Below, one piece after another: positions 1 through 64,000 of a stretch of 64,000 nucleotides of DNA. Position 1 is the stretch's first letter. The number at the start of each line of letters is the position of its first letter. Where the stretch lies: the NCBI GenBank assembly GCA_944393245.1, contig CALXZM010000002.1:62001-126000 (forward strand), written 5' to 3'. The position numbers were made by a program, and so were the translations under genes. The DNA comes from an uncultured Alphaproteobacteria bacterium (lineage in GTDB: Bacteria; Pseudomonadota; Alphaproteobacteria; Rs-D84). The notes beneath the pieces were generated by a model. The model did not search any database. It saw only the letters and a program-made list of their open reading frames with translations, and had not been told where the DNA came from.

Positions 1-25
1 TATATAAAAACAAAAGGAAAATAAA

Positions 26-373
26 ATGGGACAATTAATATCTGATGTTACATCTGTGCTAGATTCGCGCGATTCCAAAAAAGAGGCTGAAAACGAACGC
101 CAAAAAATATTGGCCGATATGGCAGCCGATGAACGCGAAAAAACAAATCTGGTAAAAAAAACACTGGCCACACAGCGGGCAAAATACGGTGCATCTGGCG
201 TAAACGGAAACAGTTTAAGCACAGGCGCGGTTTTAAAAAGGCTGAAATCCGAAACGGAACAACCATACAAAGAAAAACGACAGGCCAATGCAGAAAAACT
301 GCGTAAAGTGAAATCGAATAAGCCTAATTTGTTACAATTACTGTTGGATAAATTTGATGATTTGGTCAGTTAG
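26..373 (+). CDS. Small phage virion-like protein
   Basis: A 115-residue, highly charged, mostly helical protein just upstream of the terminase N-terminal gene. The middle reads QRAKYGASGVNGNS, a pattern I associate with the conserved Ala-Ser-Gly segment of T7 gp14-like internal virion proteins; this is family-level resemblance, not proof. An AAGGAAA ribosome-binding site precedes the ATG. The next gene starts 5 bases after the stop, so the two are probably co-transcribed. It could instead be a small terminase or another structural accessory. No membrane segment or signal peptide is visible. The phage context is solid; the exact role is not. Confidence 0.55.
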   Translation: MGQLISDVTSVLDSRDSKKEAENERQKILADMAADEREKTNLVKKTLATQRAKYGASGVNGNSLSTGAVLKRLKSETEQPYKEKRQANAEKLRKVKSNKPNLLQLLLDKFDDLVS

Positions 374-378
374 TTAAA

Positions 379-981
379 ATGCTGGACGATTTTTATAAAT
401 TCTTGGACATGTGGAACAGTGTGTTGGGATTCCACACACCGGCACATCATTATAAAATTATGGAATTTCTGGTTTCTGTGTGGCAAACACATCCAAAACG
501 CGGGTTATTGACGGCATTTCGGCATTCAGGAAAATCAACCGTGGTCGGAATATTCGCCGCATGTGTTTTACATCTGTGTCCGGAAACCAGAATCCTGATT
601 TTGTCCGCGGAAAGCGGCCTGGCGGCGCGAATGGTTTCGCACATTCGACACATATTGGAAAACCACCCAGATTGTATCGATTTGGTGCCTAAAACAAAAA
701 AAGAATGGGCGCACGACAGAATTACTGTCAACCGCCCAATCGGTATACGCGAACCATCCGTAATTTGCCAGGGCATCCATGGAAATATAACTGGATTACG
801 CGCAGATTTAATTATTTGTGATGACATAGAGGTTCCCAATACCAGCAACACCGCACAAAAACGTGAAACGCTGCGTGAACGACTGCGTGAATTGGATTTT
901 ATATTATCGCCTGATGGTGCAATGATTTATATCGGCACACCACACACGATGGATACCATTTACAGAACACATGATGATTAA
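379..981 (+). CDS. Terminase large subunit, ATPase half (split gene)
   Basis: This 200-residue protein is the ATPase domain of a phage DNA-packaging terminase. A Walker A-like loop (RHSGKSTV) lies near residue 50, a Walker B (LIICDDIE) near residue 150, and a coupling-type motif (YIGTPHT) near residue 190. Full-length terminases of this kind run to about 480-580 residues, and here translation stops right after the ATPase domain. The missing nuclease half is the same-strand gene at 4308-5156, 3.3 kb away beyond three opposite-strand genes. The stop overlaps the end of the convergent gene by 2 bases. All ATPase motifs look intact, so it may still work with the other half in trans, or be a recent relic. 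Confidence 0.85.
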   Translation: MLDDFYKFLDMWNSVLGFHTPAHHYKIMEFLVSVWQTHPKRGLLTAFRHSGKSTVVGIFAACVLHLCPETRILILSAESGLAARMVSHIRHILENHPDCIDLVPKTKKEWAHDRITVNRPIGIREPSVICQGIHGNITGLRADLIICDDIEVPNTSNTAQKRETLRERLRELDFILSPDGAMIYIGTPHTMDTIYRTHDD

Positions 982-1652
982 AAATTCAGCCCGTCATTAC
1001 CACTGTCATCCACGGGCTTCATCGTGGATATAAACGACCGCAACTTTTCCAACAGTTCGGTTCCAGCCTGGCCAAACATGGGCAAATATGTTTCATATTC
1101 GGGCATGTCCACCTGTAATTGTGCACGGGCCCGTTCAGACAGTGGCTGATTCAACATATCACTGGCGACTTTCCATAAATAATACGCACGATACGTTGTA
1201 TTCACAACCGCCCATTTTTCCGCCAAATCAGGACGTTCAGACAATGCAGCACGAATTGCAACCAACCATTGGTCACCAAATTTTTTGACAACATTTAATT
1301 CCTGAATACGTTCCAGACCCGCCTGGTCCGGGGTAAAGGCATCTATGCCGGCCTCTAATTCAGCCCATTCGGATGTTGTCAATGGCACTGTTGCAACCGT
1401 TTCCGCCATCAGGCCACCATATGGTAATAATTCGCGGTCAATTGAATTCATCGGTGTTTTGCCACTGCGCAAATTTTCAATATGACGTATCAGATTTTTA
1501 CCAGTGGGCAATTCACGTAATGCACGCAGAACATCATCGTCAGCCTCTGCAATAAAAACACGATTAACCGCGGCCCATCCGCCAAATATAACATGTTCCT
1601 GGCGATACAAGTTTAATAGTTTTTGTGCGACTGTGCTGGCCTTTGCTTTCAT
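978..1652 (-). CDS. Hypothetical protein in terminase-splitting block
   Basis: A 224-residue, mostly helical soluble protein that I do not recognise. It has no signal peptide, membrane segment or obvious catalytic motif. A GGGGGG run sits just upstream of the ATG as ribosome-binding site. It is the last gene of a three-gene leftward block (dnaB, regulator, this gene), and its stop codon marks the edge of the terminase N-terminal half. It may be part of whatever element or rearrangement brought dnaB between the terminase halves. The gap to the regulator upstream is 24 bases, suggesting co-transcription with it. Confidence 0.6.
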   Translation of the reverse strand: MKAKASTVAQKLLNLYRQEHVIFGGWAAVNRVFIAEADDDVLRALRELPTGKNLIRHIENLRSGKTPMNSIDRELLPYGGLMAETVATVPLTTSEWAELEAGIDAFTPDQAGLERIQELNVVKKFGDQWLVAIRAALSERPDLAEKWAVVNTTYRAYYLWKVASDMLNQPLSERARAQLQVDMPEYETYLPMFGQAGTELLEKLRSFISTMKPVDDSGNDGLNF

Positions 1653-1676
1653 TGCCCCCCCCTGATTTGATAATAA

Positions 1677-2681
1677 TTATTCCATAACAATCATCACAAC
1701 CCTGTGCATTGTTTTGGCAAAAATCTTTTCTTCTGGTGATGAAACCTGGCCGTATATTCTGCCCTTGGAATCAGAACGAACAATGGCAATATGCGCCTTG
1801 ACTATTTCACCAGCATCCAAAGAGTTAAAATCAGAATCAATACAAACAGCCAAATCCCCAACGGACGCAGGCATATCGGAATCCGCAAAAACATATGACC
1901 GTTCCGGAATAAAACCACCCAAACGCTTTGAATTCGGACGAATTGCGTAAATGCCCTTGTGCCCTTCTAGGGAAGTGGGGGCAACAATCATGGTTTTATC
2001 AGATTTTTTGAATGCTATTTCCTTGCCAGATGGGCCACCAAAAACCGGCACCAATTTTTTACGTGCACTGTCGTACAATTTGGCCCCGTACAGACTGCTG
2101 TGATCTATGCCAGACATTGGATTGCCAGGAACCAGCACAGATTTAACACGTTCTTTGACCTTGTTTATTTGTTTGGTTAATTCACCGGCCTTGTACAAAT
2201 CGGCGATTTTATCCAACAGGGTTTGGGTAGTATATGAAAAAGATTCCGCCAACGGTTCTATTTCATTTTCATATATTTCACGTTGCCCAACCTCTATCTT
2301 GTGATATACAGATAAACTCATTCCGGCATCGGCGGCCGCCTGGGCAATTGTTTTGCCAGATTGCTGACGAATTTTGCGCAATCCACTGCCAAAAATTTTT
2401 AAACCGTTGTCTTCGTTATCATTCAGACGACGCTTTATTTCATTTTGCCATTGGGCCGCAACTGCATCAGATTCCTTGATAAAAATATCAGACAGTTTAC
2501 ATCCCAATATGTTACAGATGTTTAACAACTGTCTTTGATTCATGCGACGAACGCCCTTTTCTATTTTGGACACCGCCGATAAAGACAGGTTTGCCTGACG
2601 CGCCAATTCAGTCATTTTCATGCCATTGGCCAAACGAATATTTCTGATGTTATTGGGAAAAATTATTTCTTCTTGCGCCAT
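1677..2681 (-). CDS. Dual-HTH repressor-like regulator with S24-like C-terminus
   Basis: A 334-residue DNA-binding protein with two XRE-type helix-turn-helix domains: residues ~10-62 (ELARQANLSLSAVSKIEKG) and ~100-152 (AQAAADAGMSLSVYHKIEVG). The C-terminal ~110 residues resemble the LexA/CI peptidase S24 fold (FADSDMPASVGDLAVCID), but the usual Ser-Met is spaced as Ser-Asp-Met, so self-cleavage is uncertain. Known relatives are phage repressors and stress regulators. A ribosome-binding site (AGAGG) precedes the start. A 24-bp inverted repeat lies 25 bases upstream and may be its own operator. Position inside the split terminase suggests prophage control, but a host role is possible. Confidence 0.7.
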   Translation of the reverse strand: MAQEEIIFPNNIRNIRLANGMKMTELARQANLSLSAVSKIEKGVRRMNQRQLLNICNILGCKLSDIFIKESDAVAAQWQNEIKRRLNDNEDNGLKIFGSGLRKIRQQSGKTIAQAAADAGMSLSVYHKIEVGQREIYENEIEPLAESFSYTTQTLLDKIADLYKAGELTKQINKVKERVKSVLVPGNPMSGIDHSSLYGAKLYDSARKKLVPVFGGPSGKEIAFKKSDKTMIVAPTSLEGHKGIYAIRPNSKRLGGFIPERSYVFADSDMPASVGDLAVCIDSDFNSLDAGEIVKAHIAIVRSDSKGRIYGQVSSPEEKIFAKTMHRVVMIVME

Positions 2682-2705
2682 AGTAAACCTCTTTCAAAAT
2701 TCTTG

Positions 2706-2729
2706 ACAAAAATGGTAGTCAATTTTTGT
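2706..2729. promoter_or_regulatory. Inverted-repeat operator upstream of the regulator
   Basis: Perfect 8-bp arms ACAAAAAT and ATTTTTGT separated by 8 bases, in the 71-bp gap between dnaB's end and the start of the dual-HTH gene. Size and spacing suit a dimeric HTH repressor, so autoregulation is inferred. Confidence 0.4.
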
Positions 2730-2752
2730 GGTTTTGGCAAGCATAAAATAAA

Positions 2753-4309
2753 CTATAACGGCATATCATCCGGTATTGCATCGATGTCAACCGGTGTTGG
2801 TGATGCACCGTCACCATCAGCCCCAGGTACAGATTGTGGCATATCAACAAAATCATTTTCACCACGCGCATCGATTTCGTCCAAATTGTCAAACAGACTG
2901 TAATCGCCGAAAAACGCCATACGCACCGTTTCAGGACGACCATGACGGTTTTTACCGATTATAACATCGGCCTTGCCCCGGGCACGTTCCAAACGACGCT
3001 GGAAACTTTCGATGATTTTTTCATTCGTATTGCCAGAAATACGTTGGGACGGATCACGATTTTCCAAATAATATTCTTCGCGATATGTAAACATGACGAT
3101 GTCGGCGTCCTGTTCAATAGATCCTGATTCACGCAAATCAGCCAACTGGGGACGTTTATCATCACGGTTTTCAACACTGCGCGACAACTGGGACAATGCA
3201 ATGACAGGAACATCCAATTCCTTGGCCAACATTTTTAGACCACGTGTGATTTCAGAAATTTCCTGAACACGATTGTCGTTACGTTTGCCGCCGGGCGACG
3301 TCATCAATTGCAGATAGTCAATTACTATCAATGCGATTCCGCCACATTTACGTGCCAAGCGACGGGCACGTGTACGTATCATTGGCACCGACATACCAGG
3401 CGTATCATCAATAAACAATGGCACTTTGCTTATCGCGTCGGCATATTGTGACATTTTCAAAAAATCTTCGTCTGTCAATGAACCTTCACGCATGGCGGAT
3501 GCAGGTATTTTTGACTGTGACGACAAAACACGGGCCGCCAACTGTGATTTAGACATTTCCAAACTGAAAAACACAACTGCGCCGTGATACCGTTCATTGG
3601 CACGCCCATACTGAATGGCATTTGCCGCATTAAACGCGATATTCATTGCCAATGTTGTTTTCCCCATGGCGGGACGTCCGGCAATAATTATCAAATCAGA
3701 ATGATGCAGACCACTGATGGATTTGTCCAACGCGTTCAATCCAGTTGTTAAACCAGACAACTTGCCATCGGCCTTGTACGCGATTTCAGCCTCTTTCAAT
3801 GCGTCCTGTAAAGCGGTGCCGATTGATGCAACTTCGCGTTCAGACACACCAGCAGATGCCATTTCAAACAATTTTTGTTCGGCGGTTTCAATCTGGGCAG
3901 ATACAGGGTTATCTAAATCCTCTATAAACGCGGCATCAGTTATAGATTGGCCCAAATTTATCAATTCGCGGCGCATTGCGTTTTCATATACAATTCGCCC
4001 ATATTGTTCAACGTTCACAACCGTCGCACCCGCAGACGCCAACTGGGTCAGATATTCCACACCACCCACGGATTCCAATACGCCCTGTTGGTCCAGATAA
4101 TTTTTAGCAGTAATTATATCAAATGGTATTCCGGCCGCAAATTGTCGTTCGGCCAATTTATAAATTTCCTGGTGCGCAGGATGTGAAAAATGTTCAGGAC
4201 GCAAAAATTCAGACACACGTTCCAACGCACGATTGTTCATCAGAACTGCTGCCAAAACGGCCTGTTCTGCTTCTAAATTCGTTGGCAATGTCTTAGGGGT
4301 AAAGTCCAT
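2753..4309 (-). CDS. dnaB: Replicative DNA helicase DnaB
   Basis: A full-length (518 residue) hexameric helicase that unwinds DNA at the replication fork and recruits primase. The N-terminal primase-interacting domain spans about residues 10-110; the RecA-like domain has Walker A GRPAMGKTTLA near residue 210 and Walker B LIVIDYLQL near 325. The YREEYY and IIGKNRHG segments near 415-460 are typical of bacterial chromosomal DnaB. The acidic, proline-containing tail is an extension. Its ATG overlaps that of the terminase C-terminal gene (shared CATG at 4307-4310), so its promoter must lie inside that gene. A TTGAAA/TACCAT pair at 4317-4344 fits a leaderless transcript. It looks like the host helicase rather than a phage one. 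Confidence 0.93.
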   Translation of the reverse strand: MDFTPKTLPTNLEAEQAVLAAVLMNNRALERVSEFLRPEHFSHPAHQEIYKLAERQFAAGIPFDIITAKNYLDQQGVLESVGGVEYLTQLASAGATVVNVEQYGRIVYENAMRRELINLGQSITDAAFIEDLDNPVSAQIETAEQKLFEMASAGVSEREVASIGTALQDALKEAEIAYKADGKLSGLTTGLNALDKSISGLHHSDLIIIAGRPAMGKTTLAMNIAFNAANAIQYGRANERYHGAVVFFSLEMSKSQLAARVLSSQSKIPASAMREGSLTDEDFLKMSQYADAISKVPLFIDDTPGMSVPMIRTRARRLARKCGGIALIVIDYLQLMTSPGGKRNDNRVQEISEITRGLKMLAKELDVPVIALSQLSRSVENRDDKRPQLADLRESGSIEQDADIVMFTYREEYYLENRDPSQRISGNTNEKIIESFQRRLERARGKADVIIGKNRHGRPETVRMAFFGDYSLFDNLDEIDARGENDFVDMPQSVPGADGDGASPTPVDIDAIPDDMPL

Positions 4310-5156
4310 GTCAGATATGGTATATAAAAATTTAAGTTTTTCAACGCCTTTTTTACGCGGGTACCGCGAATTAAAAATTCCGATAATTTCAGCGGATGGT
4401 GTGCCAACATGGCCCGAACTGTTTCCGGTCAGTCGTATTGATGAATTACGACAATCCGTTGGTATGCGATATTTTTCAGCCCAAATGATGTTGGATTTTA
4501 TCGCCCCAGACCGGGCACGACTGGACCCAGATGCACTGCATTTGTATGATGATGATTATAATATACATACCGCCCGCATCGGCGACAGCGTTATCACCGG
4601 TGGCACTGTTTATTGGGATCCGTCCAGTGGACGAAAAAAATCTGATGGCAGTGTTTGTGTTTTGATATATCGTGATGACAAAGCACGTTTAATTTTTATT
4701 CACGATATAATTTATCTGATTGTCGCAGATTCAGAATTACATCCACTGGCACGACAGTGCGAAATGGTTATTGATTTTATGTTACGACATAATATGCGTC
4801 GCATAAACATTGAAACAAACGGTATTGGGAATGCGTTGCCTGAAATTATGCGCGATGTCGCAGGACGGCGTAACATTTCCATAAATATTCAAAAAATTAT
4901 TAACCACACAAACAAAGAAACCAGAATTTTGGATGCGATTGAACCAATTTTATCGTCTGGCCGCATGTACGCGCACAGACGTGTTCAATCAACACCACTG
5001 ATTGCGGAAATGTTGGGTTGGACACCAATCGGCGGCACAATGCACGACGACGGGTTGGACGCTGTTGCGGGCGCAATGTGCGCAGTGCCGATACCAATGC
5101 GACCGTTGGGGGGACATGCACAAACTTTTTCTGCAAATACAGATTTCAAAATATAA
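4308..5156 (+). CDS. Terminase large subunit, nuclease half (split gene)
   Basis: A 282-residue protein matching the C-terminal half of a phage large terminase. It opens with the linker region (WPELFPVSRIDELR) and continues with an RNase H-like nuclease carrying acidic residues in YWDPSSGRKKSD, NIETNGIG and MHDDGLDAVAG, so the metal-binding set appears complete. I chose the ATG at 4308 because AGGGG lies 8 bases upstream; an earlier in-frame ATG at 4233 would be antisense to dnaB codons. The start overlaps dnaB's start head to head. Read with the gene at 379-981 it makes about one full terminase. The portal gene follows 27 bases later. Confidence 0.85.
   Translation: MSDMVYKNLSFSTPFLRGYRELKIPIISADGVPTWPELFPVSRIDELRQSVGMRYFSAQMMLDFIAPDRARLDPDALHLYDDDYNIHTARIGDSVITGGTVYWDPSSGRKKSDGSVCVLIYRDDKARLIFIHDIIYLIVADSELHPLARQCEMVIDFMLRHNMRRINIETNGIGNALPEIMRDVAGRRNISINIQKIINHTNKETRILDAIEPILSSGRMYAHRRVQSTPLIAEMLGWTPIGGTMHDDGLDAVAGAMCAVPIPMRPLGGHAQTFSANTDFKI
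4317..4344 (-). promoter_or_regulatory. Candidate leaderless promoter for dnaB
   Basis: On the minus strand TTGAAA (4339-4344), a 16-base spacer and TACCAT (4317-4322) end 7 bases before the dnaB ATG. No Shine-Dalgarno is visible, so transcription would start at or next to the start codon. The site lies within the terminase C-terminal coding region. Confidence 0.35.
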
Positions 5157-5183
5157 CACACTTAAACCAAGGGAGTTTTCAAC

Positions 5184-6407
5184 ATGATAAAAAATCTGCA
5201 ACAAATGTATCGCCGCGCATTGGATATGCGCACCCCATGGATAAACCGTTGGGACAGTGCCATGCGGTACACCATGCCAACCGCCGACGATGACGCAGCC
5301 ACATTATTTGATGCAACTGCGGCTGATGCAGTGGATAATTTGGCGGCGTCTATTTATTCATTATTAACACCGCCCGAATCATTATGGATATCATTGGTAC
5401 CAGAAAGTGATCAATCACCCGACGCAACCACTGCAACAGCAGCATTACGTGCAAATATTAATGATTCAAATTTTTATACAACAATACACCAATGTTATAT
5501 GGATTTAATCATATTGGGCACGGCATGCCTGTTTATGGCGGAAAATCCAATTGGTGCGGAATCAGCATTTTCATTTACCGCGATACCAATGCGTGACATT
5601 GCGATATTACCAAACGCTGTGTTTCATACCGCAACAATGTCTGCACGTGAAGTCATGGAAAAATATCCATCATGGACACCACCAGCTGATTTACGCGAAA
5701 TAATAAAAACAGACCCTGAAACGCCATTGAAACTGGTTCAATCATTAATCGGCACAGAATTTACCGCATGGTTGGATGTTGGCGGGGACATAGAAAACAA
5801 TATCGTCGCACATGGAACATTTGAAACCAATCCGTATATTATATTCCGTTGGTCTGTGGCCAGTGGCGAAATATACGGTCGTGGGCCGGTGATGCGCGCC
5901 CTGCCCGATATAAAAACCGCGAACAAGGTTGTTGAATTAGTACTTAAAAATGCGACCATTGCCGTTTCTGGAATTTGGCAGGCCGACGATGACGGCGTTA
6001 TTAATTTATCCAACATAAACTTAACACCTGGCGTAATTATTCCAAAAGCAGTCGGTTCATCTGGATTAACACCATTGGCATCAGGTGCAGATTTTGACGT
6101 ATCACAGATAATCTTGAAAGATTTGCGTGAACGAATTCGCCATGCTTTATTGGCCGACAGATTGGGGTTATTAAGTGAAAAAGAAATGACCGCCACTGAA
6201 ATTTTGGCACGAAATGCGGATATGATGCGTATTTTGGGTGCAACATATGGACGATTGTTACACGAATTTATTCGCCCATTGGTTGAACGTGGACTGCAAA
6301 TTTTATCACGCCGCGGTGTCATAGACAAAATATCACTGCACAGCGATGCAGAATTAAAATACATCGCGCCAATTACCAAAATGGCTGTTGCTGAAAACAT
6401 ATTATAA
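5184..6407 (+). CDS. Phage portal / head-tail connector protein
   Basis: A 407-residue protein with the hallmarks of T7 gp8-like head-to-tail connectors, the ring through which DNA enters the capsid. Visible signatures are the N-terminal RTPWINRWD-like segment, GRGPVMRALPDIKTANK near residue 235, and the RLGLLSEKEMTATEI segment near 330 that precedes the C-terminal barrel. It is shorter than T7 gp8 (about 535 residues), mostly missing C-terminal sequence. AAGGGAG precedes the start. It lies immediately after the terminase nuclease half. No capsid, scaffold or tail gene follows within the window, so this is either a remnant or the edge of a cluster that continues before position 1. Confidence 0.82.
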   Translation: MIKNLQQMYRRALDMRTPWINRWDSAMRYTMPTADDDAATLFDATAADAVDNLAASIYSLLTPPESLWISLVPESDQSPDATTATAALRANINDSNFYTTIHQCYMDLIILGTACLFMAENPIGAESAFSFTAIPMRDIAILPNAVFHTATMSAREVMEKYPSWTPPADLREIIKTDPETPLKLVQSLIGTEFTAWLDVGGDIENNIVAHGTFETNPYIIFRWSVASGEIYGRGPVMRALPDIKTANKVVELVLKNATIAVSGIWQADDDGVINLSNINLTPGVIIPKAVGSSGLTPLASGADFDVSQIILKDLRERIRHALLADRLGLLSEKEMTATEILARNADMMRILGATYGRLLHEFIRPLVERGLQILSRRGVIDKISLHSDAELKYIAPITKMAVAENIL

Positions 6408-6421
6408 CAAGGAATGTAACA

Positions 6422-6613
6422 ATGAAAGATTTAGAACAAAACTATACACGAACATTTTCCACCGCATCGGGCGTAATGGTTTTAAAACATTTACGTAAAA
6501 TCACAATTGAACGGGTACTGGGCCCCAATGCCACAGATTCGGAATTGCGGGGTTTAGAGGCACAACGTGCATTAGTTCACCAAATAGAAACATTAATTGA
6601 ACGGGGAAAATGA
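6422..6613 (+). CDS. Small phage-cluster protein
   Basis: A 63-residue charged helical protein, 14 bases after the portal gene and preceded by AAGGAA. Its stop overlaps the start of the following gene (ATGATGA), so the two are translationally coupled. No family recognised. It belongs to the same operon as portal and terminase. Confidence 0.55.
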   Translation: MKDLEQNYTRTFSTASGVMVLKHLRKITIERVLGPNATDSELRGLEAQRALVHQIETLIERGK

Positions 6614-6882
6614 TGACGCGACAACAGTCCCGTGGCGCAATCGGGATAATTGATTTTTTACGTAACAGTTGGTTTTTAATCGCATTTATCGCGGGTGTAA
6701 TATACTGGGCCGCGCGCCAGGATTCATCATTGGCAGATTTGGCGCGTGCAAACACACGTATAACCGCATTGGAAAATCGTACAACAATATTGGAAACCGG
6801 ATTGGGCCAAATACAAATTAAAATAGATACTATACGTGAAGATATTGCATTAATAAAAAGTGCAGTTATAAAAACAAATTAA
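6610..6882 (+). CDS. Membrane-anchored coiled-coil phage protein
   Basis: A 90-residue protein with one hydrophobic segment (residues ~18-36, SWFLIAFIAGVIYWA) followed by a heptad-rich region (ITALENRTTILETGL). This architecture is common for small phage membrane proteins such as spanin or holin accessories, but no specific assignment is possible. Its start overlaps the previous stop by 4 bases. A strong hairpin terminator follows, marking the end of the phage cluster. Confidence 0.5.
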   Translation: MMTRQQSRGAIGIIDFLRNSWFLIAFIAGVIYWAARQDSSLADLARANTRITALENRTTILETGLGQIQIKIDTIREDIALIKSAVIKTN

Positions 6883-6886
6883 AAAA

Positions 6887-6909
6887 ATCCCCCGCATAAC
6901 GCGGGGGAT
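6887..6909. terminator. Bidirectional terminator
   Basis: ATCCCCCGC / GCGGGGGAT stem with a short loop, flanked by A and T runs, between the phage cluster and the convergent FKBP gene. Confidence 0.85.
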
Positions 6910-6915
6910 TAAATT

Positions 6916-7245
6916 TTATTTTTTTACAATTTCATTAACAGTAACGGTGAAAACAACATCCTTGCCCGCCAATTCAGGATAATAATTATCCGGGAATGTT
7001 ATATTAATATCACGGGTTTCGCCCTGTTCCATACCAACCAATTGTTCTTCAAACCCGGGAACAAACTGGCCACTGCCCAATACCAATGGGAAATTTGTCG
7101 CCGTGCCACCGTCAAACGCAACACCATCCAAATACCCGGCAAAATCAATTACAACCGTATCACCATTTTTGGCACCAGCATTACTGTCACATGCGGTTAA
7201 AAATGCCGCACCACAAACCGCAACCACAGATAAAATTTTTTTCAT
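6916..7245 (-). CDS. FKBP-type peptidyl-prolyl isomerase lipoprotein
   Basis: A 109-residue lipoprotein: signal peptide with lipobox LTAC, then a minimal FKBP domain ([39 protein letters not shown]). FKBP domains catalyse cis-trans isomerisation of prolyl bonds and assist folding. The VPGFE and FPDNY motifs also resemble the FKBP domain of trigger factor. The signal places it in the periplasm, anchored to a membrane, where it may act on envelope proteins. It converges on the phage cluster across a shared terminator and lies downstream of another lipoprotein gene. Confidence 0.82.
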
Positions 7246-7274
7246 ATTTCCCCCATTTTTTTGTAATCAGTTGA

Positions 7275-7838
7275 TTAATTGTTATATACGCATCTGAAAC
7301 CGTATTCACGCATGGTTGTGCCTTCGGCCTCTACACGATAATCAAAATATGGCGTCGGGCGCATAACGTCAAATGATGGACGATCGTAAACCATGACAAT
7401 GCTGTCCGCGTTACGCCCACAAACACGTTTCATTTCGTAATCTGCAACCTTGGCCAAAATGGTGCGGGCATCGCCATCAATATCCATTCCGTCCGCATTC
7501 TGGACCAGGCGCAGGCGCATTTCACGCAAATCTGTATTACCCAACAATATTTGAACCCGTACCATTGTGCCACGATATTCCTGCCAACGGGTTTCCATAC
7601 GGGCAGTGTTCCAACGGTTGTTGCTGGCCTCTTTCTCTGCATCCGTTTTGGGTTTATATGAATCAATGTTTGAATACTGATTTTCCGCCTGCATAAATGT
7701 ACTGGTACGTTCGTTATACAACGGCGCATCCGCACCACCGGTGGCAAAATCATCCGCGTTATACGGCGTGTCATTCCCAGTATTGCATGCACCCAATGCC
7801 AACACAGAACATAACATAATCAGTACAGATTTTTTCAT
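7275..7838 (-). CDS. Predicted lipoprotein of unknown function
   Basis: A 187-residue protein with a clear lipoprotein signal (MLCSVLALGAC, cleavage before Cys 18). The mature part is hydrophilic with a Trp-rich middle (NNRWNTARMETRWQEY) and two further cysteines near the C-terminus (RVCGRN, FRCVYN) that could form a periplasmic disulphide. No family recognised. The start has AGAGAGATTAAG upstream as ribosome-binding site. It precedes the FKBP lipoprotein in the same direction with a 29-base gap, so the two may be co-expressed. Confidence 0.7.
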   Translation of the reverse strand: MKKSVLIMLCSVLALGACNTGNDTPYNADDFATGGADAPLYNERTSTFMQAENQYSNIDSYKPKTDAEKEASNNRWNTARMETRWQEYRGTMVRVQILLGNTDLREMRLRLVQNADGMDIDGDARTILAKVADYEMKRVCGRNADSIVMVYDRPSFDVMRPTPYFDYRVEAEGTTMREYGFRCVYNN

Positions 7839-7880
7839 ATCTTAATCTCTCTTTTTCTTAATTTTATCAAATAAAGCATT

Positions 7881-7909
7881 TTGATTCAAGTCACGATTTA
7901 TGATAAAAT
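7881..7909 (+). promoter_or_regulatory. Leaderless promoter for virB11
   Basis: TTGATT, 17-base spacer, TAAAAT ending 7 bases before the ATG at 7917. No ribosome-binding site lies between, so the transcript probably begins at the start codon. Confidence 0.5.
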
Positions 7910-7916
7910 TAATTTG

Positions 7917-8876
7917 ATGTCAAATGTTGTTCTGGATTCTTTGTTAAAACCGTTGGAAGAATTCTATAAACCCACGTTTGTAGAAGAAATTGCCATAAAT
8001 CACGCAGGTGAAGTATGGATGCGGCTGCATGGCGCCCGTGTCCCGTGGGTGGCATATAATGCAGAGGTTTTAACCAAACAATATCTGGTTGATTTAATCC
8101 ATACGGTTGCGAATATTTACGAACGACCATTTGACCCGATTCATGGAATGCCCGTTGTATATGCCACACTGCCCGGCAATCACAGATTTACCGCAATTGC
8201 AGGTCCAAACGTCCAATATGACGAACGTGATGTCACCGGTGGGGTCGCACTGAATATTCGTGGAACATCTGCACCGGAAACATCGTTTGAAAATTACCAT
8301 TTAAAACGTGGGGAAAAATTGTTAAAGGTTAAACCACGTCAATCCGCACGCCCTGATGACCCGTATGACCGATTGATGACCGCCATAAACGATGGCAGTC
8401 CTATCTTAATCAGTGGTGCAACCGCAACTGGGAAAACAACTTTTTTAAATCACATGTTAACACTGATTGATAAAAACAGTCGGGTTATCACGGTCGAAGA
8501 TGCACGGGAAATCAGTGTACCACAACCCAATCATGTACACTTTATATTGTCACGTACCGAACAAACAAATGATTTTAACTATGCCCGGTTGTTGGATTTG
8601 GTTGTTCGAATGACCCCAGATGTAATCATTGGCGGCGAAATTTCAACCGATAATGCGGCTGTTTTATGGGAAATGCTGGGGACCGGCCATGACCATTTTT
8701 ATACGACCATTCATGCGGAAAGTGCAGAAGCAGCATATGCCGCATTCGCAGACAGAATCCTGCATACACAACCCGCATATGACAGAACTGATTTAATCGC
8801 AGAAATGAAGAAAAAAATCCGGGTCGTGCAATTATCGCGCGATGGGGCCTTGCGCGCGGTAACAGAAGTGGTATAA
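7917..8876 (+). CDS. virB11: VirB11-type secretion ATPase
   Basis: A 319-residue hexameric traffic ATPase of the VirB11 family, which powers type IV secretion and conjugation from the inner face of the membrane. Visible motifs are Walker A GATATGKTTF (~residue 165), the Asp box TVEDAREI (~195), Walker B VIIGGEIS (~240) and the His box GHDHFYTTIHAES (~260). The size matches VirB11 (about 330). The start at 7917 is preferred over 7881 because the latter overlaps the promoter. No other VirB gene is adjacent; only a 70-residue protein follows. Scattered type IV secretion genes are known in Rickettsiales, so the remainder may be elsewhere in the genome. Confidence 0.88.
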   Translation: MSNVVLDSLLKPLEEFYKPTFVEEIAINHAGEVWMRLHGARVPWVAYNAEVLTKQYLVDLIHTVANIYERPFDPIHGMPVVYATLPGNHRFTAIAGPNVQYDERDVTGGVALNIRGTSAPETSFENYHLKRGEKLLKVKPRQSARPDDPYDRLMTAINDGSPILISGATATGKTTFLNHMLTLIDKNSRVITVEDAREISVPQPNHVHFILSRTEQTNDFNYARLLDLVVRMTPDVIIGGEISTDNAAVLWEMLGTGHDHFYTTIHAESAEAAYAAFADRILHTQPAYDRTDLIAEMKKKIRVVQLSRDGALRAVTEVV

Positions 8877-8920
8877 TATACGAACATTTAATAATATGTT
8901 CATTATTTATGGGGGTAATT

Positions 8921-9133
8921 ATGTCAAAAGAACAATTGTGCATCACTGATAATACAACAAGAATTTTAACGCCAGATATAGACAGACAATTAAAACAATT
9001 GGCACAACAAAAACTGCAACAGGCGGAACAACGCGAAAAAGAACTGTTAAACAAATCAACCATGATGGATGTATTCATAGATTTAATACTAAAAATTAAA
9101 TCAGGCATTCATAACAAACAAAAAACAAAATAA
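8921..9133 (+). CDS. Small coiled-coil protein after virB11
   Basis: A 70-residue charged protein with a Gln/Lys/Glu-rich helix (AQQKLQQAEQREKELL) and a hydrophobic C-terminal helix (MDVFIDLILKIKSG). GGGGGT sits before the chosen ATG at 8921; an upstream ATG at 8909 lacks a ribosome-binding site. No family recognised. It lies 44 bases after virB11 and is followed by a terminator, so it is probably the last gene of that transcript. Confidence 0.5.
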   Translation: MSKEQLCITDNTTRILTPDIDRQLKQLAQQKLQQAEQREKELLNKSTMMDVFIDLILKIKSGIHNKQKTK

Positions 9134-9136
9134 TAA

Positions 9137-9155
9137 ACGCCCGCTTAACGGGCGT
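9137..9155 (+). terminator. Rho-independent terminator
   Basis: ACGCCCG / CGGGCGT hairpin followed by a T run, directly after the small coiled-coil gene. Confidence 0.85.
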
Positions 9156-9177
9156 TTTTATTATTCAAATTCTGTTC

Positions 9178-9498
9178 TTATTCATTTAATAATTTTGATT
9201 TCATCCGTTCATATTCGGCCTTTGTAATTACTTTATCTTTATACAGACGGGCCAATTTTTCCAATTTATCTAAATTATCCCCGCCCAGGCAATCGCCACA
9301 CCATACCAACGACAGTACCAGCGCAACAATCCATGTTAATCCAAAAAATATGCCCAAAATAGACAGGACAACAATTATCGTTTTTTCCGTACCACAAATA
9401 CCGCGCGCATTCGCAATCATTACCGGGATTGCCAAAAATGCAACACAGATAACTGCAACACAAAACATTATTAAAAATGCCACAATAGCTTCGGCCAT
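9178..9498 (-). CDS. Superinfection-immunity-like membrane protein with SHOCT tail
   Basis: A 106-residue protein with two membrane helices (residues ~5-28 and ~40-65) joined by a loop with RGICG and containing FFGLTWIVALVLSL, the pattern of the T4 Imm / superinfection-immunity family. Known Imm blocks DNA injection by related phages; bacterial homologues are mostly untested. The C-terminal 35 residues (LARLYKDKVITKAEYERMK) form a SHOCT domain, a short helical pair often tethered to membrane proteins. A GGGGGGATA ribosome-binding site precedes the start. It stands alone between convergent virB11 genes and priA. Confidence 0.65.
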   Translation of the reverse strand: MAEAIVAFLIMFCVAVICVAFLAIPVMIANARGICGTEKTIIVVLSILGIFFGLTWIVALVLSLVWCGDCLGGDNLDKLEKLARLYKDKVITKAEYERMKSKLLNE

Positions 9499-9555
9499 TA
9501 TCCCCCCCTTGGTTTGTTATAATAATATTATAGTACAAACAAACGGTATATTCAA

Positions 9556-11763
9556 TCACATAAAATTTTGTGGGTTTACATCTATCTTTACCCGAACGTT
9601 GGCGGGGGGGGTAACCTTGGCCAACCAATGCGCCACCAATGGTTGTAACATGGCACGCGCGTCACCCGCAACCAAAAAGCGCATGCGGTACCAATTGCGA
9701 ACCTGGTATACCTGGGCCGCGATGGGTCCCATAATCCGCACCCCGGGCGCAGACGGCGCGGCCGCAGCCAATGCATCACAAAACTTTTTTAAGATGGGTT
9801 CTTTTTGGGCCTCTATCACCAGGGCGGTTAACTGGCCATACGGTGGCATTTTTGCCGCGCGACGTGCCGCCATGTCGGCCGCCATAAAAGAATCGCGGTC
9901 GCCGTTACAAATGGCCTGTAACACGGGATGATCTGGTTGATATGTTTGCATTAAAACACGTCCCGGCGCATCGCCACGACCGGCACGACCAGCAACCTGA
10001 AATAATTGCTGAAACGTATGTTCGGCCGCACGAAAATCAGTACCAAACAACCCCATATCCGCATCAACAACCCCAACCAATGTCAGATTTGGAAAATGAT
10101 GACCCTTGGCCAGGATTTGGGTACCAATTACAATATCTATTTCACCATTTTCCATTTTATGCACCAAACGTTCCAATGCCTGGCGCGAAACAATTGTATC
10201 ACTGGATACCAGGGCGGTTCGTGCCGACGGAAATTTGATGGCAACCTCTTCTTCTATCTTTTCAAGACCGGCACCGCGATATGACACCGCATCGCCACAC
10301 GATGGGCATTTTTCAGGTACCGGCGCGGTACGCCCACACATATGGCATAATAACTTTCCAATACGCTTATGATACGTCATACCAACACTGCAATCAGGAC
10401 ATTGGGCAACCCAACCGCATTTTTTGCACTGAACAATCGGGGCAAAACCACGTCTGTTAATAAACAACATTATTTGATGCCCGGCGGACAATGTTTCACG
10501 CATCGCATCACACAACATTGGCGATAAACTGCCCGTATGGGGTGGCGTATCATCGTTATCCGTCGCCAATGTGTATTGTTCTGGACGATTTTGGCGCATA
10601 TCAATCGTTTCAATCGTCGGCAATGATGCACCACCAAAGCGCGATGTTAACCTTAATTGCCTGTATTTTCCATCAGCCACATTTTGCAATGTTTCAGCCG
10701 ACGGGGTCGCACTGGCCAACACGATTGGAAAACCAGCAATCTTTGCACGCAAAACAGCCATGTCCCGTGCGTGATAATTTCCCATATCATCCTGTTTATA
10801 CGATGTATCGTGTTCTTCATCCACCACAATCAAGCCTAAATTCTGCCACGGTAAAAATAACGCACTGCGCGTGCCGACAACCATACGTATTTGACCACGC
10901 AAAACACCACGCCATATTTCACGCCGACGCGCAGCGGTTAAATTACTGTGCCATACAACAGGTCGCGCACCAAAGCGTTGTTCATAGCGCGACATAAACT
11001 GGGCCGTCAATGCAATTTCAGGCATCATCAGCAATACCGACGCACCACGGCTGTACGCGCGCCATGCCGCATCAAAATAAACCTGGGTTTTGCCACTGCC
11101 GGTAATGCCATCCAACAAATATGCAGAAAATCCGCCACGGTCAATCGCCGTTCCCAATTCATGCGCGGCCGCGGCCTGTTCCGTATTCAAATGGACATTA
11201 CACATATCATGATATACATATTCTGAAAAGTCTGATTCATGTGCACGTGTTACAGACGGTGTTAATACACCGCGCGAAATCATACCACGAACAACCGCCG
11301 CACTGACGTGCGCAATGTTTTGAATGTCTGATACGCCCATGGCGTCATTATCGTTTGACGCAAACGCATCGGCAACAGCCTGGCGCGCATCAGTCATGCG
11401 AATATTTGTGTCATTATTGTAAATATATAACTGTTCCATGCGGGGGGGTGAAAAAGCGTCTGGAACATTTACTATTAATCGCAAAACCGCACCCGGTGTC
11501 ATTAACGTCCATGTGGACATTTTTTGTATCCACTGTAAATCAGAAACAGACAAATGTTCGGGAAACACATCAACCGTGTCACGTATTTTATTGGGCGGCA
11601 AATTACTGTCACCAATGCCGTAAACAACCCCAATATACGGCCGGTTCATGACATGAACCCTTACAAAAGTTCCCAGGTCCGCCGACGCAGTCAGGCGATA
11701 ATCGTAACCCGTATTTGCAACATTCGGTATTAAAACTTTTACAATATCCCCAGGGTTAAACAT
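9556..11763 (-). CDS. priA: Primosomal helicase PriA
   Basis: A 735-residue 3'-5' helicase that restarts collapsed replication forks by reloading DnaB. An N-terminal fork-binding domain is followed by Walker A (GITGSGKTQ, ~residue 220), a DEEHD helicase motif II (~315), a two-zinc Cys-rich module (CKKCGWVAQCPDC and CHMCGR...CPSCG, ~residues 435-475), and the GTQILAKGHHFPN and VAGRAGRG motifs. Length matches other PriA proteins. No clear Shine-Dalgarno is seen upstream. The gene is standalone and reads toward the immunity-like gene. Confidence 0.95.
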   Translation of the reverse strand: MFNPGDIVKVLIPNVANTGYDYRLTASADLGTFVRVHVMNRPYIGVVYGIGDSNLPPNKIRDTVDVFPEHLSVSDLQWIQKMSTWTLMTPGAVLRLIVNVPDAFSPPRMEQLYIYNNDTNIRMTDARQAVADAFASNDNDAMGVSDIQNIAHVSAAVVRGMISRGVLTPSVTRAHESDFSEYVYHDMCNVHLNTEQAAAAHELGTAIDRGGFSAYLLDGITGSGKTQVYFDAAWRAYSRGASVLLMMPEIALTAQFMSRYEQRFGARPVVWHSNLTAARRREIWRGVLRGQIRMVVGTRSALFLPWQNLGLIVVDEEHDTSYKQDDMGNYHARDMAVLRAKIAGFPIVLASATPSAETLQNVADGKYRQLRLTSRFGGASLPTIETIDMRQNRPEQYTLATDNDDTPPHTGSLSPMLCDAMRETLSAGHQIMLFINRRGFAPIVQCKKCGWVAQCPDCSVGMTYHKRIGKLLCHMCGRTAPVPEKCPSCGDAVSYRGAGLEKIEEEVAIKFPSARTALVSSDTIVSRQALERLVHKMENGEIDIVIGTQILAKGHHFPNLTLVGVVDADMGLFGTDFRAAEHTFQQLFQVAGRAGRGDAPGRVLMQTYQPDHPVLQAICNGDRDSFMAADMAARRAAKMPPYGQLTALVIEAQKEPILKKFCDALAAAAPSAPGVRIMGPIAAQVYQVRNWYRMRFLVAGDARAMLQPLVAHWLAKVTPPANVRVKIDVNPQNFM

Positions 11764-11831
11764 GTCTATAAATTACTTGTTTTTTTCATTTTTTTCAATA
11801 CCATTTATAATCATATATAAAAGACAAAAGT

Positions 11832-12554
11832 ATGTGGAAATTATTTTTTGAAATTTGTGATTTTTTATGCTGTCTGATTCCAAGCCCCAGGATTCGCAAT
11901 CGTATACGCACACAAAAACTGTTCGATTGGAAAAATAAATACAGGGCATTACAAAAAAAGTTTCCTGACATGATATTCCGCCACACCCGCATGATAAAGG
12001 GGGGGTGGAACATCGGTTTTATCGTCGATAATAAATATGTTTTTAAAATCAGAAAATTTTATGATACGTCCATACCAACTGATAAAATCATGCGCGAAAA
12101 AAGAATAACTGACGCTTTTGCAAATATATCGCCATTGCGCATACCAAAAATAGAAATCGTGCGCGCGGGAAAATATACTTTTTATAAATATGACTTTATA
12201 CCCGGGAAAAATTTAAATACATGTTCGCTGAAAACCATAACCAAGCATACAGATGTTTGGGGACAACAGTTGGCTGAATTTATTTATGCAATTCATACGG
12301 CACGGGTGCCTGAAATTGATGATTTACGTGGCAATACACCGGGCGATGGATGGAATCATAACGACATGTGCAACAATATGATTATAGACGGAAAAACAAA
12401 AAAAATCGTTGGTGTAATCGATTGGGAATATGCCAATTGGGGATTTGTGGAAAACGAATTTAACAACACAATCGCCTTTTCGTCAAAAATGAAAAAATCA
12501 GGCATTATAAAAAATATCACTGACGGTTACAGAAAAATTGCAAATAAAAAATAA
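11832..12554 (+). CDS. APH/choline-kinase-like phosphotransferase
   Basis: A 240-residue small-molecule kinase-like protein. The catalytic segment HNDMCNNMII followed by VGVIDWEYANWG is the Brenner loop and metal-binding Asp of the aminoglycoside phosphotransferase/choline kinase superfamily. The Asn that normally sits five residues after the catalytic Asp is displaced by one, giving a shorter loop. The N-terminal lobe (GWNIGFIVDNKYVFKIRK) carries the expected Lys. Substrate unknown: choline-like cell-surface phosphorylation is one option. It has no strong ribosome-binding site. It is divergent from priA. A second, unrelated-looking kinase of this superfamily is at 21985-23046. Confidence 0.7.
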   Translation: MWKLFFEICDFLCCLIPSPRIRNRIRTQKLFDWKNKYRALQKKFPDMIFRHTRMIKGGWNIGFIVDNKYVFKIRKFYDTSIPTDKIMREKRITDAFANISPLRIPKIEIVRAGKYTFYKYDFIPGKNLNTCSLKTITKHTDVWGQQLAEFIYAIHTARVPEIDDLRGNTPGDGWNHNDMCNNMIIDGKTKKIVGVIDWEYANWGFVENEFNNTIAFSSKMKKSGIIKNITDGYRKIANKK

Positions 12555-12570
12555 AAACTAAACCCATTTG

Positions 12571-12598
12571 TTGACAAAGTGTGTTTTTGTACTATAAT
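12571..12598 (+). promoter_or_regulatory. Sigma-70 type promoter
   Basis: Consensus TTGACA and TATAAT with a 16-base spacer, about 30 bases upstream of the ATG at 12627. Confidence 0.7.
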
Positions 12599-12626
12599 AA
12601 ATACTGTTTATAGCAAGGATTTCATC

Positions 12627-13217
12627 ATGACAAACGAACAAATGGAGGCGCAAAACAAAACTATGTTTTACAAATACACCAGATACATAACTGAAAAAGT
12701 TATGGATAAATATGGTGCGTCATATGAAAACATGGATACAATGGGTCATTATTGGCGGGATAATTTGCCATACAGCGCGGAAACAGAAAACTTTATAGTA
12801 TTTGAAACTAAAATCTTTATACGTTTGTTTGTTACAACAAAAAACGGGTGGGCTTTGCGTCAATTCATTGACGGCATATCTGATTATTTGTCGGCATATG
12901 TAAAACGCGCCCCCGATACAGGTTCGCGTAATCGGGCACGAAAAAAGTTAAGAAATTTGCTGTACAATCAATCCGCACATATTCAATATATAATTGCTGA
13001 AAACAAACGCACCCAGGAAATCGCCGTCGCAAAAAAACAGGCCAGATTAGAACAGTCTTTAAAAGACCGGGCCGCGGCCGCAGCAAAAAAACAAGAATTG
13101 GAAAACAAAACAACCAAAAGACCACGTGTTTATATTCCAAAGCAAGAATTTGAAAACACACGCAACGCGTTAATAAATCAAAAAATAATTAATCTAAATA
13201 CAAAATCACGCCAATAA
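12627..13217 (+). CDS. Hypothetical charged helical protein
   Basis: A 196-residue soluble protein. The N-terminal half is mixed, with many aromatic residues (MFYKYTRYITEKVMDKYG); the C-terminal half is a long basic, Lys/Ala/Gln-rich helix likely to be coiled coil. The start at 12627 is chosen for its AAGGA ribosome-binding site and the consensus promoter upstream. No family recognised. It converges on miaA with only 3 bases between stops. Strong promoter and clean translation signals suggest it is really expressed. Confidence 0.6.
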   Translation: MTNEQMEAQNKTMFYKYTRYITEKVMDKYGASYENMDTMGHYWRDNLPYSAETENFIVFETKIFIRLFVTTKNGWALRQFIDGISDYLSAYVKRAPDTGSRNRARKKLRNLLYNQSAHIQYIIAENKRTQEIAVAKKQARLEQSLKDRAAAAAKKQELENKTTKRPRVYIPKQEFENTRNALINQKIINLNTKSRQ

Positions 13218-13220
13218 TTA

Positions 13221-14084
13221 TTATGCTGCGTGATTTATTTCCAAATCGGCAACGAACTGTGTTCTGAACCATGTGCGTTGCCGTTTTGCATATTGGTTCG
13301 TTTTCGTTGTCCAATCTGTGATACATTGGTCGCGACTGATATCCCCACGAAAATATGCACATAATTGCGCCGCACCGATTGCACGACGAACATCCCAATT
13401 GGCGGCGATAATGGCGCGCGCTTCGTCCATGGCACCACCGGCAACCATTTTGGGGATTCGCGCCGCAATACGCGGACGTAATTCATCCATGTTCGGATTT
13501 ATTAATATCCTGTATGGGGTCGGACTAATCGCGCCAATACGTGGTAATTTTTGCCAATCAGTCAATTGACGGCCCGTTTGTAATAAAACCTCTATCGCGC
13601 GGGCGACACGCTGGGGGTCGGTCGCCTTGAAATCAGGTGGCAACATTTCACGCGCCGCATCAATATCCGTTGCCACCATTTCACGCGCACGGGCACGATT
13701 TTCCGGTGATACATCAGGCATCGGTGATATCCCGTTTATAATCGCATTTATATAATATCCCGTTCCGCCAACGAATACAGGCACCATTCCCACCGCACGC
13801 GCCGCATCATATTCCCGACGCGCCATTTCCAGATAATCTGCAACACTGATTTGCATATTTAATGGCAAAACAGAAAACAAACGGTATGGTACCCCGTCTA
13901 ATTCATCAGTAATATCACGACCTGCAAATGGACTGGCGGAAATGTTTTCTATACCACTGTAAATTTGAACACTGTCACAATTTATAATGACCCCGCCAAT
14001 CTGTTTAGCCAATTTATGCGCGTATTCGGTTTTACCCGACGCGGTTGGTCCAGTAACTATAAAAGATTCATGTTTTTCAACCAT
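13221..14084 (-). CDS. miaA: tRNA dimethylallyltransferase
   Basis: A 287-residue enzyme that transfers a dimethylallyl group to A37 of tRNAs reading UNN codons. It has the P-loop GPTASGKTEYA at residues 12-22, the substrate motif CDSVQIY (usually DSMQVY) and VGGTGYYINAII. Length is normal for bacterial MiaA. On the minus strand a TTGAAT-17-TATAAT promoter ends 8 bases before the ATG, with no ribosome-binding site, so the mRNA is probably leaderless. It is divergent from gap. Confidence 0.94.
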   Translation of the reverse strand: MVEKHESFIVTGPTASGKTEYAHKLAKQIGGVIINCDSVQIYSGIENISASPFAGRDITDELDGVPYRLFSVLPLNMQISVADYLEMARREYDAARAVGMVPVFVGGTGYYINAIINGISPMPDVSPENRARAREMVATDIDAAREMLPPDFKATDPQRVARAIEVLLQTGRQLTDWQKLPRIGAISPTPYRILINPNMDELRPRIAARIPKMVAGGAMDEARAIIAANWDVRRAIGAAQLCAYFRGDISRDQCITDWTTKTNQYAKRQRTWFRTQFVADLEINHAA

Positions 14085-14092
14085 TATGAAAA

Positions 14093-14121
14093 ATTATATA
14101 CGTACATCGGTATAAATTCAA
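14093..14121 (-). promoter_or_regulatory. Leaderless promoter for miaA
   Basis: TTGAAT (14116-14121), 17-base spacer, TATAAT (14093-14098) on the minus strand; only 8 bases separate the -10 from the miaA ATG. Confidence 0.6.
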
Positions 14122-14208
14122 GCCCACCACACAAATTTCAGATTGCACAAATTTCACATAATGATAAAATACCACCGTTCAACAAACAGAAAAACGAAAG
14201 GAAAAATA

Positions 14209-15210
14209 ATGTCAAAATTAAGAGTTGCCGTTAATGGATTTGGGCGCATTGGTCGTTTGGTTTTACGCGCCGCATTAATGTCTGGACGTGACGATATTGA
14301 ATTTGTCGCAGTAAACGATTTGGCACCCGCCGAACAAAATGCGTATCTGTTGCAATATGATTCTGTGCATGGGACTTTGCCAATGGATGTAAAACTGGAC
14401 GGCGAATATATAATTGTTGGCAACCAGAAAATTAAATGTATTGCGGAAAAAGATCCGTCTAAATTGCCGTGGGGCGAAATGAATATTGACGTTGTAATGG
14501 AATGCACCGGCATATTCACCGCCGCGGACAAGGCGCGTGTTCACTTGGAATGTGGCGCAAAACGCGTATTGGTTTCAGCACCGTCCGCGGGCGCCGATAA
14601 AACAATCGTTTTCGGTGTGAACCAGGATACTTTGACCCCAGATGATTTAATTGTTTCCAATGCGTCATGCACAACAAACTGCCTGGCCCCGGTGGCCCAG
14701 GTTCTGGGCAACACGTTTGGCATTATATCTGGGTGGATGACAACCGTACACGCATATACCGGCGATCAACAATTACTGGATAAAAATCACAAGGATTTCC
14801 GCCGTGCCCGCGCAGCGGCACTGTCCATGATTCCGACCAGCACCGGCGCAGCCAAGGCAATCGGTTTGGTTTTGCCGAATTTGGCGGGGAAACTGGACGG
14901 AATGGCAATCCGCGTACCAACACCGGACGTATCGGTTGTTGAATTGGTTGTAAATCTGGAACGTGACGCGACCGTTGATGAAATCAACAACGCTATGCGC
15001 GCCGCAGAATCCAAAACATTTGGTTATAACGACAAACCGTTGGTTTCCGTTGATTTCAAGGGCAACGCCCACAGTTCAATATTCGACGCATCCCAGACCA
15101 AGGTCTTGGGCGATCGTCTGGTCCATGTAACGGCATGGTATGATAACGAATGGGGTTTTTCAAACCGCATGTGCGACACAGCCGTTGCGATGGGAAATGT
15201 GATTAAATAA
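14209..15210 (+). CDS. gap: Glyceraldehyde-3-phosphate dehydrogenase
   Basis: A 333-residue glycolytic enzyme that oxidises glyceraldehyde 3-phosphate with NAD and phosphate. The Rossmann motif NGFGRIGR is at residues 8-15, the catalytic cysteine lies in SNASCTTNC near 150, and WYDNEWGFSNRM is near the end. The start at 14209 has AAAGGAAA upstream; an earlier in-frame ATG at 14143 lacks one. A hairpin terminator follows the stop. Confidence 0.96.
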   Translation: MSKLRVAVNGFGRIGRLVLRAALMSGRDDIEFVAVNDLAPAEQNAYLLQYDSVHGTLPMDVKLDGEYIIVGNQKIKCIAEKDPSKLPWGEMNIDVVMECTGIFTAADKARVHLECGAKRVLVSAPSAGADKTIVFGVNQDTLTPDDLIVSNASCTTNCLAPVAQVLGNTFGIISGWMTTVHAYTGDQQLLDKNHKDFRRARAAALSMIPTSTGAAKAIGLVLPNLAGKLDGMAIRVPTPDVSVVELVVNLERDATVDEINNAMRAAESKTFGYNDKPLVSVDFKGNAHSSIFDASQTKVLGDRLVHVTAWYDNEWGFSNRMCDTAVAMGNVIK

Positions 15211-15214
15211 AAAA

Positions 15215-15234
15215 CCTCGGGCTTATGCCCGGGG
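15215..15234 (+). terminator. Rho-independent terminator after gap
   Basis: CCTCGGGC / GCCCGGGG hairpin with TTAT loop immediately after the gap stop. Confidence 0.75.
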
Positions 15235-15286
15235 TCTTACGTTTGCAAAGATAAAAATTCCATGTTTTTAATTTGCTATATGTCTG

Positions 15287-16249
15287 TCACTTTGCACCAA
15301 ATGCCACATCAAGTTTTATACCAGATCCATTTTCTTGGAACTGAATTAATCCATTAGCCTCTGTTGGCCTGCCATTTTCTGGCTTTGGTGCATAATAATG
15401 TACATCCATATTGGCCCCGGACATAATAATATTTCCATTTATATCCGGTTGAATTTCAAACTTTACCAAATTTTCCTTGTTTTTATAATTACTAAACATA
15501 ATTGTACCAGAATCATTATCTTGTACACTTATATCATACCAATTATCAAATACCGCCCCAAGGGTGCTGATACCATTTTCATCATTAAAGTTAAGAGTTA
15601 CTTTACCATCTAACTTAATAGCAGCAGAATCTGAACTGGCTTGTCCAACAGCTTTACCCGTAAATTTTACATTACCGGCAATGTTTGAAGTTTCTATTCT
15701 ATTTGCGGTATTAATATCTATAAATGGAATGTTTTCATTTATGATGGTTTGGTCATTGGCAACATATGATTTATCTATTTCATAGGTTCCAAAATTAGAA
15801 TAAGATAATCCTAACTCTTTTCCCAAAGAAACATATTCTTTTACATCTGCTGTATTTATTTTATTCGTATACATCAAACCAGAAATTCTACGAGACGGTC
15901 TGCCCCCTGTGTTGTCTGAAGCCTCATATTCAGATGCATCACTATGATCATCATTTGGTGTATGATTTGAACTGTTTCCTCTACCATCACTGGGCACATA
16001 ATTTTCATTATTTCCCCGTCCACCAGCTGGATTGTGTCCGTCAGAATTACCACGATCATCTGCTGGTGTATTTGGCACTTCACCCCGATCATCGCTTGGT
16101 GTACGACCAGATGAATCGCCACGGTCATCAGTTGGAATATGTGGGCTACATCCTCTACCATTATCCACACAGGTTGGTGTATAACCTCCGCCCCCGCCAC
16201 TGCAAGCACTCAACAATACAACTATTATCAAGCAAGTTATTTGTTTCAC
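15287..16249 (-). CDS. TbpB-like surface lipoprotein with repeat linker (A)
   Basis: A 320-residue lipoprotein starting at GTG (16249), chosen because GGAGAG lies 6 bases upstream; an ATG at 16288 would put 13 residues before the signal. The lipobox is LLSAC. Residues ~30-105 are a hydrophilic linker of degenerate 11-13-residue repeats centred on (T/S)P-x-DDRG. The C-terminal ~185 residues match the barrel-like domain of the paralogues at 16941, 19278 and 28679: GLSYSNFGTYEI, FDNWYDI, DVHYYAP, DVAFGAK. That domain resembles transferrin-binding-protein-B type barrels. It lacks the helical N-terminal domain of its paralogues, so it may present the barrel on a flexible stalk. Slam-dependent surface export is inferred. 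Confidence 0.75.
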   Translation of the reverse strand: MKQITCLIIVVLLSACSGGGGGYTPTCVDNGRGCSPHIPTDDRGDSSGRTPSDDRGEVPNTPADDRGNSDGHNPAGGRGNNENYVPSDGRGNSSNHTPNDDHSDASEYEASDNTGGRPSRRISGLMYTNKINTADVKEYVSLGKELGLSYSNFGTYEIDKSYVANDQTIINENIPFIDINTANRIETSNIAGNVKFTGKAVGQASSDSAAIKLDGKVTLNFNDENGISTLGAVFDNWYDISVQDNDSGTIMFSNYKNKENLVKFEIQPDINGNIIMSGANMDVHYYAPKPENGRPTEANGLIQFQENGSGIKLDVAFGAK

Positions 16250-16332
16250 TTTTCTCTCCAATATAATTATTTTTGAGTCTATGATCATTTATTATAAGTA
16301 TAACAAAAATATACAGTATAAAAAAGGGGTAA

Positions 16333-16392
16333 AAAAACGGTCAACCCAACAGCAGTCATTTTTATTATGGGAATGCTTGGTTGACCGTTTTT
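16333..16392. terminator. Long inverted repeat / terminator
   Basis: Perfect 14-bp arms (AAAAACGGTCAACC and GGTTGACCGTTTTT) around a 32-base loop, between the lipoprotein A gene and the glycine-rich pseudogene. A and T runs at both ends suit a bidirectional terminator. Confidence 0.6.
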
Positions 16393-16410
16393 ATATGTTT
16401 TTTTAGAACA

Positions 16411-16738
16411 TTAGCGGACTTTTTGTTGCGCTTTTCTTAGTTGTTCCAGCTTAAGCAGCCAAACTGCACCATTTCCCCCGATACCACCAGCACCACCTTG
16501 ACCATTGATACCTCTGCCGGCGGCTGTTGGATTCGTACCGTTTTGTCCTGACGTCCAAGCACCGCCACCACCGCCAGCGGCACCATCGTCACGTGTGGCT
16601 GGTCTATAATTATTAGCACTGGAAGTTCCACCTTTTGCACCATCACCCCCAGGTCCAATTAACTACAACCTTATAAGCACCAGCATCTAGTTCTACAGAA
16701 TAAATTCCTGCTGATTCGAATTTATTGAATGCTTCCAT
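16411..16738 (-). pseudogene. Frameshifted glycine-rich protein gene
   Basis: The ATG at 16738 has a perfect AAGGAGG ribosome-binding site. Translation gives about 31 residues, ending at an in-frame stop right after the sequence equivalent to GAYKVVV. One base shifted, the frame continues as GPGGDGAKG, then Gly-rich sequence (GGGGGAWTSGQNGT) to a stop at 16411, ending LEQLRKAQQKVR. The whole aligns with the intact 300-residue gene at 18202-19104 (GTYKIVAIGPGGDGANG ... WTSGADGT ... LQQLKKKQRIR), but is much shorter. A single inserted A in GTTAATTGGA explains the break. It could be a true pseudogene, a phase-variable frameshift or an assembly error. Confidence 0.7.
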
Positions 16739-16940
16739 GCTGTCCTCCTTTGTTATATGACTATGTATTATTTCATAGCCTTCATTTTTTATACTGTATT
16801 GTGTACAACGTTTTACAAATACTTTTACTTTAGAAATTACAATTTAATCAGTTGAAAAAGAAATACGTTGCAGCACCATTAATTAATAGATGTCGACTGC
16901 ATTTTTGATTTATGTTATAATTTTGTTAAAGGAGACATAA

Positions 16941-18164
16941 ATGAAAAATTTATATTGCCCTTTGCTTATACTATCATTAGCAGCATGTGCAACTGATAAT
17001 ACACTGGATAAATCTTACTCCTATACTGATAGATATGATCCGACTATAGAAATTCCGTATGCAAATTTAGCCCATGAAAGTAATAAAAAAGTTACGAGCA
17101 TGATTTCTACTACAGCAGATCAATTAAACAGATATATTGCGGCCAAATTAGGGGGATATACAGGATATCCGCCAATCAATGCATATGACGATATTGCAAA
17201 TATGGCTGTGTGGTTAACATCCCAAGAACCCGATGCAAGTGATATAGAAGATAAATATTATGAAAATATGGCTTTATTACATCAAGCAATGTACGTTATA
17301 AATAAAGACTTGGCGCGATGTGTAAACATAGGCAGTTCATATGGTAAAGACGCGGGTACCTGTTTTGTTAATTGGCGTAAAAATAACGAAAAACAATTTA
17401 ATGAGGCCAAAAACAACATTCTTGAAAATGCTTATCTAATAGACATTCGTGATGCGCAGTTTGTTACTAATGATGACACTGTTCTAAAATTTACATTGGC
17501 CGAAGGTCAAGCATATGGTGGCGATGGAAAAATTACTGCAATAGTTGTTAATGATGAACAATATAATCGCATTGATGATACAAATAAATTTGAAAATGAA
17601 AATTCTATTTTAACATACAATTCTGTTGGCAAGGATTTAGGATTGTCGTTTTCTGATTTCGGTACATATGATATATTAACAAAAAACCAAGATACCGGTG
17701 ATGTAACGCAACATATTGCAACCGATGTTCCTTTTGCCGGCGGATATGAATCACAGCAAATTGTTGACATTGCGAATGATGTGCAATTTACTGGGCGTGC
17801 GGTTGGGACTGCATCAAACGAAAATCAGGTTGTTGACCTGGCCGGAAATGCAACATTAAACTTTGATAAAGATTCCGGCATCAGTACACTGGGGGCACAG
17901 TTTGATAACTGGTATGACATCGTTGTAAAAAACGATGATACGGGCAGCATAACTTTTACAAATTACAAAAACGCCTATGACCAGGTAAAATTGGATAGCA
18001 CCCCAGACGCCGACGGTGTAATTTCATCCACTGGTGCAAAAATGGATGCGCACTATTATGGATACGTTCCAGAATCAGGCATACCGACCGAGGCCGCGGG
18101 ACTGGTTCAATGGACTGAATCGCCGGGTGGCGCAAAAATGGACATTGCATTTGGCGCAAAATAA
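16941..18164 (+). CDS. TbpB-like surface lipoprotein (B)
   Basis: A 407-residue lipoprotein with signal LILSLAAC and an AAAGGAGA ribosome-binding site. Residues ~45-220 form a largely helical domain shared in pattern with lipoproteins C and D (ESNKKVTSMIS, MYVINKDLARC, CFVNWR). The C-terminal ~180 residues are the barrel-like module (GLSFSDFGTYDI, FDNWYDIVV, MDAHYYGYVPESG, AAGLVQW, MDIAFGAK). That module is identical to the one in lipoprotein C, while the N-terminal domains are strongly diverged. The family resembles Slam-exported TbpB/factor-H-binding-type lipoproteins, so a surface ligand-binding role is inferred; the ligand is unknown. Confidence 0.8.
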   Translation: MKNLYCPLLILSLAACATDNTLDKSYSYTDRYDPTIEIPYANLAHESNKKVTSMISTTADQLNRYIAAKLGGYTGYPPINAYDDIANMAVWLTSQEPDASDIEDKYYENMALLHQAMYVINKDLARCVNIGSSYGKDAGTCFVNWRKNNEKQFNEAKNNILENAYLIDIRDAQFVTNDDTVLKFTLAEGQAYGGDGKITAIVVNDEQYNRIDDTNKFENENSILTYNSVGKDLGLSFSDFGTYDILTKNQDTGDVTQHIATDVPFAGGYESQQIVDIANDVQFTGRAVGTASNENQVVDLAGNATLNFDKDSGISTLGAQFDNWYDIVVKNDDTGSITFTNYKNAYDQVKLDSTPDADGVISSTGAKMDAHYYGYVPESGIPTEAAGLVQWTESPGGAKMDIAFGAK

Positions 18165-18188
18165 CAAACGGGGCACACGCCCCGTTTT
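17626..18188 (+). repeat. 563-bp near-identical duplication, copy 1
   Basis: This stretch, covering the last ~180 codons of lipoprotein B plus its terminator, repeats at 19999-20561 with one difference that I could find (C at 17696, T at 20069, synonymous). Flanking sequence on both sides is diverged. Confidence 0.95.
18166..18188 (+). terminator. Terminator after lipoprotein B
   Basis: AAACGGGGC / GCCCCGTTTT hairpin directly after the stop; part of the duplicated block. Confidence 0.8.
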
Positions 18189-18201
18189 CGTTACTGTATA
18201 T

Positions 18202-19104
18202 TTAGCGAATGCGCTGTTTCTTTTTCAACTGCTGCAAAACTATATCCTTAATCCATATACAGCCAACGCCTCCGACCCCGCCTATACCACCATTACCGTT
18301 AACGCCAGCCCCTGTTCCACTGGCAGCGGTGCCGTCTGCCCCAGATGTCCAAGCACCACCACCGCCAGCACCAGCACTTCCAGCGATACCAGTTGCTGCC
18401 GGTCTAGATGCTGGCGCAGTTCCATCTGTTCCATTACCGCCGTTTATTTTTGCCGCAATATCGGATAATGTAACAGAAGCAAAGTTATCTGCAGTTATAT
18501 CTAATCCGTTTTCCTGCGCTCCTATTCCTCCTCTACCTCCTTCTCTAATTTCAGAAGCGGGGTTATTTCCACCAACACCTCCTTTGGCCGCAGTATAACT
18601 GTTTACGGTATGAAGAGTACCAGGTATAGAATCTGCCCCGTTATAGAATTCTCCCTTGCCACCATCTGTCTTAACGGGTATAACAGTCGTTCCCCTTTTC
18701 CCCATTAAGCCACCAGCACCTCCACCACTAGTTCCGTGATAATTTTCTGCTGCTAATGAATTACCTGGTATAACACCATTAGCACTTTCGGCTTTAGGAA
18801 GTGATATACTCTTTAATATTTGAGAGCTATTCATAAAATCGGCAATTATTATTGAAGTTTCTTGTGCCGTTATTGTTATACCCACAGTAGCAATAGCTTC
18901 TAATGAGAATGTTTCCATATAAATATATGCTCCTGCGCCACCGCCTGCACCATCTGCCCCATCAACAGTACCATATTGAGCACCATTATCTCCGGTGGCC
19001 TTGTTACCATTTGCTCCATCCCCACCTGGTCCTATTGCAACTATTTTATAAGTTCCCGGCATTAATCCAAGTGTACCATTTGCAGTAAAATGAACCAAAT
19101 CCAT
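18202..19104 (-). CDS. Glycine-rich tail-fibre-like protein
   Basis: A 300-residue protein, about a quarter glycine. It opens FTANGTLGLMPGTYKIVAIG, resembling the entry strand of phage-tail and surface proteins that precede Gly-rich sheets. Several GGxGG clusters follow, and the end is basic (LQQLKKKQRIR). There is no signal peptide, so export, if any, would need a special route. A GGGAGAAAG ribosome-binding site precedes the ATG. It lies between lipoproteins B and C, divergent from C, and a broken paralogue sits in the same relation to lipoprotein B. Function unknown; it may be phage derived or a partner of the lipoproteins. Confidence 0.65.
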   Translation of the reverse strand: MDLVHFTANGTLGLMPGTYKIVAIGPGGDGANGNKATGDNGAQYGTVDGADGAGGGAGAYIYMETFSLEAIATVGITITAQETSIIIADFMNSSQILKSISLPKAESANGVIPGNSLAAENYHGTSGGGAGGLMGKRGTTVIPVKTDGGKGEFYNGADSIPGTLHTVNSYTAAKGGVGGNNPASEIREGGRGGIGAQENGLDITADNFASVTLSDIAAKINGGNGTDGTAPASRPAATGIAGSAGAGGGGAWTSGADGTAASGTGAGVNGNGGIGGVGGVGCIWIKDIVLQQLKKKQRIR

Positions 19105-19277
19105 ATCTTTCTCCCTTTGTTTATAATTGATAAAATATCAATTATCTGTTTTTAGAAATAACATTTTATATAGTACTTTCAATATAATATTGAATCAAAT
19201 CTCAAAACTATTAAATTGACTATATATTCTACTATGATATACTAATATACATGCGCTTTATCTAAAAGGAGACCGAT

Positions 19278-20537
19278 ATGAAATGGAATCACATAATTGC
19301 GCTATTGTTCGCGCTAAGTGCGTGTGGTGGAAATACTGATTCGCGTTCCTATCCATATCAAGACAGACCACACAATCCAATGGGAACACCGCAAAATCCA
19401 ACACAGCCATTTGAAAATCCGGCCAGCGAAAGTAATGCCAAAATAACATCAATGATATCACATAATGACGCGCAAATATCTGATTATATAAATTATCGGC
19501 TAAATGAATGGAATCTATACAATGGGGATAAAGGTAAAGATATTTCCAGAACAGATATTGCCGATGCCGTATTATTCTTATTGGATAAAAACAAATCTGT
19601 TTCAGATATAGAACAACATTTGGGCAAAAATTCAACGCTGTTTCATATGGCGGCGTATGTAATAAATAATCCGCTGAATTCGTGTTTTTCCGGCACTGGT
19701 AACCCCGCACAATGTTTTGTTGATTGGCGCGACAAAATGGCTGACGATTATTTTGACCAAAATATAGCAAGCCCCATTTATGAAAATATAATAAATCTGA
19801 ATATTCAGGACGCAAAATTTGCATCAATTGATGGTACACAAATCAATTTTATAATAAATGACACTGGACAAATAACCAGCGCAAATATAACAAATGATGC
19901 AAATACTAATACATATCAAAATCACAATGGAAACAATTTTTATAACATAAAAATTGATGGCGATGAATTTATTCAGGATGTATTTACTTACAATTCTATT
20001 GGCAAGGATTTAGGATTGTCGTTTTCTGATTTCGGTACATATGATATATTAACAAAAAACCAAGATACTGGTGATGTAACGCAACATATTGCAACCGATG
20101 TTCCTTTTGCCGGCGGATATGAATCACAGCAAATTGTTGACATTGCGAATGATGTGCAATTTACTGGGCGTGCGGTTGGGACTGCATCAAACGAAAATCA
20201 GGTTGTTGACCTGGCCGGAAATGCAACATTAAACTTTGATAAAGATTCCGGCATCAGTACACTGGGGGCACAGTTTGATAACTGGTATGACATCGTTGTA
20301 AAAAACGATGATACGGGCAGCATAACTTTTACAAATTACAAAAACGCCTATGACCAGGTAAAATTGGATAGCACCCCAGACGCCGACGGTGTAATTTCAT
20401 CCACTGGTGCAAAAATGGATGCGCACTATTATGGATACGTTCCAGAATCAGGCATACCGACCGAGGCCGCGGGACTGGTTCAATGGACTGAATCGCCGGG
20501 TGGCGCAAAAATGGACATTGCATTTGGCGCAAAATAA
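19278..20537 (+). CDS. TbpB-like surface lipoprotein (C)
   Basis: A 419-residue lipoprotein (lipobox ALSAC, ribosome-binding site AAAAGGAGA). After a Pro/Asn-rich linker, residues ~55-240 are a helical domain related to, but far from identical with, that of lipoprotein B (ESNAKITSMIS, AYVINNPLNSC, CFVDWRDK). The C-terminal ~180 residues are identical to lipoprotein B. The contrast between diverged N-terminal and identical C-terminal halves suggests recent gene conversion. Slam-dependent display on the outer surface is inferred from the Slam homologue at 27316-28677. Confidence 0.8.
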   Translation: MKWNHIIALLFALSACGGNTDSRSYPYQDRPHNPMGTPQNPTQPFENPASESNAKITSMISHNDAQISDYINYRLNEWNLYNGDKGKDISRTDIADAVLFLLDKNKSVSDIEQHLGKNSTLFHMAAYVINNPLNSCFSGTGNPAQCFVDWRDKMADDYFDQNIASPIYENIINLNIQDAKFASIDGTQINFIINDTGQITSANITNDANTNTYQNHNGNNFYNIKIDGDEFIQDVFTYNSIGKDLGLSFSDFGTYDILTKNQDTGDVTQHIATDVPFAGGYESQQIVDIANDVQFTGRAVGTASNENQVVDLAGNATLNFDKDSGISTLGAQFDNWYDIVVKNDDTGSITFTNYKNAYDQVKLDSTPDADGVISSTGAKMDAHYYGYVPESGIPTEAAGLVQWTESPGGAKMDIAFGAK

Positions 20538-20561
20538 CAAACGGGGCACACGCCCCGTTTT
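19999..20561 (+). repeat. 563-bp near-identical duplication, copy 2
   Basis: Second copy of the block at 17626-18188, offset by 2373 bases, with a single synonymous difference at 20069. It ends just past the terminator hairpin. Confidence 0.95.
20539..20561 (+). terminator. Terminator after lipoprotein C
   Basis: AAACGGGGC / GCCCCGTTTT hairpin after the stop, with a longer T run than the copy after lipoprotein B. Confidence 0.8.
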
Positions 20562-20614
20562 TGTTACTGGTTGCTGGTTAGTAGTTACTCGTTATTCGTG
20601 ACTTGTATATACCC

Positions 20615-20706
20615 TGTCATTGCGAGCGTAGCGAAGCAATCCAGTAAATATATGCGACTTTGATTATAACTGGATTGCCACGCCACTGACGTGGCTCGCA
20701 ATGACA
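20615..20706. repeat. Dispersed palindromic (REP/MITE-like) element
   Basis: Two inverted arms, 20615-20645 (TGTCATTGCGAGCGTAGC...) and 20669-20706 (...GTGGCTCGCAATGACA), around a short AT-rich centre. A single arm of the same family occurs at 45559-45589. The sequence to the left (GTTACTCGTTATTCGTGACT) also resembles, inverted, the stretch next to the 45.6-kb copy. Such repeats are common in host-associated alphaproteobacteria. The rest of 20562-21053 holds no convincing gene. Confidence 0.75.
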
Positions 20707-21053
20707 CAGTATGTAATAAATGACGTCGTATTTTCTGTCTGTGATTATCGGACATTTTACGCCCCCTGGTTAATAAAAACACCGCCGTGATGAAGGGCGG
20801 TTGGGGATTCATAATTACAAAGACAAGCAGTGTCACTTATTCAATATATTCCGCGCCCCAACCGCAAGAGTTGGAATTTGTGTTTTCTGGGTTACTATAC
20901 CCCGCACCGGTAATCGTCCGATACGATGTAGATTATTGCATATAACTTGTTATATTCTAGCCTTTTTATGTGGTGCGGGGTTCCGGCAGTAAATTTTATA
21001 AAAAAACTTCTTGCATTTATTCCGGGAACAATATAATATATGCTTTGCTCTTT

Positions 21054-21131
21054 GGGGTTGTAGCTCAGCTGGTTTAGAGCGTCTGCCTGTCACGCAGAAG
21101 GTCGCGGGTTCGAGCCCCGTCAATCCCGCCA
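21054..21131 (+). tRNA. tRNA-Asp (GTC)
   Basis: Cloverleaf with acceptor GGGGTTG pairing CAATCCC (one G-T), anticodon GTC in CTGTCAC, T-loop GGGTTCGAGCCC and encoded CCA. Confidence 0.95.
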
Positions 21132-21252
21132 GTAATTAGCCACCATATCGGTGGCTGTTTTTTGTTATAAAATCAATGCGGAATAATATTCTGTTGCTAT
21201 ATTCGCGCGAATTGGTATACTTGTATTCAGTCACAAATAAAAAGGGGAAAAT

Positions 21253-21732
21253 ATGAATATTAAATCTTTCGCTGTGGTTGCAGGCGTGTTGGCATTGGCA
21301 GCATGCGGTGACAATACACCAAACCCTGAAATGTTAAAGGGCGCAAACTTTATCGCCGCCGGAACGGGCACAGATATCACACTGTCATTTGATGCAAATG
21401 AAATGCGCGTAAATGGCCAGGTTGTAAATCTGTATAACGGTTCATACGAAGTAAATGGCGACCAGATTAAATTCAGTCCGTTTGCATCAACAATGATGAT
21501 GGGCCCAATGGACGCAATGCAGACCGAACAGGACTATTTCCAGTTTATGGCAACGGTTGAATCATATGACCTGACAGACGGCCGTTTGACACTGAAAAAC
21601 GCCGACGGCAAAGAAATCGTATTTCAGCAGGTTGAACCAGCCGCCGAAGTAGTCGAAGCAGCGGTTGTTGAAGAAGTCCCAGCTGATGCAGTTGCGGAAC
21701 CGGTTGCGACCGCCCCTGCCACAGCAGAATAA
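21253..21732 (+). CDS. META/HslJ-like lipoprotein
   Basis: A 159-residue lipoprotein with signal ALAAC at residues ~15-19 and AAGGGG upstream of the ATG. The mature part resembles the META/HslJ fold, a small beta-sheet domain seen in envelope lipoproteins (RVNGQVVNLYNGSYEV, IKFSPFASTMMMG, GRLTLKNADGKEI). The C-terminal ~30 residues are a low-complexity Val/Ala/Glu/Pro tail that may span periplasm or cell wall. HslJ is linked to novobiocin and heat response in E. coli, but a precise role here cannot be given. Confidence 0.75.
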   Translation: MNIKSFAVVAGVLALAACGDNTPNPEMLKGANFIAAGTGTDITLSFDANEMRVNGQVVNLYNGSYEVNGDQIKFSPFASTMMMGPMDAMQTEQDYFQFMATVESYDLTDGRLTLKNADGKEIVFQQVEPAAEVVEAAVVEEVPADAVAEPVATAPATAE

Positions 21733-21760
21733 CTGTATCATGATATCCGGCATAAAAGCC

Positions 21761-21789
21761 TTGACATTGGGTGAAATGCCGGTTATAAT
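21761..21789 (+). promoter_or_regulatory. Consensus promoter of tRNA-Glu
   Basis: TTGACA, 17-base spacer, TATAAT: a perfect sigma-70 consensus, 45 bases before the mature tRNA. Confidence 0.85.
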
Positions 21790-21834
21790 TTGCCGGCGTT
21801 TTGAATTGAATAAATTCAAATTTACGGCAGTTTT

Positions 21835-21910
21835 GGCCCCATCGTCTAGTGGCCTAGGACACCGCCCTTTCAAGGCGAGAACACCGGTTCAAATCCGGTT
21901 GGGGCTGCCA
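21835..21910 (+). tRNA. tRNA-Glu (TTC)
   Basis: Acceptor GGCCCCA pairs TGGGGCT (first pair G-T), anticodon TTC in CTTTCAA, T-loop GGTTCAAATCC, encoded CCA. A terminator follows. The last bases and terminator recur at 23164-23203. Confidence 0.95.
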
Positions 21911-21944
21911 AAAATTCAAACCGACCCGTTTGGGTCGGTTTTTT
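21905..21944 (+). repeat. tRNA-Glu 3' end/terminator direct repeat, copy 1
   Basis: Starts at CTGCCA of the tRNA end and runs through the terminator hairpin (AACCGACCC / GGGTCGGTTTTTTG). The second copy is at 23164-23203 beyond the kinase-like gene. Confidence 0.85.
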
Positions 21945-21984
21945 GTTTGTTTTCCAATGTTTTCACGAGTTCGTAAGTCGGCTA

Positions 21985-23046
21985 TCAAAAATCGCCACGA
22001 TTTCGCAGATTCACGAACTCTTTTAAATATTTTTTTTCTAGGGAATTATAAACACCAGGGACAAAAACATTATGTATTTTTTGTATAGCATTTTTGAAAA
22101 CCTTAACCTTGTTGGATGTAAACAACCCAATTTCTTTTAATCGTTCCGTTACCTGTTCCGATTTCCAATTTTCTCTGATTGCCGCCCATGCTGTTTTATA
22201 AATTAGCCAGTTTTTGATTTTTTCTGGATTAATCGTTATGCCAAAACCATCTTGTTCACTCAATGCGTTGTAATACTTTATAACTTTTTGCTCAAAATCC
22301 CACGACAATGATGGTGGCGAGCCGACAAAATCTTCATAAACAAGTCCCGGTTTTGTTGTACCTTCAAAATCTATAATTCCCAAAGAATTTGTTTCTTGGT
22401 CATAAAACATATTTCCGTCACGTAAATCCTGATGTCGTGTTGCTTTTATATTATCTGCATCATCATCGTTATTTTGAATATAGTTGATAGCATCTTGTAT
22501 TAATTTTTTTATATTTTTATCTTCGCTGACGTTCAATATTCTATCAATTTTACTTTGTAGTGTGGCTTCTTTTAATTCTTCATCTTTTTCAAAAAGTCGA
22601 TTTATATCCTTTTCCAAGATATCTTTACCTTTCCAAAGTTTTTTGCTGCCATCAGTTTGCGCTGTTATTATTGGTACTGGTGTCGTTTTTCCATGCATAA
22701 CAATTAAGAACGTCGCCAAATCCTTTGCAAGTTTTTCTTTTATTTCCGGCTTTAATGAATTATAAGTGGCGACATCAAATTTTTTACCGGGCATACGTGA
22801 TTCTTTTATTACTTTTTCTGTTTTCCCTTGAACAGTTCTTTCTTGCACAGTTGTTTTTGGTAAATTGATATGCAGATTCTTTTCTTTTAAAATACCGGAT
22901 ACGTAATTGACGACATCCGCCGCTTGCATTTGTGTTTTTATAAAAATTTCTGTATCTGCGGTGTTTTTTGGCTTTTTGATAACATATGTCTGATATATCT
23001 CAACAATCGCAGAATTTCCTTTTTTTATTTCTTCAAGTGTTTCCAT
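21985..23046 (-). CDS. APH-superfamily kinase-like protein
   Basis: A 353-residue protein with the catalytic loop HQDLRDGNMF (H-x-D-x4-N) near residue 225 and the metal site LGIIDFEG near 240, as in aminoglycoside/choline-type phosphotransferases. An N-terminal lobe with Lys-rich strands (YVIKKPKN) precedes it. It is longer than standard APH enzymes because of a charged helical insert around residues 150-200. A TATAAT -10 and GCGGAG ribosome-binding site lie upstream. The gene sits alone between two direct repeats of the tRNA-Glu end, indicating acquisition as cargo. Substrate unknown: antibiotic, sugar or lipid head group are possible. Confidence 0.65.
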   Translation of the reverse strand: METLEEIKKGNSAIVEIYQTYVIKKPKNTADTEIFIKTQMQAADVVNYVSGILKEKNLHINLPKTTVQERTVQGKTEKVIKESRMPGKKFDVATYNSLKPEIKEKLAKDLATFLIVMHGKTTPVPIITAQTDGSKKLWKGKDILEKDINRLFEKDEELKEATLQSKIDRILNVSEDKNIKKLIQDAINYIQNNDDDADNIKATRHQDLRDGNMFYDQETNSLGIIDFEGTTKPGLVYEDFVGSPPSLSWDFEQKVIKYYNALSEQDGFGITINPEKIKNWLIYKTAWAAIRENWKSEQVTERLKEIGLFTSNKVKVFKNAIQKIHNVFVPGVYNSLEKKYLKEFVNLRNRGDF

Positions 23047-23163
23047 TGTTTTCTCCGCTATTATACAGCGATTATATCACAAAATTTGCAAAAATATTTT
23101 CATTTCTTTCCCAAACAACAACAAATCACGCATAAACTCAGCTCGTGAATTGCACAGATGGCC

Positions 23164-23203
23164 CTGCCAAAAATTCAAACCGACCTTTTGGGTCGGTTTT
23201 TTG
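23164..23203 (+). repeat. tRNA-Glu 3' end/terminator direct repeat, copy 2
   Basis: CTGCCAAAAATTCAAACCGACC, then a loop two bases shorter, then GGGTCGGTTTTTTG; matches 21905-21944. It acts as a terminator and marks the far edge of a 1.25-kb segment behind tRNA-Glu. Confidence 0.85.
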
Positions 23204-23274
23204 TACAATTTTATTCACTTGCGTGACGGTTTTATCGTGGTACAATATGGATATATTCCAGGCAAGGATTTTAT

Positions 23275-24219
23275 ATGAACGTTTCTGTAATATTGCCGTG
23301 CTATAACGTTGAAAAATATATAGAACGATGTTTGAATTCTTTGGTTCAGCAAACCATGGGTGATATTGAAATTATTTGCGTTGATGATAAATCAACCGAT
23401 AAAACACGCGATATTATTCAACAATTTGCCAATGCTGATAAACGAATTCGGGCAATATTTCTGGATTCTAATCATGGCCCGGGATATGCACGCAATATTG
23501 GTATGCATAATGCAAATGGGGAATACGTTTCTTTTATAGATCCAGATGATTATATAGACACAAATTTTTATGCGGTTTTGTTTGATTTGGCACAATCGCA
23601 AAATCTGGACGTGGCAAAGGGTGGATTTTTTCTGACCGATATTGCAAACGGCACAGAACACGTAAGCAAACTGAACAAATCCATTGATACAAATCAGGTA
23701 CTGTTCAGTGGCGAACATCACAGCGCAATATACCGTCGCGAATTCTTGATAAAAAATGCAATAGAATACCCAACCGATGTAGTAACCGGCGAAGACAGCG
23801 TATTTTTGTCCAGGTTGGCAACCAAGAATAAAAAAATCGCCACCACTGATACAGTATTTTATCATTATATGTTTAATCGCCCGGGGTCACTGGATTCGGC
23901 AAACTTTTCCCATGCCAAGGTTATGGCCATAATCAGTGTATTGAATTACAAGGTGGCAATGTTACCAACAATTAATTATGATTCTGGTTTTATTGAACAA
24001 CACATTTTGCTTAATTTCATATACATATTTAACAAGAATATGGAACAGGCGGATGATAAAAAACTGTTATTCGATTGGTTGGTAAAACACAGGAAACTGT
24101 TCCCGAATGATATGCTGATGCGGCATTATGGCAATCGTCGTGCACGCGCGATTCAGCACGGGAATTTTAAACGCTTTGTGTCGCCAAAACGACGCTTTCT
24201 GTTTTTATTTAAAATATAA
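23275..24219 (+). CDS. Family 2 glycosyltransferase
   Basis: A 314-residue GT-A fold enzyme that moves a sugar from a nucleotide donor, probably onto lipopolysaccharide or a capsule. The N-terminal VSVILPCYNVEKYIERC, the ICVDDKSTD motif and the metal-binding DPDD near residue 90 are diagnostic, and ARNIGM fits GT2. The basic C-terminus (SPKRRFLFLFKI) may touch the inner membrane. CAAGGA precedes the start. It is standalone, right after the tRNA-Glu-linked segment. Donor and acceptor are unknown. Confidence 0.88.
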   Translation: MNVSVILPCYNVEKYIERCLNSLVQQTMGDIEIICVDDKSTDKTRDIIQQFANADKRIRAIFLDSNHGPGYARNIGMHNANGEYVSFIDPDDYIDTNFYAVLFDLAQSQNLDVAKGGFFLTDIANGTEHVSKLNKSIDTNQVLFSGEHHSAIYRREFLIKNAIEYPTDVVTGEDSVFLSRLATKNKKIATTDTVFYHYMFNRPGSLDSANFSHAKVMAIISVLNYKVAMLPTINYDSGFIEQHILLNFIYIFNKNMEQADDKKLLFDWLVKHRKLFPNDMLMRHYGNRRARAIQHGNFKRFVSPKRRFLFLFKI

Positions 24220-24398
24220 AATCCCATCTGTAAAATTTGATAATCCATATAAACACACCGATAAAAATCGGTATCTTGTTATATTAACGATAAAAAAAAT
24301 TAAATTAGGAATTTTTACCCCTGTACAAAAACGCGATTTTAGGACATAATTCAACTATACCTTGAACACAACCGGGTATTAACCAAGGGAGAAACAAT

Positions 24399-24629
24399 AT
24401 GACACATAAAAGCATTTGGGCTGCGATTGATAAAATTGCCATAAAAATGGGTATGACCTGTTCTGGACTGGCACGGGCATGCGGTATGGATCCGACCGCA
24501 TTTAATAAAAGCAAGCGCATATCCAAATATGGCAAACCACATTGGCCGTCCGGAAATACACTGTCAAAAGTTGCGTCGGTCGCCCACCTGTCACCCGAAG
24601 AGTTCGGTCGCATTGTACGACAAAATTAA
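24399..24629 (+). CDS. Stand-alone XRE-type HTH protein
   Basis: A 76-residue protein equal to the DNA-binding N-terminus of alphaproteobacterial S24-family repressors (GLARACGMDPTAFNKSKR, then HWPSGNTLSKVASV). Relatives are usually ~220 residues with a peptidase domain; this one ends after the HTH. It has its own ribosome-binding site (AAGGGAG) and a terminator, so it is a compact gene rather than a fragment cut mid-way. It may be a mini-repressor or a relic; targets are unknown. Confidence 0.7.
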   Translation: MTHKSIWAAIDKIAIKMGMTCSGLARACGMDPTAFNKSKRISKYGKPHWPSGNTLSKVASVAHLSPEEFGRIVRQN

Positions 24630-24656
24630 AAAACCGCCCACACAGGGCGGTTTAAT
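24628..24656. terminator. Bidirectional terminator
   Basis: AAACCGCCC / GGGCGGTTT hairpin between the HTH gene and the convergent oleate hydratase gene. Confidence 0.8.
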
Positions 24657-24657
24657 T

Positions 24658-26430
24658 TCAGACTAAATGCGATTCATGTAATAATTGTTCTAAATATGTG
24701 CCACGAACACGTTTTAAGCCCTGTTTTTCCAACAGTTTCATTACCCACGGAACGTCTATGTCACGCAATTTCTTTTTATCATTCAGATAATAAACACTTT
24801 GCAACAACATACGTATATCAAAGCAGGAATCAAATACCTCTGGTACGCCACGGTCGATATTCAACAGGGTATAGACGGCCTCCATCGCGGTACGAACGGA
24901 ATATTCCGTCGTAAATACGGTATCACGTTCGGTTTCTGCATAGTTGCCAATAAACGCCAAGTTTACAGAACCGCGTGGCACAACCAACGGGCGATCGCCC
25001 AATGCGCGTGGCATAAAGTATGTCGTTATGTACGGCATATGACTGGGAACAGTACTGGATCGATTATGGGCTATATCATCTATCTGTGATTCAGGAACAC
25101 CAATATGGTACAGCCATTCTGCACATAATTCCGCCCCTGTGCATTCAGTAATTTTCTTTTTTACATAGTTGCCATTTGTGTCCGACAACAACCCATATGT
25201 CCAAACAACAATCTGGTTCGTTTTTTGCGCACGAAAGTGTGGCTGACGTGAAATGCTGAATCCATACAGCCAATTTGAATCCTTTATAGTAACTGGACCA
25301 CTGCTGACAATTGAACCACTGTGCGGATTCTTTTTACAAATCTTTTCAATATACGGAACAACAGTATCATCGTTCAGCGTTATTGTTGCGGATATAACCC
25401 AATTCGCCGCAGGTATGTTTTCACAGAATTTTTCTGGGCGACCAAACTCTTTGCACTGTGCGGCCAGATTTTTCCACAACTGCCACGACGCGCCCAGTTC
25501 GTGCCGTGTATCTGCGGCCGTATCATTGTCGCCGTATGTCGTACTTTCAGTAATAGACCCGTTTGTTACAAATACCAAATCGTCCAGTGTCAGGTTTATT
25601 TCGCGTTTGCGGCCGGATTTGACAAGTTCTATTTTTTTCGCAACTTTTTTGTCTGACTTGCAATCAACAACTATATTTTTCACGATTGTGTCAAAGTGAA
25701 ATTTTACCCCGTGTGATTCCAGCCACCGTACCAACGGCATTATCAATGATTCATATTGGTTATATTTTGTAAATTTCAGTGCCGACATATCCGCCAATGT
25801 GCCAACGTGATGAATAAACCGCAATATATATCGACGCATTTCCATCGCACTGGACCACCGTTCAAACGCAAACATCGTTGCCCAATACAGCCAAAAATTA
25901 GATTCAAAAAATTCATCACTAAACACTTGGTTTATTTGAACATCTTGCAACTTTTCTTCGGGTGTCAAGGCCAAATCAATCAGTTCGCGTATCGCCGTCG
26001 GTGTCAGCGTCAATTTACCATCACTGGGCATACGGTGTCCACGACGTTCTATGACACGACAATGCGAAAAACTGGGGTCTGCCTTGTTCAGCCAATAAAA
26101 TTCGTCCAGTACGGACACATCAGGATTTTCCAATGACGGGATAGACCTAAACAAATCCCACAGTGTTTCAAAGTGCGCCTCCATCTCTCGACCACCACGA
26201 ATAATAAAACCGCGCTGGGGATTTTTTATACCGTCCATACTGCCGCCGGCAATGGGCAATTCTTCGAAAATATGAATCTTGTTGCCGCGCATTTTGCCGT
26301 CGCGAATCATAAATACCGCCGCCGCTAATCCTGCCAGGCCACCGCCAACAATATACGCCGATTTTTTCGTCGCGTCAGACGGTGGCAGTGGGTTGGCAAA
26401 TGCCTCGTAATTACCATTACTGTGATACAT
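24658..26430 (-). CDS. ohyA: Oleate hydratase
   Basis: A 590-residue FAD-dependent enzyme of the myosin-cross-reactive-antigen family that adds water to the cis-9 double bond of oleic and related acids, giving 10-hydroxy fatty acids. The dinucleotide site [13 protein letters not shown] is near residue 25, and [15 protein letters not shown] near 80 is the conserved active-site region. I start at 26430 because GGAGAG lies just upstream and homologues begin at this Tyr-His-Ser-Asn sequence; the ORF is open to 26541. Family knowledge links it to detoxification of host or dietary unsaturated fats. It is standalone. Confidence 0.93.
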
Positions 26431-26524
26431 AACTCTCTCCTTCTTGTTATTATTGAGATATATAGAAATTCTAGACCGATTACGCGTGTAAAATAAACAG
26501 GACTGATTTCCCCAGTGCAAATAT

Positions 26525-26554
26525 TTGACATCATGTGCCACAGATGTCTATAAT
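26525..26554 (+). promoter_or_regulatory. Leaderless promoter for lptM-like gene
   Basis: TTGACA, 18-base spacer, TATAAT; the -10 ends 6 bases before the ATG at 26561, so transcription should begin at the start codon. Confidence 0.7.
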
Positions 26555-26560
26555 ACTAAT

Positions 26561-26680
26561 ATGCAGAAAGTTATTTTATGTTTGCTGTTTATATCAACAC
26601 TGACCATTGCCGCGTGTGGTGTTAAATCCGACCTGGCTGTACCAAATCCGCCATTCCCACGCAATTATCCAGTGTATTAA
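26561..26680 (+). CDS. lptM: Small LptM (YifL)-like lipoprotein
   Basis: A 39-residue lipoprotein too short for most gene finders. It has a signal peptide ending IAAC, then GVKSDLAVPNPPFPRNYPVY. The Cys-Gly-x-Lys start and the short proline-rich tail fit the LptM/YifL family, which binds the LptDE translocon and helps its disulphide maturation in E. coli. There is no ribosome-binding site, but a consensus promoter ends 6 bases before the ATG, pointing to a leaderless mRNA. lptE is also in this window, at 39127-39612. Gene symbol is by family resemblance. Confidence 0.7.
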   Translation: MQKVILCLLFISTLTIAACGVKSDLAVPNPPFPRNYPVY

Positions 26681-26695
26681 AAAATTCCGGGATTT

Positions 26696-26787
26696 TGGTG
26701 GGCGTACAGAGATTTGAACTCTGATGGGTTGCCCCACTGGAACCTAAATCCAGCGTGGCCCGCCAGTTTGACCGCTGCGCTACGCTC
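26696..26787 (-). pseudogene. Degenerate tRNA-Leu copy
   Basis: From 26692 to about 26754 the sequence repeats the 3' two-thirds of the tRNA-Leu at 26828-26912 with one difference, offset 132 bases. The 5' part is decayed: the D-arm is altered and the acceptor strand would be GAGCGTA, one mismatch from pairing. The 5' end merges with GCGCTACGCTCGC, the core of the dispersed palindromic repeat. Probably non-functional, though a charged product cannot be excluded. Confidence 0.65.
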
Positions 26788-26827
26788 GCGTTCCACTTCG
26801 TGTCGCCAAATTGATTATCAAGGATTT

Positions 26828-26912
26828 TGGTGGGCGTACAGAGATTTGAACTCTGATGGGTTACCCCACTGGAACCTAAATCCAGCGCGTCTACCAGTTT
26901 CGCCATACGCCC
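26828..26912 (-). tRNA. tRNA-Leu (TAG)
   Basis: Class II tRNA on the minus strand: acceptor GGGCGTA pairs TACGCCC, anticodon TAG in TTTAGGT, long variable arm (GTGGGGTAACCCAT), T-loop AGTTCAAATCT, encoded CCA. 85 bases. Confidence 0.93.
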
Positions 26913-27067
26913 ACTATGTACAACATTTAATTCTGCGTCACGGCGGCACTTCGCTTCGCTACGTAGTCGCCATACCCGCAATAAGTAATATACTATGATA
27001 AAAAGTACTTGATTTCCAGTTATTTTTAACATAAAATCCACACAGTAATAAATAAAGGGTTTATAAA

Positions 27068-27247
27068 ATGGCATCCAAAAAAGGCAGCAAAGAAGTTGTA
27101 AAGCTGGAAAATAAAGAAACTGGATATTTTTATACAACAACTAAAAATACCCGGTCTGAAAATACTGCGGGTAAAATGAAATTCCGCAAGTATGACCCGA
27201 AACTGCGCAAACACGTCGTTATGACCGAAGGTAAAATGCCTCACTAG
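27068..27247 (+). CDS. rpmG: 50S ribosomal protein L33
   Basis: A 59-residue basic protein of the large ribosomal subunit. It starts [18 protein letters not shown] and contains [10 protein letters not shown] and [14 protein letters not shown], the alphaproteobacterial form without the Cys pairs that bind zinc. A TTGATT/TAAAAT promoter pair lies upstream, and AAAGGG is the probable ribosome-binding site. A hairpin (GCCGGCATAATATGTCGGC) at about 27274-27293 follows as terminator. Confidence 0.95.
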
Positions 27248-27315
27248 TCATAATACTTACAGTTAATTGTATAAGGCCGGCATAATATGTCGGCTTTATT
27301 TTTATCTGTATCCAA

Positions 27316-28677
27316 TTAAAACCGACGGGCCATCGTGAATTCAACCGCCCAACGATCATATTCGCGTTGCCACATGTTGGAATCGCGGCGGGTGTAACTG
27401 AATATAATCGTCGGAACAAATCCCAATATATCAAATTTATTATTTGATAATGATAATGCGTAACGTTGGGTAAAATCGCGTTCTGTTACCTGGGTAAATG
27501 TGCCGTTTTGTACAGCCCATTGTGGCGCATCATACAGTTGCCAATAAACAGATGGCGAAAAATACACATTAAATCCGTATGGCAATTCAGCACCAATACC
27601 AATACTGACATTCGGCATCCAATATGAATACGTGGGCGATACGGTATCTTCACGGGAAATGCCACCACGTAAAATTGAATATATATTTGATGTTATTGAA
27701 TAAAACATGTGTATGTTTGCTGAATAAGTATCCCCATTCAAATATTGGCCATAATAATCATAATTATTTGATAAATATTGCAGTGTAACCCCACCCGATA
27801 ATTTACGCGACAAATCATAATTCATGCTTAACCGCGCACCCGCCGACAAATTATATTCACGCCATCCATACCAACGGCGCGATGCCACAGCGGCCAACCA
27901 TATATCACCATGCGACCAAATATATCGTGGCCCCGTTGACGCATACAGGTACAAATCATCATAATCATGCAGGTTATAAATATTGGCATAAACACCTGCA
28001 TCAGATTTCCAACGCCATTGGTCAGACAACCTGAATTCATAATCCCCACCAAAGGCAACGTTAAATCCAACTGCGGATTCTGGTTCGATTAAATTACGAC
28101 ACAGTGGACCAAATATTGTGATAATGCATTCACTGCCACCCGTGGCATTATTGACATTATTATCTGGCGCGGCCCCAAAATTAAACCAAATATTCCAATT
28201 TTTATTTTGTCGCACCACGTATCGATAATAATTCATCATCTGGCGCACATTTTCCGGCAAATCATCCCCAGCCATCGCCAGTCGCAATTGATAATCTGCA
28301 CGATACCATTGTGATGTTTTCATATAGCATACGGCCAATTCAAAACGAACACGCGCCAAATCTGGTTGGGCATCTAATATGGTCCTGAATATATCAATTG
28401 CCGTTTTATAATCAGCACGTGCAGCACTTAAACGCCCCAGTAAAAACCAACGTTCTAATTCCAGCGGCCCGCCACCAAACGATGGCATTTTCGTTAATAT
28501 TTGTTCCGCGCCAGTCAATTCCCCGTTATCAATCATTGCGGCCACAATTTTCAGTGCGTCAACCGCAGTCATTGTGATTTCCGTTGTGCCGTCCGCATTT
28601 GTTTTTGATGATGATAAATCTGCCCAAGACAGATTGGGCAGTAATGTTATAAATAAAATGATGAAAAATTTTTTCAA
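27316..28677 (-). CDS. Surface lipoprotein assembly modifier (Slam, type XI secretion)
   Basis: A 453-residue outer-membrane protein: signal peptide, a TPR-like periplasmic domain (residues ~35-150, LLGRLSAARADYKTAI and LARVRFELAVCY), then a barrel of about 14 strands ending in the signature IIFSYTRRDSNMW ... WAVEFTMARRF. This matches Slam (DUF560) proteins, which move lipoproteins such as TbpB and factor-H-binding protein to the cell surface. It follows a TbpB-like lipoprotein gene with a one-base gap, the classic cargo-translocon pairing. Three related lipoproteins at 15-20.5 kb are likely further cargo. Confidence 0.85.
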   Translation of the reverse strand: MKKFFIILFITLLPNLSWADLSSSKTNADGTTEITMTAVDALKIVAAMIDNGELTGAEQILTKMPSFGGGPLELERWFLLGRLSAARADYKTAIDIFRTILDAQPDLARVRFELAVCYMKTSQWYRADYQLRLAMAGDDLPENVRQMMNYYRYVVRQNKNWNIWFNFGAAPDNNVNNATGGSECIITIFGPLCRNLIEPESAVGFNVAFGGDYEFRLSDQWRWKSDAGVYANIYNLHDYDDLYLYASTGPRYIWSHGDIWLAAVASRRWYGWREYNLSAGARLSMNYDLSRKLSGGVTLQYLSNNYDYYGQYLNGDTYSANIHMFYSITSNIYSILRGGISREDTVSPTYSYWMPNVSIGIGAELPYGFNVYFSPSVYWQLYDAPQWAVQNGTFTQVTERDFTQRYALSLSNNKFDILGFVPTIIFSYTRRDSNMWQREYDRWAVEFTMARRF

Positions 28678-28678
28678 A

Positions 28679-29875
28679 CTATCTCTTTACGCCAAAGGCA
28701 ACGTCCATATTTATATCCCCGTTTTCATATCGTATCAGACCCGCGGCCTCGGTCGGGATGCCGGTTGCTGGATTGGCACCATAATATCCCATATTCATAT
28801 CTGCCGTTCCGGATACCGTATCTGTGGGTAATTTAAAATCGTCCGTACCACGATAATCAGAAAATACAATATTGGCGGTTGTGTCATTCATGTCCTTGGT
28901 CACGGTGATGTTATACCAATTATCAAACCCAGCCGTTAATGTGGATTGACCACTATCCTTGGCAAAGGTCAATGTCGTACTGTCGTCACGAATGCCAATT
29001 TGTTTGCCACCACCATTTGTAACGGTCCCAACCGCCGCACCAGAAAATTTTATATCTGTTTCAATGTTTTGCTGAACAACGGTTTCACCAATTCGTTTTG
29101 TATCATATCCACCGGCAAATGCAATTTGGGGACCAGATACACCGTCCGTTGTTATCTGATACACACCAAAATCAGCATATGACAGTCCCAGTTTTGGATC
29201 CAAAATACCATCGGAATTCGTCGCCCCAGATGTGTATTTCAATGTTGAATTACCATTTGTAAATACTGTTCCGTCACCACTGCGCGCATATTCCGTGTCA
29301 TCAACCGTCACACCAGTGATTTTTCCATTGGCATCCACAGAAAATTTCAATGTTTTATCCGTACCAGCCGCAGTTGTAAAATCTATATCCGAAATATCCA
29401 ATTTGTCCGCATGGGCGCGCAAATCCGTCAAACGATTTTTTAACAATTCAGCGTTGTTTGCCCGCCAATCATCAACACACGACATCACATTTGTGGCCCC
29501 ACCACATGCATCCAACAATTCCGGCGACACAACATACATCGCAGCCCGACGCGTTTCATCATCTGCGTCTGCGAAATTGCCACCACTGGCAATATTCAAT
29601 GCCGTTTGGGCGACATCCGCATAATCCAATGTTGATGCAGCCGAATATCCACGTAATTTATGACCGATATATTTATTAATTTGCGCATCATTTGTCGCAA
29701 TCATCATGCTTACTTTTTTATTACTGTTTGCGGCGGCATCGGTAAATCTGTCCTTGTCCGGGGTCAAATTTCCAAAATCGCACGAACCATACGGCCCAAC
29801 ACACGTTGGTGTTCCACCATCACTGCACGCAGTCAATATAACAGCCAACATAATTAAGTACGGGAATTTTTTCAT
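28679..29875 (-). CDS. TbpB-like Slam-partner lipoprotein (D)
   Basis: A 398-residue lipoprotein (lipobox LTAC) with AAAGGGGTGG upstream. The helical N-terminal domain shares ANSNKKVSMMIATNDAQ and an AMYVVSPELLDAC ... CVDDWR core with lipoproteins B and C. The C-terminal barrel-like module carries GLSYADFGVYQI, FDNWYNITV, MGYYGANPATG and MDVAFGVK. It is first in a two-gene operon with Slam, so it is the best candidate for direct surface export. Its barrel has clearly diverged from the B/C pair, so it was not part of their recent exchange. Confidence 0.82.
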   Translation of the reverse strand: MKKFPYLIMLAVILTACSDGGTPTCVGPYGSCDFGNLTPDKDRFTDAAANSNKKVSMMIATNDAQINKYIGHKLRGYSAASTLDYADVAQTALNIASGGNFADADDETRRAAMYVVSPELLDACGGATNVMSCVDDWRANNAELLKNRLTDLRAHADKLDISDIDFTTAAGTDKTLKFSVDANGKITGVTVDDTEYARSGDGTVFTNGNSTLKYTSGATNSDGILDPKLGLSYADFGVYQITTDGVSGPQIAFAGGYDTKRIGETVVQQNIETDIKFSGAAVGTVTNGGGKQIGIRDDSTTLTFAKDSGQSTLTAGFDNWYNITVTKDMNDTTANIVFSDYRGTDDFKLPTDTVSGTADMNMGYYGANPATGIPTEAAGLIRYENGDINMDVAFGVKR

Positions 29876-29961
29876 TTTCCACCCCTTTCTTTATTTTGAT
29901 TGTAGAAAGTTTATCAGTATCGCACAAGTGGAATTTTGAATTTGGTACCAATAATGAATAA

Positions 29962-32193
29962 TTATTTCCCGAATTTACCACTGCGCGGGAAACCAACAGG
30001 TACGGTACGTCCCTGGGACGCACGACGGCCCGTCCACGGTGCCCAATCATCCAACTTGGTCGTGCCACGCCCAGTCGTCCAACCAAATCCGTCCGCCGCG
30101 TTAAAGAACATTACATCCAAAACATATGTGCGTTCGGCATTATATTTTTGCAGAATTACACCCTTGCCCCGGGTCATTTCAGGAATTTCCGCGGTCTGGA
30201 ATATTAATAATTTATCATTTGACCCAGACATCGCAATCGTATCACCCGTCACAGGCACACACATTATCGCACGGTTACGTTCATCGGTATTCATAACCTG
30301 CTTGCCCGTTCTGGTTTGCGCCAAGCAATTTTCCCCAGATACGATAAACCCAGTACCATGACGACCAACCAATAAATATTTTGCCGACGTATCCAGAACA
30401 AACGCAGCAATAATATTTTCATCCGCCCCAATATCAACCATCATACGCACAGATTCACCAAAACCACGCGCCGACGGCAATTCATTCGCAGACACAGTAA
30501 ACATTTTTCCGCCACTGGCAAATAAATTTATCTTGTCCGTTGATTGCGCATGAAAAGCAAATTGCAGTTCGTCGCCCTCTTTGAATTTTAAATCCAGATT
30601 GTTTAAATCCAAATGACCCTTGGCCGCGCGAATCCATCCCATTGTCGATAAAACAACGGTTATTGGTTCTTTTTCAATAAATTCGTCCGCATTAACAACA
30701 ATTTCCTGGGTCTGGGGGGCCCATTGTGTGCGACGACGGCCCAATGCAGTCTTTTTATCATACTGCTTTTTTATGTCCGCAAACCATGCCTTTAATTGCT
30801 CATTCTGCATGTCTGGACTGGCCAATAATTCATTTAACTGTTTTTGTTCGGCCAATAATGCCGCATCTTCACGACGGATTTCCATTTCTTCGAGTTTGCG
30901 CAATGAACGCAGACGCGTGTTTAAAATCGCCTCTACCTGAATTTCTGTTAATTTAAATTCAGCAATCAACACAGATTTCGGGTCATCTTCATTCCGGATA
31001 ATTTCAATTACCCTGTCCAAATTCAGATATACTATCAACAACCCGCCTAAAATTTCCAAACGCCGTGCAATATTGCCCAAACGCCAATTAGTGCGACGTA
31101 TTAAAACATTTTTCTGGTGTGCAATAAATTCACGCAAAACATCACCGATACCCATTACACGCGGAACACCACGCGAATCAATGACGTTAAAATTCATATT
31201 GAATTTATATTCCAAATCCGTCATTGCGAATAAATGCGCCATCATTTTATCGGCGGGCACGTTACGACTTTTGGGTGTAATAACAATGCGCACAGATGTT
31301 GTCGATTCATCCGATATATCATCAACCAACGGCAATTTTTTCGCATCTATCAGGGTGGCGATTTGTTCAACCAGTTTGGATTTTATAATCCCATACGGAA
31401 TTTCAGTGATTACAACCTGTTCGGCGCCACGATCCAATTTTTCAATTTCCCATTTTGCACGTATACGGAACGCACCACGCCCAGTGTCATAATTTTTAAC
31501 AATCGTATCAAAAGAATCAATCAAAATACCGCCGGTTGGAAAATCAGGCCCAACCAGTTTTTTCATAATCTGGGCGGTTGTTGCATCAGGATTATCCACC
31601 ACCAGGGTCAATGCATCGCAAACTTCGGCCACGTTGTGGGTGGGAATATTTGTCGCCATACCAACCGCAATCCCCATTCCACCATTTGCCAATAAATTTG
31701 GAAACGCCCCAGGCATAACCACGGGTTCAGTCGTTGTGCCATCAAAATTCGGCATCATGTCAACACTGTCTTCGTCAATGCCATCCATAATCAGCATCGC
31801 GGCATCGGTCATTTTGGATTCAGTGTAACGGTATGCCGCCTGGGGGTCGCCGTCAATATTACCAAAGTTTCCCTGGCCATCAATTAATGGATAACGGACG
31901 GAAAAGTCCTGGGCCAGACGAACCATGGCATCATACACCGATGAATCGCCATGCGGGTGATAATGCCCCAAAACGTCCCCAACAACGGTTGCACATTTGC
32001 GAAACGCCGCATTTGGCGACAATTTTTGCCGCAACATAGAATACAAAATACGACGATGAACGGGCTTTAACCCGTCGCGAACATCGGGCAATGCACGTGA
32101 TACTATCGTGCTGACCGCATATGACAAATACCGTTCGGACAATGCATCCGACAGTTGCTGTGAATCAATTCTTTCGATAATTTCCTTGCTCAT
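29962..32193 (-). CDS. parC: DNA topoisomerase IV subunit A
   Basis: A 743-residue type II topoisomerase subunit that cuts and rejoins DNA to separate daughter chromosomes, working with ParE. The quinolone-resistance region reads [17 protein letters not shown], the catalytic tyrosine lies in [10 protein letters not shown], and the C-terminal half is a beta-pinwheel with GxxxR-type blades. Length matches ParC rather than GyrA (about 900). No parE is in the window. No clear ribosome-binding site precedes the ATG. Confidence 0.93.
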
Positions 32194-32518
32194 AACATCG
32201 TAAAATTAAAACATTTGCAAAAAAATAACAACAGAAAAAACACATCACCTTATGCAACAAATTTTGTACAGAATTTTTTTAATTTTTTATCTTGCAAATT
32301 ATTTTTTTCAGTTTATATGTATATACAAATTTGGTTCCCCGTTGGGGGCGGGCTGCTGATAAAATACAGCAAGTCGGGGCATGGCAATATTACCGTGTCT
32401 GAATGTACGTCGCATGTAATGTAATAATGCGACGAACCAATCAAAACACAAACACAAATTAAATTATATTCGGCACGACCGATGCGTCTGTTTGACCGTA
32501 ATACAAAGGGGGCAAGTA

Positions 32519-33268
32519 ATGAATTTCAAGCGCACAATTCCGTACTTTTTATCCACTGCGGCCACTTTGTTGGGGGCCGGTTATACATCTGTGTTCAGTG
32601 ATAAAAGCACCACAATACCAACCAAGCGTGTAAATATTTTTTATACACAAAACTGGCAACCTGATCCATTTATCCCGTTGGTTCTGCAATATGCAATGGA
32701 AAACCAACAAACCCCAGATACAATCGCCATAAATGCGGTTGCTTCTAAATACGATGTTGTATATACACATGCAAATGGGGGCCAGATTAAACGTACGGGC
32801 GGAACACGCGCATGGCGCAATAATAACCCGGGATGTCTGCGTTATTCTGAATTTACCGTCGCCCAGGGTGCAATTGGGCACGCGGGCGGTTTTGCCGTAT
32901 TTCCCGACGAAGCAACCGGAATGCAGGCAATTTGTGCACTGTTGCAATCGGACGCATATAAAAACCTGACTATATACCAGGCAATTTTCAAATATGCCCC
33001 GCCACATGAAAACGATACAGACAATTATAATGTAAGTATGCAAAAAATCACAGGAATGCCGACAACAACACAATTATCTGGCCTGAATGACAATCAAATA
33101 ATGAATGTTGCACGGGCAATACGTAAAATCGAAGGTTGGGCCCCAGGGCATGAAATTATAATGCAATCCCCAACACCCCGCCCCACCCCAACCCACGATA
33201 CAGTAAATTTTTACACGGCGTTAAAAAACAATATGCTGTCCAAGGCACCGTTTGAACACATGATATAA
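32519..33268 (+). CDS. P5-like putative peptidoglycan hydrolase, paralogue 1
   Basis: A 249-residue protein with an N-terminal hydrophobic anchor or signal (FLSTAATLLGAGYTS). Residues ~85-215 form a domain with AWRNNNPGCLRYSEF, GGFAVFPDEATGM and ARAIRKIEGWAPG. The RNNNPGN-type motif is known from phage structural protein P5-like lytic enzymes and conjugation-associated wall hydrolases. The 34989-36032 gene carries a close second copy. Start at 32519 has GGGGGCAAG upstream. A terminator follows. A role in opening the wall for a secretion or phage-like machine is plausible; the catalytic residue is not known to me. Confidence 0.65.
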   Translation: MNFKRTIPYFLSTAATLLGAGYTSVFSDKSTTIPTKRVNIFYTQNWQPDPFIPLVLQYAMENQQTPDTIAINAVASKYDVVYTHANGGQIKRTGGTRAWRNNNPGCLRYSEFTVAQGAIGHAGGFAVFPDEATGMQAICALLQSDAYKNLTIYQAIFKYAPPHENDTDNYNVSMQKITGMPTTTQLSGLNDNQIMNVARAIRKIEGWAPGHEIIMQSPTPRPTPTHDTVNFYTALKNNMLSKAPFEHMI

Positions 33269-33291
33269 AAAACGCGCCATGCGCGTTTTTT
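33267..33291. terminator. Bidirectional terminator
   Basis: AAAAAACGCGC / GCGCGTTTTTT hairpin between the P5-like gene and convergent zapA. Confidence 0.85.
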
Positions 33292-33292
33292 A

Positions 33293-33568
33293 TTAATTCA
33301 ACTTATTTTTTATTTCACGAATGCGGGCCAATATTTCACGCAAATCAGCATCTGTAACCGACGGGGCGGGACGATTATGCAATTCATCCGCCAGAACAAT
33401 ACACAATGTCGCCAATAACGCATTTTCCGGCAGCGGGCCTATTTTATCCAAAATTTCACGTGCACGCGCATCCACCATTTTTCCCAATTCTATCAGGCGG
33501 GCTTCCTGTCCGTCTTCACACCCCATGGGATAATTTTTATTCACAATTGGTATAGATACGACACTCAT
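33293..33568 (-). CDS. zapA: Cell division protein ZapA
   Basis: A 91-residue protein of the FtsZ-ring stabiliser family: beta-start VVSIPIVNKNYPMGCEDGQE, then helices ARLIELGKMVDARAREI and NALLATLCIVLADELH. ZapA tetramers cross-link FtsZ filaments at mid-cell. Its ATG overlaps the stop of the upstream coiled-coil gene by 4 bases, so they are translationally coupled. Confidence 0.88.
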   Translation of the reverse strand: MSVVSIPIVNKNYPMGCEDGQEARLIELGKMVDARAREILDKIGPLPENALLATLCIVLADELHNRPAPSVTDADLREILARIREIKNKLN

Positions 33569-33774
33569 TTTAATTTCTTTAACATAGATATGGCCCGGCC
33601 AACCATATCGGCGGCACGTGCATTTTTATCCCGCAATGTTTTTACCTGTTCGGTCAGGATTGCAACCTCTAAATCCGTTTGACGGCCCGCATTTGCCGCC
33701 ACAGAACGCAATTTTGCGGCCGCGTCATCCAATGCGGACAATTCTTGAAAAATCTGTTGCTTAATATCAGACAT
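33565..33774 (-). CDS. Small coiled-coil protein upstream of zapA
   Basis: A 69-residue helical protein (LEVAILTEQVKTLRDKNARA) that is probably one long coiled coil. Alphaproteobacterial zapA is often preceded by such a gene (DUF4164 type), thought to act with the division ring; this assignment rests on position and composition. It overlaps zapA by 4 bases. Confidence 0.6.
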   Translation of the reverse strand: MSDIKQQIFQELSALDDAAAKLRSVAANAGRQTDLEVAILTEQVKTLRDKNARAADMVGRAISMLKKLK

Positions 33775-33856
33775 GTTTTCAGTTTAAGATATTTTTTCAA
33801 TGCGTTCAACAGCAAAATGTGATATAGTATTTTTATCTAGCGGGAGATTTGTTTCA

Positions 33857-34969
33857 ATGAAGACTAAAATCATTTACATTTCGGGGAATGAAGTATTCAA
33901 TATGGCCGACATTCGGGCCGCTTTTGATGAAGTTCGTGCAACATTGGGATTGGGACGGGATACCGTTATGTTCGGCGTCCCCGTCGACAATGATGATGCA
34001 CTTGGAACTGCGCAAAATAACGATAATTATGACAATGCGACCGGTATAACGACGGTTCCAGATGATGTCGCCGTAATGGTTGATGATACAAAATATGTCG
34101 AAACAGTGGATACAATGCCGATGGGATCTAGCGATGTTGTGCAAAATGAAACAATACCTGATACTGAAAGCATACAACCGGTAAAATCAACCGAACGGAA
34201 AGCACGCACACGCACCACCAAGGCAAAAAAAGAAGCCACTGTTAATACTGAAACAGATTTATCACACCCCACCCCCGAACAATCAGATAAAAACGACGAA
34301 AAAATTATACCTATATTATCCGTACTGGCCGCAAAACAGGGACCGGTCACAGATGACAACGACAATAATGAACCATCAGATAACGTTTCTGATACAGAAA
34401 TGGTTGCCAACACCAATCCAACGGTCGAACAGGATGACAACGTGGCAGTTGAATCTGATGATGTACCGGAAATTCCAGATATTGATATAAACGCTGACTT
34501 TTCTGCATCTGATGACACAGATGAACGGCATGATGAAATTGCCAATATGATTACAGACGATGCGCCAGATGCACCAATTGAAAAAACATTGGAACAATTA
34601 TTGGAAAGCATGACACCACTGCGCGAAGATGCGGTCGAAGATATCACAGACGCCGAACCAGAAATAAATGAAGCAGATGATTTTATCAATGAACTGGAAT
34701 CTGTTAACAACGCAACAGAAAGCGATGCAGACGCAACATTGGAACAATTGGCCGCGGAATTTGCTGAAAATCAGGATAAAATCGTCACCCCGCAAAAGGT
34801 TGATAACCACAGCAAAATTGGCAAATTAAAAAATATTTTGCCGTTTAAAAAGGCCAAACGTGACGATTCCGGACTGATGGGTGATTTATTCGGATGGGCC
34901 GGTATAGCCGCCAATGATGATGATTTTTCTATTCCTGGATTTTTTACCAAGGCCGCTTCAAAAAAATAG
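33857..34969 (+). CDS. Acidic low-complexity protein of unknown function
   Basis: A 370-residue protein. The N-terminal ~45 residues look folded (KIIYISGNEVFNMADIR, LGLGRDTVMFGVPVD). The centre, residues ~60-300, is rich in Asp, Glu, Thr and Val and probably disordered. A short basic end follows (KLKNILPFKKAKRDD) with a final hydrophobic patch. The start at 33857 is chosen for GCGGGAG upstream. It lies 19 bases before a membrane-anchored P5-like gene and may be its operon partner. No family recognised; the charged middle could be a spacer between two anchoring ends. Confidence 0.6.
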   Translation: MKTKIIYISGNEVFNMADIRAAFDEVRATLGLGRDTVMFGVPVDNDDALGTAQNNDNYDNATGITTVPDDVAVMVDDTKYVETVDTMPMGSSDVVQNETIPDTESIQPVKSTERKARTRTTKAKKEATVNTETDLSHPTPEQSDKNDEKIIPILSVLAAKQGPVTDDNDNNEPSDNVSDTEMVANTNPTVEQDDNVAVESDDVPEIPDIDINADFSASDDTDERHDEIANMITDDAPDAPIEKTLEQLLESMTPLREDAVEDITDAEPEINEADDFINELESVNNATESDADATLEQLAAEFAENQDKIVTPQKVDNHSKIGKLKNILPFKKAKRDDSGLMGDLFGWAGIAANDDDFSIPGFFTKAASKK

Positions 34970-34988
34970 GCATAATGCATGAGCACTG

Positions 34989-36032
34989 ATGAACACGGAC
35001 ACAATTATTAGATTGTTGCAAAATTCCGGTTTCCATATTCTGGGAATGGACAGTACATTCCTGTACTTGGAAGATCCGTCATGCATCCTGCGCAGTTTTG
35101 AAACATTCGTTGAATATGCATGGATTGTTATTGTTTGTATAACCGGGGTATTATTGTTCGGATTTGCAATATCCATGATACGTGGCGCAAAAAATGACAT
35201 TTTTACGAACTTGCGCAATTTACTTATTATGTTTGGGACTTTATCAGCGGCAATACCAATTATAAATCTGATATGGGGCGATAATTTATTTGCGCGTGGT
35301 TGTAAAACTATACGTGTGTCAATATCGGAATTAAATGAAATACTGGATGCACGTAATGCTGAATTATCAAAATACAACGAATTTGATTTATATGAAAACT
35401 GGGATATATATGATTCTGGGGTCCGATATACAACACCATATTCAGACGCGCCATTAATGGCAACAGATGTTCCACCAGATTTGGAATCTGTAACGGTTGT
35501 TGGAAACACTTCATCGGCACAACAACGTCCAACCGTAACCGCGAATAATTCTGGAAACCGGCCGGCCGTAACACGCCCCACCGCCAGTCGCCCGGCACGC
35601 GCCCATGAAATGGCGCGTGATGTGGTTTATACAAACCCAGACGGTACCCAATACCGAAAAACCGGTGGCAGTCGCGCATGGCGAAACAATAATCCTGGGA
35701 ATATCAGATATTCAGAATTCAGCAAAAACGCCGGCGCAATCGGCCAGGCTGGTGGTTTTGCAGTATTCCCAGACGAAGAAACAGGTATGCGCGCAATCGT
35801 TCAACTGTTGCGCAGTGACAGTTACAGCAACCTGACAATCGCAGGCGCAATCAGTCGATATGCCCCACCCGTAGAAAACGATACCGCCGCATATCACAGA
35901 CGGATTCAGGATTTAACAGGACTGTCCATTAATCGCCGTATGAGTGATTTAAATGATACTGAAATGGCGCGCGTTGCATCAGCCATACGCACCATCGAAG
36001 GTTGGACCCCCGGACGTATAACAGAAATGTAA
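34989..36032 (+). CDS. Two-TM protein with P5-like hydrolase domain, paralogue 2
   Basis: A 347-residue protein. Two membrane helices (residues ~38-60, IVIVCITGVLLFGFAI; and ~75-97, NLLIMFGTLSAAIPIINLIWG) are followed by a linker and, from ~205, a domain closely related to that of the gene at 32519 (AWRNNNPGNIRYSEF, GGFAVFPDEETGM, YAPPVENDT, IRTIEGWTPG). The two-TM-plus-hydrolase layout would hold a wall-cutting domain in the periplasm. No clear ribosome-binding site. It sits between the acidic protein and a single-TM protein, forming a likely three-gene envelope operon. Confidence 0.65.
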   Translation: MNTDTIIRLLQNSGFHILGMDSTFLYLEDPSCILRSFETFVEYAWIVIVCITGVLLFGFAISMIRGAKNDIFTNLRNLLIMFGTLSAAIPIINLIWGDNLFARGCKTIRVSISELNEILDARNAELSKYNEFDLYENWDIYDSGVRYTTPYSDAPLMATDVPPDLESVTVVGNTSSAQQRPTVTANNSGNRPAVTRPTASRPARAHEMARDVVYTNPDGTQYRKTGGSRAWRNNNPGNIRYSEFSKNAGAIGQAGGFAVFPDEETGMRAIVQLLRSDSYSNLTIAGAISRYAPPVENDTAAYHRRIQDLTGLSINRRMSDLNDTEMARVASAIRTIEGWTPGRITEM

Positions 36033-36047
36033 CCCAGGAATAAAATC

Positions 36048-36692
36048 ATGCACCAACAACAATCTGGAAACGTATTATTAAATGTATTACTGATTTTAAT
36101 GTTTATCATAATTGCCGTGCTGATTTATATCTTAGCCGGTGGCCCAATGCCGACATTTACCAAAACACCAACCGGTGTTCAATCACCAGAAATGCAATTT
36201 TCAGATAATAAAAATCTGGATGTCGTCATTGCCGCAAATACAGGCGAATTTTCAGATGGGTTAACCAATCCAGACTTTTCTGAACAATATCAATTGGATG
36301 AATTTGGCACTGGTGTTACCGAACGCGATATTTTTGATGTTGATATAAACAATGACGGACGCCGTGACAGAATAACCCGCACACGCAATGAAAACGGAAC
36401 TGCACACTTTTATTATCAGTATACAATTGAATTAAACAACAATGGTGATTTTGTTGATATTACGCCCGCTGGATTTCGCACAGTCGAAGGCGCAGAATGC
36501 GCATTACAAAAATTGCAATTTGTTTTTCGCCCAGAATTTCGTGTTATAAAAATATCACGCGATTGGGATACGTCTTGGGATACGCCGACGCCCGCGACAC
36601 GTACAGTTTACACAATATCAAACAATCAAATATCAGCCGAAACATCAACGCCATTAAAAACAATATGTGATGTTACTGATTTATTTGAATAA
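36048..36692 (+). CDS. Single-TM protein with EF-hand-like loop
   Basis: A 214-residue protein with a short polar N-terminus (MHQQQSGNVL), one membrane helix (LLILMFIIIAVLIYILAG) and a periplasmic domain. A loop DVDINNDGRRD near residue 100 fits calcium-binding DxDxNxDG motifs. Two cysteines in the distal half (EGAECALQ, KTICDVT) could pair. AGGAA precedes the start, 15 bases after the P5-like gene. The N-terminus is vaguely prepilin-like but lacks a clear cleavage motif. It overlaps the convergent radC gene by 12 bases. Confidence 0.55.
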   Translation: MHQQQSGNVLLNVLLILMFIIIAVLIYILAGGPMPTFTKTPTGVQSPEMQFSDNKNLDVVIAANTGEFSDGLTNPDFSEQYQLDEFGTGVTERDIFDVDINNDGRRDRITRTRNENGTAHFYYQYTIELNNNGDFVDITPAGFRTVEGAECALQKLQFVFRPEFRVIKISRDWDTSWDTPTPATRTVYTISNNQISAETSTPLKTICDVTDLFE

Positions 36693-37367
36693 AAACATAT
36701 TACGCGCAGAATAAACAATACCACCAGATACAACATAATGGTCCAGCACATCAATATCAACCGTTGTTAATAAATCTGCAACCTGTTGCGTCAATTTTAT
36801 ATCATCTGTTGAAAATGTGGTGTTTGGCGTTGGATGATTATGCACCATTACAATAGATTTTGCATTCAATTCCAGCGCACGTTTTAAAATCTCACGCGGA
36901 TATGCGGCCGCCCAATCAACAGTTCCAATACTGTGCAAATCGTCCGCCAACAAACGTCTGTTTTCATCCAGGTATAATATGCGAATTTCTTCTTTATCCT
37001 TGCCCGACATTTGTAACAGGCAATAATTTATCAAAATTTTATCATTATGAAAAACGGGACCACCGTCTAGTTCAGCCCTGTATCCAGCCGACATTATTTG
37101 ATGTATCGCCCCCAGAAATATCGCAGTATTACGACCAACACCCGGATATTCAGTTAATTTACCAATTGGCGCAGTTAATACTGGATACAGACCACCGAAT
37201 TTTTGCATTAACCCACGTGCCAACGGCCGTACATCACGGCGTGGAATTACAAAACTTAACAATAATTCCAACAGTTCATAATCCGCCAATTTGCCATCTA
37301 AAAATTTCTGGCGCAGGCGTTCGCGATGACCAACATGAAAATTTAAATCTTTATCGTCCGTTTTCAC
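36681..37367 (-). CDS. radC: RadC-family JAB-domain protein
   Basis: A 228-residue protein with an N-terminal helix-hairpin-helix region (GVGRNTAIFLGAI) and a C-terminal JAB/MPN domain bearing the metal site HNHPTPNTTFSTDD. RadC proteins were once tied to recombination repair; their activity is still unclear. Length matches the family. It ends convergently on the single-TM gene and lies 6 bases after map, so they are probably co-transcribed. Confidence 0.9.
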   Translation of the reverse strand: MKTDDKDLNFHVGHRERLRQKFLDGKLADYELLELLLSFVIPRRDVRPLARGLMQKFGGLYPVLTAPIGKLTEYPGVGRNTAIFLGAIHQIMSAGYRAELDGGPVFHNDKILINYCLLQMSGKDKEEIRILYLDENRRLLADDLHSIGTVDWAAAYPREILKRALELNAKSIVMVHNHPTPNTTFSTDDIKLTQQVADLLTTVDIDVLDHYVVSGGIVYSARNMFLFK

Positions 37368-37373
37368 GCAACA

Positions 37374-38135
37374 CTATACCATTTTTTCTGTAAAGATTAT
37401 GACGCCATCTTCGGTAATTCCCAGGGTATGTTCCCATTGGGCCGACAATCCACCATCAACCGTACGTGCAGTCCAACCGTCTGCGTCTATTTTACATTCA
37501 GGACGGCCTGTATTTATCATCGGTTCAATTGTAAAAACCAACCCAGGTACCATTTTAACACGATCCCATGCTTTGTCATAAAAATGAAAAATTTGGGGAT
37601 CGTCGTGCATAACCTTGCCAATGCCGTGCCCAACAAAATCACGTGAAATTGAAAATCCATGCGGTTTGACGACGGCTTCTATGGTTTTGCCAATTTCTGA
37701 TAACGGCACCCCCGGCGCACAAACAGAAATTGCAGCATTTAATGCATCCTGGCACGTTTGAACCAATTCGCGCGCACGTGGCGCAACGTTACCAATCATA
37801 AACATTCGTGATGCATCACCATGAAACCCCTTGTATTCAGCGGTTAAATCAACATTAACTATATCGCCATCCTTTAATATAACATCATCACTGGGGATTC
37901 CATGTACAATCACATCATTTACTGATGTACATATACTTTTAGGATAACCCTGGTATCCCAAATCAGACGAACGGGCACCATTTGCACGCAGAAATTCCGC
38001 AACCATTGTGTCTATTTCGCCGGTTGAAATGCCCGCACGAATATGTGGGGTTATATAATCAAAACAACGTGCCACTAAATCGCCCACAACACGCAGACGT
38101 TTAAAATCCTTTGGCGCATATACAGATGACAGCAT
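37374..38135 (-). CDS. map: Methionine aminopeptidase type I
   Basis: A 253-residue metalloprotease that removes the initiator Met from new proteins. Conserved metal ligands are visible in NVDLTAEYKGFHGDASRMF, FVGHGIGKVMHDDPQI, FTIEPMIN and SAQWEHTLGIT. AAGGAAAT lies upstream. It lies 2 bases downstream of holA in a leftward cluster lptE-holA-map-radC. Confidence 0.95.
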   Translation of the reverse strand: MLSSVYAPKDFKRLRVVGDLVARCFDYITPHIRAGISTGEIDTMVAEFLRANGARSSDLGYQGYPKSICTSVNDVIVHGIPSDDVILKDGDIVNVDLTAEYKGFHGDASRMFMIGNVAPRARELVQTCQDALNAAISVCAPGVPLSEIGKTIEAVVKPHGFSISRDFVGHGIGKVMHDDPQIFHFYDKAWDRVKMVPGLVFTIEPMINTGRPECKIDADGWTARTVDGGLSAQWEHTLGITEDGVIIFTEKMV

Positions 38136-38137
38136 TT

Positions 38138-39127
38138 TTATTTCCTTCTTTTTATTGCCATTCTGGCCGCACGCATCGCCAGTTTCAGCGAAAAATCACG
38201 TAATAATATTTCGCCCGGCATGCCAGTTGTGCGAATTTGCTGTTCCAATTCAGTCAAACGCTGTAATACAAATGAAATATCGTTTTCTGACCAAATTTTT
38301 ACAGCCATGTTGAATTTGTCTGCGACTTTCCAAAACAAGCGCGGTAACTGCCCATCAACAACCGCAACCATCAGGCGTTTAAAATGTATATTCAACATAC
38401 GAACCAACATATTTGAATCGACGCCATCATATAACAATCTGTCCAGCGCAGTCATCGTTTGGGGAATATGCCCCGCAGTCAGTGAATATAAATAATCATC
38501 TATATTAGATGCCCCCGTATCGGGTAAACATTTTTCAACATCTTCTAGTTCGACAGTCTTTTTATCATCAACATACAGGGCAATTTTCGCCAAAAAGCCC
38601 CGCGTAATCCCACGGTCGCCACCCAAATGTGACGTCATGTATGCCATCGCATCCGGGGTTATTTGTTGAATCCCGGCATCAGCCGACAATTCACGCCGTA
38701 TCAATGCCGCCAATGTCCGCGCATCATCGGTATAGCATGCCAATGCCGCCACATTGTCGCCATTTTCAAAAAAATTGCGTAACCCACCACCAGAACGCAA
38801 ATCGCCCGCAGTAACAATAACCGTCGCACACAAACCAGAATGCCTTACCAATTCAGAAACCAGACCCGCGTCACTGTCGCCCGCATTTGATATAATAACC
38901 ATTTTACGACCGCCAAACATTGATGGGCTGCAACTTTCTGCAAACAAAGCGTCCTGTTTTTCACGCAATTCATTTGAATCCAATGAAAACAGATTGTCCT
39001 TGTCTATTTCCAGTTTTTCTATTGCGCGGTTACAATATTCGTCCGCCTGGCCGGCGTCAGGGCCATATATCAAAACTGCACGAATTTTATCAATTCCGCT
39101 GTTAAAATCTGATTCTTTCCATTTCAT
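38138..39127 (-). CDS. holA: DNA polymerase III delta subunit
   Basis: A 329-residue clamp-loader subunit that opens the beta sliding clamp. N-terminal AVLIYGPDAGQADEYC and SLDSNELRE segments and the helical collar region typical of HolA are visible, although overall conservation of this family is low. The ATG overlaps the lptE stop by one base (TAATG), the coupling commonly seen for lptE-holA in alphaproteobacteria. Confidence 0.88.
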   Translation of the reverse strand: MKWKESDFNSGIDKIRAVLIYGPDAGQADEYCNRAIEKLEIDKDNLFSLDSNELREKQDALFAESCSPSMFGGRKMVIISNAGDSDAGLVSELVRHSGLCATVIVTAGDLRSGGGLRNFFENGDNVAALACYTDDARTLAALIRRELSADAGIQQITPDAMAYMTSHLGGDRGITRGFLAKIALYVDDKKTVELEDVEKCLPDTGASNIDDYLYSLTAGHIPQTMTALDRLLYDGVDSNMLVRMLNIHFKRLMVAVVDGQLPRLFWKVADKFNMAVKIWSENDISFVLQRLTELEQQIRTTGMPGEILLRDFSLKLAMRAARMAIKRRK

Positions 39128-39612
39128 TATTCTGATGCCGCGTCATCGTCGGGATTATCCTGTTCGTATCTGTACGTTTCTGCAATTACACGTGTGCCGA
39201 TTTTTTCGGCCAAAACCTGAATAGTATTTTGAACCGCATTATTATATGACGCATTTGCAGCAACCAAATACCTTACAAACGTGTATGATTCAGATGCGCT
39301 TTCCGTGCCACGTGCAAATTGTTCCCCGTCGGCAGATAATGTATAACTGGCCGTTAAAACAATTTCCTGCCATGTGGCATCACCGGTTGTTTCCAATGCC
39401 TTGTACCGGGTTACGGGTGCCTTTAAATTCACAACCAATGTATATTTGGCCCCGGCATCACGTGCGCCACCAAATTTAGCGTTCAATCGATTGCGTAATT
39501 CTATGCCGTTTATGCCACTGATGGGGGCAACATAAATGTCCGTGTCACGTTCAGTATACAGCGGCTGAAAACCGCAACCTGCCAACAATAAAAGAAGTAT
39601 ATATTTTTTCAT
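39127..39612 (-). CDS. lptE: LPS-assembly lipoprotein LptE
   Basis: A 161-residue lipoprotein with lipobox LLLAGC followed by GFQPLYTERD, the standard alphaproteobacterial LptE start. It plugs the LptD barrel that inserts lipopolysaccharide in the outer membrane. I start at 39612; the ORF is open to 39789 but that extension lacks a signal and overlaps the divergent gene. Order lptE-holA supports the call. Confidence 0.85.
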   Translation of the reverse strand: MKKYILLLLLAGCGFQPLYTERDTDIYVAPISGINGIELRNRLNAKFGGARDAGAKYTLVVNLKAPVTRYKALETTGDATWQEIVLTASYTLSADGEQFARGTESASESYTFVRYLVAANASYNNAVQNTIQVLAEKIGTRVIAETYRYEQDNPDDDAASE

Positions 39613-39690
39613 CTTGATATACGCAATCCAGTTTTTCCTGTTGCAATTTATCCTTATATTACCTAGACTTTTTATAAATCGCAAGGGGGA

Positions 39691-40932
39691 ATGATGAATA
39701 TTTTTATGATGATTTTGGTTGCTGTATTCATGGTGGGTTTTTACATGATAAGCAGCCCCAGCCAACGCGTCGTTGAACAGGAAACACAATATGCAATAAA
39801 TAAATCAGACCTGCGGTCAATTGCCGAATGTGCCGCGGCACGGCATAATGCACAAATACGCGGCAATGATTTTAATGATATGTGTGTGGAACAAAATAAT
39901 ATAATCAGCCAATTTATATGCCTGAACAACAGCATGCGTGTTACCAGTTGCGAAATTGTACGTAATAAAAGACCCGAATACAGTTATATCATAACTGCAA
40001 CAAATGCCATACCCGCAGAACAGTACAACAACATGTTGGAAATACTGGAAGAATATTTCCCAGACGTTGGAACATTTGGTATTTTTCTGGATGGTAAAAT
40101 CATGGTTGGCGGAACATCGGGGGCCCGTATTGTACCAGATGCAATAATTGATGAAATGAAATTAACAGACGGACAACTGGTATATTTCACACAATATGAA
40201 ATCCCAGCCGAAGAAACCGTGTTTACTGCACCAGTGCAAACTGATGTAATATGTCCAATTGGCACAATAAAAACATACAGATTCGGTCGCTGGCAATGTA
40301 TCGGGCATAATACCAAGACCGACTGTGGTGGCGATATGATTTGGGATTCAGAATTGCTGACATGCGTTGCCGATGAATCTAAAAAGCCACTGTGCGCGGA
40401 ACAACAAACGGCGGTTTTGGTTGACAGTGTATGGGAATGCATAAATCCGTTTCCTGAAAAAGTTTGCCCATCTGGTATGACCGCGCGATTGAATTATACG
40501 ACACTGGAATGGGAATGTGTTGCCGACCCAACAACCACAGAAAATCCGAAAAAATGTGAAACTATTTCCCAGGGCGGGATATTCGGCGCAATTGGCACAA
40601 CCGTTCGCGTACCGTCATCTTCGTGTACAGATTGTGAAAAAATGATAACCAATTACGATACATGTCAATCAATATGCGTGCCAGACCCATCAAAAATAAA
40701 TGACCCCGCATGCTATCCGGGCGATCCAGATGAATGTCGTGGCGCACACCGTGGGTTTTATTTCGGATTTCCAACATATTCGTATGCAAATAACATAGAA
40801 GACATTCGTGGATATTCCATACCACTGGATTCACGTCATTCACAAAACAGAAAATTTAACTGTATGGATTGTGGTGATGCTGAAATAGATTCGGAAAAAT
40901 CTTTCCCGCCATATATAACGATATGTAAATAA
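39691..40932 (+). CDS. Cysteine-rich membrane-anchored protein
   Basis: A 413-residue protein with an N-terminal membrane helix (MMNIFMMILVAVFMVGFYMI) and a large extracytoplasmic part containing more than 20 cysteines, many paired in short repeats such as VICPIGTIKTYRFGRWQC and KVCPSGMTARLN...WEC. The middle repeats (tail region ~170-300) resemble small disulphide-knit modules. CAAGGGGGA precedes the start. The fold suggests an oxidised periplasmic or surface protein. No family recognised. It is divergent from lptE and shares a terminator with the next convergent gene. Confidence 0.6.
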   Translation: MMNIFMMILVAVFMVGFYMISSPSQRVVEQETQYAINKSDLRSIAECAAARHNAQIRGNDFNDMCVEQNNIISQFICLNNSMRVTSCEIVRNKRPEYSYIITATNAIPAEQYNNMLEILEEYFPDVGTFGIFLDGKIMVGGTSGARIVPDAIIDEMKLTDGQLVYFTQYEIPAEETVFTAPVQTDVICPIGTIKTYRFGRWQCIGHNTKTDCGGDMIWDSELLTCVADESKKPLCAEQQTAVLVDSVWECINPFPEKVCPSGMTARLNYTTLEWECVADPTTTENPKKCETISQGGIFGAIGTTVRVPSSSCTDCEKMITNYDTCQSICVPDPSKINDPACYPGDPDECRGAHRGFYFGFPTYSYANNIEDIRGYSIPLDSRHSQNRKFNCMDCGDAEIDSEKSFPPYITICK

Positions 40933-40957
40933 AAATGCGCCAAAATGGCGCATTTTT
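40932..40957. terminator. Bidirectional terminator
   Basis: AAAAATGCGCC / GGCGCATTTTT hairpin between two convergent genes. Confidence 0.85.
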
Positions 40958-41513
40958 ATTTTGTCTGACACGATTTTATCATATCAGTCAATAATTTCTT
41001 TTGTTTTATTATTTCGTCATATTCAGAACTATACTTGTTCATATCATTTGCCGCCTGTTCACATAATTCCGAACTGCGAACAGTTGAATCCATATTTATT
41101 TCACATCCAAAAATTAATTCATCTAAAACGTCCATGCGCGCATCCAATTCATCATATTTACGTCTTAATGTGGCCAAACGCAAATCACGCGTGACAATGT
41201 TGTACGTCTGATAAAAACGGGCCGCTGCATTTAATTCTGACCGCGCAAAATTCGCGGCAACAATTGCCCTGTTGTATTCTGATAATTTGCTTTCGTTATC
41301 GGAAATTTCTGCTTCAGCCTCTTTGGCGTCGGCACGATCATATCGACACGTTTCAATAAAAGAACGCAAATCAGATATTTGTGTATTTATTTTTGGGATT
41401 TGGGTTTCAGCCACCGCACCGGCATTAACCTGGCTGCGTAACCCAGGCATACGAACATCCACCAACGATTTTAAAATATTAAATAATTCTGGATTTGCAC
41501 GCTTTGTTGCCAT
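40956..41513 (-). CDS. Hypothetical coiled-coil protein
   Basis: A 185-residue soluble helical protein with heptad patterns (KEAEAEISDNESKLSEYNRA; RKYDELDARMDVLDELIFG) and four cysteines, two near the C-terminus. GGGGGTGTAA lies upstream of the ATG. No family recognised. It is divergent from the reductase operon, across a 450-bp regulatory gap. Confidence 0.55.
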   Translation of the reverse strand: MATKRANPELFNILKSLVDVRMPGLRSQVNAGAVAETQIPKINTQISDLRSFIETCRYDRADAKEAEAEISDNESKLSEYNRAIVAANFARSELNAAARFYQTYNIVTRDLRLATLRRKYDELDARMDVLDELIFGCEINMDSTVRSSELCEQAANDMNKYSSEYDEIIKQKKLLTDMIKSCQTK

Positions 41514-41761
41514 TTACACCCCCTTGTACACATATAATATATAATACATATTATTATTTTGTCAACACATTATATCAAAAATGCTGCAACCAGCACCGCG
41601 TTTTATCATGCGCGTAATCATAATCGTAACAGTTGTCAAAATTACAAATTCCACGAATCTTTTTGTCAATATATAGTCAATGATTCGCGATTTTTTATCT
41701 ATATTTTGTGTTTTTATTAGAAAAACGAATCATTTCACAGGTTAAAAAGCATATTTTTTTG

Positions 41762-41782
41762 ACACAAAATACTGTTTTGTGT
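41762..41782. promoter_or_regulatory. Inverted repeat upstream of nrdD
   Basis: ACACAAAA and TTTTGTGT arms around TACTG, 180 bases before nrdD in the otherwise gene-free stretch 41514-41965. It might be an operator or part of a transcript leader. Confidence 0.35.
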
Positions 41783-41895
41783 TTGATTCGGTTCAGGTAC
41801 AAACGCACCCAGGGCCCGGAAAATCCCCTTTTTGAAAAGTAAAGCAAAAAATAAAAAAAATTTTCATTTTTATATATTGCCCGACAAACGTCTAT

Positions 41896-41939
41896 ACTAT
41901 ATATTGTTATCAAATAGTTAAAACAACCACTATATATTG
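41896..41939 (+). promoter_or_regulatory. Two NrdR boxes upstream of nrdD
   Basis: ACTATATATTG occurs at 41896-41906 and again at 41929-41939. Both match the core CWATATATWG of the NrdR box, and their 33-base spacing is about three helical turns, as found at known NrdR sites. NrdR is the ATP/dATP-sensing repressor of ribonucleotide reductase genes. The nrdD start is 27 bases downstream. Confidence 0.75.
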
Positions 41940-41965
41940 AGATTTCAGAATATCGGAGTGTAAAA

Positions 41966-44014
41966 ATGTCTGCACCAGAAAACGATAATAAAATTCAGAT
42001 TATTCCGACACTTACAACACGGTTGAATGTTGTTCAAAAGCGTTCTGGGGAATCGGTTCCGTTTGATTCAAAGAAAATTTTTGATGCGATTAAAAAGGCC
42101 GTCGCTGTCACACATGAAATATCAGATGAAAAAATTGTTGAAATAACACAAAATGCCCTGCGCAAACTGGAAGAAAAGTTTACCGACAAAAATCCAACTG
42201 TTGAAGATGTCCAAGAATCGGTTATCGAATCACTGATGGACGCGCGTGCGTACAAAACCGCGGAATCTTATATTATATATCGTCAAAAGCGCACTGAAAT
42301 CCGCGATTCATACGTTGACGCAGTAGAGGTTATAGAAGGATACGTCGGCGGTTCAAATTGGCGAATCAAAGAAAATGCAAATATTGGATATTCCATTGGC
42401 GGATTGATTTTGCGCACATCTGAACGCGTAACGGCGGAATATTGGCTGAATCTGTACCCGCGCGAAGTTGCAGAAGCGCACAAAAACGCATCTATTCATA
42501 TTCACGATTTGGGATGGCTGACCGGGTATTGTGCCGGTTGGTCTTTGCGTGAATTGTTGTACGAAGGATTCAACGGCGTTCCCGGATATCTGCAATGTGA
42601 ACCGGCCAAGCATATGGCGACCGCCATTTCGCATATGGTAAACTTTCTGGGTACGTTGCAAAACGAATTTGCCGGTGCCCAGGCTTTTTCATCGGTTGAT
42701 ACGTATTTGGCCCCATATGTCAGGGTGGATAACATGACATATGCGGATGTTAAAAACGCAATGCAGACATTGGTGTTCAACTGTGCGGTGCCGTGCCGTT
42801 GGGGAACACAAACACCATTCATCAATTTTACATTTGATTGGACATGTCCCGAAGATTTGAAAAAACAACGTCCGTTCGTCGGTAAAAAGCAGGTTGATTT
42901 CACATATGGCGATTTGCAGACCGAAATGGATATGATAAACAAAGCATTTTTGGAAGTTATGACCGAAGGTGACGCCCTGGGTCGTCCGTTCACGTTCCCG
43001 ATTCCGACATATAATATCACCAACGATTTCCCATGGAATCACCCGAACGTTAAACCGCTGTTTGACCTGGCGGCGAAATACGGTATTCCGAATTTTCAGA
43101 ACTTTCTGAATTCTGATTTGAATCCGACCGATGTGCGTTCTATGTGTTGTCGGTTGCGTTTGGACGTGCGTGAATTGTTAAAGCGCGGTGGTGGCCTGTT
43201 CGGTTCCGCGGAAAAGACGGGATCAATCGGGGTTGTCACAATAAACCTGGCACGTTTGGGATATACGCACAAGGGTGACCGCGAAGGTCTGTTCCGTGAA
43301 TTAAAACGCTTGTTGGATTTGGCACGTGATTCGCTGGAAATCAAGCGTCGCATTATTACCAAAAATATGGAACGCGGACTGTATCCGTTCACACGTCGCT
43401 ATCTGGGCAACTGGGATCACCATTTTTCAACAATCGGTGTGAACGGTGCAAACGAAATGGTGCGCAACTTTACCAATGACAAGGAAAACATTGCAACACC
43501 GTTTGGTAAAAAACTGGTATTGGATTTAATGGACTTTATCCGTGAAAACCTGGCCACGTTCCAGGAACAAACTGGCAACCTGTATAATCTGGAAGCCACC
43601 CCAGCCGAGGGTTGTTCATACCGCTTTGCCAAAACGGATGTAAAGAATTTCCCGGATATCATCACCGCCGGTACGCACGATGCGCCGTATTATACCAATT
43701 CGACCCAGTTGCCGGTGAATTATACCGACGACCCGTTTGTCGCCCTGGAACACCAGGAAGAATTACAGCGTAAATATACCGGTGGGACAATGTTGCACCT
43801 GTATATGGGCGAACCGGTTTCCAGTGGGGATGCCGCACAAAAAATCGTACGTACGATTTTTGAAAATTACAAGATTCCGTATATGACACTGACGCCGACA
43901 TTTTCAATCTGTCCGAAACATGGATATCTGCCGGGGCGGTTTGAATTCTGTCCGAAATGCGACGCAGAAATTGCGGCAAATCAAAACGCGGAATCAGAAA
44001 CGGTTTCACAATAA
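41966..44014 (+). CDS. nrdD: Anaerobic ribonucleotide reductase, large part lacking glycyl-radical domain
   Basis: A 682-residue class III ribonucleotide reductase that makes deoxynucleotides without oxygen. An ATP-cone (VPFDSKKIFDAIKKAV) occupies residues ~15-110, then the catalytic ten-strand barrel with conserved Cys (GYCAGWSLRELL, NCAVPCRWG, CCRLRLDVREL). The C-terminus has the zinc site CPKHGYLPGRFEFCPKC and ends 20 residues later. Normal NrdD proteins continue to the RVxGY glycyl-radical loop; that loop is absent here and is found in the next gene. GGAGTG is upstream, two NrdR boxes precede. The gene is otherwise complete, so the split looks stable. Confidence 0.92.
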   Translation: MSAPENDNKIQIIPTLTTRLNVVQKRSGESVPFDSKKIFDAIKKAVAVTHEISDEKIVEITQNALRKLEEKFTDKNPTVEDVQESVIESLMDARAYKTAESYIIYRQKRTEIRDSYVDAVEVIEGYVGGSNWRIKENANIGYSIGGLILRTSERVTAEYWLNLYPREVAEAHKNASIHIHDLGWLTGYCAGWSLRELLYEGFNGVPGYLQCEPAKHMATAISHMVNFLGTLQNEFAGAQAFSSVDTYLAPYVRVDNMTYADVKNAMQTLVFNCAVPCRWGTQTPFINFTFDWTCPEDLKKQRPFVGKKQVDFTYGDLQTEMDMINKAFLEVMTEGDALGRPFTFPIPTYNITNDFPWNHPNVKPLFDLAAKYGIPNFQNFLNSDLNPTDVRSMCCRLRLDVRELLKRGGGLFGSAEKTGSIGVVTINLARLGYTHKGDREGLFRELKRLLDLARDSLEIKRRIITKNMERGLYPFTRRYLGNWDHHFSTIGVNGANEMVRNFTNDKENIATPFGKKLVLDLMDFIRENLATFQEQTGNLYNLEATPAEGCSYRFAKTDVKNFPDIITAGTHDAPYYTNSTQLPVNYTDDPFVALEHQEELQRKYTGGTMLHLYMGEPVSSGDAAQKIVRTIFENYKIPYMTLTPTFSICPKHGYLPGRFEFCPKCDAEIAANQNAESETVSQ

Positions 44015-44050
44015 AAAACAAACCACAAAACAGAAAGGGAGGAAAACATT

Positions 44051-44239
44051 ATGTCAGCAACAGAAAACACGCAAAGAACACCATGCGAAGTATTTTCACG
44101 TTCTATGGGGTTCATCAGACCTGTTTCCAACTTTAATGTTGGTAAATATTCTGAATTTTGCGAAAGAAAAACATTTACTGAGGCGAACAGTTTAACAACT
44201 GGTCAGCGTCACAGTGAACTGATGAAAAAAGCTGCATAA
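44051..44239 (+). CDS. Free-standing NrdD glycyl-radical domain
   Basis: A 62-residue protein: CEVFSRSMGFIRPVSNFNVG matches the C-terminal radical loop of class III reductases (usual form SRVxGYxRPVxxWNxGK), followed by EFCERKTF, where canonical proteins have EFxDRxxY. Gly20 is the predicted radical site. It has its own GGGAGG ribosome-binding site and starts 36 bases after the stop of nrdD, in a different frame context, so this is a true separate gene and not a simple frameshift. The activase gene nrdG begins 3 bases after its stop. It should complement the large part in trans, comparable to the way the spare domain GrcA (YfiD) serves pyruvate formate-lyase. Confidence 0.82.
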   Translation: MSATENTQRTPCEVFSRSMGFIRPVSNFNVGKYSEFCERKTFTEANSLTTGQRHSELMKKAA

Positions 44240-44242
44240 GTT

Positions 44243-44944
44243 ATGAGAGAGATTCAGATTGGCGGATTGGTGTCGTTCACGACAATTGATTACCCCGGAA
44301 AATTGGCCGCGGTGCTGTTTCTGGTGGGATGTCCGTTGCGTTGTGCGTATTGTTCCAATCCGCATCTGATGTCCGTGCACGATGGCGAATACGACCCGGA
44401 CAAGGTTTTTGATTGGCTGCGTAGTCGTGTCGGCAAGTTAGAAGCCGTCGTTTTTTCCGGGGGCGAAGCATTGATGCAGGGCGACGCACTGATTGAATAT
44501 ATGCGGCGCGTACGTGAATTGGGGTTCGCAATCGGATTACACACAAACGGATTTTATCCAGAAACATTGGCGCGTGCCGCTGATGTGGTTGACTGGATTG
44601 GTCTGGATTACAAGGCACGACGTGATAAATATGGTGAATTGGTCGGCCAGAATATTGCCCACGACCATATGATTCGCAGCTTGGATACGTGGATGGCCAT
44701 CGGCAAGGATTTCGAAGTTCGTATCACCTGTGACCCGCGATTTGTCACAAAAATGGATTTAATGGAAATAGCAAACGATTTACATAATCGTGGCGTAAAA
44801 AAGTTTGCAGTACAAAAATATATTCCGCATTTCGAAGACGCAACACATAACACAACATCCGCACAACGCGAACAATTTTTTAACGATGAAAACCTGCGTA
44901 ATGCAATAAACGCATTGTTCGATTCCGTCACCTGGCGGGAATAG
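44243..44944 (+). CDS. nrdG: Anaerobic ribonucleotide reductase activase
   Basis: A 233-residue radical-SAM enzyme that installs the glycyl radical. The cluster motif CPLRCAYC (CxxxCxxC) is at residues ~30-37, with a GGEAL SAM-binding motif near 72. It is of the longer NrdG-like form, also used by organisms with NrdD-type reductases. Start lies 3 bases after the glycyl-radical gene. The operon nrdD - radical domain - nrdG is regulated by NrdR boxes. Confidence 0.92.
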   Translation: MREIQIGGLVSFTTIDYPGKLAAVLFLVGCPLRCAYCSNPHLMSVHDGEYDPDKVFDWLRSRVGKLEAVVFSGGEALMQGDALIEYMRRVRELGFAIGLHTNGFYPETLARAADVVDWIGLDYKARRDKYGELVGQNIAHDHMIRSLDTWMAIGKDFEVRITCDPRFVTKMDLMEIANDLHNRGVKKFAVQKYIPHFEDATHNTTSAQREQFFNDENLRNAINALFDSVTWRE

Positions 44945-44968
44945 TTTTTACAAGTTACCGATAACAAA

Positions 44969-45523
44969 TTATATATTACAGCAAAAACAATCCGCATCGT
45001 GGGAATTGATTATGCCAACCGCCTGCAGATATGCATATATTGTCGTACTGCCCACGAATTTCATACCGCGCCGGCGCAAATCCGCCGATATTTTATCCGA
45101 TAATTCTGATTTTGGAATTCCTGTTTCACGAATAGTTTTGTTATCTGTCCACGACCAAATATATTTTGCAAATGTTCCATATTCCGCCGCAATACGGATA
45201 AACACACGCGCATTTGTGACGGCAGATACAATTTTTTGACGATTACGAATTATAGCCGGATTATTGCATAATTCTGATATTTTATTGTCATCATAATTTG
45301 CAATTTTGGACACATTAAAATCATCAAATGCGACACGAAACGCATCACGCTTGTTTAATACGCATTCCCACGACAGTCCCGCCTGGAACGTTTCCAACAA
45401 TAACATTTCAAATAACCTGTTATCGTCACGTGATGGAACGCCCCATTCAGTATCGTGATATTTAACATATCTGGGATTTTTCATATTTACCCAAAAGCAA
45501 CGTTTTTTATTTTCCATACGCAT
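44969..45523 (-). CDS. tag: DNA-3-methyladenine glycosylase I
   Basis: A 184-residue base-excision enzyme that removes 3-methyladenine from alkylated DNA. It has the KRCFWVN start, YHDTEWGVPSRDD, ETFQAGLSWECVL and a C-terminal zinc region with HDADCFCCNI. The length is normal. The ATG at 45523 is followed two codons later by another; there is no clear ribosome-binding site for either. Confidence 0.94.
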   Translation of the reverse strand: MRMENKKRCFWVNMKNPRYVKYHDTEWGVPSRDDNRLFEMLLLETFQAGLSWECVLNKRDAFRVAFDDFNVSKIANYDDNKISELCNNPAIIRNRQKIVSAVTNARVFIRIAAEYGTFAKYIWSWTDNKTIRETGIPKSELSDKISADLRRRGMKFVGSTTIYAYLQAVGIINSHDADCFCCNI

Positions 45524-45558
45524 ATATTACAATTAAATAATATCTTTTCCAAAATAAA

Positions 45559-45589
45559 ACTGGATTGCCGCGCTACGCTCGCAATGACA
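45559..45589. repeat. Single arm of the dispersed palindromic repeat
   Basis: ACTGGATTGCCGCGCTACGC... through CTCGCAATGACA, nearly the same as 20669-20706. The following 70 bases carry several near-repeats of ACGAGTATCGAGT-type sequence, related in inverted form to 20570-20610. Confidence 0.7.
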
Positions 45590-45671
45590 AAGGGGATACG
45601 AATAACAAGTATCGAGTCACGGGTAACAAATAACGAGTATCGAGTTATGAGTAACTAACCAACGAGCAATT

Positions 45672-45702
45672 AAAAAATCCCGCCAATTGCGGGATTTTTT
45701 AT
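45672..45702. terminator. Terminator
   Basis: AAAAAATCCCGC / GCGGGATTTTTT hairpin downstream of the leftward outer-membrane protein gene. Confidence 0.8.
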
Positions 45703-45716
45703 CTGGTCGATTATAC

Positions 45717-46505
45717 TTAAAAAGTATAGCGGGCACCAACCTTGATTTCGTGTGCGTATACAAATTCATCGGCAACGTTGGACGAATTGAAACGATATCC
45801 AATGTCCATCGCCCAATTTTCGGTGAAATTGTATGCGGTACCAATACCAACCTGCCATTCAAATTCGTACAGGGTATCGTTGGCAACCTCCATTTCGCCG
45901 AATGGAATTTGCGATATGATACCTGATACGCCTGGAATCTGGCTGATTGCTGCCAATGCGGCATCATCCACATCGATTTCAACAGACGCCTTTTGTCTGT
46001 ATACGCCAAAACCAACGCCGGCACCGATATATGGTGTCCAATTGGAATCGCCCAAATCGAAATCATAATACATATTAAATAAATATGAATTGTGGCGAAC
46101 AGATGTTGATGTTTCGATTTCAGTTGGTAATGTTATCCCAGGAAGAGATGTCCCCATTATTGTGGAAACAATGTCACCATTGTATATTTCATAATCATCT
46201 TCGGATGCGCTGCGGATTGCGGCCTCCAATTCAGCGCGAACATTACCGATTTTTACACCCGCTGTGATTTCACCAGCAAACGCCATGTCAAAATCCATGT
46301 CACTGCCGGCATTCGGAATAAACGCATTGCCGATGGTTGACATGTCTGGTCCCTGTATTTGACTGGGGTCAAACCGTACACGTTTGGCTGATGTTCCGGC
46401 CTTGTCAATAACCAGACCGACACCAACATACGGTGTGATTTCCGCCGCAAACGCGGACGGCGCAAACATTGCTGTGGCCATAAATAATGCCAATGTTTTT
46501 TTCAT
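45717..46505 (-). CDS. Outer-membrane beta-barrel protein (OmpA/Omp25-like)
   Basis: A 262-residue protein with a signal peptide cleaved after AFAA, then eight-stranded-barrel patterns (EITPYVGVGLVI, WTPYIGAGVGFGVY, FEWQVGIGTAYNF, WAMDIGYRF) and a terminal aromatic ...GARYTF, the usual outer-membrane assembly signal. CAAGGAGA-type ribosome-binding site. Such small barrels occur abundantly on alphaproteobacterial symbionts and pathogens. A palindromic site lies 26 bases upstream of the start. Confidence 0.85.
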   Translation of the reverse strand: MKKTLALFMATAMFAPSAFAAEITPYVGVGLVIDKAGTSAKRVRFDPSQIQGPDMSTIGNAFIPNAGSDMDFDMAFAGEITAGVKIGNVRAELEAAIRSASEDDYEIYNGDIVSTIMGTSLPGITLPTEIETSTSVRHNSYLFNMYYDFDLGDSNWTPYIGAGVGFGVYRQKASVEIDVDDAALAAISQIPGVSGIISQIPFGEMEVANDTLYEFEWQVGIGTAYNFTENWAMDIGYRFNSSNVADEFVYAHEIKVGARYTF

Positions 46506-46530
46506 TGTTTCTCCTTATCATAATATTTTG

Positions 46531-46548
46531 TTAGGTATAGATACCTAA
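46531..46548. promoter_or_regulatory. Perfect 18-bp palindrome in divergent promoter region
   Basis: TTAGGTAT AG ATACCTAA in the 169-bp gap between the outer-membrane gene and the hydrolase gene. Symmetry and size fit a dimeric repressor site; the regulator is unknown. Confidence 0.5.
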
Positions 46549-46611
46549 TAAAAGCTATCCGATATTATTTATTATGTCAAATAAAAACGTAAATTATCAA
46601 AAAAAACATCC

Positions 46612-46642
46612 TTGACCTGGAGTTGACTTTAAGTTGTATAAT
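46612..46642 (+). promoter_or_regulatory. MerR-type promoter of the hydrolase
   Basis: TTGACC and TATAAT are separated by 19 bases, longer than optimal. The spacer includes CCTGGAGTTGACTTTAAG, an imperfect dyad like the sites of NmlR/AdhR and other MerR-family regulators, which activate such stretched promoters by twisting the DNA. No MerR gene lies in the window. Confidence 0.6.
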
Positions 46643-46674
46643 ATGCACATACAATAATAAAAAGGGGGGACACA

Positions 46675-47706
46675 ATGAATAAAATCACCATCGCGGTAAT
46701 CGTTTTATGTATCGTGGCGATTGCGGCGGGACTGGTTGCGTGGTCTGTGACGCGCCAATCACCCGCGCGCGGATGTATCGCACCAATCAGTGAAAATGTC
46801 ACTGTACAGCGTGTGCATTATAAAAACAGATATGGGATGAAAATTGCCGGCAATCTGTACACTGCGCGCGATATAGACAAAACAAAAACATATCCAGCGT
46901 TGATTGTTGGCGCACCATATGGCGGTGTCAAAGAACAGGCACCCTGTGTATATGCCAATGAACTGGCGGGGCGCGGATTTGTCGTTTTGACATTTGACCA
47001 ATCGTTTATGGGCGATTCAGGTGGTACGCCACGCAATGTTTCATCACCTGATATATTTGTTGAAAATTTTAGTGCGGCGGTGGACTATCTGGGGATGTTG
47101 CCATATGTGAACCGTGAAAAAATCGGCGTGATTGGTGTTTGCGGTTCCGGCGGGTTTGCCCTGTCCGCAGCCCAGGTTGATACGCGTATTCGTGCGGTCG
47201 CCACAGCCAGTATGTATGATATGAGTGTCGCAGCGCGACTGGGGATGGATGCTGCGCAAATTCAGGCCGCAAAAGAAAAATATTCCGCACAACGCTGGGT
47301 TGATGCAGAAAATGGCTATCCAGAATATATTCCAACGTTCCCAGAAAAGCCAATCAGCATTGATGAAATTCCAGAAATGGACGAAACATCGCGCGAATGG
47401 TTCCGATTCTATGCCGTGCCGCGCGGATTTCATCCAAACGCACGTGGCGGATTTACCACAACCAGTAATTTGGCAATGATGAATTTTGACCTGTTGGCGC
47501 ATATTGATGAAATTTCACCACGTCCAATATTGTTTATCGTTGGCGACCGTGCTCATTCGCGCTTTTTCAGCGAAGACGCGTATTCTGCCGCCAATCAGCC
47601 AAAGGAACTGTATGTTGTCCCAGATGCAGAACACATAGATTTATATGACCGCACTGATAAAATACCGTTCGATAAACTGGAATCATTCTTTAAGACCAAT
47701 ATGTAA
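46675..47706 (+). CDS. Alpha/beta hydrolase (YcjY/dienelactone-hydrolase-like)
   Basis: A 343-residue hydrolase with an N-terminal membrane anchor (ITIAVIVLCIVAIAAGLVAW), facing the periplasm. The nucleophile elbow reads IGVCGSGGFALS, with Cys in the nucleophile position as in dienelactone hydrolases; an Asp (FIVGDRAHS) and His (PDAEHIDLY) follow. AGGGGGG precedes the ATG. The family handles small esters or detoxifies reactive compounds, but substrates here are unknown. A MerR-type promoter suggests induction by electrophiles or metals. Confidence 0.8.
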   Translation: MNKITIAVIVLCIVAIAAGLVAWSVTRQSPARGCIAPISENVTVQRVHYKNRYGMKIAGNLYTARDIDKTKTYPALIVGAPYGGVKEQAPCVYANELAGRGFVVLTFDQSFMGDSGGTPRNVSSPDIFVENFSAAVDYLGMLPYVNREKIGVIGVCGSGGFALSAAQVDTRIRAVATASMYDMSVAARLGMDAAQIQAAKEKYSAQRWVDAENGYPEYIPTFPEKPISIDEIPEMDETSREWFRFYAVPRGFHPNARGGFTTTSNLAMMNFDLLAHIDEISPRPILFIVGDRAHSRFFSEDAYSAANQPKELYVVPDAEHIDLYDRTDKIPFDKLESFFKTNM

Positions 47707-47707
47707 T

Positions 47708-47738
47708 AAAAAATCGCCCAATCGGGCGATTTTTTTTG
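47708..47738. terminator. Bidirectional terminator
   Basis: AAAAAATCGCCC / GGGCGATTTTTT hairpin between hydrolase and convergent ABC exporter genes. Confidence 0.85.
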
Positions 47739-49535
47739 TTATGATATTTTATCAAACTGGCTGTTATACAATTCTGTATAAAAACCGCCACGCGCCATTA
47801 ATTCATCATGCGTACCTGTTTCAATAATATTGCCGTCGCGCATAACCAGAATTAAATCTGCATCACGAATAGTCGACAAACGATGCGCAATTATAAAACT
47901 GGTACGGCCATGCATTAATTTGTCCATTGCACGCTGAATTTGTATTTCTGTGCGTGTGTCAACGGAACTGGTGGCTTCGTCCAAAATCAGCATTGGTGCA
48001 TTTTTTACCATCGCACGTGCAATTGTTAATAACTGACGCTGGCCGGCTGATAGTGTTGTGGCATCATCCAGCACAGTATTATACCCAGATGGCAATGTTT
48101 GTATAAATTTATCCAATCCAACCGCACGCGCCGCCGCAATAACAACATCATCAGTAACACCGCGTTTATCGTAAACAATGTTTTCACGAATTGTACCATG
48201 AAATAACCATGTGTCCTGTAACACCATGCAAAACATAGAACGAACATTGGAACGCCGTAACGTGGTTGTTGGAACGCCGTCTATTAAAATTTCACCACCA
48301 TTTAAATCATAAAATCGCATCAACAAATTTACCAGTGTCGTTTTGCCCGCACCAGTGGGACCAACAATCGCAACCTTTTGCCCGGCATGAACAGTCGCAG
48401 AAAAATCCTTTATAACAATCTGGTCTGGTTCATAGCCAAAGCGTACATGACGAAATTCCACATCACCGTGAACCTGGTCCAATGGAATTACTTTGCCAGT
48501 ATCGTTTGGCACAGATGGCAGTGCCAAAAATTCAAACACACGTTCACTGGCCGCAGCAGCAGACTGCAAATTCGACAGCATTGATGAAAACTGTGATGCG
48601 GCATCACCAAATAAATCAACATATAAAATAAACGCAACAATTACGCCAAATGATATTATGCCATTCCATGCCAATACAGCCCCAACCACACATACCGTAA
48701 CATATCCCAAATTACCAACAAAATTCATCAACGGATGCGTCAGGCCGGATATAAATTGACTTTTCCATGCACTGGCATATAAATCATGATTCATTTTGTC
48801 AAATTCACGGCGGGTGTCCGTTTCTGCATTATATGCCTTTACAACGTTCAGGCCGGTATAGCGTTCTTCTATATATCCATTCAAATTCCCCAATTCGCGT
48901 TGTTGGCGAATAAAATATTTCTGGGAATGCGATAATATCACTGTCATTAACACCAACCCCAATGCGGTCGATCCAATCGCCGCCAGTGCCATTATCCAAT
49001 TCGTGTAAAACATCATTATCATTGAACCGAAAAACATTACAACCTGGGCGACAAATGAACCAAAACTTTGCCCCAAAACCTGGGATACTATATCAACATC
49101 GTTTGTTACGCGTGACATAGTGTCACCAATTGTACTGGAATTAAAATACCCCAATGGCAGATGATTTATTTTTCGTGCAATGTCACCACGCAACGAACGC
49201 GAAACACGCGCTGCAACACCCGCCAACATTAATCCCTTTATCAAATTAAAAACAAAACTGCCACCGTACAGCAATGCGACAATAACCGATAACCATATAA
49301 CAGCCCCCATATCTATGCCGGTATGCAGACCATCTGCAATCAGGTTTGTTATATCCTTTAACTTTTCGGGTGCAATAACAGTTAATACCGTACCCGCAAT
49401 GGAAAACAATATTGCAACCGTAATCGCCACCCAGTGCCGCCGACAATATACAACCAACTGACCCAACGTTTTCCAAAAATGCGTCGGTTTGTCCGTGGAT
49501 GTATTACTTTTCACCCGTACCATATTATCTGGCAT
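47739..49535 (-). CDS. ABC exporter half-transporter with intact ATPase site
   Basis: A 598-residue fusion of a six-helix membrane domain and an ATPase domain, as in multidrug exporters. Walker A is VGPTGAGKTTL (~residue 390), the signature TLSAGQRQLL, Walker B MLILDEATSSVD with catalytic Glu, and the switch His in IIAHRLST. Together with the upstream gene it makes a heterodimer in which only this subunit carries full catalytic residues. It starts 2 bases after the stop of its partner. Confidence 0.9.
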   Translation of the reverse strand: MPDNMVRVKSNTSTDKPTHFWKTLGQLVVYCRRHWVAITVAILFSIAGTVLTVIAPEKLKDITNLIADGLHTGIDMGAVIWLSVIVALLYGGSFVFNLIKGLMLAGVAARVSRSLRGDIARKINHLPLGYFNSSTIGDTMSRVTNDVDIVSQVLGQSFGSFVAQVVMFFGSMIMMFYTNWIMALAAIGSTALGLVLMTVILSHSQKYFIRQQRELGNLNGYIEERYTGLNVVKAYNAETDTRREFDKMNHDLYASAWKSQFISGLTHPLMNFVGNLGYVTVCVVGAVLAWNGIISFGVIVAFILYVDLFGDAASQFSSMLSNLQSAAAASERVFEFLALPSVPNDTGKVIPLDQVHGDVEFRHVRFGYEPDQIVIKDFSATVHAGQKVAIVGPTGAGKTTLVNLLMRFYDLNGGEILIDGVPTTTLRRSNVRSMFCMVLQDTWLFHGTIRENIVYDKRGVTDDVVIAAARAVGLDKFIQTLPSGYNTVLDDATTLSAGQRQLLTIARAMVKNAPMLILDEATSSVDTRTEIQIQRAMDKLMHGRTSFIIAHRLSTIRDADLILVMRDGNIIETGTHDELMARGGFYTELYNSQFDKIS

Positions 49536-49537
49536 TG

Positions 49538-51289
49538 TTATTCACCCCCATTTCCCAATTGCGATTTTGCTATTTCTATATAAATAGGACACGATTTCAT
49601 TAATTCATCATGCGTTCCACGGCCAACTATGCGTCCATTTTCCAGAACCAGGATTTGATCAGCGTTCATAATTGTGCCAACACGCTGGGCCACCAACAAT
49701 GTTGTTGCACCACCAGTATTACGGCGCAATTCAGCCCGCAGTGCACGATCTGTTTTGTAATCCAATGCAGAAAAAGTATCATCAAAAATGTATATTTCCG
49801 GCGCACGACATACGGCACGCGCAATGGATAAACGTTGCCTTTGCCCACCCGACAGGTTTGTTCCACCCTGGGCTATCTTTGCATTATATTTACCATCCAT
49901 CTTTTCAACAAAATTTTTAGCCTGGGCTATTTTTACAGCACGACGTACCATTTCGCGCGTTGCCCGACGACGGCCATTATCACCATACGCAACGTTCGAT
50001 GTCACTGTGCCACGGAACATAACCGCACGCTGGGATGCATATCCCAACCGATTCCGCAACGCACGTTGCGTATAATTACGAACGTCAACACCATCAACCA
50101 AAATTGCCCCAGATGTCACATCATAAAAGCGCGGAACCAAATTTACCAATGTGCTTTTGCCACTGCCCGTGGCACCAATAATGGCAACCGTTTCACCAGG
50201 GCGCGCAATAAAACTGATATTATGCAATGTGTCGGCCGACGCATCGGGATAACGAAAACATACATCGCGAAATTCTATTGTGCCACTGGGCGCATTACCA
50301 TGGCGTACAGTACCGTCAATGATGTTAATTGGCGCGTCTAAAACCTGGTTTATGCGGCGGGCAGATACCGTCGCACGTGATAAAAACAGCAGAATAAACG
50401 TCAATATCATAAATGATGCGATAACCTGGGTCGCGTATGATGAAAATACAATCATATCAGAAAATAATCCCAATCGTGCCGCATCGGGCGCACCATTTAT
50501 AATGTATGCGCCAACCAAATAAATTGCTAGTATCAATCCAGTTAATAAAAACTGTGTTCCAGGTTCTGCAACAGACATTAAACGATGGGTAAATAAACTG
50601 GTTTTAGTCAATTTGTCATTCGCACGCCCGAATTTGCGTTCCTGATACGCTTCTGCATTATATGCGTGCACAACGCGTATCCCAGCCAGATTTTCACGCG
50701 TGACGCGGTTTAAATTATCTGTCTGTTTCTGAACGATTGTAAATTTTGGTATTGCCAATGCGTAAATTGTGCCAATCATCATCAATAATACAACCACAAA
50801 AATCCCTGTGACCGCCGTCCATTCCCAGCCCTTGTCATACATTTTTAATGCCGCCCAAACAGCCATGATGGGCGCACGAATCCCTATCTTTAACGCCATC
50901 ATAAAAAACATTTGTATTTGGGTTATGTCATTGGTGGTGCGGGTTATCAAACTGGCGGTGGAAAATTTATTCATTTCGCCAATTGAAAACGACATTGTTT
51001 TATCAAACACGCGTCGGCGCAGGCGCATCGCCAACCCAGATGAAGTTTTTGCCACAAAAAAACCAGTAATAAACGTTATAACGAATATCCCCAGTGTGCA
51101 CAACATCATCATGCCACCCGCATATAATATATCACGCATGGCACTGTGTGGCGTTTGAACCAGGCGGGTTATCGTCGCCATATAATCAGGTAACTTTAAA
51201 CTTAACCACACCTGGGCAACAATTAAACACAGACACATAAAAATCAGTATTAAATCCCGCCATGTTAAAAGTCGCAAAAGCCTTAACAT
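49538..51289 (-). CDS. ABC exporter half-transporter with degenerate ATPase site
   Basis: A 583-residue partner with the same architecture. Walker A is IGATGSGKSTL, but Walker B reads YIFDDTFSALD, with Asp in place of the catalytic Glu, and the switch His is Gln (LLVAQRVGT). This is the degenerate-site pattern of heterodimeric exporters such as TM287/288 and BmrCD. I place the start at 51289 because GGGGGA lies just before that ATG; the frame opens at 51304. Exported substrate unknown: drugs, lipids or peptides. Confidence 0.9.
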   Translation of the reverse strand: MLRLLRLLTWRDLILIFMCLCLIVAQVWLSLKLPDYMATITRLVQTPHSAMRDILYAGGMMMLCTLGIFVITFITGFFVAKTSSGLAMRLRRRVFDKTMSFSIGEMNKFSTASLITRTTNDITQIQMFFMMALKIGIRAPIMAVWAALKMYDKGWEWTAVTGIFVVVLLMMIGTIYALAIPKFTIVQKQTDNLNRVTRENLAGIRVVHAYNAEAYQERKFGRANDKLTKTSLFTHRLMSVAEPGTQFLLTGLILAIYLVGAYIINGAPDAARLGLFSDMIVFSSYATQVIASFMILTFILLFLSRATVSARRINQVLDAPINIIDGTVRHGNAPSGTIEFRDVCFRYPDASADTLHNISFIARPGETVAIIGATGSGKSTLVNLVPRFYDVTSGAILVDGVDVRNYTQRALRNRLGYASQRAVMFRGTVTSNVAYGDNGRRRATREMVRRAVKIAQAKNFVEKMDGKYNAKIAQGGTNLSGGQRQRLSIARAVCRAPEIYIFDDTFSALDYKTDRALRAELRRNTGGATTLLVAQRVGTIMNADQILVLENGRIVGRGTHDELMKSCPIYIEIAKSQLGNGGE

Positions 51290-51493
51290 CAATCCCCCAT
51301 CCAATCATATAAATGAAAATAATTTATACTATTTGTATATTGACAATACAATTTTGAATTGAAACAAAAATACAATATTTTTGCAAGGTACTTTTTTAGC
51401 AAAATACAATTTTTTACATTATTATCAGTTGATTGAAATTGCTGATTTCTGTAATGTATAAAACAAACATTAACCCAACCAAGCCGTATTTCA

Positions 51494-51808
51494 ATGAAAC
51501 ATAAATTTACAATCAAATTAAAAGTAGAATTATCAATTCAACCATTATATTGCAGTATTTGCGGTCAACCTATTTTAGGAAATCAACAAATGTCATTGGA
51601 CCATTATATTCCGCGATGCCGCGGGGGTCTGGACGAAGCATCAAATTTATTTCCTGCACATAAAATTTGTAATTCCATTAAAAGCAATTTAATGCCAGAT
51701 GAATTTGAACGGCAAAAACAAAAGTTATATCAAACAGCCCTGGATAATTGGCACCTGAAACACAAAGAAAAGCAGATTGTTGAAAAAGCATTACAGAAAA
51801 TGAAATAA
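51494..51808 (+). CDS. HNH endonuclease-like protein
   Basis: A 104-residue protein with Zn-binding CSICGQPI, the catalytic SLDHYIPRCRGG and NLFPAHKICNSIKS segments of the HNH fold. The helical C-terminus is basic. It lacks a visible ribosome-binding site but has AT-rich sequence upstream. Stand-alone HNH proteins may be homing-type or defence nucleases; none of its neighbours fixes the role. Confidence 0.75.
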   Translation: MKHKFTIKLKVELSIQPLYCSICGQPILGNQQMSLDHYIPRCRGGLDEASNLFPAHKICNSIKSNLMPDEFERQKQKLYQTALDNWHLKHKEKQIVEKALQKMK

Positions 51809-51887
51809 TATGATTAAACTCAATAAAGCCTTATTCAAAATGGCAAAGGCACGTTGCATTCTGAATTACCAACACAACAATAAATGT

Positions 51888-52394
51888 TTAATTATTAAAC
51901 AGGCTAAATTCTTGGTGTCTGCGATTGGTTAAACCCGGCATTTCACTGCCGCCAGATTTATTCCATGCTTTCCATGCGGATTCCAATGTTGGGTATTTTG
52001 AATTATGATAATTTGAATCATTTACATATTTTACAACTGTGGAATCAGCAAAGTTTTTTGCCCCTATGTTATATGCCAAAGATACCAGTGCGTCATATTG
52101 ATTTTGAGATAGCGGGACAGTTATATTATCCTTAACAGCCCGTTCCGCCGTTGATATATCCAAGCGTAATATTTCGGTCGCTTGTTTTTCTGTTATACCA
52201 TTTTTAAAATTTTCACCAGATTTTATTAAATGACCATAACCAATTGTTGCGCCGTTGGGTAATTCTTTGTCTGGATTTACAGGCTTCCCCGTTTTATCAT
52301 CATAAATAATATGCATGTCGCCGATTTTAACACTGCCTTCAAAGCGTTTTAACATATTTATACCATTATTACTGATTTTCAAAGTATTCACCAT
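51888..52394 (-). CDS. Phage-type lysozyme (GH24 endolysin)
   Basis: A 168-residue muramidase of the T4/P22 lysozyme family. Glu19 in RFEG, Asp32 and Thr50 (ATIGYGH) are consistent with the Glu-Asp-Thr catalytic triad; QYDALVSLAYNIG and GLTNRRHQEFSLF complete the fold. No signal peptide is visible, so release would need a holin or the protein acts in phage lysis. It is isolated from the phage cluster at the window start and is probably a separate prophage trace. Confidence 0.85.
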   Translation of the reverse strand: MVNTLKISNNGINMLKRFEGSVKIGDMHIIYDDKTGKPVNPDKELPNGATIGYGHLIKSGENFKNGITEKQATEILRLDISTAERAVKDNITVPLSQNQYDALVSLAYNIGAKNFADSTVVKYVNDSNYHNSKYPTLESAWKAWNKSGGSEMPGLTNRRHQEFSLFNN

Positions 52395-52978
52395 ATTATT
52401 CTTGTATTTCTGGTTTTGCCCCGTCCAAATTTGCCCTTTGTGTTTTATTAAATCACATCGTATTCCAGGGCAGTCGCATCCGGTTTCATTTCGCCCGGAT
52501 AAAGTATTGATGTTGTTTATTTGTATGGGCCTATACCCCGTAAAAAGGCCGGCATAGTTATCATTTTTATTTCATTTTAATTGATATAAAAAAGCCCCAC
52601 ACGTGTGGAGCAATAAAAAACAGCGGAAAAGCCGCCTTCTGTTACATCGGTGTACTATATCATAATCCAAGAAAAAAATCAATTATTTTTAATATGGTGA
52701 ATATTACTGACTATGCGAATTTTGGCGTAATATATTACGTCCAAAACTATAGAACTATTGAAATGATGTGGCTTGCCACAGTCACAAAAAGATATAAATT
52801 ACCACAATCGCATAGCTTTGCTGTACAACAATCTGTTGCCATTTTATTTTTGGCCACACAACAGCCAGATTTATGCCTGTTTTGTGTCCTATATTTTACA
52901 TAAAAAATCAAAATTAAAATCCGCTGTTTTTACAGCGGACACATATTAACATTTCACGTAATTTCAACAAGATATTCC
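52395..52978. other. Intergenic stretch with hairpins only
   Basis: A 584-bp stretch without a convincing gene. It contains a palindromic hairpin at 52594-52611 (CCACACGTGTGG core, flanked by A runs, likely a terminator) and a second hairpin at 52919-52938 (TCCGCTG TTTTT ACAGCGGA). A 69-residue reading frame at 52694-52903 has no start signals. Confidence 0.5.
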
Positions 52979-53491
52979 TGGCGGATGGGGAGGGATTCCC
53001 TCGCACGATGCTTACGCATCGGCTGCGGGGCAACCGTGACGATTTGACTGCGTTGCACTGGTCAAATCTACTTGTTGTCGAACCTAGGGGTTCTCATCCG
53101 CCCCACCGATCCATAAAATAAAACGCCCCGCTGGGGCGTGTTTATTTTATGGCGGATGGGGAGGGATTCCCTCGCACGATGCTTACGCATCGGCTGCGGG
53201 GCAACCGTGACGATTTGACTGCGTTGCACTGGTCAAATCTACTTGTTGTCGAACCTAGGGGTTCTCATCCGCCCCACCGATCCATAAAATAAAACGCCCC
53301 GCTGGGGCGTGTTTATTTTATGGCGGATGGGGAGGGATTCCCTCGCACGATGCTTACGCATCGGCTGCGGGGCAACCGTGACGATTTGACTGCGTTGCAC
53401 TGGTCAAATCTACTTGTTGTCGAACCTAGGGGTTCTCATCCGCCCCACCGATCCATAAAATAAAACGCCCCACTGGGGCGTGTTTATTTTC
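52979..53491. repeat. Three 171-bp tandem repeats ending in tRNA-Ser 3' sequence
   Basis: Units 52979-53149, 53150-53320 and 53321-53491 are essentially identical. Each begins with TGGCGGATGGGGAGGGATTC, the reverse complement of the last 20 bases of the neighbouring tRNA-Ser, followed by about 100 unique bases and an ACGCCCC / GGGGCGT hairpin. The real tRNA starts exactly one period later (53492). On the minus strand the 5' part (GGATGAG) could pair with the tRNA acceptor 3' strand with one mismatch. Confidence 0.9.
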
Positions 53492-53581
53492 TGGCGGATG
53501 GGGAGGGATTCGAACCCCCGGTGGAGTTGCCCCCACAACGGTTTTCAAGACCGTCGCAATCGACCGCTCTGCCACCCATCC
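53492..53581 (-). tRNA. tRNA-Ser (TGA)
   Basis: Class II tRNA of 90 bases: acceptor GGATGGG pairs CCCATCC, anticodon TGA in CTTGAAA, long variable arm (GTTGTGGGGGCAAC), T-loop GGGTTCGAATCCC, encoded CCA. Pieces of it are repeated on both sides. Confidence 0.93.
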
Positions 53582-53960
53582 TAAACTTTTTTCCGCCGGT
53601 CTTTCAAACCTACGGTTTTGTTCGCTGTTCGCACCTGACGGTGCTGCTCACCACTCGTTCGCACTCGACTGCGCTGATGCTTGTCTCGCTGACTCGTATG
53701 CAAGACCGTCGCAATCGACCGCGGCTACCACCCATCCGAAACTGTTTTCCGCCGGTCTTTCAAACCTACGGTTTTGTTCGCTGTTCGCACCTGACGGTGC
53801 TGCTCACCACTCGTTCGCACTCGACTGCGCTGATGCTTGTCTCGCTGACTCGTATGCAAGACCGTCGCAATCGACCGCTCTGCCACCCATCCTAAACTTT
53901 TATACCGCCGGTCTTTCAAACCTGTGGTTTTGTTCGCTGCCCGCACCCACGGCGTGGGTT
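53582..53960. repeat. 156-bp tandem repeats carrying tRNA-Ser 5' halves
   Basis: CCGCCGGTCTTTCAAACC recurs at 53593, 53749 and 53905, a 156-base period; two full units and the start of a third are seen. Each full unit ends with the 5' ~36 bases of tRNA-Ser (53701-53737 with changes in the D-arm, 53857-53892 intact), broken at the anticodon loop. The spacers are rich in short CGAAC/GTTCG-type inverted motifs. Nothing here encodes a credible protein. Confidence 0.88.
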
Positions 53961-54091
53961 GAAAACTTTGGCTATTATACAGTGTCTAAATCGGATTGTC
54001 AATTTATCTGTTACGCCGATTATTATACTTGCGAACCCGAACGCGCATGTTATCATTATCCACAGAGAGGTAACATAAAAGGGCATCATAC

Positions 54092-55105
54092 ATGGTAAAA
54101 TCTATTCTGGTCACTGGGGGCGCCGGATTTATCGGTTCTAATTTCGTCCCATATTTCGCAAAAAAATATCCAATATACAACGTAATCGTATTGGACAAGT
54201 TGACATATGCAGCAAATCCAGAAAATTTAGCAGAATGCAAAAATATGCCCAACTATCAATTTATTCATGGCGATATATGCGATACAAATTTAGTTGATGC
54301 AATCTTTCGCGATTGTGATATTCGTGGCGTTATTCACTTTGCCGCCGAAAGTCATGTTGACAATTCCATAACAGGCCCACGTGCATTTATAAACACAAAC
54401 ATTGTTGGCACTGCTAATTTATTAGAAGCCGCACGTAACAAATGGATGGATGCGCCCGGCCGTGTAAAGGCAGGTCACGAAACAGACCGTTTTCATCATA
54501 TTTCCACAGATGAAGTTTATGGTGCACTGGGGCCAACCGGTTTATTCAGTGAAACAACACCATATGACCCCAGCAGTCCTTATTCCGCGTCCAAGGCATC
54601 ATCAGATCATCTGGTCAGTGCATGGCATCGTACTTTTGGGTTAAACACGACTGTTTCCAACTGTTCCAACAACTATGGTCCGAAACAGCACCCAGAAAAA
54701 CTGATTCCAAAAATTATTCAGAACTGTGTAAACTGGCAACCAATTCCGATTTACGGGCGTGGGGAAAATGTACGCGATTGGTTATACGTTATGGATCACG
54801 TGCACGCAATAGATTTAATTTTCCACAACGGGCGTGCGGGTCAAACATATAACATAGGTGGTCACAACGAACGCACAAATATGCAGATTGTGAACAAGAT
54901 ATGTTCCATAATGGACCAGCGCATGCCACGCAAATCGGGCAAACATTCCGACCTGATAACGTTTGTGGCCGATCGGCCGGGTCATGATTTACGATACGCC
55001 ATCAATGCGGGTAAAATAGAACGCGAACTGGGGTGGCGCGCATCGGAAACATTTGACCGTGGCATCGTTAAAACAGTTGATTGGTATTTGCAAAAAATGC
55101 GCTAA
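54092..55105 (+). CDS. rmlB: dTDP-glucose 4,6-dehydratase
   Basis: A 337-residue NAD-dependent enzyme of deoxysugar synthesis (rhamnose pathway, surface polysaccharide). The Rossmann motif ILVTGGAGFIGSNF is at residues 5-18; STDEVYGALG, YSASKASSDH (catalytic Tyr-x3-Lys) and NNYGPKQHPEKLIP are diagnostic. No rmlA/C/D genes are adjacent. A terminator follows. The glycosyltransferase at 23 kb may use products of the same pathway. Confidence 0.95.
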   Translation: MVKSILVTGGAGFIGSNFVPYFAKKYPIYNVIVLDKLTYAANPENLAECKNMPNYQFIHGDICDTNLVDAIFRDCDIRGVIHFAAESHVDNSITGPRAFINTNIVGTANLLEAARNKWMDAPGRVKAGHETDRFHHISTDEVYGALGPTGLFSETTPYDPSSPYSASKASSDHLVSAWHRTFGLNTTVSNCSNNYGPKQHPEKLIPKIIQNCVNWQPIPIYGRGENVRDWLYVMDHVHAIDLIFHNGRAGQTYNIGGHNERTNMQIVNKICSIMDQRMPRKSGKHSDLITFVADRPGHDLRYAINAGKIERELGWRASETFDRGIVKTVDWYLQKMR

Positions 55106-55108
55106 ATA

Positions 55109-55135
55109 AAATGCCGGAAAAAAACCGGCATTTTT
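55109..55135. terminator. Bidirectional terminator
   Basis: AAATGCCGG / CCGGCATTT hairpin with A and T runs between rmlB and lgt. Confidence 0.85.
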
Positions 55136-55967
55136 ATTTTGTTTTTTTTCTGAATGCGGTGGCAAATATTATCGCGCCCGCAACAAACATTATCGCGGAC
55201 AGCAACTGGCCCATTGTTAATCCCCAATTTGTTAAAAATCCGATTTGTGCATCTGGGGCACGAAACTGTTCACAGAATATACGAAATACCGCGTACAGCA
55301 TCCCCAACATTCCGCCCAGCGCACCAGGATATTTACGCAGTTTTGTAAACCGATACAGGCAATACATTATAACGAATAACAATATGCCTTCGGTTGTGGC
55401 CTCGTACAAAGGGCTGGGGTGGCGGGGAATGCTGGTTTGACCACTAAAAACAACCGCCCACGGGACATCGGTGGGACGACCCATAACCTCCATATTAATA
55501 AAATTAGCAATGCGTCCAAAAAACAGACCAACAGGTGCAATTACTGCCAAAATATCCAGAATGTTAAACGCAGTATTATACACACTGCCCTTGATTTGAT
55601 TGCGCTTTATTTGATTACGCGCAAACCAGAATACCGCAACAATAACCCCAACCAGACCGCCATGGAAACTCATTCCGCCATGCCACACAGCAAAGATTTC
55701 CAATGGGTGCGCCATAAAAAATGGCAAATTATAAAACAGCACGTATCCCAATCGACCGCCAATTATTACACCCAATATAATCGCAGTTAACAAATCGTCC
55801 AATTGGCGTTTGTCCAACGAAATTTGACTGTCGGGGCGACGAACAAAATGACGCAGCATAAAATAGCCGATTACAAACGCCGCAACGTACGCCAATGCAT
55901 ACCAACGCACATCCAATCCAAACACGGAAAATGCAACCGGCGAAATCGGATTGATAGTTATCGCCAT
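55134..55967 (-). CDS. lgt: Prolipoprotein diacylglyceryl transferase
   Basis: A 277-residue inner-membrane enzyme with about seven helices that attaches diacylglycerol to the lipobox cysteine, the first step of lipoprotein maturation. Signatures are HGGMSFHGGLVG and GRIANFINMEVMGRPT (the Lgt motif). It serves the many lipoproteins in this window. It follows a small unknown gene by 3 bases. Confidence 0.95.
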   Translation of the reverse strand: MAITINPISPVAFSVFGLDVRWYALAYVAAFVIGYFMLRHFVRRPDSQISLDKRQLDDLLTAIILGVIIGGRLGYVLFYNLPFFMAHPLEIFAVWHGGMSFHGGLVGVIVAVFWFARNQIKRNQIKGSVYNTAFNILDILAVIAPVGLFFGRIANFINMEVMGRPTDVPWAVVFSGQTSIPRHPSPLYEATTEGILLFVIMYCLYRFTKLRKYPGALGGMLGMLYAVFRIFCEQFRAPDAQIGFLTNWGLTMGQLLSAIMFVAGAIIFATAFRKKTK

Positions 55968-55970
55968 GAC

Positions 55971-56195
55971 TTATCTGTCTTGGATAGTGGTAAGTGTATG
56001 GTTTACGTTTGATATTATTTCACGAATTTTCGCCTGTCTTTTGGCGTCTGTTTCATTATTCAATTCAGCCGTTAAACGTTTTAATTCAGATGTCAAAAAC
56101 GTACGCTTTTCCGCCGGCGTTTGATGTATCATGTTTTCTTTCTGGCCATTGCGCAGTGTACGGCCATGACGTTCAGAACAATATTTAGTAGGCAT
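55971..56195 (-). CDS. Small charged protein upstream of lgt
   Basis: A 74-residue helical protein (LKRLTAELNNETDAKRQAKI) with a basic N-terminus. GGGGGAT precedes its ATG and lgt starts 3 bases after its stop, so it is co-expressed. No family recognised. Confidence 0.5.
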   Translation of the reverse strand: MPTKYCSERHGRTLRNGQKENMIHQTPAEKRTFLTSELKRLTAELNNETDAKRQAKIREIISNVNHTLTTIQDR

Positions 56196-56272
56196 TATTT
56201 ATCCCCCGTTGTTTTACTTGAATTATCGCATGCATTGTATTATATATTAATGTAACTAACAAGGAGAAAAAA

Positions 56273-57019
56273 ATGGCAATACGTAATGTTGCATTAAAAA
56301 CAAAATCACCCGACAGACCGACAAACGTGAAATCTGGCGGTGGGATTGAATTATACTTGAAACGAATTTTCGCACTGATGTTTGGTGCGGTGGCTGTAAC
56401 CGCATTGGCGGCATGGGCAACAATGGCAACACCACTGTGGACAATACTGTTCACACAAACTGGTCTGTCTGCGGTATATTATATACTGTTATTTGGCGGA
56501 TTGGCGTTGGCCATTTGGGCCCAGGTTCGCGCGTTCAGTTTTAAACCATCAACTGGTGCGCTGATGTTGTTCCTGTATGCGATACTGACTGGGATTGTAA
56601 TGACGCCGCTGTTGTTGGTGGCCGTTGTGCAAAATCCATGGACCATTGTGGCGGCGTTCATGATTGCCGCTGTAATGTTCGCGTGCATGGCTTTATTCGG
56701 GTATAAAACGGTCAAAGATTTGTCTTTCCTGGGGATATTCCTGTTTATGGGAATGATTGGCCTGATTCTGGTTGGATTGGCATCTTTTATATGGCCGGAA
56801 ATAGTTGGCGGTACATTCGGTACAATCGTTTGCTTTATAGGCATATTAGTATTCGCATTGTTTACAGCGTATGATATGCAAAACCTGAAACGTGCATACG
56901 CCGTGTTGGGTGGTGACGGCACACAAAAAAATCAATTGGCTGTGTTGGGTGCATTGCATCTGTACATATCCTTTATCGCGATGTTCCAATATCTGTTAAA
57001 TTTGCTGAACAGAAATTAA
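56273..57019 (+). CDS. Bax inhibitor-1 / YccA family membrane protein
   Basis: A 248-residue protein with seven membrane helices and the BI-1 family patterns (YAILTGIVMTPLL, GYKTVKDLSFLGIFLFMG, FTAYDMQNLKRAY, ALHLYISFIAMFQYLL). E. coli members modulate the FtsH protease or calcium leakage. CAAGGAGA precedes the start. It is read divergently from lgt and co-directionally with a ferredoxin 29 bases later. Confidence 0.9.
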   Translation: MAIRNVALKTKSPDRPTNVKSGGGIELYLKRIFALMFGAVAVTALAAWATMATPLWTILFTQTGLSAVYYILLFGGLALAIWAQVRAFSFKPSTGALMLFLYAILTGIVMTPLLLVAVVQNPWTIVAAFMIAAVMFACMALFGYKTVKDLSFLGIFLFMGMIGLILVGLASFIWPEIVGGTFGTIVCFIGILVFALFTAYDMQNLKRAYAVLGGDGTQKNQLAVLGALHLYISFIAMFQYLLNLLNRN

Positions 57020-57048
57020 ACATAAACTAAAATAAATGGAGTTATAAA

Positions 57049-57231
57049 ATGGCTTATAAAATAGATCCTGCAAAATGTATAGGATGTCATACATGCATGG
57101 GAATGTGCCCTGTTATGGCTATTTCCACATCCCCGGATGGAAAATGTGTTATTGATCCCGCAAAGTGCATTTCATGCGGTACATGTGCGTCTGTATGCCC
57201 AGTGGCCGCAATTGCCCCAGATGCAAAATAA
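57049..57231 (+). CDS. 2[4Fe-4S] ferredoxin
   Basis: A 60-residue electron carrier with two CxxCxxCxxxCP motifs (CIGCHTCMGMCP and CISCGTCASVCP), the clostridial-type ferredoxin of anaerobes. GGAG precedes the ATG. A terminator follows. It might feed radical-SAM enzymes such as NrdG. Confidence 0.93.
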   Translation: MAYKIDPAKCIGCHTCMGMCPVMAISTSPDGKCVIDPAKCISCGTCASVCPVAAIAPDAK

Positions 57232-57245
57232 CAACAATATCAAAC

Positions 57246-57272
57246 AAACGGGGGCAACTGCCCCCGTTTTTG
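57246..57272 (+). terminator. Rho-independent terminator
   Basis: AACGGGGGCA / TGCCCCCGTTTTT hairpin after the ferredoxin gene. Confidence 0.85.
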
Positions 57273-57340
57273 TTTCAAAAACAGTTGCAAACATGTAATT
57301 TCTGTATAACAATAAATCGGTATAATTCTAGGGGATAAAA

Positions 57341-58711
57341 ATGCCAGCAAAAACAGTAAATGATATTATCGCATTATGTAAACGACGTGGTTTTATTTTC
57401 ACAGGTTCTGAAATATATGGCGGATTGGGTGGCGCGTATGATTATGGTCCGTACGGTATTGAATTAATGAAAAACATCCGCAATGCGTGGTGGAATGCCA
57501 TGATTTATTCCCGTAATGATATAGAGGGCATGGATGCGGCAGTAATTACAAATCGTTTAATGTGGAAGTATTCAGGTCATGAAAGCAGTTTTTCTGATCC
57601 GTTGGTTGAATGCAAAAAATGTGGCGCCCGCATGCGCCAGGATAAAATGCGCGACCAAACAAAATGCGACAATTGTGGCAGTACTGATTTAACCCCGCCA
57701 CGGGCGTACCAATTAATGATGGGATTATCCATTGGCGCAACAGCAGACGGCACTATAAATGCATATCTGCGTCCTGAAACAGCCACCACAACATATGTTA
57801 ATTTCAAAAATGTTATGGATGCACGTCCACATAAATTACCATTCGGAATTGCCCAAATTGGCAAGGCTTTCCGTAATGAAATTTCACCGCGTGGATTTGT
57901 TTTCCGTATGCGTGAATTTGAACAGGCTGAAATGCAATACTTTGTCAATCCGGCCGACGATGAAAAGTATTTCGAAATGTGGAAGCAAATTCGTATGGCA
58001 TGGTGGATTGATACGTTGGGTATACCCGCCGACAAGTTACGCTTTACCCCACATGAAAAGTTGGCCCATTATGCCAAGGCCGCCGGTGATATCGAATATG
58101 AATTCCCAGATGGATTTGACGAAGTCGAAGGTATTCATAATCGCCAGGATTTTGACCTGGGGTCACATACTAAATCACAGGACGAATTCAAAATTCAGGC
58201 ACACGTTATTGAAAACCACGACAGTACGGCAAAATTGGCGTACAGTGACCCACAAACAGGGGAAAGTTTTATCCCGTTTGTTATCGAAACGGCAATGGGG
58301 GTTAATCGTGCTATGTTTGCCGTAATGCTGGACGCATATACCGAAGAACAATTACCAGACGGCAAATCACGCGTGGTGTTAAAATTGAAACCTGCCCTGG
58401 CCCCGGTAAAGGCGGCGGTTATCCCGCTGGCCCGCAATGTACCGGAACTGATAACAATCGCGAACAATATTGAAAATGATTTACGTAAATTAAATATTGG
58501 GCGAATTGAATTGGAAAATTCTGGTAATATTGGTAAAAATTATCGTCGGCATGATGAAATCGGAACACCTGTATGCATAACCGTCGATCACCAAACAATG
58601 GAAGATAATACCGTAACCCTGCGTTACCGTGATTCTATGCAGCAGGAACGCGTTGCTGTATCTGATGTTCCGCAACGTGTCATGGAAATAATTACCAAAA
58701 ACGAAAAATAA
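57341..58711 (+). CDS. glyS: Glycyl-tRNA synthetase, single-chain (alpha2) type
   Basis: A 456-residue class II synthetase charging tRNA-Gly. N-terminal GLGGAYDYGPYGIELM, a zinc module CKKCGARMRQDK ... CDNCGS, motif 2 FRNEISPRGFVFRMREFEQ and motif 3 region GVNRAMFAVM are visible, with an anticodon-binding domain from about residue 355. This is the archaeal/eukaryotic-type alpha2 enzyme. Most alphaproteobacteria instead use the unrelated GlyQ/GlyS tetramer, so transfer is likely. A TATAAT and AGGGGAT precede the ATG. Confidence 0.94.
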   Translation: MPAKTVNDIIALCKRRGFIFTGSEIYGGLGGAYDYGPYGIELMKNIRNAWWNAMIYSRNDIEGMDAAVITNRLMWKYSGHESSFSDPLVECKKCGARMRQDKMRDQTKCDNCGSTDLTPPRAYQLMMGLSIGATADGTINAYLRPETATTTYVNFKNVMDARPHKLPFGIAQIGKAFRNEISPRGFVFRMREFEQAEMQYFVNPADDEKYFEMWKQIRMAWWIDTLGIPADKLRFTPHEKLAHYAKAAGDIEYEFPDGFDEVEGIHNRQDFDLGSHTKSQDEFKIQAHVIENHDSTAKLAYSDPQTGESFIPFVIETAMGVNRAMFAVMLDAYTEEQLPDGKSRVVLKLKPALAPVKAAVIPLARNVPELITIANNIENDLRKLNIGRIELENSGNIGKNYRRHDEIGTPVCITVDHQTMEDNTVTLRYRDSMQQERVAVSDVPQRVMEIITKNEK

Positions 58712-58737
58712 AAAAACGCCCATTTGGGCGTTTTTTT
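58710..58737. terminator. Bidirectional terminator
   Basis: AAAAAACGCCC / GGGCGTTTTTT hairpin between glyS and the next leftward gene. Confidence 0.85.
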
Positions 58738-60448
58738 ATTCAGTCACAGTATCCGTTGTTGTTGTCATTGCCGGAATAAACACGGTGTCGTTATATGCAC
58801 TTAGATATCTGTTCCCGGTGGCACAATATACCTTGGACAAAGAATCTTCGTATTCACGCACAGCCGTCACCCAACGGTTTTGCACGTCTGTCTGGGCACC
58901 CTGATACCCGGCAAACCCACCCAACGCACCACCAACACCCGCACCAACCAGGGTACTTTTCAGGCGCGCTTTGTTATTCAAATCAATCAGGGAACCACTT
59001 TCCGCATCCAGATACATGGGATAGAAATTTTTAATATTCGCATTCATGTCATCCGACAATACATACCCTGTACCCGTACCTGTTCGACCGTAAATCGTTA
59101 CATTTGTGTTGGAACGACGCCATTCATTCCAATCGTCACGCGTTTTACCAAATGCACCATCTTTCATTTCAACCATTGCAGCAATTTGTCTGTCAATTGT
59201 ACCAGCCGATTGAATTTTTGTAAATACGCCACGCGTCCCATCACCAGATGCAGAATCCGAACCACTGGCCGAAACCATTTTAATTTCGCTGTTATCAGCA
59301 GATGATATATAGTATTGCAACGAAGAGTCCTGTAAAACTGCGTTCTGTATTGTTGCTGAATCCAAATCACTGACATCTTTGTCTTTGAAGGCGGTCAGGA
59401 CAACTGATACCAAATCCACGTTTTTACAATTGCCCATATTGGCATCACATACGTATGTGGCACCAGTTTCAATATTATAAAACGCAGTGGAATCGGCACC
59501 CAATGGATTCGCGGTAATTAATGCCCCCCATAAACACGTTGTGTCACGCGTTCCCGTGCCATCGGATGATGACGGCAATGTGCATTTTTCAATGCGTAAC
59601 ACCGATTCCCCAGTAGATGCCATATTACCCACAACCCCACCAGCCGCGGCATTTACCCCCGCGGACAAAATGGTATCACCAGCAACTTTGCCGGCATATG
59701 TACTGCCCGCGGCCAATGCCGCGCCAGACAATGCGCCAATAACAGTCCCCTGAATTTTACCCTTGTCCGTACCCAACAATGCGTCATTTCCAACATCATT
59801 TTCACCGGCCATATTACCGCCCAGTCCACCAATTATGGCACCAGCAGCAATTTTAAATCCCGCATTTTGTTTTTGTTCACGATTCATTTGCTGGATAACA
59901 TCATCCATGGTCGGCGCGGCATCCGCAGGAAAAACAAATTCAGATACGGCGGATTCATTCATTGTCGCATCAGGGAAAGAACTTATATTACACGTTACCG
60001 TATCCCCAGCCGCCAAATTAGCACGCGCCAAAACAACATCACTGCCGTCGGGACCGGCCTGGTATCCACGCAATTCAACAACTGCAACACATGTTTCCGC
60101 CCCACCAACACCACTGCCAATTGTTGGGGAATCCCATAAAAATTCACCATTTGGATAAATCATTGAACACTGTGTCATCATGGCGTCATTTGCAGACACG
60201 CCGGACGTTTGTACACCAATATTTTGATTTATTGTCGATGCATCATTTACGGGTTGAACCGCATTCGTCGCCGTTTGTTGTGCAACAACCGCGGGTGCCG
60301 GATTGCGCATGGCATTTACCTGTTGATATGCCGCCGCATAACTGCGCGAATGATTACCAACGCGCATTGCACCATTGGCCGGAATTGCAATCGACCCCAA
60401 CAACGCAACAAATAAAGAATAGTGTATAATAGAACGCTTTGATTTCAT
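58736..60448 (-). CDS. Exported glycine-zipper protein
   Basis: A 570-residue protein with a signal peptide (LFVALLGSIAIPANG). Two glycine-zipper stretches, near residues 210-285 (AAGAIIGGLGGNMAGE, IGALSGAALAAGS) and 515-530 (GAGVGGALGGFAGYQ), suggest membrane-inserting hairpins. Eight or more cysteines (MTQCSMIYP, ETCVAVV, DTTCLWG, YVCDANMGNC) suggest disulphides. I start at 60448, where the signal begins; the frame is open to 60496. It may be an envelope assembly factor or a pore-like structure. It lies between an outer-membrane barrel gene and glyS; no family was recognised. Confidence 0.6.
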   Translation of the reverse strand: MKSKRSIIHYSLFVALLGSIAIPANGAMRVGNHSRSYAAAYQQVNAMRNPAPAVVAQQTATNAVQPVNDASTINQNIGVQTSGVSANDAMMTQCSMIYPNGEFLWDSPTIGSGVGGAETCVAVVELRGYQAGPDGSDVVLARANLAAGDTVTCNISSFPDATMNESAVSEFVFPADAAPTMDDVIQQMNREQKQNAGFKIAAGAIIGGLGGNMAGENDVGNDALLGTDKGKIQGTVIGALSGAALAAGSTYAGKVAGDTILSAGVNAAAGGVVGNMASTGESVLRIEKCTLPSSSDGTGTRDTTCLWGALITANPLGADSTAFYNIETGATYVCDANMGNCKNVDLVSVVLTAFKDKDVSDLDSATIQNAVLQDSSLQYYISSADNSEIKMVSASGSDSASGDGTRGVFTKIQSAGTIDRQIAAMVEMKDGAFGKTRDDWNEWRRSNTNVTIYGRTGTGTGYVLSDDMNANIKNFYPMYLDAESGSLIDLNNKARLKSTLVGAGVGGALGGFAGYQGAQTDVQNRWVTAVREYEDSLSKVYCATGNRYLSAYNDTVFIPAMTTTTDTVTE

Positions 60449-60505
60449 CGAATTTACCCCACTTGTGTGCTGATAAAATCCGCACACCGCCCCCAAAATT
60501 CGTCA

Positions 60506-61585
60506 TCAGAACTGCAATCTTAAACGCAACCCCAGGTCAATCATGCTTAAACGGCCACTTTCATACCAGTTTGTGTAATGATATACACTGTCGTATGGGG
60601 CTGGATATTCACTGCCCGCGCCGTCGCCCAACCATTCTGTTTGCGAAACGATAATACTGCCAGATGTTCTGACCTTGCCCAAATTAGTATATCTGACAAA
60701 GAAATCAATTTTTATCCCGCCATCCATTTCCGTGGTCAGACCACCTTCGAACATAAAGGCAAATTCTTCGGATGTGCCACCGTTATGATACGCATAAACA
60801 TCAGAAATCCCGGTTAAATCGCCAGGCCCCGCAACACTGGGTTCCATTTCAGAATAAAACGTATCATCATATACAACGTAATCAGCAATTGTGTTTAATG
60901 CAATACCAACACCAACACCAATATATGGACGCAACATTCCGCCCGCCAGATATCCAGTGTATGAATCTATGTTATAATATAAATTCAACATGGTTGCATT
61001 TGATGTAATCGCGCCACCGTCGACAGTTGCCTCTACATATCCGCCAATGCCGTCCGCAGATTGCACAACACTGGGGTACGCAATGCCGGAATAGCGCAAA
61101 TAACCAAAATCAACACGCAAATCATTATTTATCGACGCACCAACTGATAACTGTAACGGTATTACGGTATCGGTGTCAAAGTCAGCCTCTTGAAAAGCAC
61201 CAGGGACAAATTGCCCCAATTCTTCGTTCATGTAATCAGATAATATTGAACCACTGACACTGGCCGAATAACCAACAGACAAACCAACGTACAAACCACT
61301 GTCTGCCAAGCGATCAAAATCAGATGGTTGGTAATATTGACGCCCCGCGACCGATGTCGCATTTGACCCCACACGTGGCAAAGAACCAGTTACACGCGTA
61401 TTACTGGCCACATTCGGATTTGTTGTTTGGACAATCGTTCCACTGGTCGTTGGCAACATAACAACCTGGCCCGCGGCATTTGTACCCTGATATCCGCTGT
61501 ATACCGGATAAACCGTGGCATTTGCCCCGTGGGACACCCCGAACAAAACACCCGTCAACGCCGCAAGAAAGCCGACTTTTTTCAT
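60506..61585 (-). CDS. Outer-membrane beta-barrel protein
   Basis: A 359-residue protein with a signal peptide (GVLFGVSHGANA), a Thr/Val/Asn-rich linker and a barrel with recurrent strands (GLYVGLSVGYSASVSG, RVDFGYLRYSG, LRPYIGVGVGIALN, FMFEGGLTTEM) ending in LGLRLRLQF, a typical assembly signal. AAGGAAAATGG-type ribosome-binding site. It is the upstream neighbour of the glycine-zipper gene and probably shares its transcript. Confidence 0.75.
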   Translation of the reverse strand: MKKVGFLAALTGVLFGVSHGANATVYPVYSGYQGTNAAGQVVMLPTTSGTIVQTTNPNVASNTRVTGSLPRVGSNATSVAGRQYYQPSDFDRLADSGLYVGLSVGYSASVSGSILSDYMNEELGQFVPGAFQEADFDTDTVIPLQLSVGASINNDLRVDFGYLRYSGIAYPSVVQSADGIGGYVEATVDGGAITSNATMLNLYYNIDSYTGYLAGGMLRPYIGVGVGIALNTIADYVVYDDTFYSEMEPSVAGPGDLTGISDVYAYHNGGTSEEFAFMFEGGLTTEMDGGIKIDFFVRYTNLGKVRTSGSIIVSQTEWLGDGAGSEYPAPYDSVYHYTNWYESGRLSMIDLGLRLRLQF

Positions 61586-61670
61586 TGCCTTTCCATTTTC
61601 CTTTTAGTCCATTATATCATAAAAATAATTCTGATAAAAGTATTTAGTTTATTTCAAAAAATTAATAAAA

Positions 61671-61693
61671 TACCCCGCCGTATCCAGCGGGGT
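61671..61693 (-). terminator. Terminator of the outer-membrane gene
   Basis: ACCCCGC / GCGGGGT hairpin followed on the minus strand by a T-rich run, downstream of the gene at 61729. Confidence 0.7.
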
Positions 61694-61728
61694 AATTGTC
61701 CAATATATGTTAATTTGCTGTATTTGGT

Positions 61729-62727
61729 TTAAAACGCTAAATTCAGGCGAACACCAACTTCGGCCTTGACATCTGTGCCGTTTTGCGAATTCGCATGTGC
61801 GGTGTCAAATGTGTATTCACCGTACAGGGCAACCTGGACATTATCGGTCAACTGATTTGCCACAGACAAATTGACGATATATTCATCAAATCCGTCGTTC
61901 ATATCGGATAATGGGCCAACAATTCCCTGTACAATTGGATTAGCAGCAGCAGGAACTTCTGTTGCCAGACTTTTTACACCATTATCAGCATGATGATTGT
62001 ATTTAAAGCCTGCGCCCATTGACCAAGTGTCATTGAACTGATAAAACGCGTTCAGGCCAAAATTAATTTCTGTTGTGGATTTCAAATCAACGGAAATTTC
62101 AGATGGAATGCCCGCCAATGCCAACATTCCGCTCATTTCCGCATTCAAACCAGCAATATCAATAACGTTGTTGCTGTTACCGAATGTTTTCAAAACTTCC
62201 ACAAACGCGCTGGTGGTCAGTTTGCTCCACGTTTTACCGAAGCGAACCCCAACATCCGCACCCCAACGACCGTTGGAATAGTTGTCATACTGGAAGCCGG
62301 TCGCGGTATATGCACCACGCATTTTGTTAATACCGCCCAAGTGAGCATCGGCATAGATATCCAACACAATATCGTCGGACGTTTCAACCGCACGCCAAAT
62401 CAGTCCCAAACGGCCGTGATTCATACCCTTGCGGTCAATATCGGCATCGTGTGTGTATGCAAACGCACCACGAATTGCAATGCGGTCTGTGATACCGATA
62501 CCTAAATCTTCCTGAATACGCCAAATTGGGAATTCAACTTCGCCATCGTGGCCCTTCATTTTATGTGCATCGGAACTGTCCGCAACCTTTAACATCAATC
62601 CGCCTGATGTTTTTGAATAAAATTCACCGGCTGTCGGCATGTATAACGGATTTTCCAAATTAGCAGCCATCGCAGGTGTTGCCAAAACAGATGCGGCAAC
62701 CGCCAATTTTAAACTTTTTTTCATCAT
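61729..62727 (-). CDS. Outer-membrane porin-like protein
   Basis: A 332-residue protein with signal peptide ending AMAAN. About twelve amphipathic strands are visible (IAIRGAFAYTHDADID, GADVGVRFGKTWSKL, MGAGFKYNHHAD, VALYGEYTFDTAH) and the final strand is VGVRLNLAF. AAGGAG precedes the ATG. Two direct repeats, TTGCCAATAATGGG on the minus strand, sit upstream and may form promoters or operators. Substrates are unknown. Confidence 0.8.
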   Translation of the reverse strand: MMKKSLKLAVAASVLATPAMAANLENPLYMPTAGEFYSKTSGGLMLKVADSSDAHKMKGHDGEVEFPIWRIQEDLGIGITDRIAIRGAFAYTHDADIDRKGMNHGRLGLIWRAVETSDDIVLDIYADAHLGGINKMRGAYTATGFQYDNYSNGRWGADVGVRFGKTWSKLTTSAFVEVLKTFGNSNNVIDIAGLNAEMSGMLALAGIPSEISVDLKSTTEINFGLNAFYQFNDTWSMGAGFKYNHHADNGVKSLATEVPAAANPIVQGIVGPLSDMNDGFDEYIVNLSVANQLTDNVQVALYGEYTFDTAHANSQNGTDVKAEVGVRLNLAF

Positions 62728-62764
62728 TTAACTCCTTGTATTGTGATGAAGTAATCACACGGCC

Positions 62765-62815
62765 CCCATTATTGGCAAAACCGCGGGTCATATCCGCCCC
62801 GCCCATTATTGGCAA
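62765..62815 (-). promoter_or_regulatory. Duplicated 14-bp site upstream of the porin-like gene
   Basis: TTGCCAATAATGGG on the minus strand at 62765-62778 and 62802-62815, 37 bases apart. Each starts with a -35-like TTGCCA, so tandem promoters or paired operators are possible. Confidence 0.4.
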
Positions 62816-62955
62816 CAGTGCGTTTTTATGATATAACCATATTTAGGGTGCTATATTATGTGAATAAAGTCAAAGACTAATTTACCATGACTTGTAATAT
62901 CAGCAAACCGACCTATAATATCATGAACAAGGTTTTTAATCCCAAGGGGGTTCGC

Positions 62956-63510
62956 ATGAACGACGATTTTAACAAAAATATGCAGATTATTACAGGTGCC
63001 AATCCGCAAAACAGCACGGTCAAACAACTGACAGATGCCGACAAGAAAAAAATTTCTGATGCTTATTTTAACTTGTTCTTTAACCTGACGTTTACAAATT
63101 GGATACGGGGCGGAAATTTGGGTAATGCATGGTACAAGGCATTGTCACAAATCAAACAATTCGTGGGCGCAAAACAACCGTCTAATCCAGCAACAATGTA
63201 CATGCGTCAAATTTGTGCGGCGCATAATGCACGTTGGGCCCAGGTTATGATGACCAACAAACATCGCGATGATGTGTTGGATGCCACCCCAGAACAAAAA
63301 CAACAGTGGAATGCGCGCACGGCACAAAATACCACCAATGCGCTAAAAATATTAAATGACACCGTTGCCGCATATACAGCAACACAACAAAAAGACACCC
63401 AGCAATCGCAAGTGTCACAATCAGACGCAATCAAAATCGCCGCACAAAAAATGCAGATGATGATATTGATGCAAATGCGTCAAAAGCAAAATGGTGGAAT
63501 GGTCGCATAA
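62956..63510 (+). CDS. Hypothetical helical protein with Gln-rich tail
   Basis: A 184-residue soluble helical protein. Residues ~30-90 contain a Trp/Phe-rich segment (NLFFNLTFTNWIRGGNLG), and the C-terminus is Gln/Met-rich (IAAQKMQMMILMQMRQK). The start at 62956 is chosen for AAGGGGG upstream; in-frame ATGs at 62887 and 62923 lack it. No family recognised. A terminator follows. Confidence 0.6.
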   Translation: MNDDFNKNMQIITGANPQNSTVKQLTDADKKKISDAYFNLFFNLTFTNWIRGGNLGNAWYKALSQIKQFVGAKQPSNPATMYMRQICAAHNARWAQVMMTNKHRDDVLDATPEQKQQWNARTAQNTTNALKILNDTVAAYTATQQKDTQQSQVSQSDAIKIAAQKMQMMILMQMRQKQNGGMVA

Positions 63511-63513
63511 AAT

Positions 63514-63533
63514 ATCCCGCAATTTTTGCGGGA
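63514..63533. terminator. Bidirectional terminator
   Basis: ATCCCGC / GCGGGAT hairpin followed by a T run, between two convergent genes. Confidence 0.8.
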
Positions 63534-63537
63534 TTTT

Positions 63538-63996
63538 TTATTTATGTTTATATGCAAAAACACATGGCACTAATTTATTTATATCCGCCGCGCCAAACCA
63601 CGCACGCGGTATAATCACAGAATTATTTTGACCAGCCGACATTTTGGGCTGTATCGCGCCTGTATCTGCATTTATAATTTGCGACAATTTAATGGGTATA
63701 TCTTTATCATCCCCAGGAACAATAAAATATATCGTATCACCCGCAATGATTTCATTGCGTAATTCCATTATGATTTTGTCGGAATCTGTGGCCGTTATTA
63801 CGCCCGCCGCATGCCAATCTGATACAGAACGCGCCGTTTCATAATTATGTGCATCCGGCCCGACCGGCCCATCAAAAAACGCCGTTGTATAACCACGTGT
63901 TTCCAAACGATTTAACATTTCCATAAATGGCCCAACATCAAAATTATCTGGATCACGCGCATATGCATCCATTGCGCAACGATATGCATGCACCAC
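63538..63996 (-). CDS. Hypothetical protein, probably cut by the window edge
   Basis: At least 152 residues; the first ATG in view is 4 bases from the window end, so the true start may lie outside. The visible part is soluble with a mixed alpha/beta pattern (RGYTTAFFDGPVGPDAH, IAGDTIYFIVPGDDKD). No family recognised. Confidence 0.45.
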   Translation of the reverse strand: MVHAYRCAMDAYARDPDNFDVGPFMEMLNRLETRGYTTAFFDGPVGPDAHNYETARSVSDWHAAGVITATDSDKIIMELRNEIIAGDTIYFIVPGDDKDIPIKLSQIINADTGAIQPKMSAGQNNSVIIPRAWFGAADINKLVPCVFAYKHK

Positions 63997-64000
63997 AGAA

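Follow-up and report, generated by a model that had tools for sequence, protein, structure and literature searches.

Lipoprotein B of the analysed DNA probably owes its C-terminal barrel and terminator to a recent, gene-conversion-like recombination event that replaced those it had before, an occasional swap of a module and not programmed switching. The window (the whole analysed stretch of 64,000 nucleotides) comes from an apparently draft genome of an alphaproteobacterium of the genus Candidatus Enterousia (0.93 Mb, 97% complete, 7 contigs). The order Rs-D84, which includes Enterousia, consists of gut bacteria with reduced genomes (PMC12306168). Four members of one lipoprotein family, A to D, are found in this genome, all of them complete; their positions are collected in Table 1 together with those of neighbouring features.

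A barrel and terminator shared by lipoproteins B and C

The two copies of the repeat in B and C align at an offset of 2373 over 563 bp with one difference, a C/T exchange at base 17696 that is synonymous (ACC and ACT, both Thr); the longest exact stretch measures 492 bp. The description in the initial annotation, of a block including the terminator that is identical but for one synonymous base, is thus exact. Its interval, 17626–20561, gives the outer limits of both repeats and also includes the unrelated Gly-rich ORF on the opposite strand, for which no Pfam or NCBIfam match was found. The edges of the block are abrupt: bases 17625 and 18189 are mismatched, and the further matches (9 upstream, 7 downstream) are background. 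The block comprises the last 179 codons (residues 229–407 in B and 241–419 in C), the stop codon and a closing terminator hairpin of −16.8/−17.5 kcal/mol.

Table 1. Positions of the lipoprotein genes, the shared block and neighbouring features in the window
Feature	Position	Strand	Remarks
Region with A, B and C	15215..20711	.	Absent from Ca. E. intestinigallinarum
Lipoprotein A	15287..16288	-	Lipobox; N-part of low complexity with recurring DDRG/DGRG motifs; C-terminal barrel shares 52% identity with the B/C barrel
Remnant of Gly-rich ORF	16411..16738 (ends approximate)	-	Frameshifted; between A and B
Lipoprotein B	16941..18164	+	407 aa; B-type N-domain, replaced barrel; likely recipient
Shared block, copy in B	17626..18188	+	Barrel, stop codon, hairpin (18167–18188); one mismatch (17696)
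Gly-rich ORF	18202..19104	-	300 aa; between B and C, outside the repeat
Lipoprotein C	19278..20537	+	419 aa; C-type helical N-domain, same barrel as B
Shared block, copy in C	19999..20561	+	Barrel, stop codon, hairpin (20540–20561)
Slam (surface lipoprotein assembly modifier)	27316..28677	-	Predicted exporter; PF04575, E = 6e-35
Lipoprotein D	28679..29875	-	Immediately upstream of Slam; barrel shares 48% identity with the B/C barrel

Upstream of the block B and C share 37% protein and 50% DNA identity, in agreement with the strong divergence of the N-terminal halves noted initially. In the barrel dN is 0 and dS 0.008, whereas dS is saturated in the N part (about 2.0). This difference in synonymous divergence points to recombination as the origin of the repeat and not to duplication followed by selection. 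We therefore consider it very likely that the repeat was made by recombination, and the initial suggestion that this was recent holds. The match is not a chance one: among 2,336 family pairs, B–C ranks first for how far barrel identity exceeds N-domain identity (by 65 points, against a mean of 12.7 with an sd of 8.4), followed by B and C against a gene of a relative described below (G059_X) and then by a gene of genome G060. The B–C tract was also significant in a codon-shuffle test (0/1,000 shuffles).

Some further features lie around these genes. The remnant of a Gly-rich ORF has an open counterpart of 336 aa between A and B in genome G141 (L102). A palindromic repeat, TGTCATTGCGAGC...GCTCGCAATGACA, has intergenic copies at 20570–20710 and at G000:C5:108544-109248 (L095). 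As the AACGGGGCNNNNGCCCCGTT hairpin is present at no fewer than eight other sites of the genome, we also considered an uptake sequence borne by the terminator; this was rejected, since the hairpin has the look of a common terminator and the search for an unusual 10-mer in the window yielded none that stood out.

Probable direction and source of the exchange

In order to read the direction of the exchange we used trees of the N-domain and of the barrel. The N-domain tree places B with the B-type genes of G135, G141, G136 and G178 (support 100/99) and C beside G172, G023 and G180 (91/84). The barrel tree unites B, C and G059_X (100/99) and separates them from the B-type barrels (100/97); all three belong to a larger clade together with A-type barrels and those of C's relatives (100/96). 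Forcing the barrel of B to its orthologues was rejected by the AU (p = 0.013) and KH (p = 0.008) tests but not by the SH test (p = 0.32), and the N-domain and barrel topologies rejected each other (9e-8 and 1e-114). Since the N-domain of B goes with B-types and its barrel with C, B was likely the recipient, its barrel coming from C or from a donor of C- or A-like type. The trees behind this direction are built on a domain with some 175 columns. The actual donor could be C itself, a lost gene or a third genome.

The nearest named relative is Ca. Enterousia intestinigallinarum (G059, OX097180.1; loci L059 and L074 are from this record), whose genome is a single contig. Here only ∼80 bp separate gapA from the META-domain gene region; the corresponding stretch of the window is 5.5 kb long and carries A, B and C. 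A single gene, G059_X, lies at another locus near ligA (L059:9722-10555), at which the genome of the window has no lipoprotein; empty sites are thus found in both directions. The N-part of G059_X is A-like (48% protein identity to A). Its last 131 codons and terminator are 96.2% identical to B/C over 398 bp, with a dS of 0.11, whereas dS is 1.7 in the barrel portion just before this tract; for comparison, five flanking genes (gapA, META, miaA, Slam and parC/gyrA-like) give dS values of 0.5–1.24 between the two genomes. The tract shared by C and G059_X was significant in the codon-shuffle test (0/1,000 shuffles). The terminator of the cassette is of the same type in both genomes, and the gapA terminator of the relative is nearly the same as that of C at the corresponding place of the window, which suggests that terminators may act as 3′ joints. 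One copy of the TGTCATTGCGAGC...GCTCGCAATGACA repeat sits where the relative carries its chimeric lipoprotein. Low divergence between the two species is not unique to the lipoproteins: a 627-aa gene (24658–26541, minus strand) has a dS of 0.17, far below most neighbours, and judged by this value was possibly transferred recently between them. Its product may resemble the oleate hydratases.

The similarity to G059_X raises an alternative in which B and C each received their barrel cassette from a G059_X-like donor, with no conversion between them. We hold this to be unlikely, but it is the strongest competitor: the cassette of the relative is 96% identical at a dS well under that of most neighbouring genes, and genes of the ComEC and DprA families are present in the genome. 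Such genes also occur in species that are not known for DNA uptake. Against such an import, B matches C at 99.8% and G059_X at 96.2%, so that the simplest view of the latest exchange is one between B and C, or one from a single source common to both.

Less probable is an assembly artefact, with a single barrel duplicated into both genes. The assembly is an apparent draft of 7 contigs and an exact repeat of 492 bp is troublesome for short-read assemblers, but the copies differ by one base and the sequences downstream of them diverge immediately. In addition, the orphan B-type barrel expected in this case was not found in the genome, whose four members are all complete, and another species with a single-contig genome has the cassette, at 96%, behind a third N-part.

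The replacement of the barrel of B is the preferred explanation. The barrel and terminator would have been overwritten, presumably by homologous recombination, from C or from a near-identical donor. The 5′ junction would lie where the barrel begins, in the conserved segment YNSxGKDLGLSFSDFG, and the 3′ junction at the terminator or immediately beyond it, places at which the B and C genes could pair. The outcome would be a B-type N-domain with a foreign barrel. An exchange of this kind probably placed most of the barrel cassette behind the A-type N-part in Ca. E. intestinigallinarum, and others probably took place independently elsewhere in the genus.

Exchange in the genus and predicted export

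The family was found in 90 of 156 Enterousia species. Besides G059_X, three further, independent cases support the proposal of the initial annotation that modules are exchanged. The first is the G060 gene, a clear chimera, whose middle matches P-type genes of G150, G173 and G141 and whose barrel matches neighbouring Q-type genes; identity switches over at a single place, and the pattern was significant in the codon-shuffle test (0/1,000). The tree of this gene alone does not reject the topology without a swap (AU p = 0.35), and the case for a chimera rests on the DNA profile. In G136 and G178, adjacent A and B genes have a common tract of 127 bp that is 89% identical, while the barrels outside this tract show about 55% DNA identity; both tracts were significant in the codon-shuffle test (0/1,000). 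Finally, G059_D combines the N-domain of one D subtype with the barrel of another (AU p = 4e-4). A reading of genes in G145 and G152 as an E-type N-domain on a D-type barrel found no AU support (p = 0.11) and was not counted.

The initial annotation spoke of gene conversion that homogenises the barrels. As a process within genomes this was not borne out: barrels paired within one genome (29 pairs) did not resemble each other more than barrels of different genomes did (median percentile 0.56, Wilcoxon p = 0.61; p = 0.39 when the B–C pair is left out), and genus-wide homogenisation was rejected. The repeated cases taken together with the lack of a general likeness within genomes indicate that barrel exchange is recurrent but occasional.

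For the same reason we give little credence to an antigenic-variation system, in which expressed genes would undergo ongoing conversion with cassettes, with a constant barrel and a varying outer domain. Three points would fit such a system: the proteins are predicted surface lipoproteins, one gene is a mosaic, and exchanges have recurred in the genus. In the 97%-complete genome, however, no silent cassettes, orphan N-domains or fragments were found beside the four complete members, and the exchanged piece is the barrel with its terminator and not the variable exposed domain. Also, among B orthologues the N-domains have not diverged further than the barrels have (54% and 53%, respectively). A continuing homogenising or antigenic-variation system is accordingly not supported, and an immune role is presumably absent. 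The least credible explanation is tandem duplication of one gene, followed by fast adaptive divergence of the N-domains while Slam recognition conserved the barrel. It draws on the tandem arrangement of B and C and the opposite-strand Gly-rich ORF or remnant ahead of each, which make an old duplication of the whole unit possible as such. As the cause of the B/C identity it is refuted by the synonymous sites, which show saturation upstream but hardly any change within the barrel. It also conflicts with the separate clades of the two N-domains, each with orthologues in other species, and with the barrels of A and D, which in this genome reach only 40–52% identity to the others.

The same A and D barrels speak against the idea that the barrel is held constant for recognition by Slam, as the genome has a single SlipAM match, adjoining D, with A, B and C ∼7–12 kb away. 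Constraint on the protein cannot make synonymous sites identical, so conservation for Slam does not explain the repeat. As judged from sequence, the values instead suggest that one Slam may serve barrels in which half of the residues differ.

That the proteins are Slam cargo at all, as initially proposed, is plausible. A motif search found a lipobox in A, B, C and D (LSAC, LAAC, LSAC and LTAC, respectively, residues 16–29). No Pfam or NCBIfam match of note was obtained for the barrel or the family proteins, and the barrel had no sequence match in the PDB, including in a search with the family profile. Fold models were of modest confidence (pLDDT 56 and 64), the alignment behind the first including two L074 proteins and the second being built from an alignment of window and L059 sequences only. 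The model of C consists of a helical N-domain (residues 64–171) and a C-terminal beta domain with a poorly modelled linker. Barrel strands are predicted in the C-terminal domain (pLDDT 64), and the barrel alone gave TbpB as its top Foldseek match (E = 3.8e-4, probability 1.00, TM about 0.4 with a model of pLDDT 64), followed by NHBA and HphA. The lipobox, the TbpB-like barrel model, the Slam gene in the genome and the described layout of such cargo (PMC12282271) together lead us to read B, C and their relatives as plausible surface lipoprotein cargo of Slam (type 11 secretion), and B and C would then be exported by it. In G022 and G012 family members are present while a SlipAM match is absent; Slam is either missing from these assemblies or diverged. 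A second lipoprotein, E, lies between D and Slam in G059 (L074:2771-6619) and likewise in G026 and G018; the window has only D and Slam, hence E was probably lost or moved.

A more far-reaching and tentative idea is that the barrel and terminator form a portable export cassette that might travel from one lipoprotein gene to another, unrelated one, and also across loci and species. Recombination would take place at the conserved beginning of the barrel and at terminator hairpins of a common type, and the resident Slam would thereby gain control over new N-terminal domains.

Comparison with known systems

Slam-dependent surface lipoproteins are the cargo of the type 11 secretion system (Hooda 2017, PMC5449769; Grossman 2025, PMC12282271), with a layout of N-terminal effector, pedestal and C-terminal barrel (PMC12282271). 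The proteins described here resemble them in the lipobox, the variable N-terminal 'effector' part and a C-terminal barrel predicted to be TbpB-like, the proposed Slam-targeting domain, and D adjoins a Slam gene. Unlike known Slam cargo, they match no Pfam or NCBIfam model, have an alpha-helical N-domain, and A, B and C lie at a distance from Slam. Variable N-parts on a shared barrel have already been described (PMC12282271), as have mosaic tbpB alleles (PMC2386816); in the text of the former we found no mention of shuffling, modularity or gene conversion. In a limited literature search we found no account of a barrel being transferred from one cargo gene to a non-orthologous one. The repeat provides direct sequence evidence, in an uncultured gut lineage with small genomes, that genes which are not orthologues can exchange the proposed Slam-targeting barrel as one piece. 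Natural chimeras of this kind could be used to test whether the barrel alone decides export.

Gene conversion underlies antigenic variation in vlhA and pilE/pilS. With VlsE of Borrelia our case shares gene-conversion-like patches in a surface protein (PMC9159922). In contrast to all three systems, no silent cassettes were found here, the exchanged part is a conserved C-terminal barrel, and the events look rare. In Neisseria, too, recombination has given rise to mosaic genes: tbpB codes for a surface lipoprotein whose barrel is of the kind described here (PMC2386816). The recombining partners in that case are alleles of a single gene from different strains and species, whereas here barrels cross between non-orthologous genes and loci.
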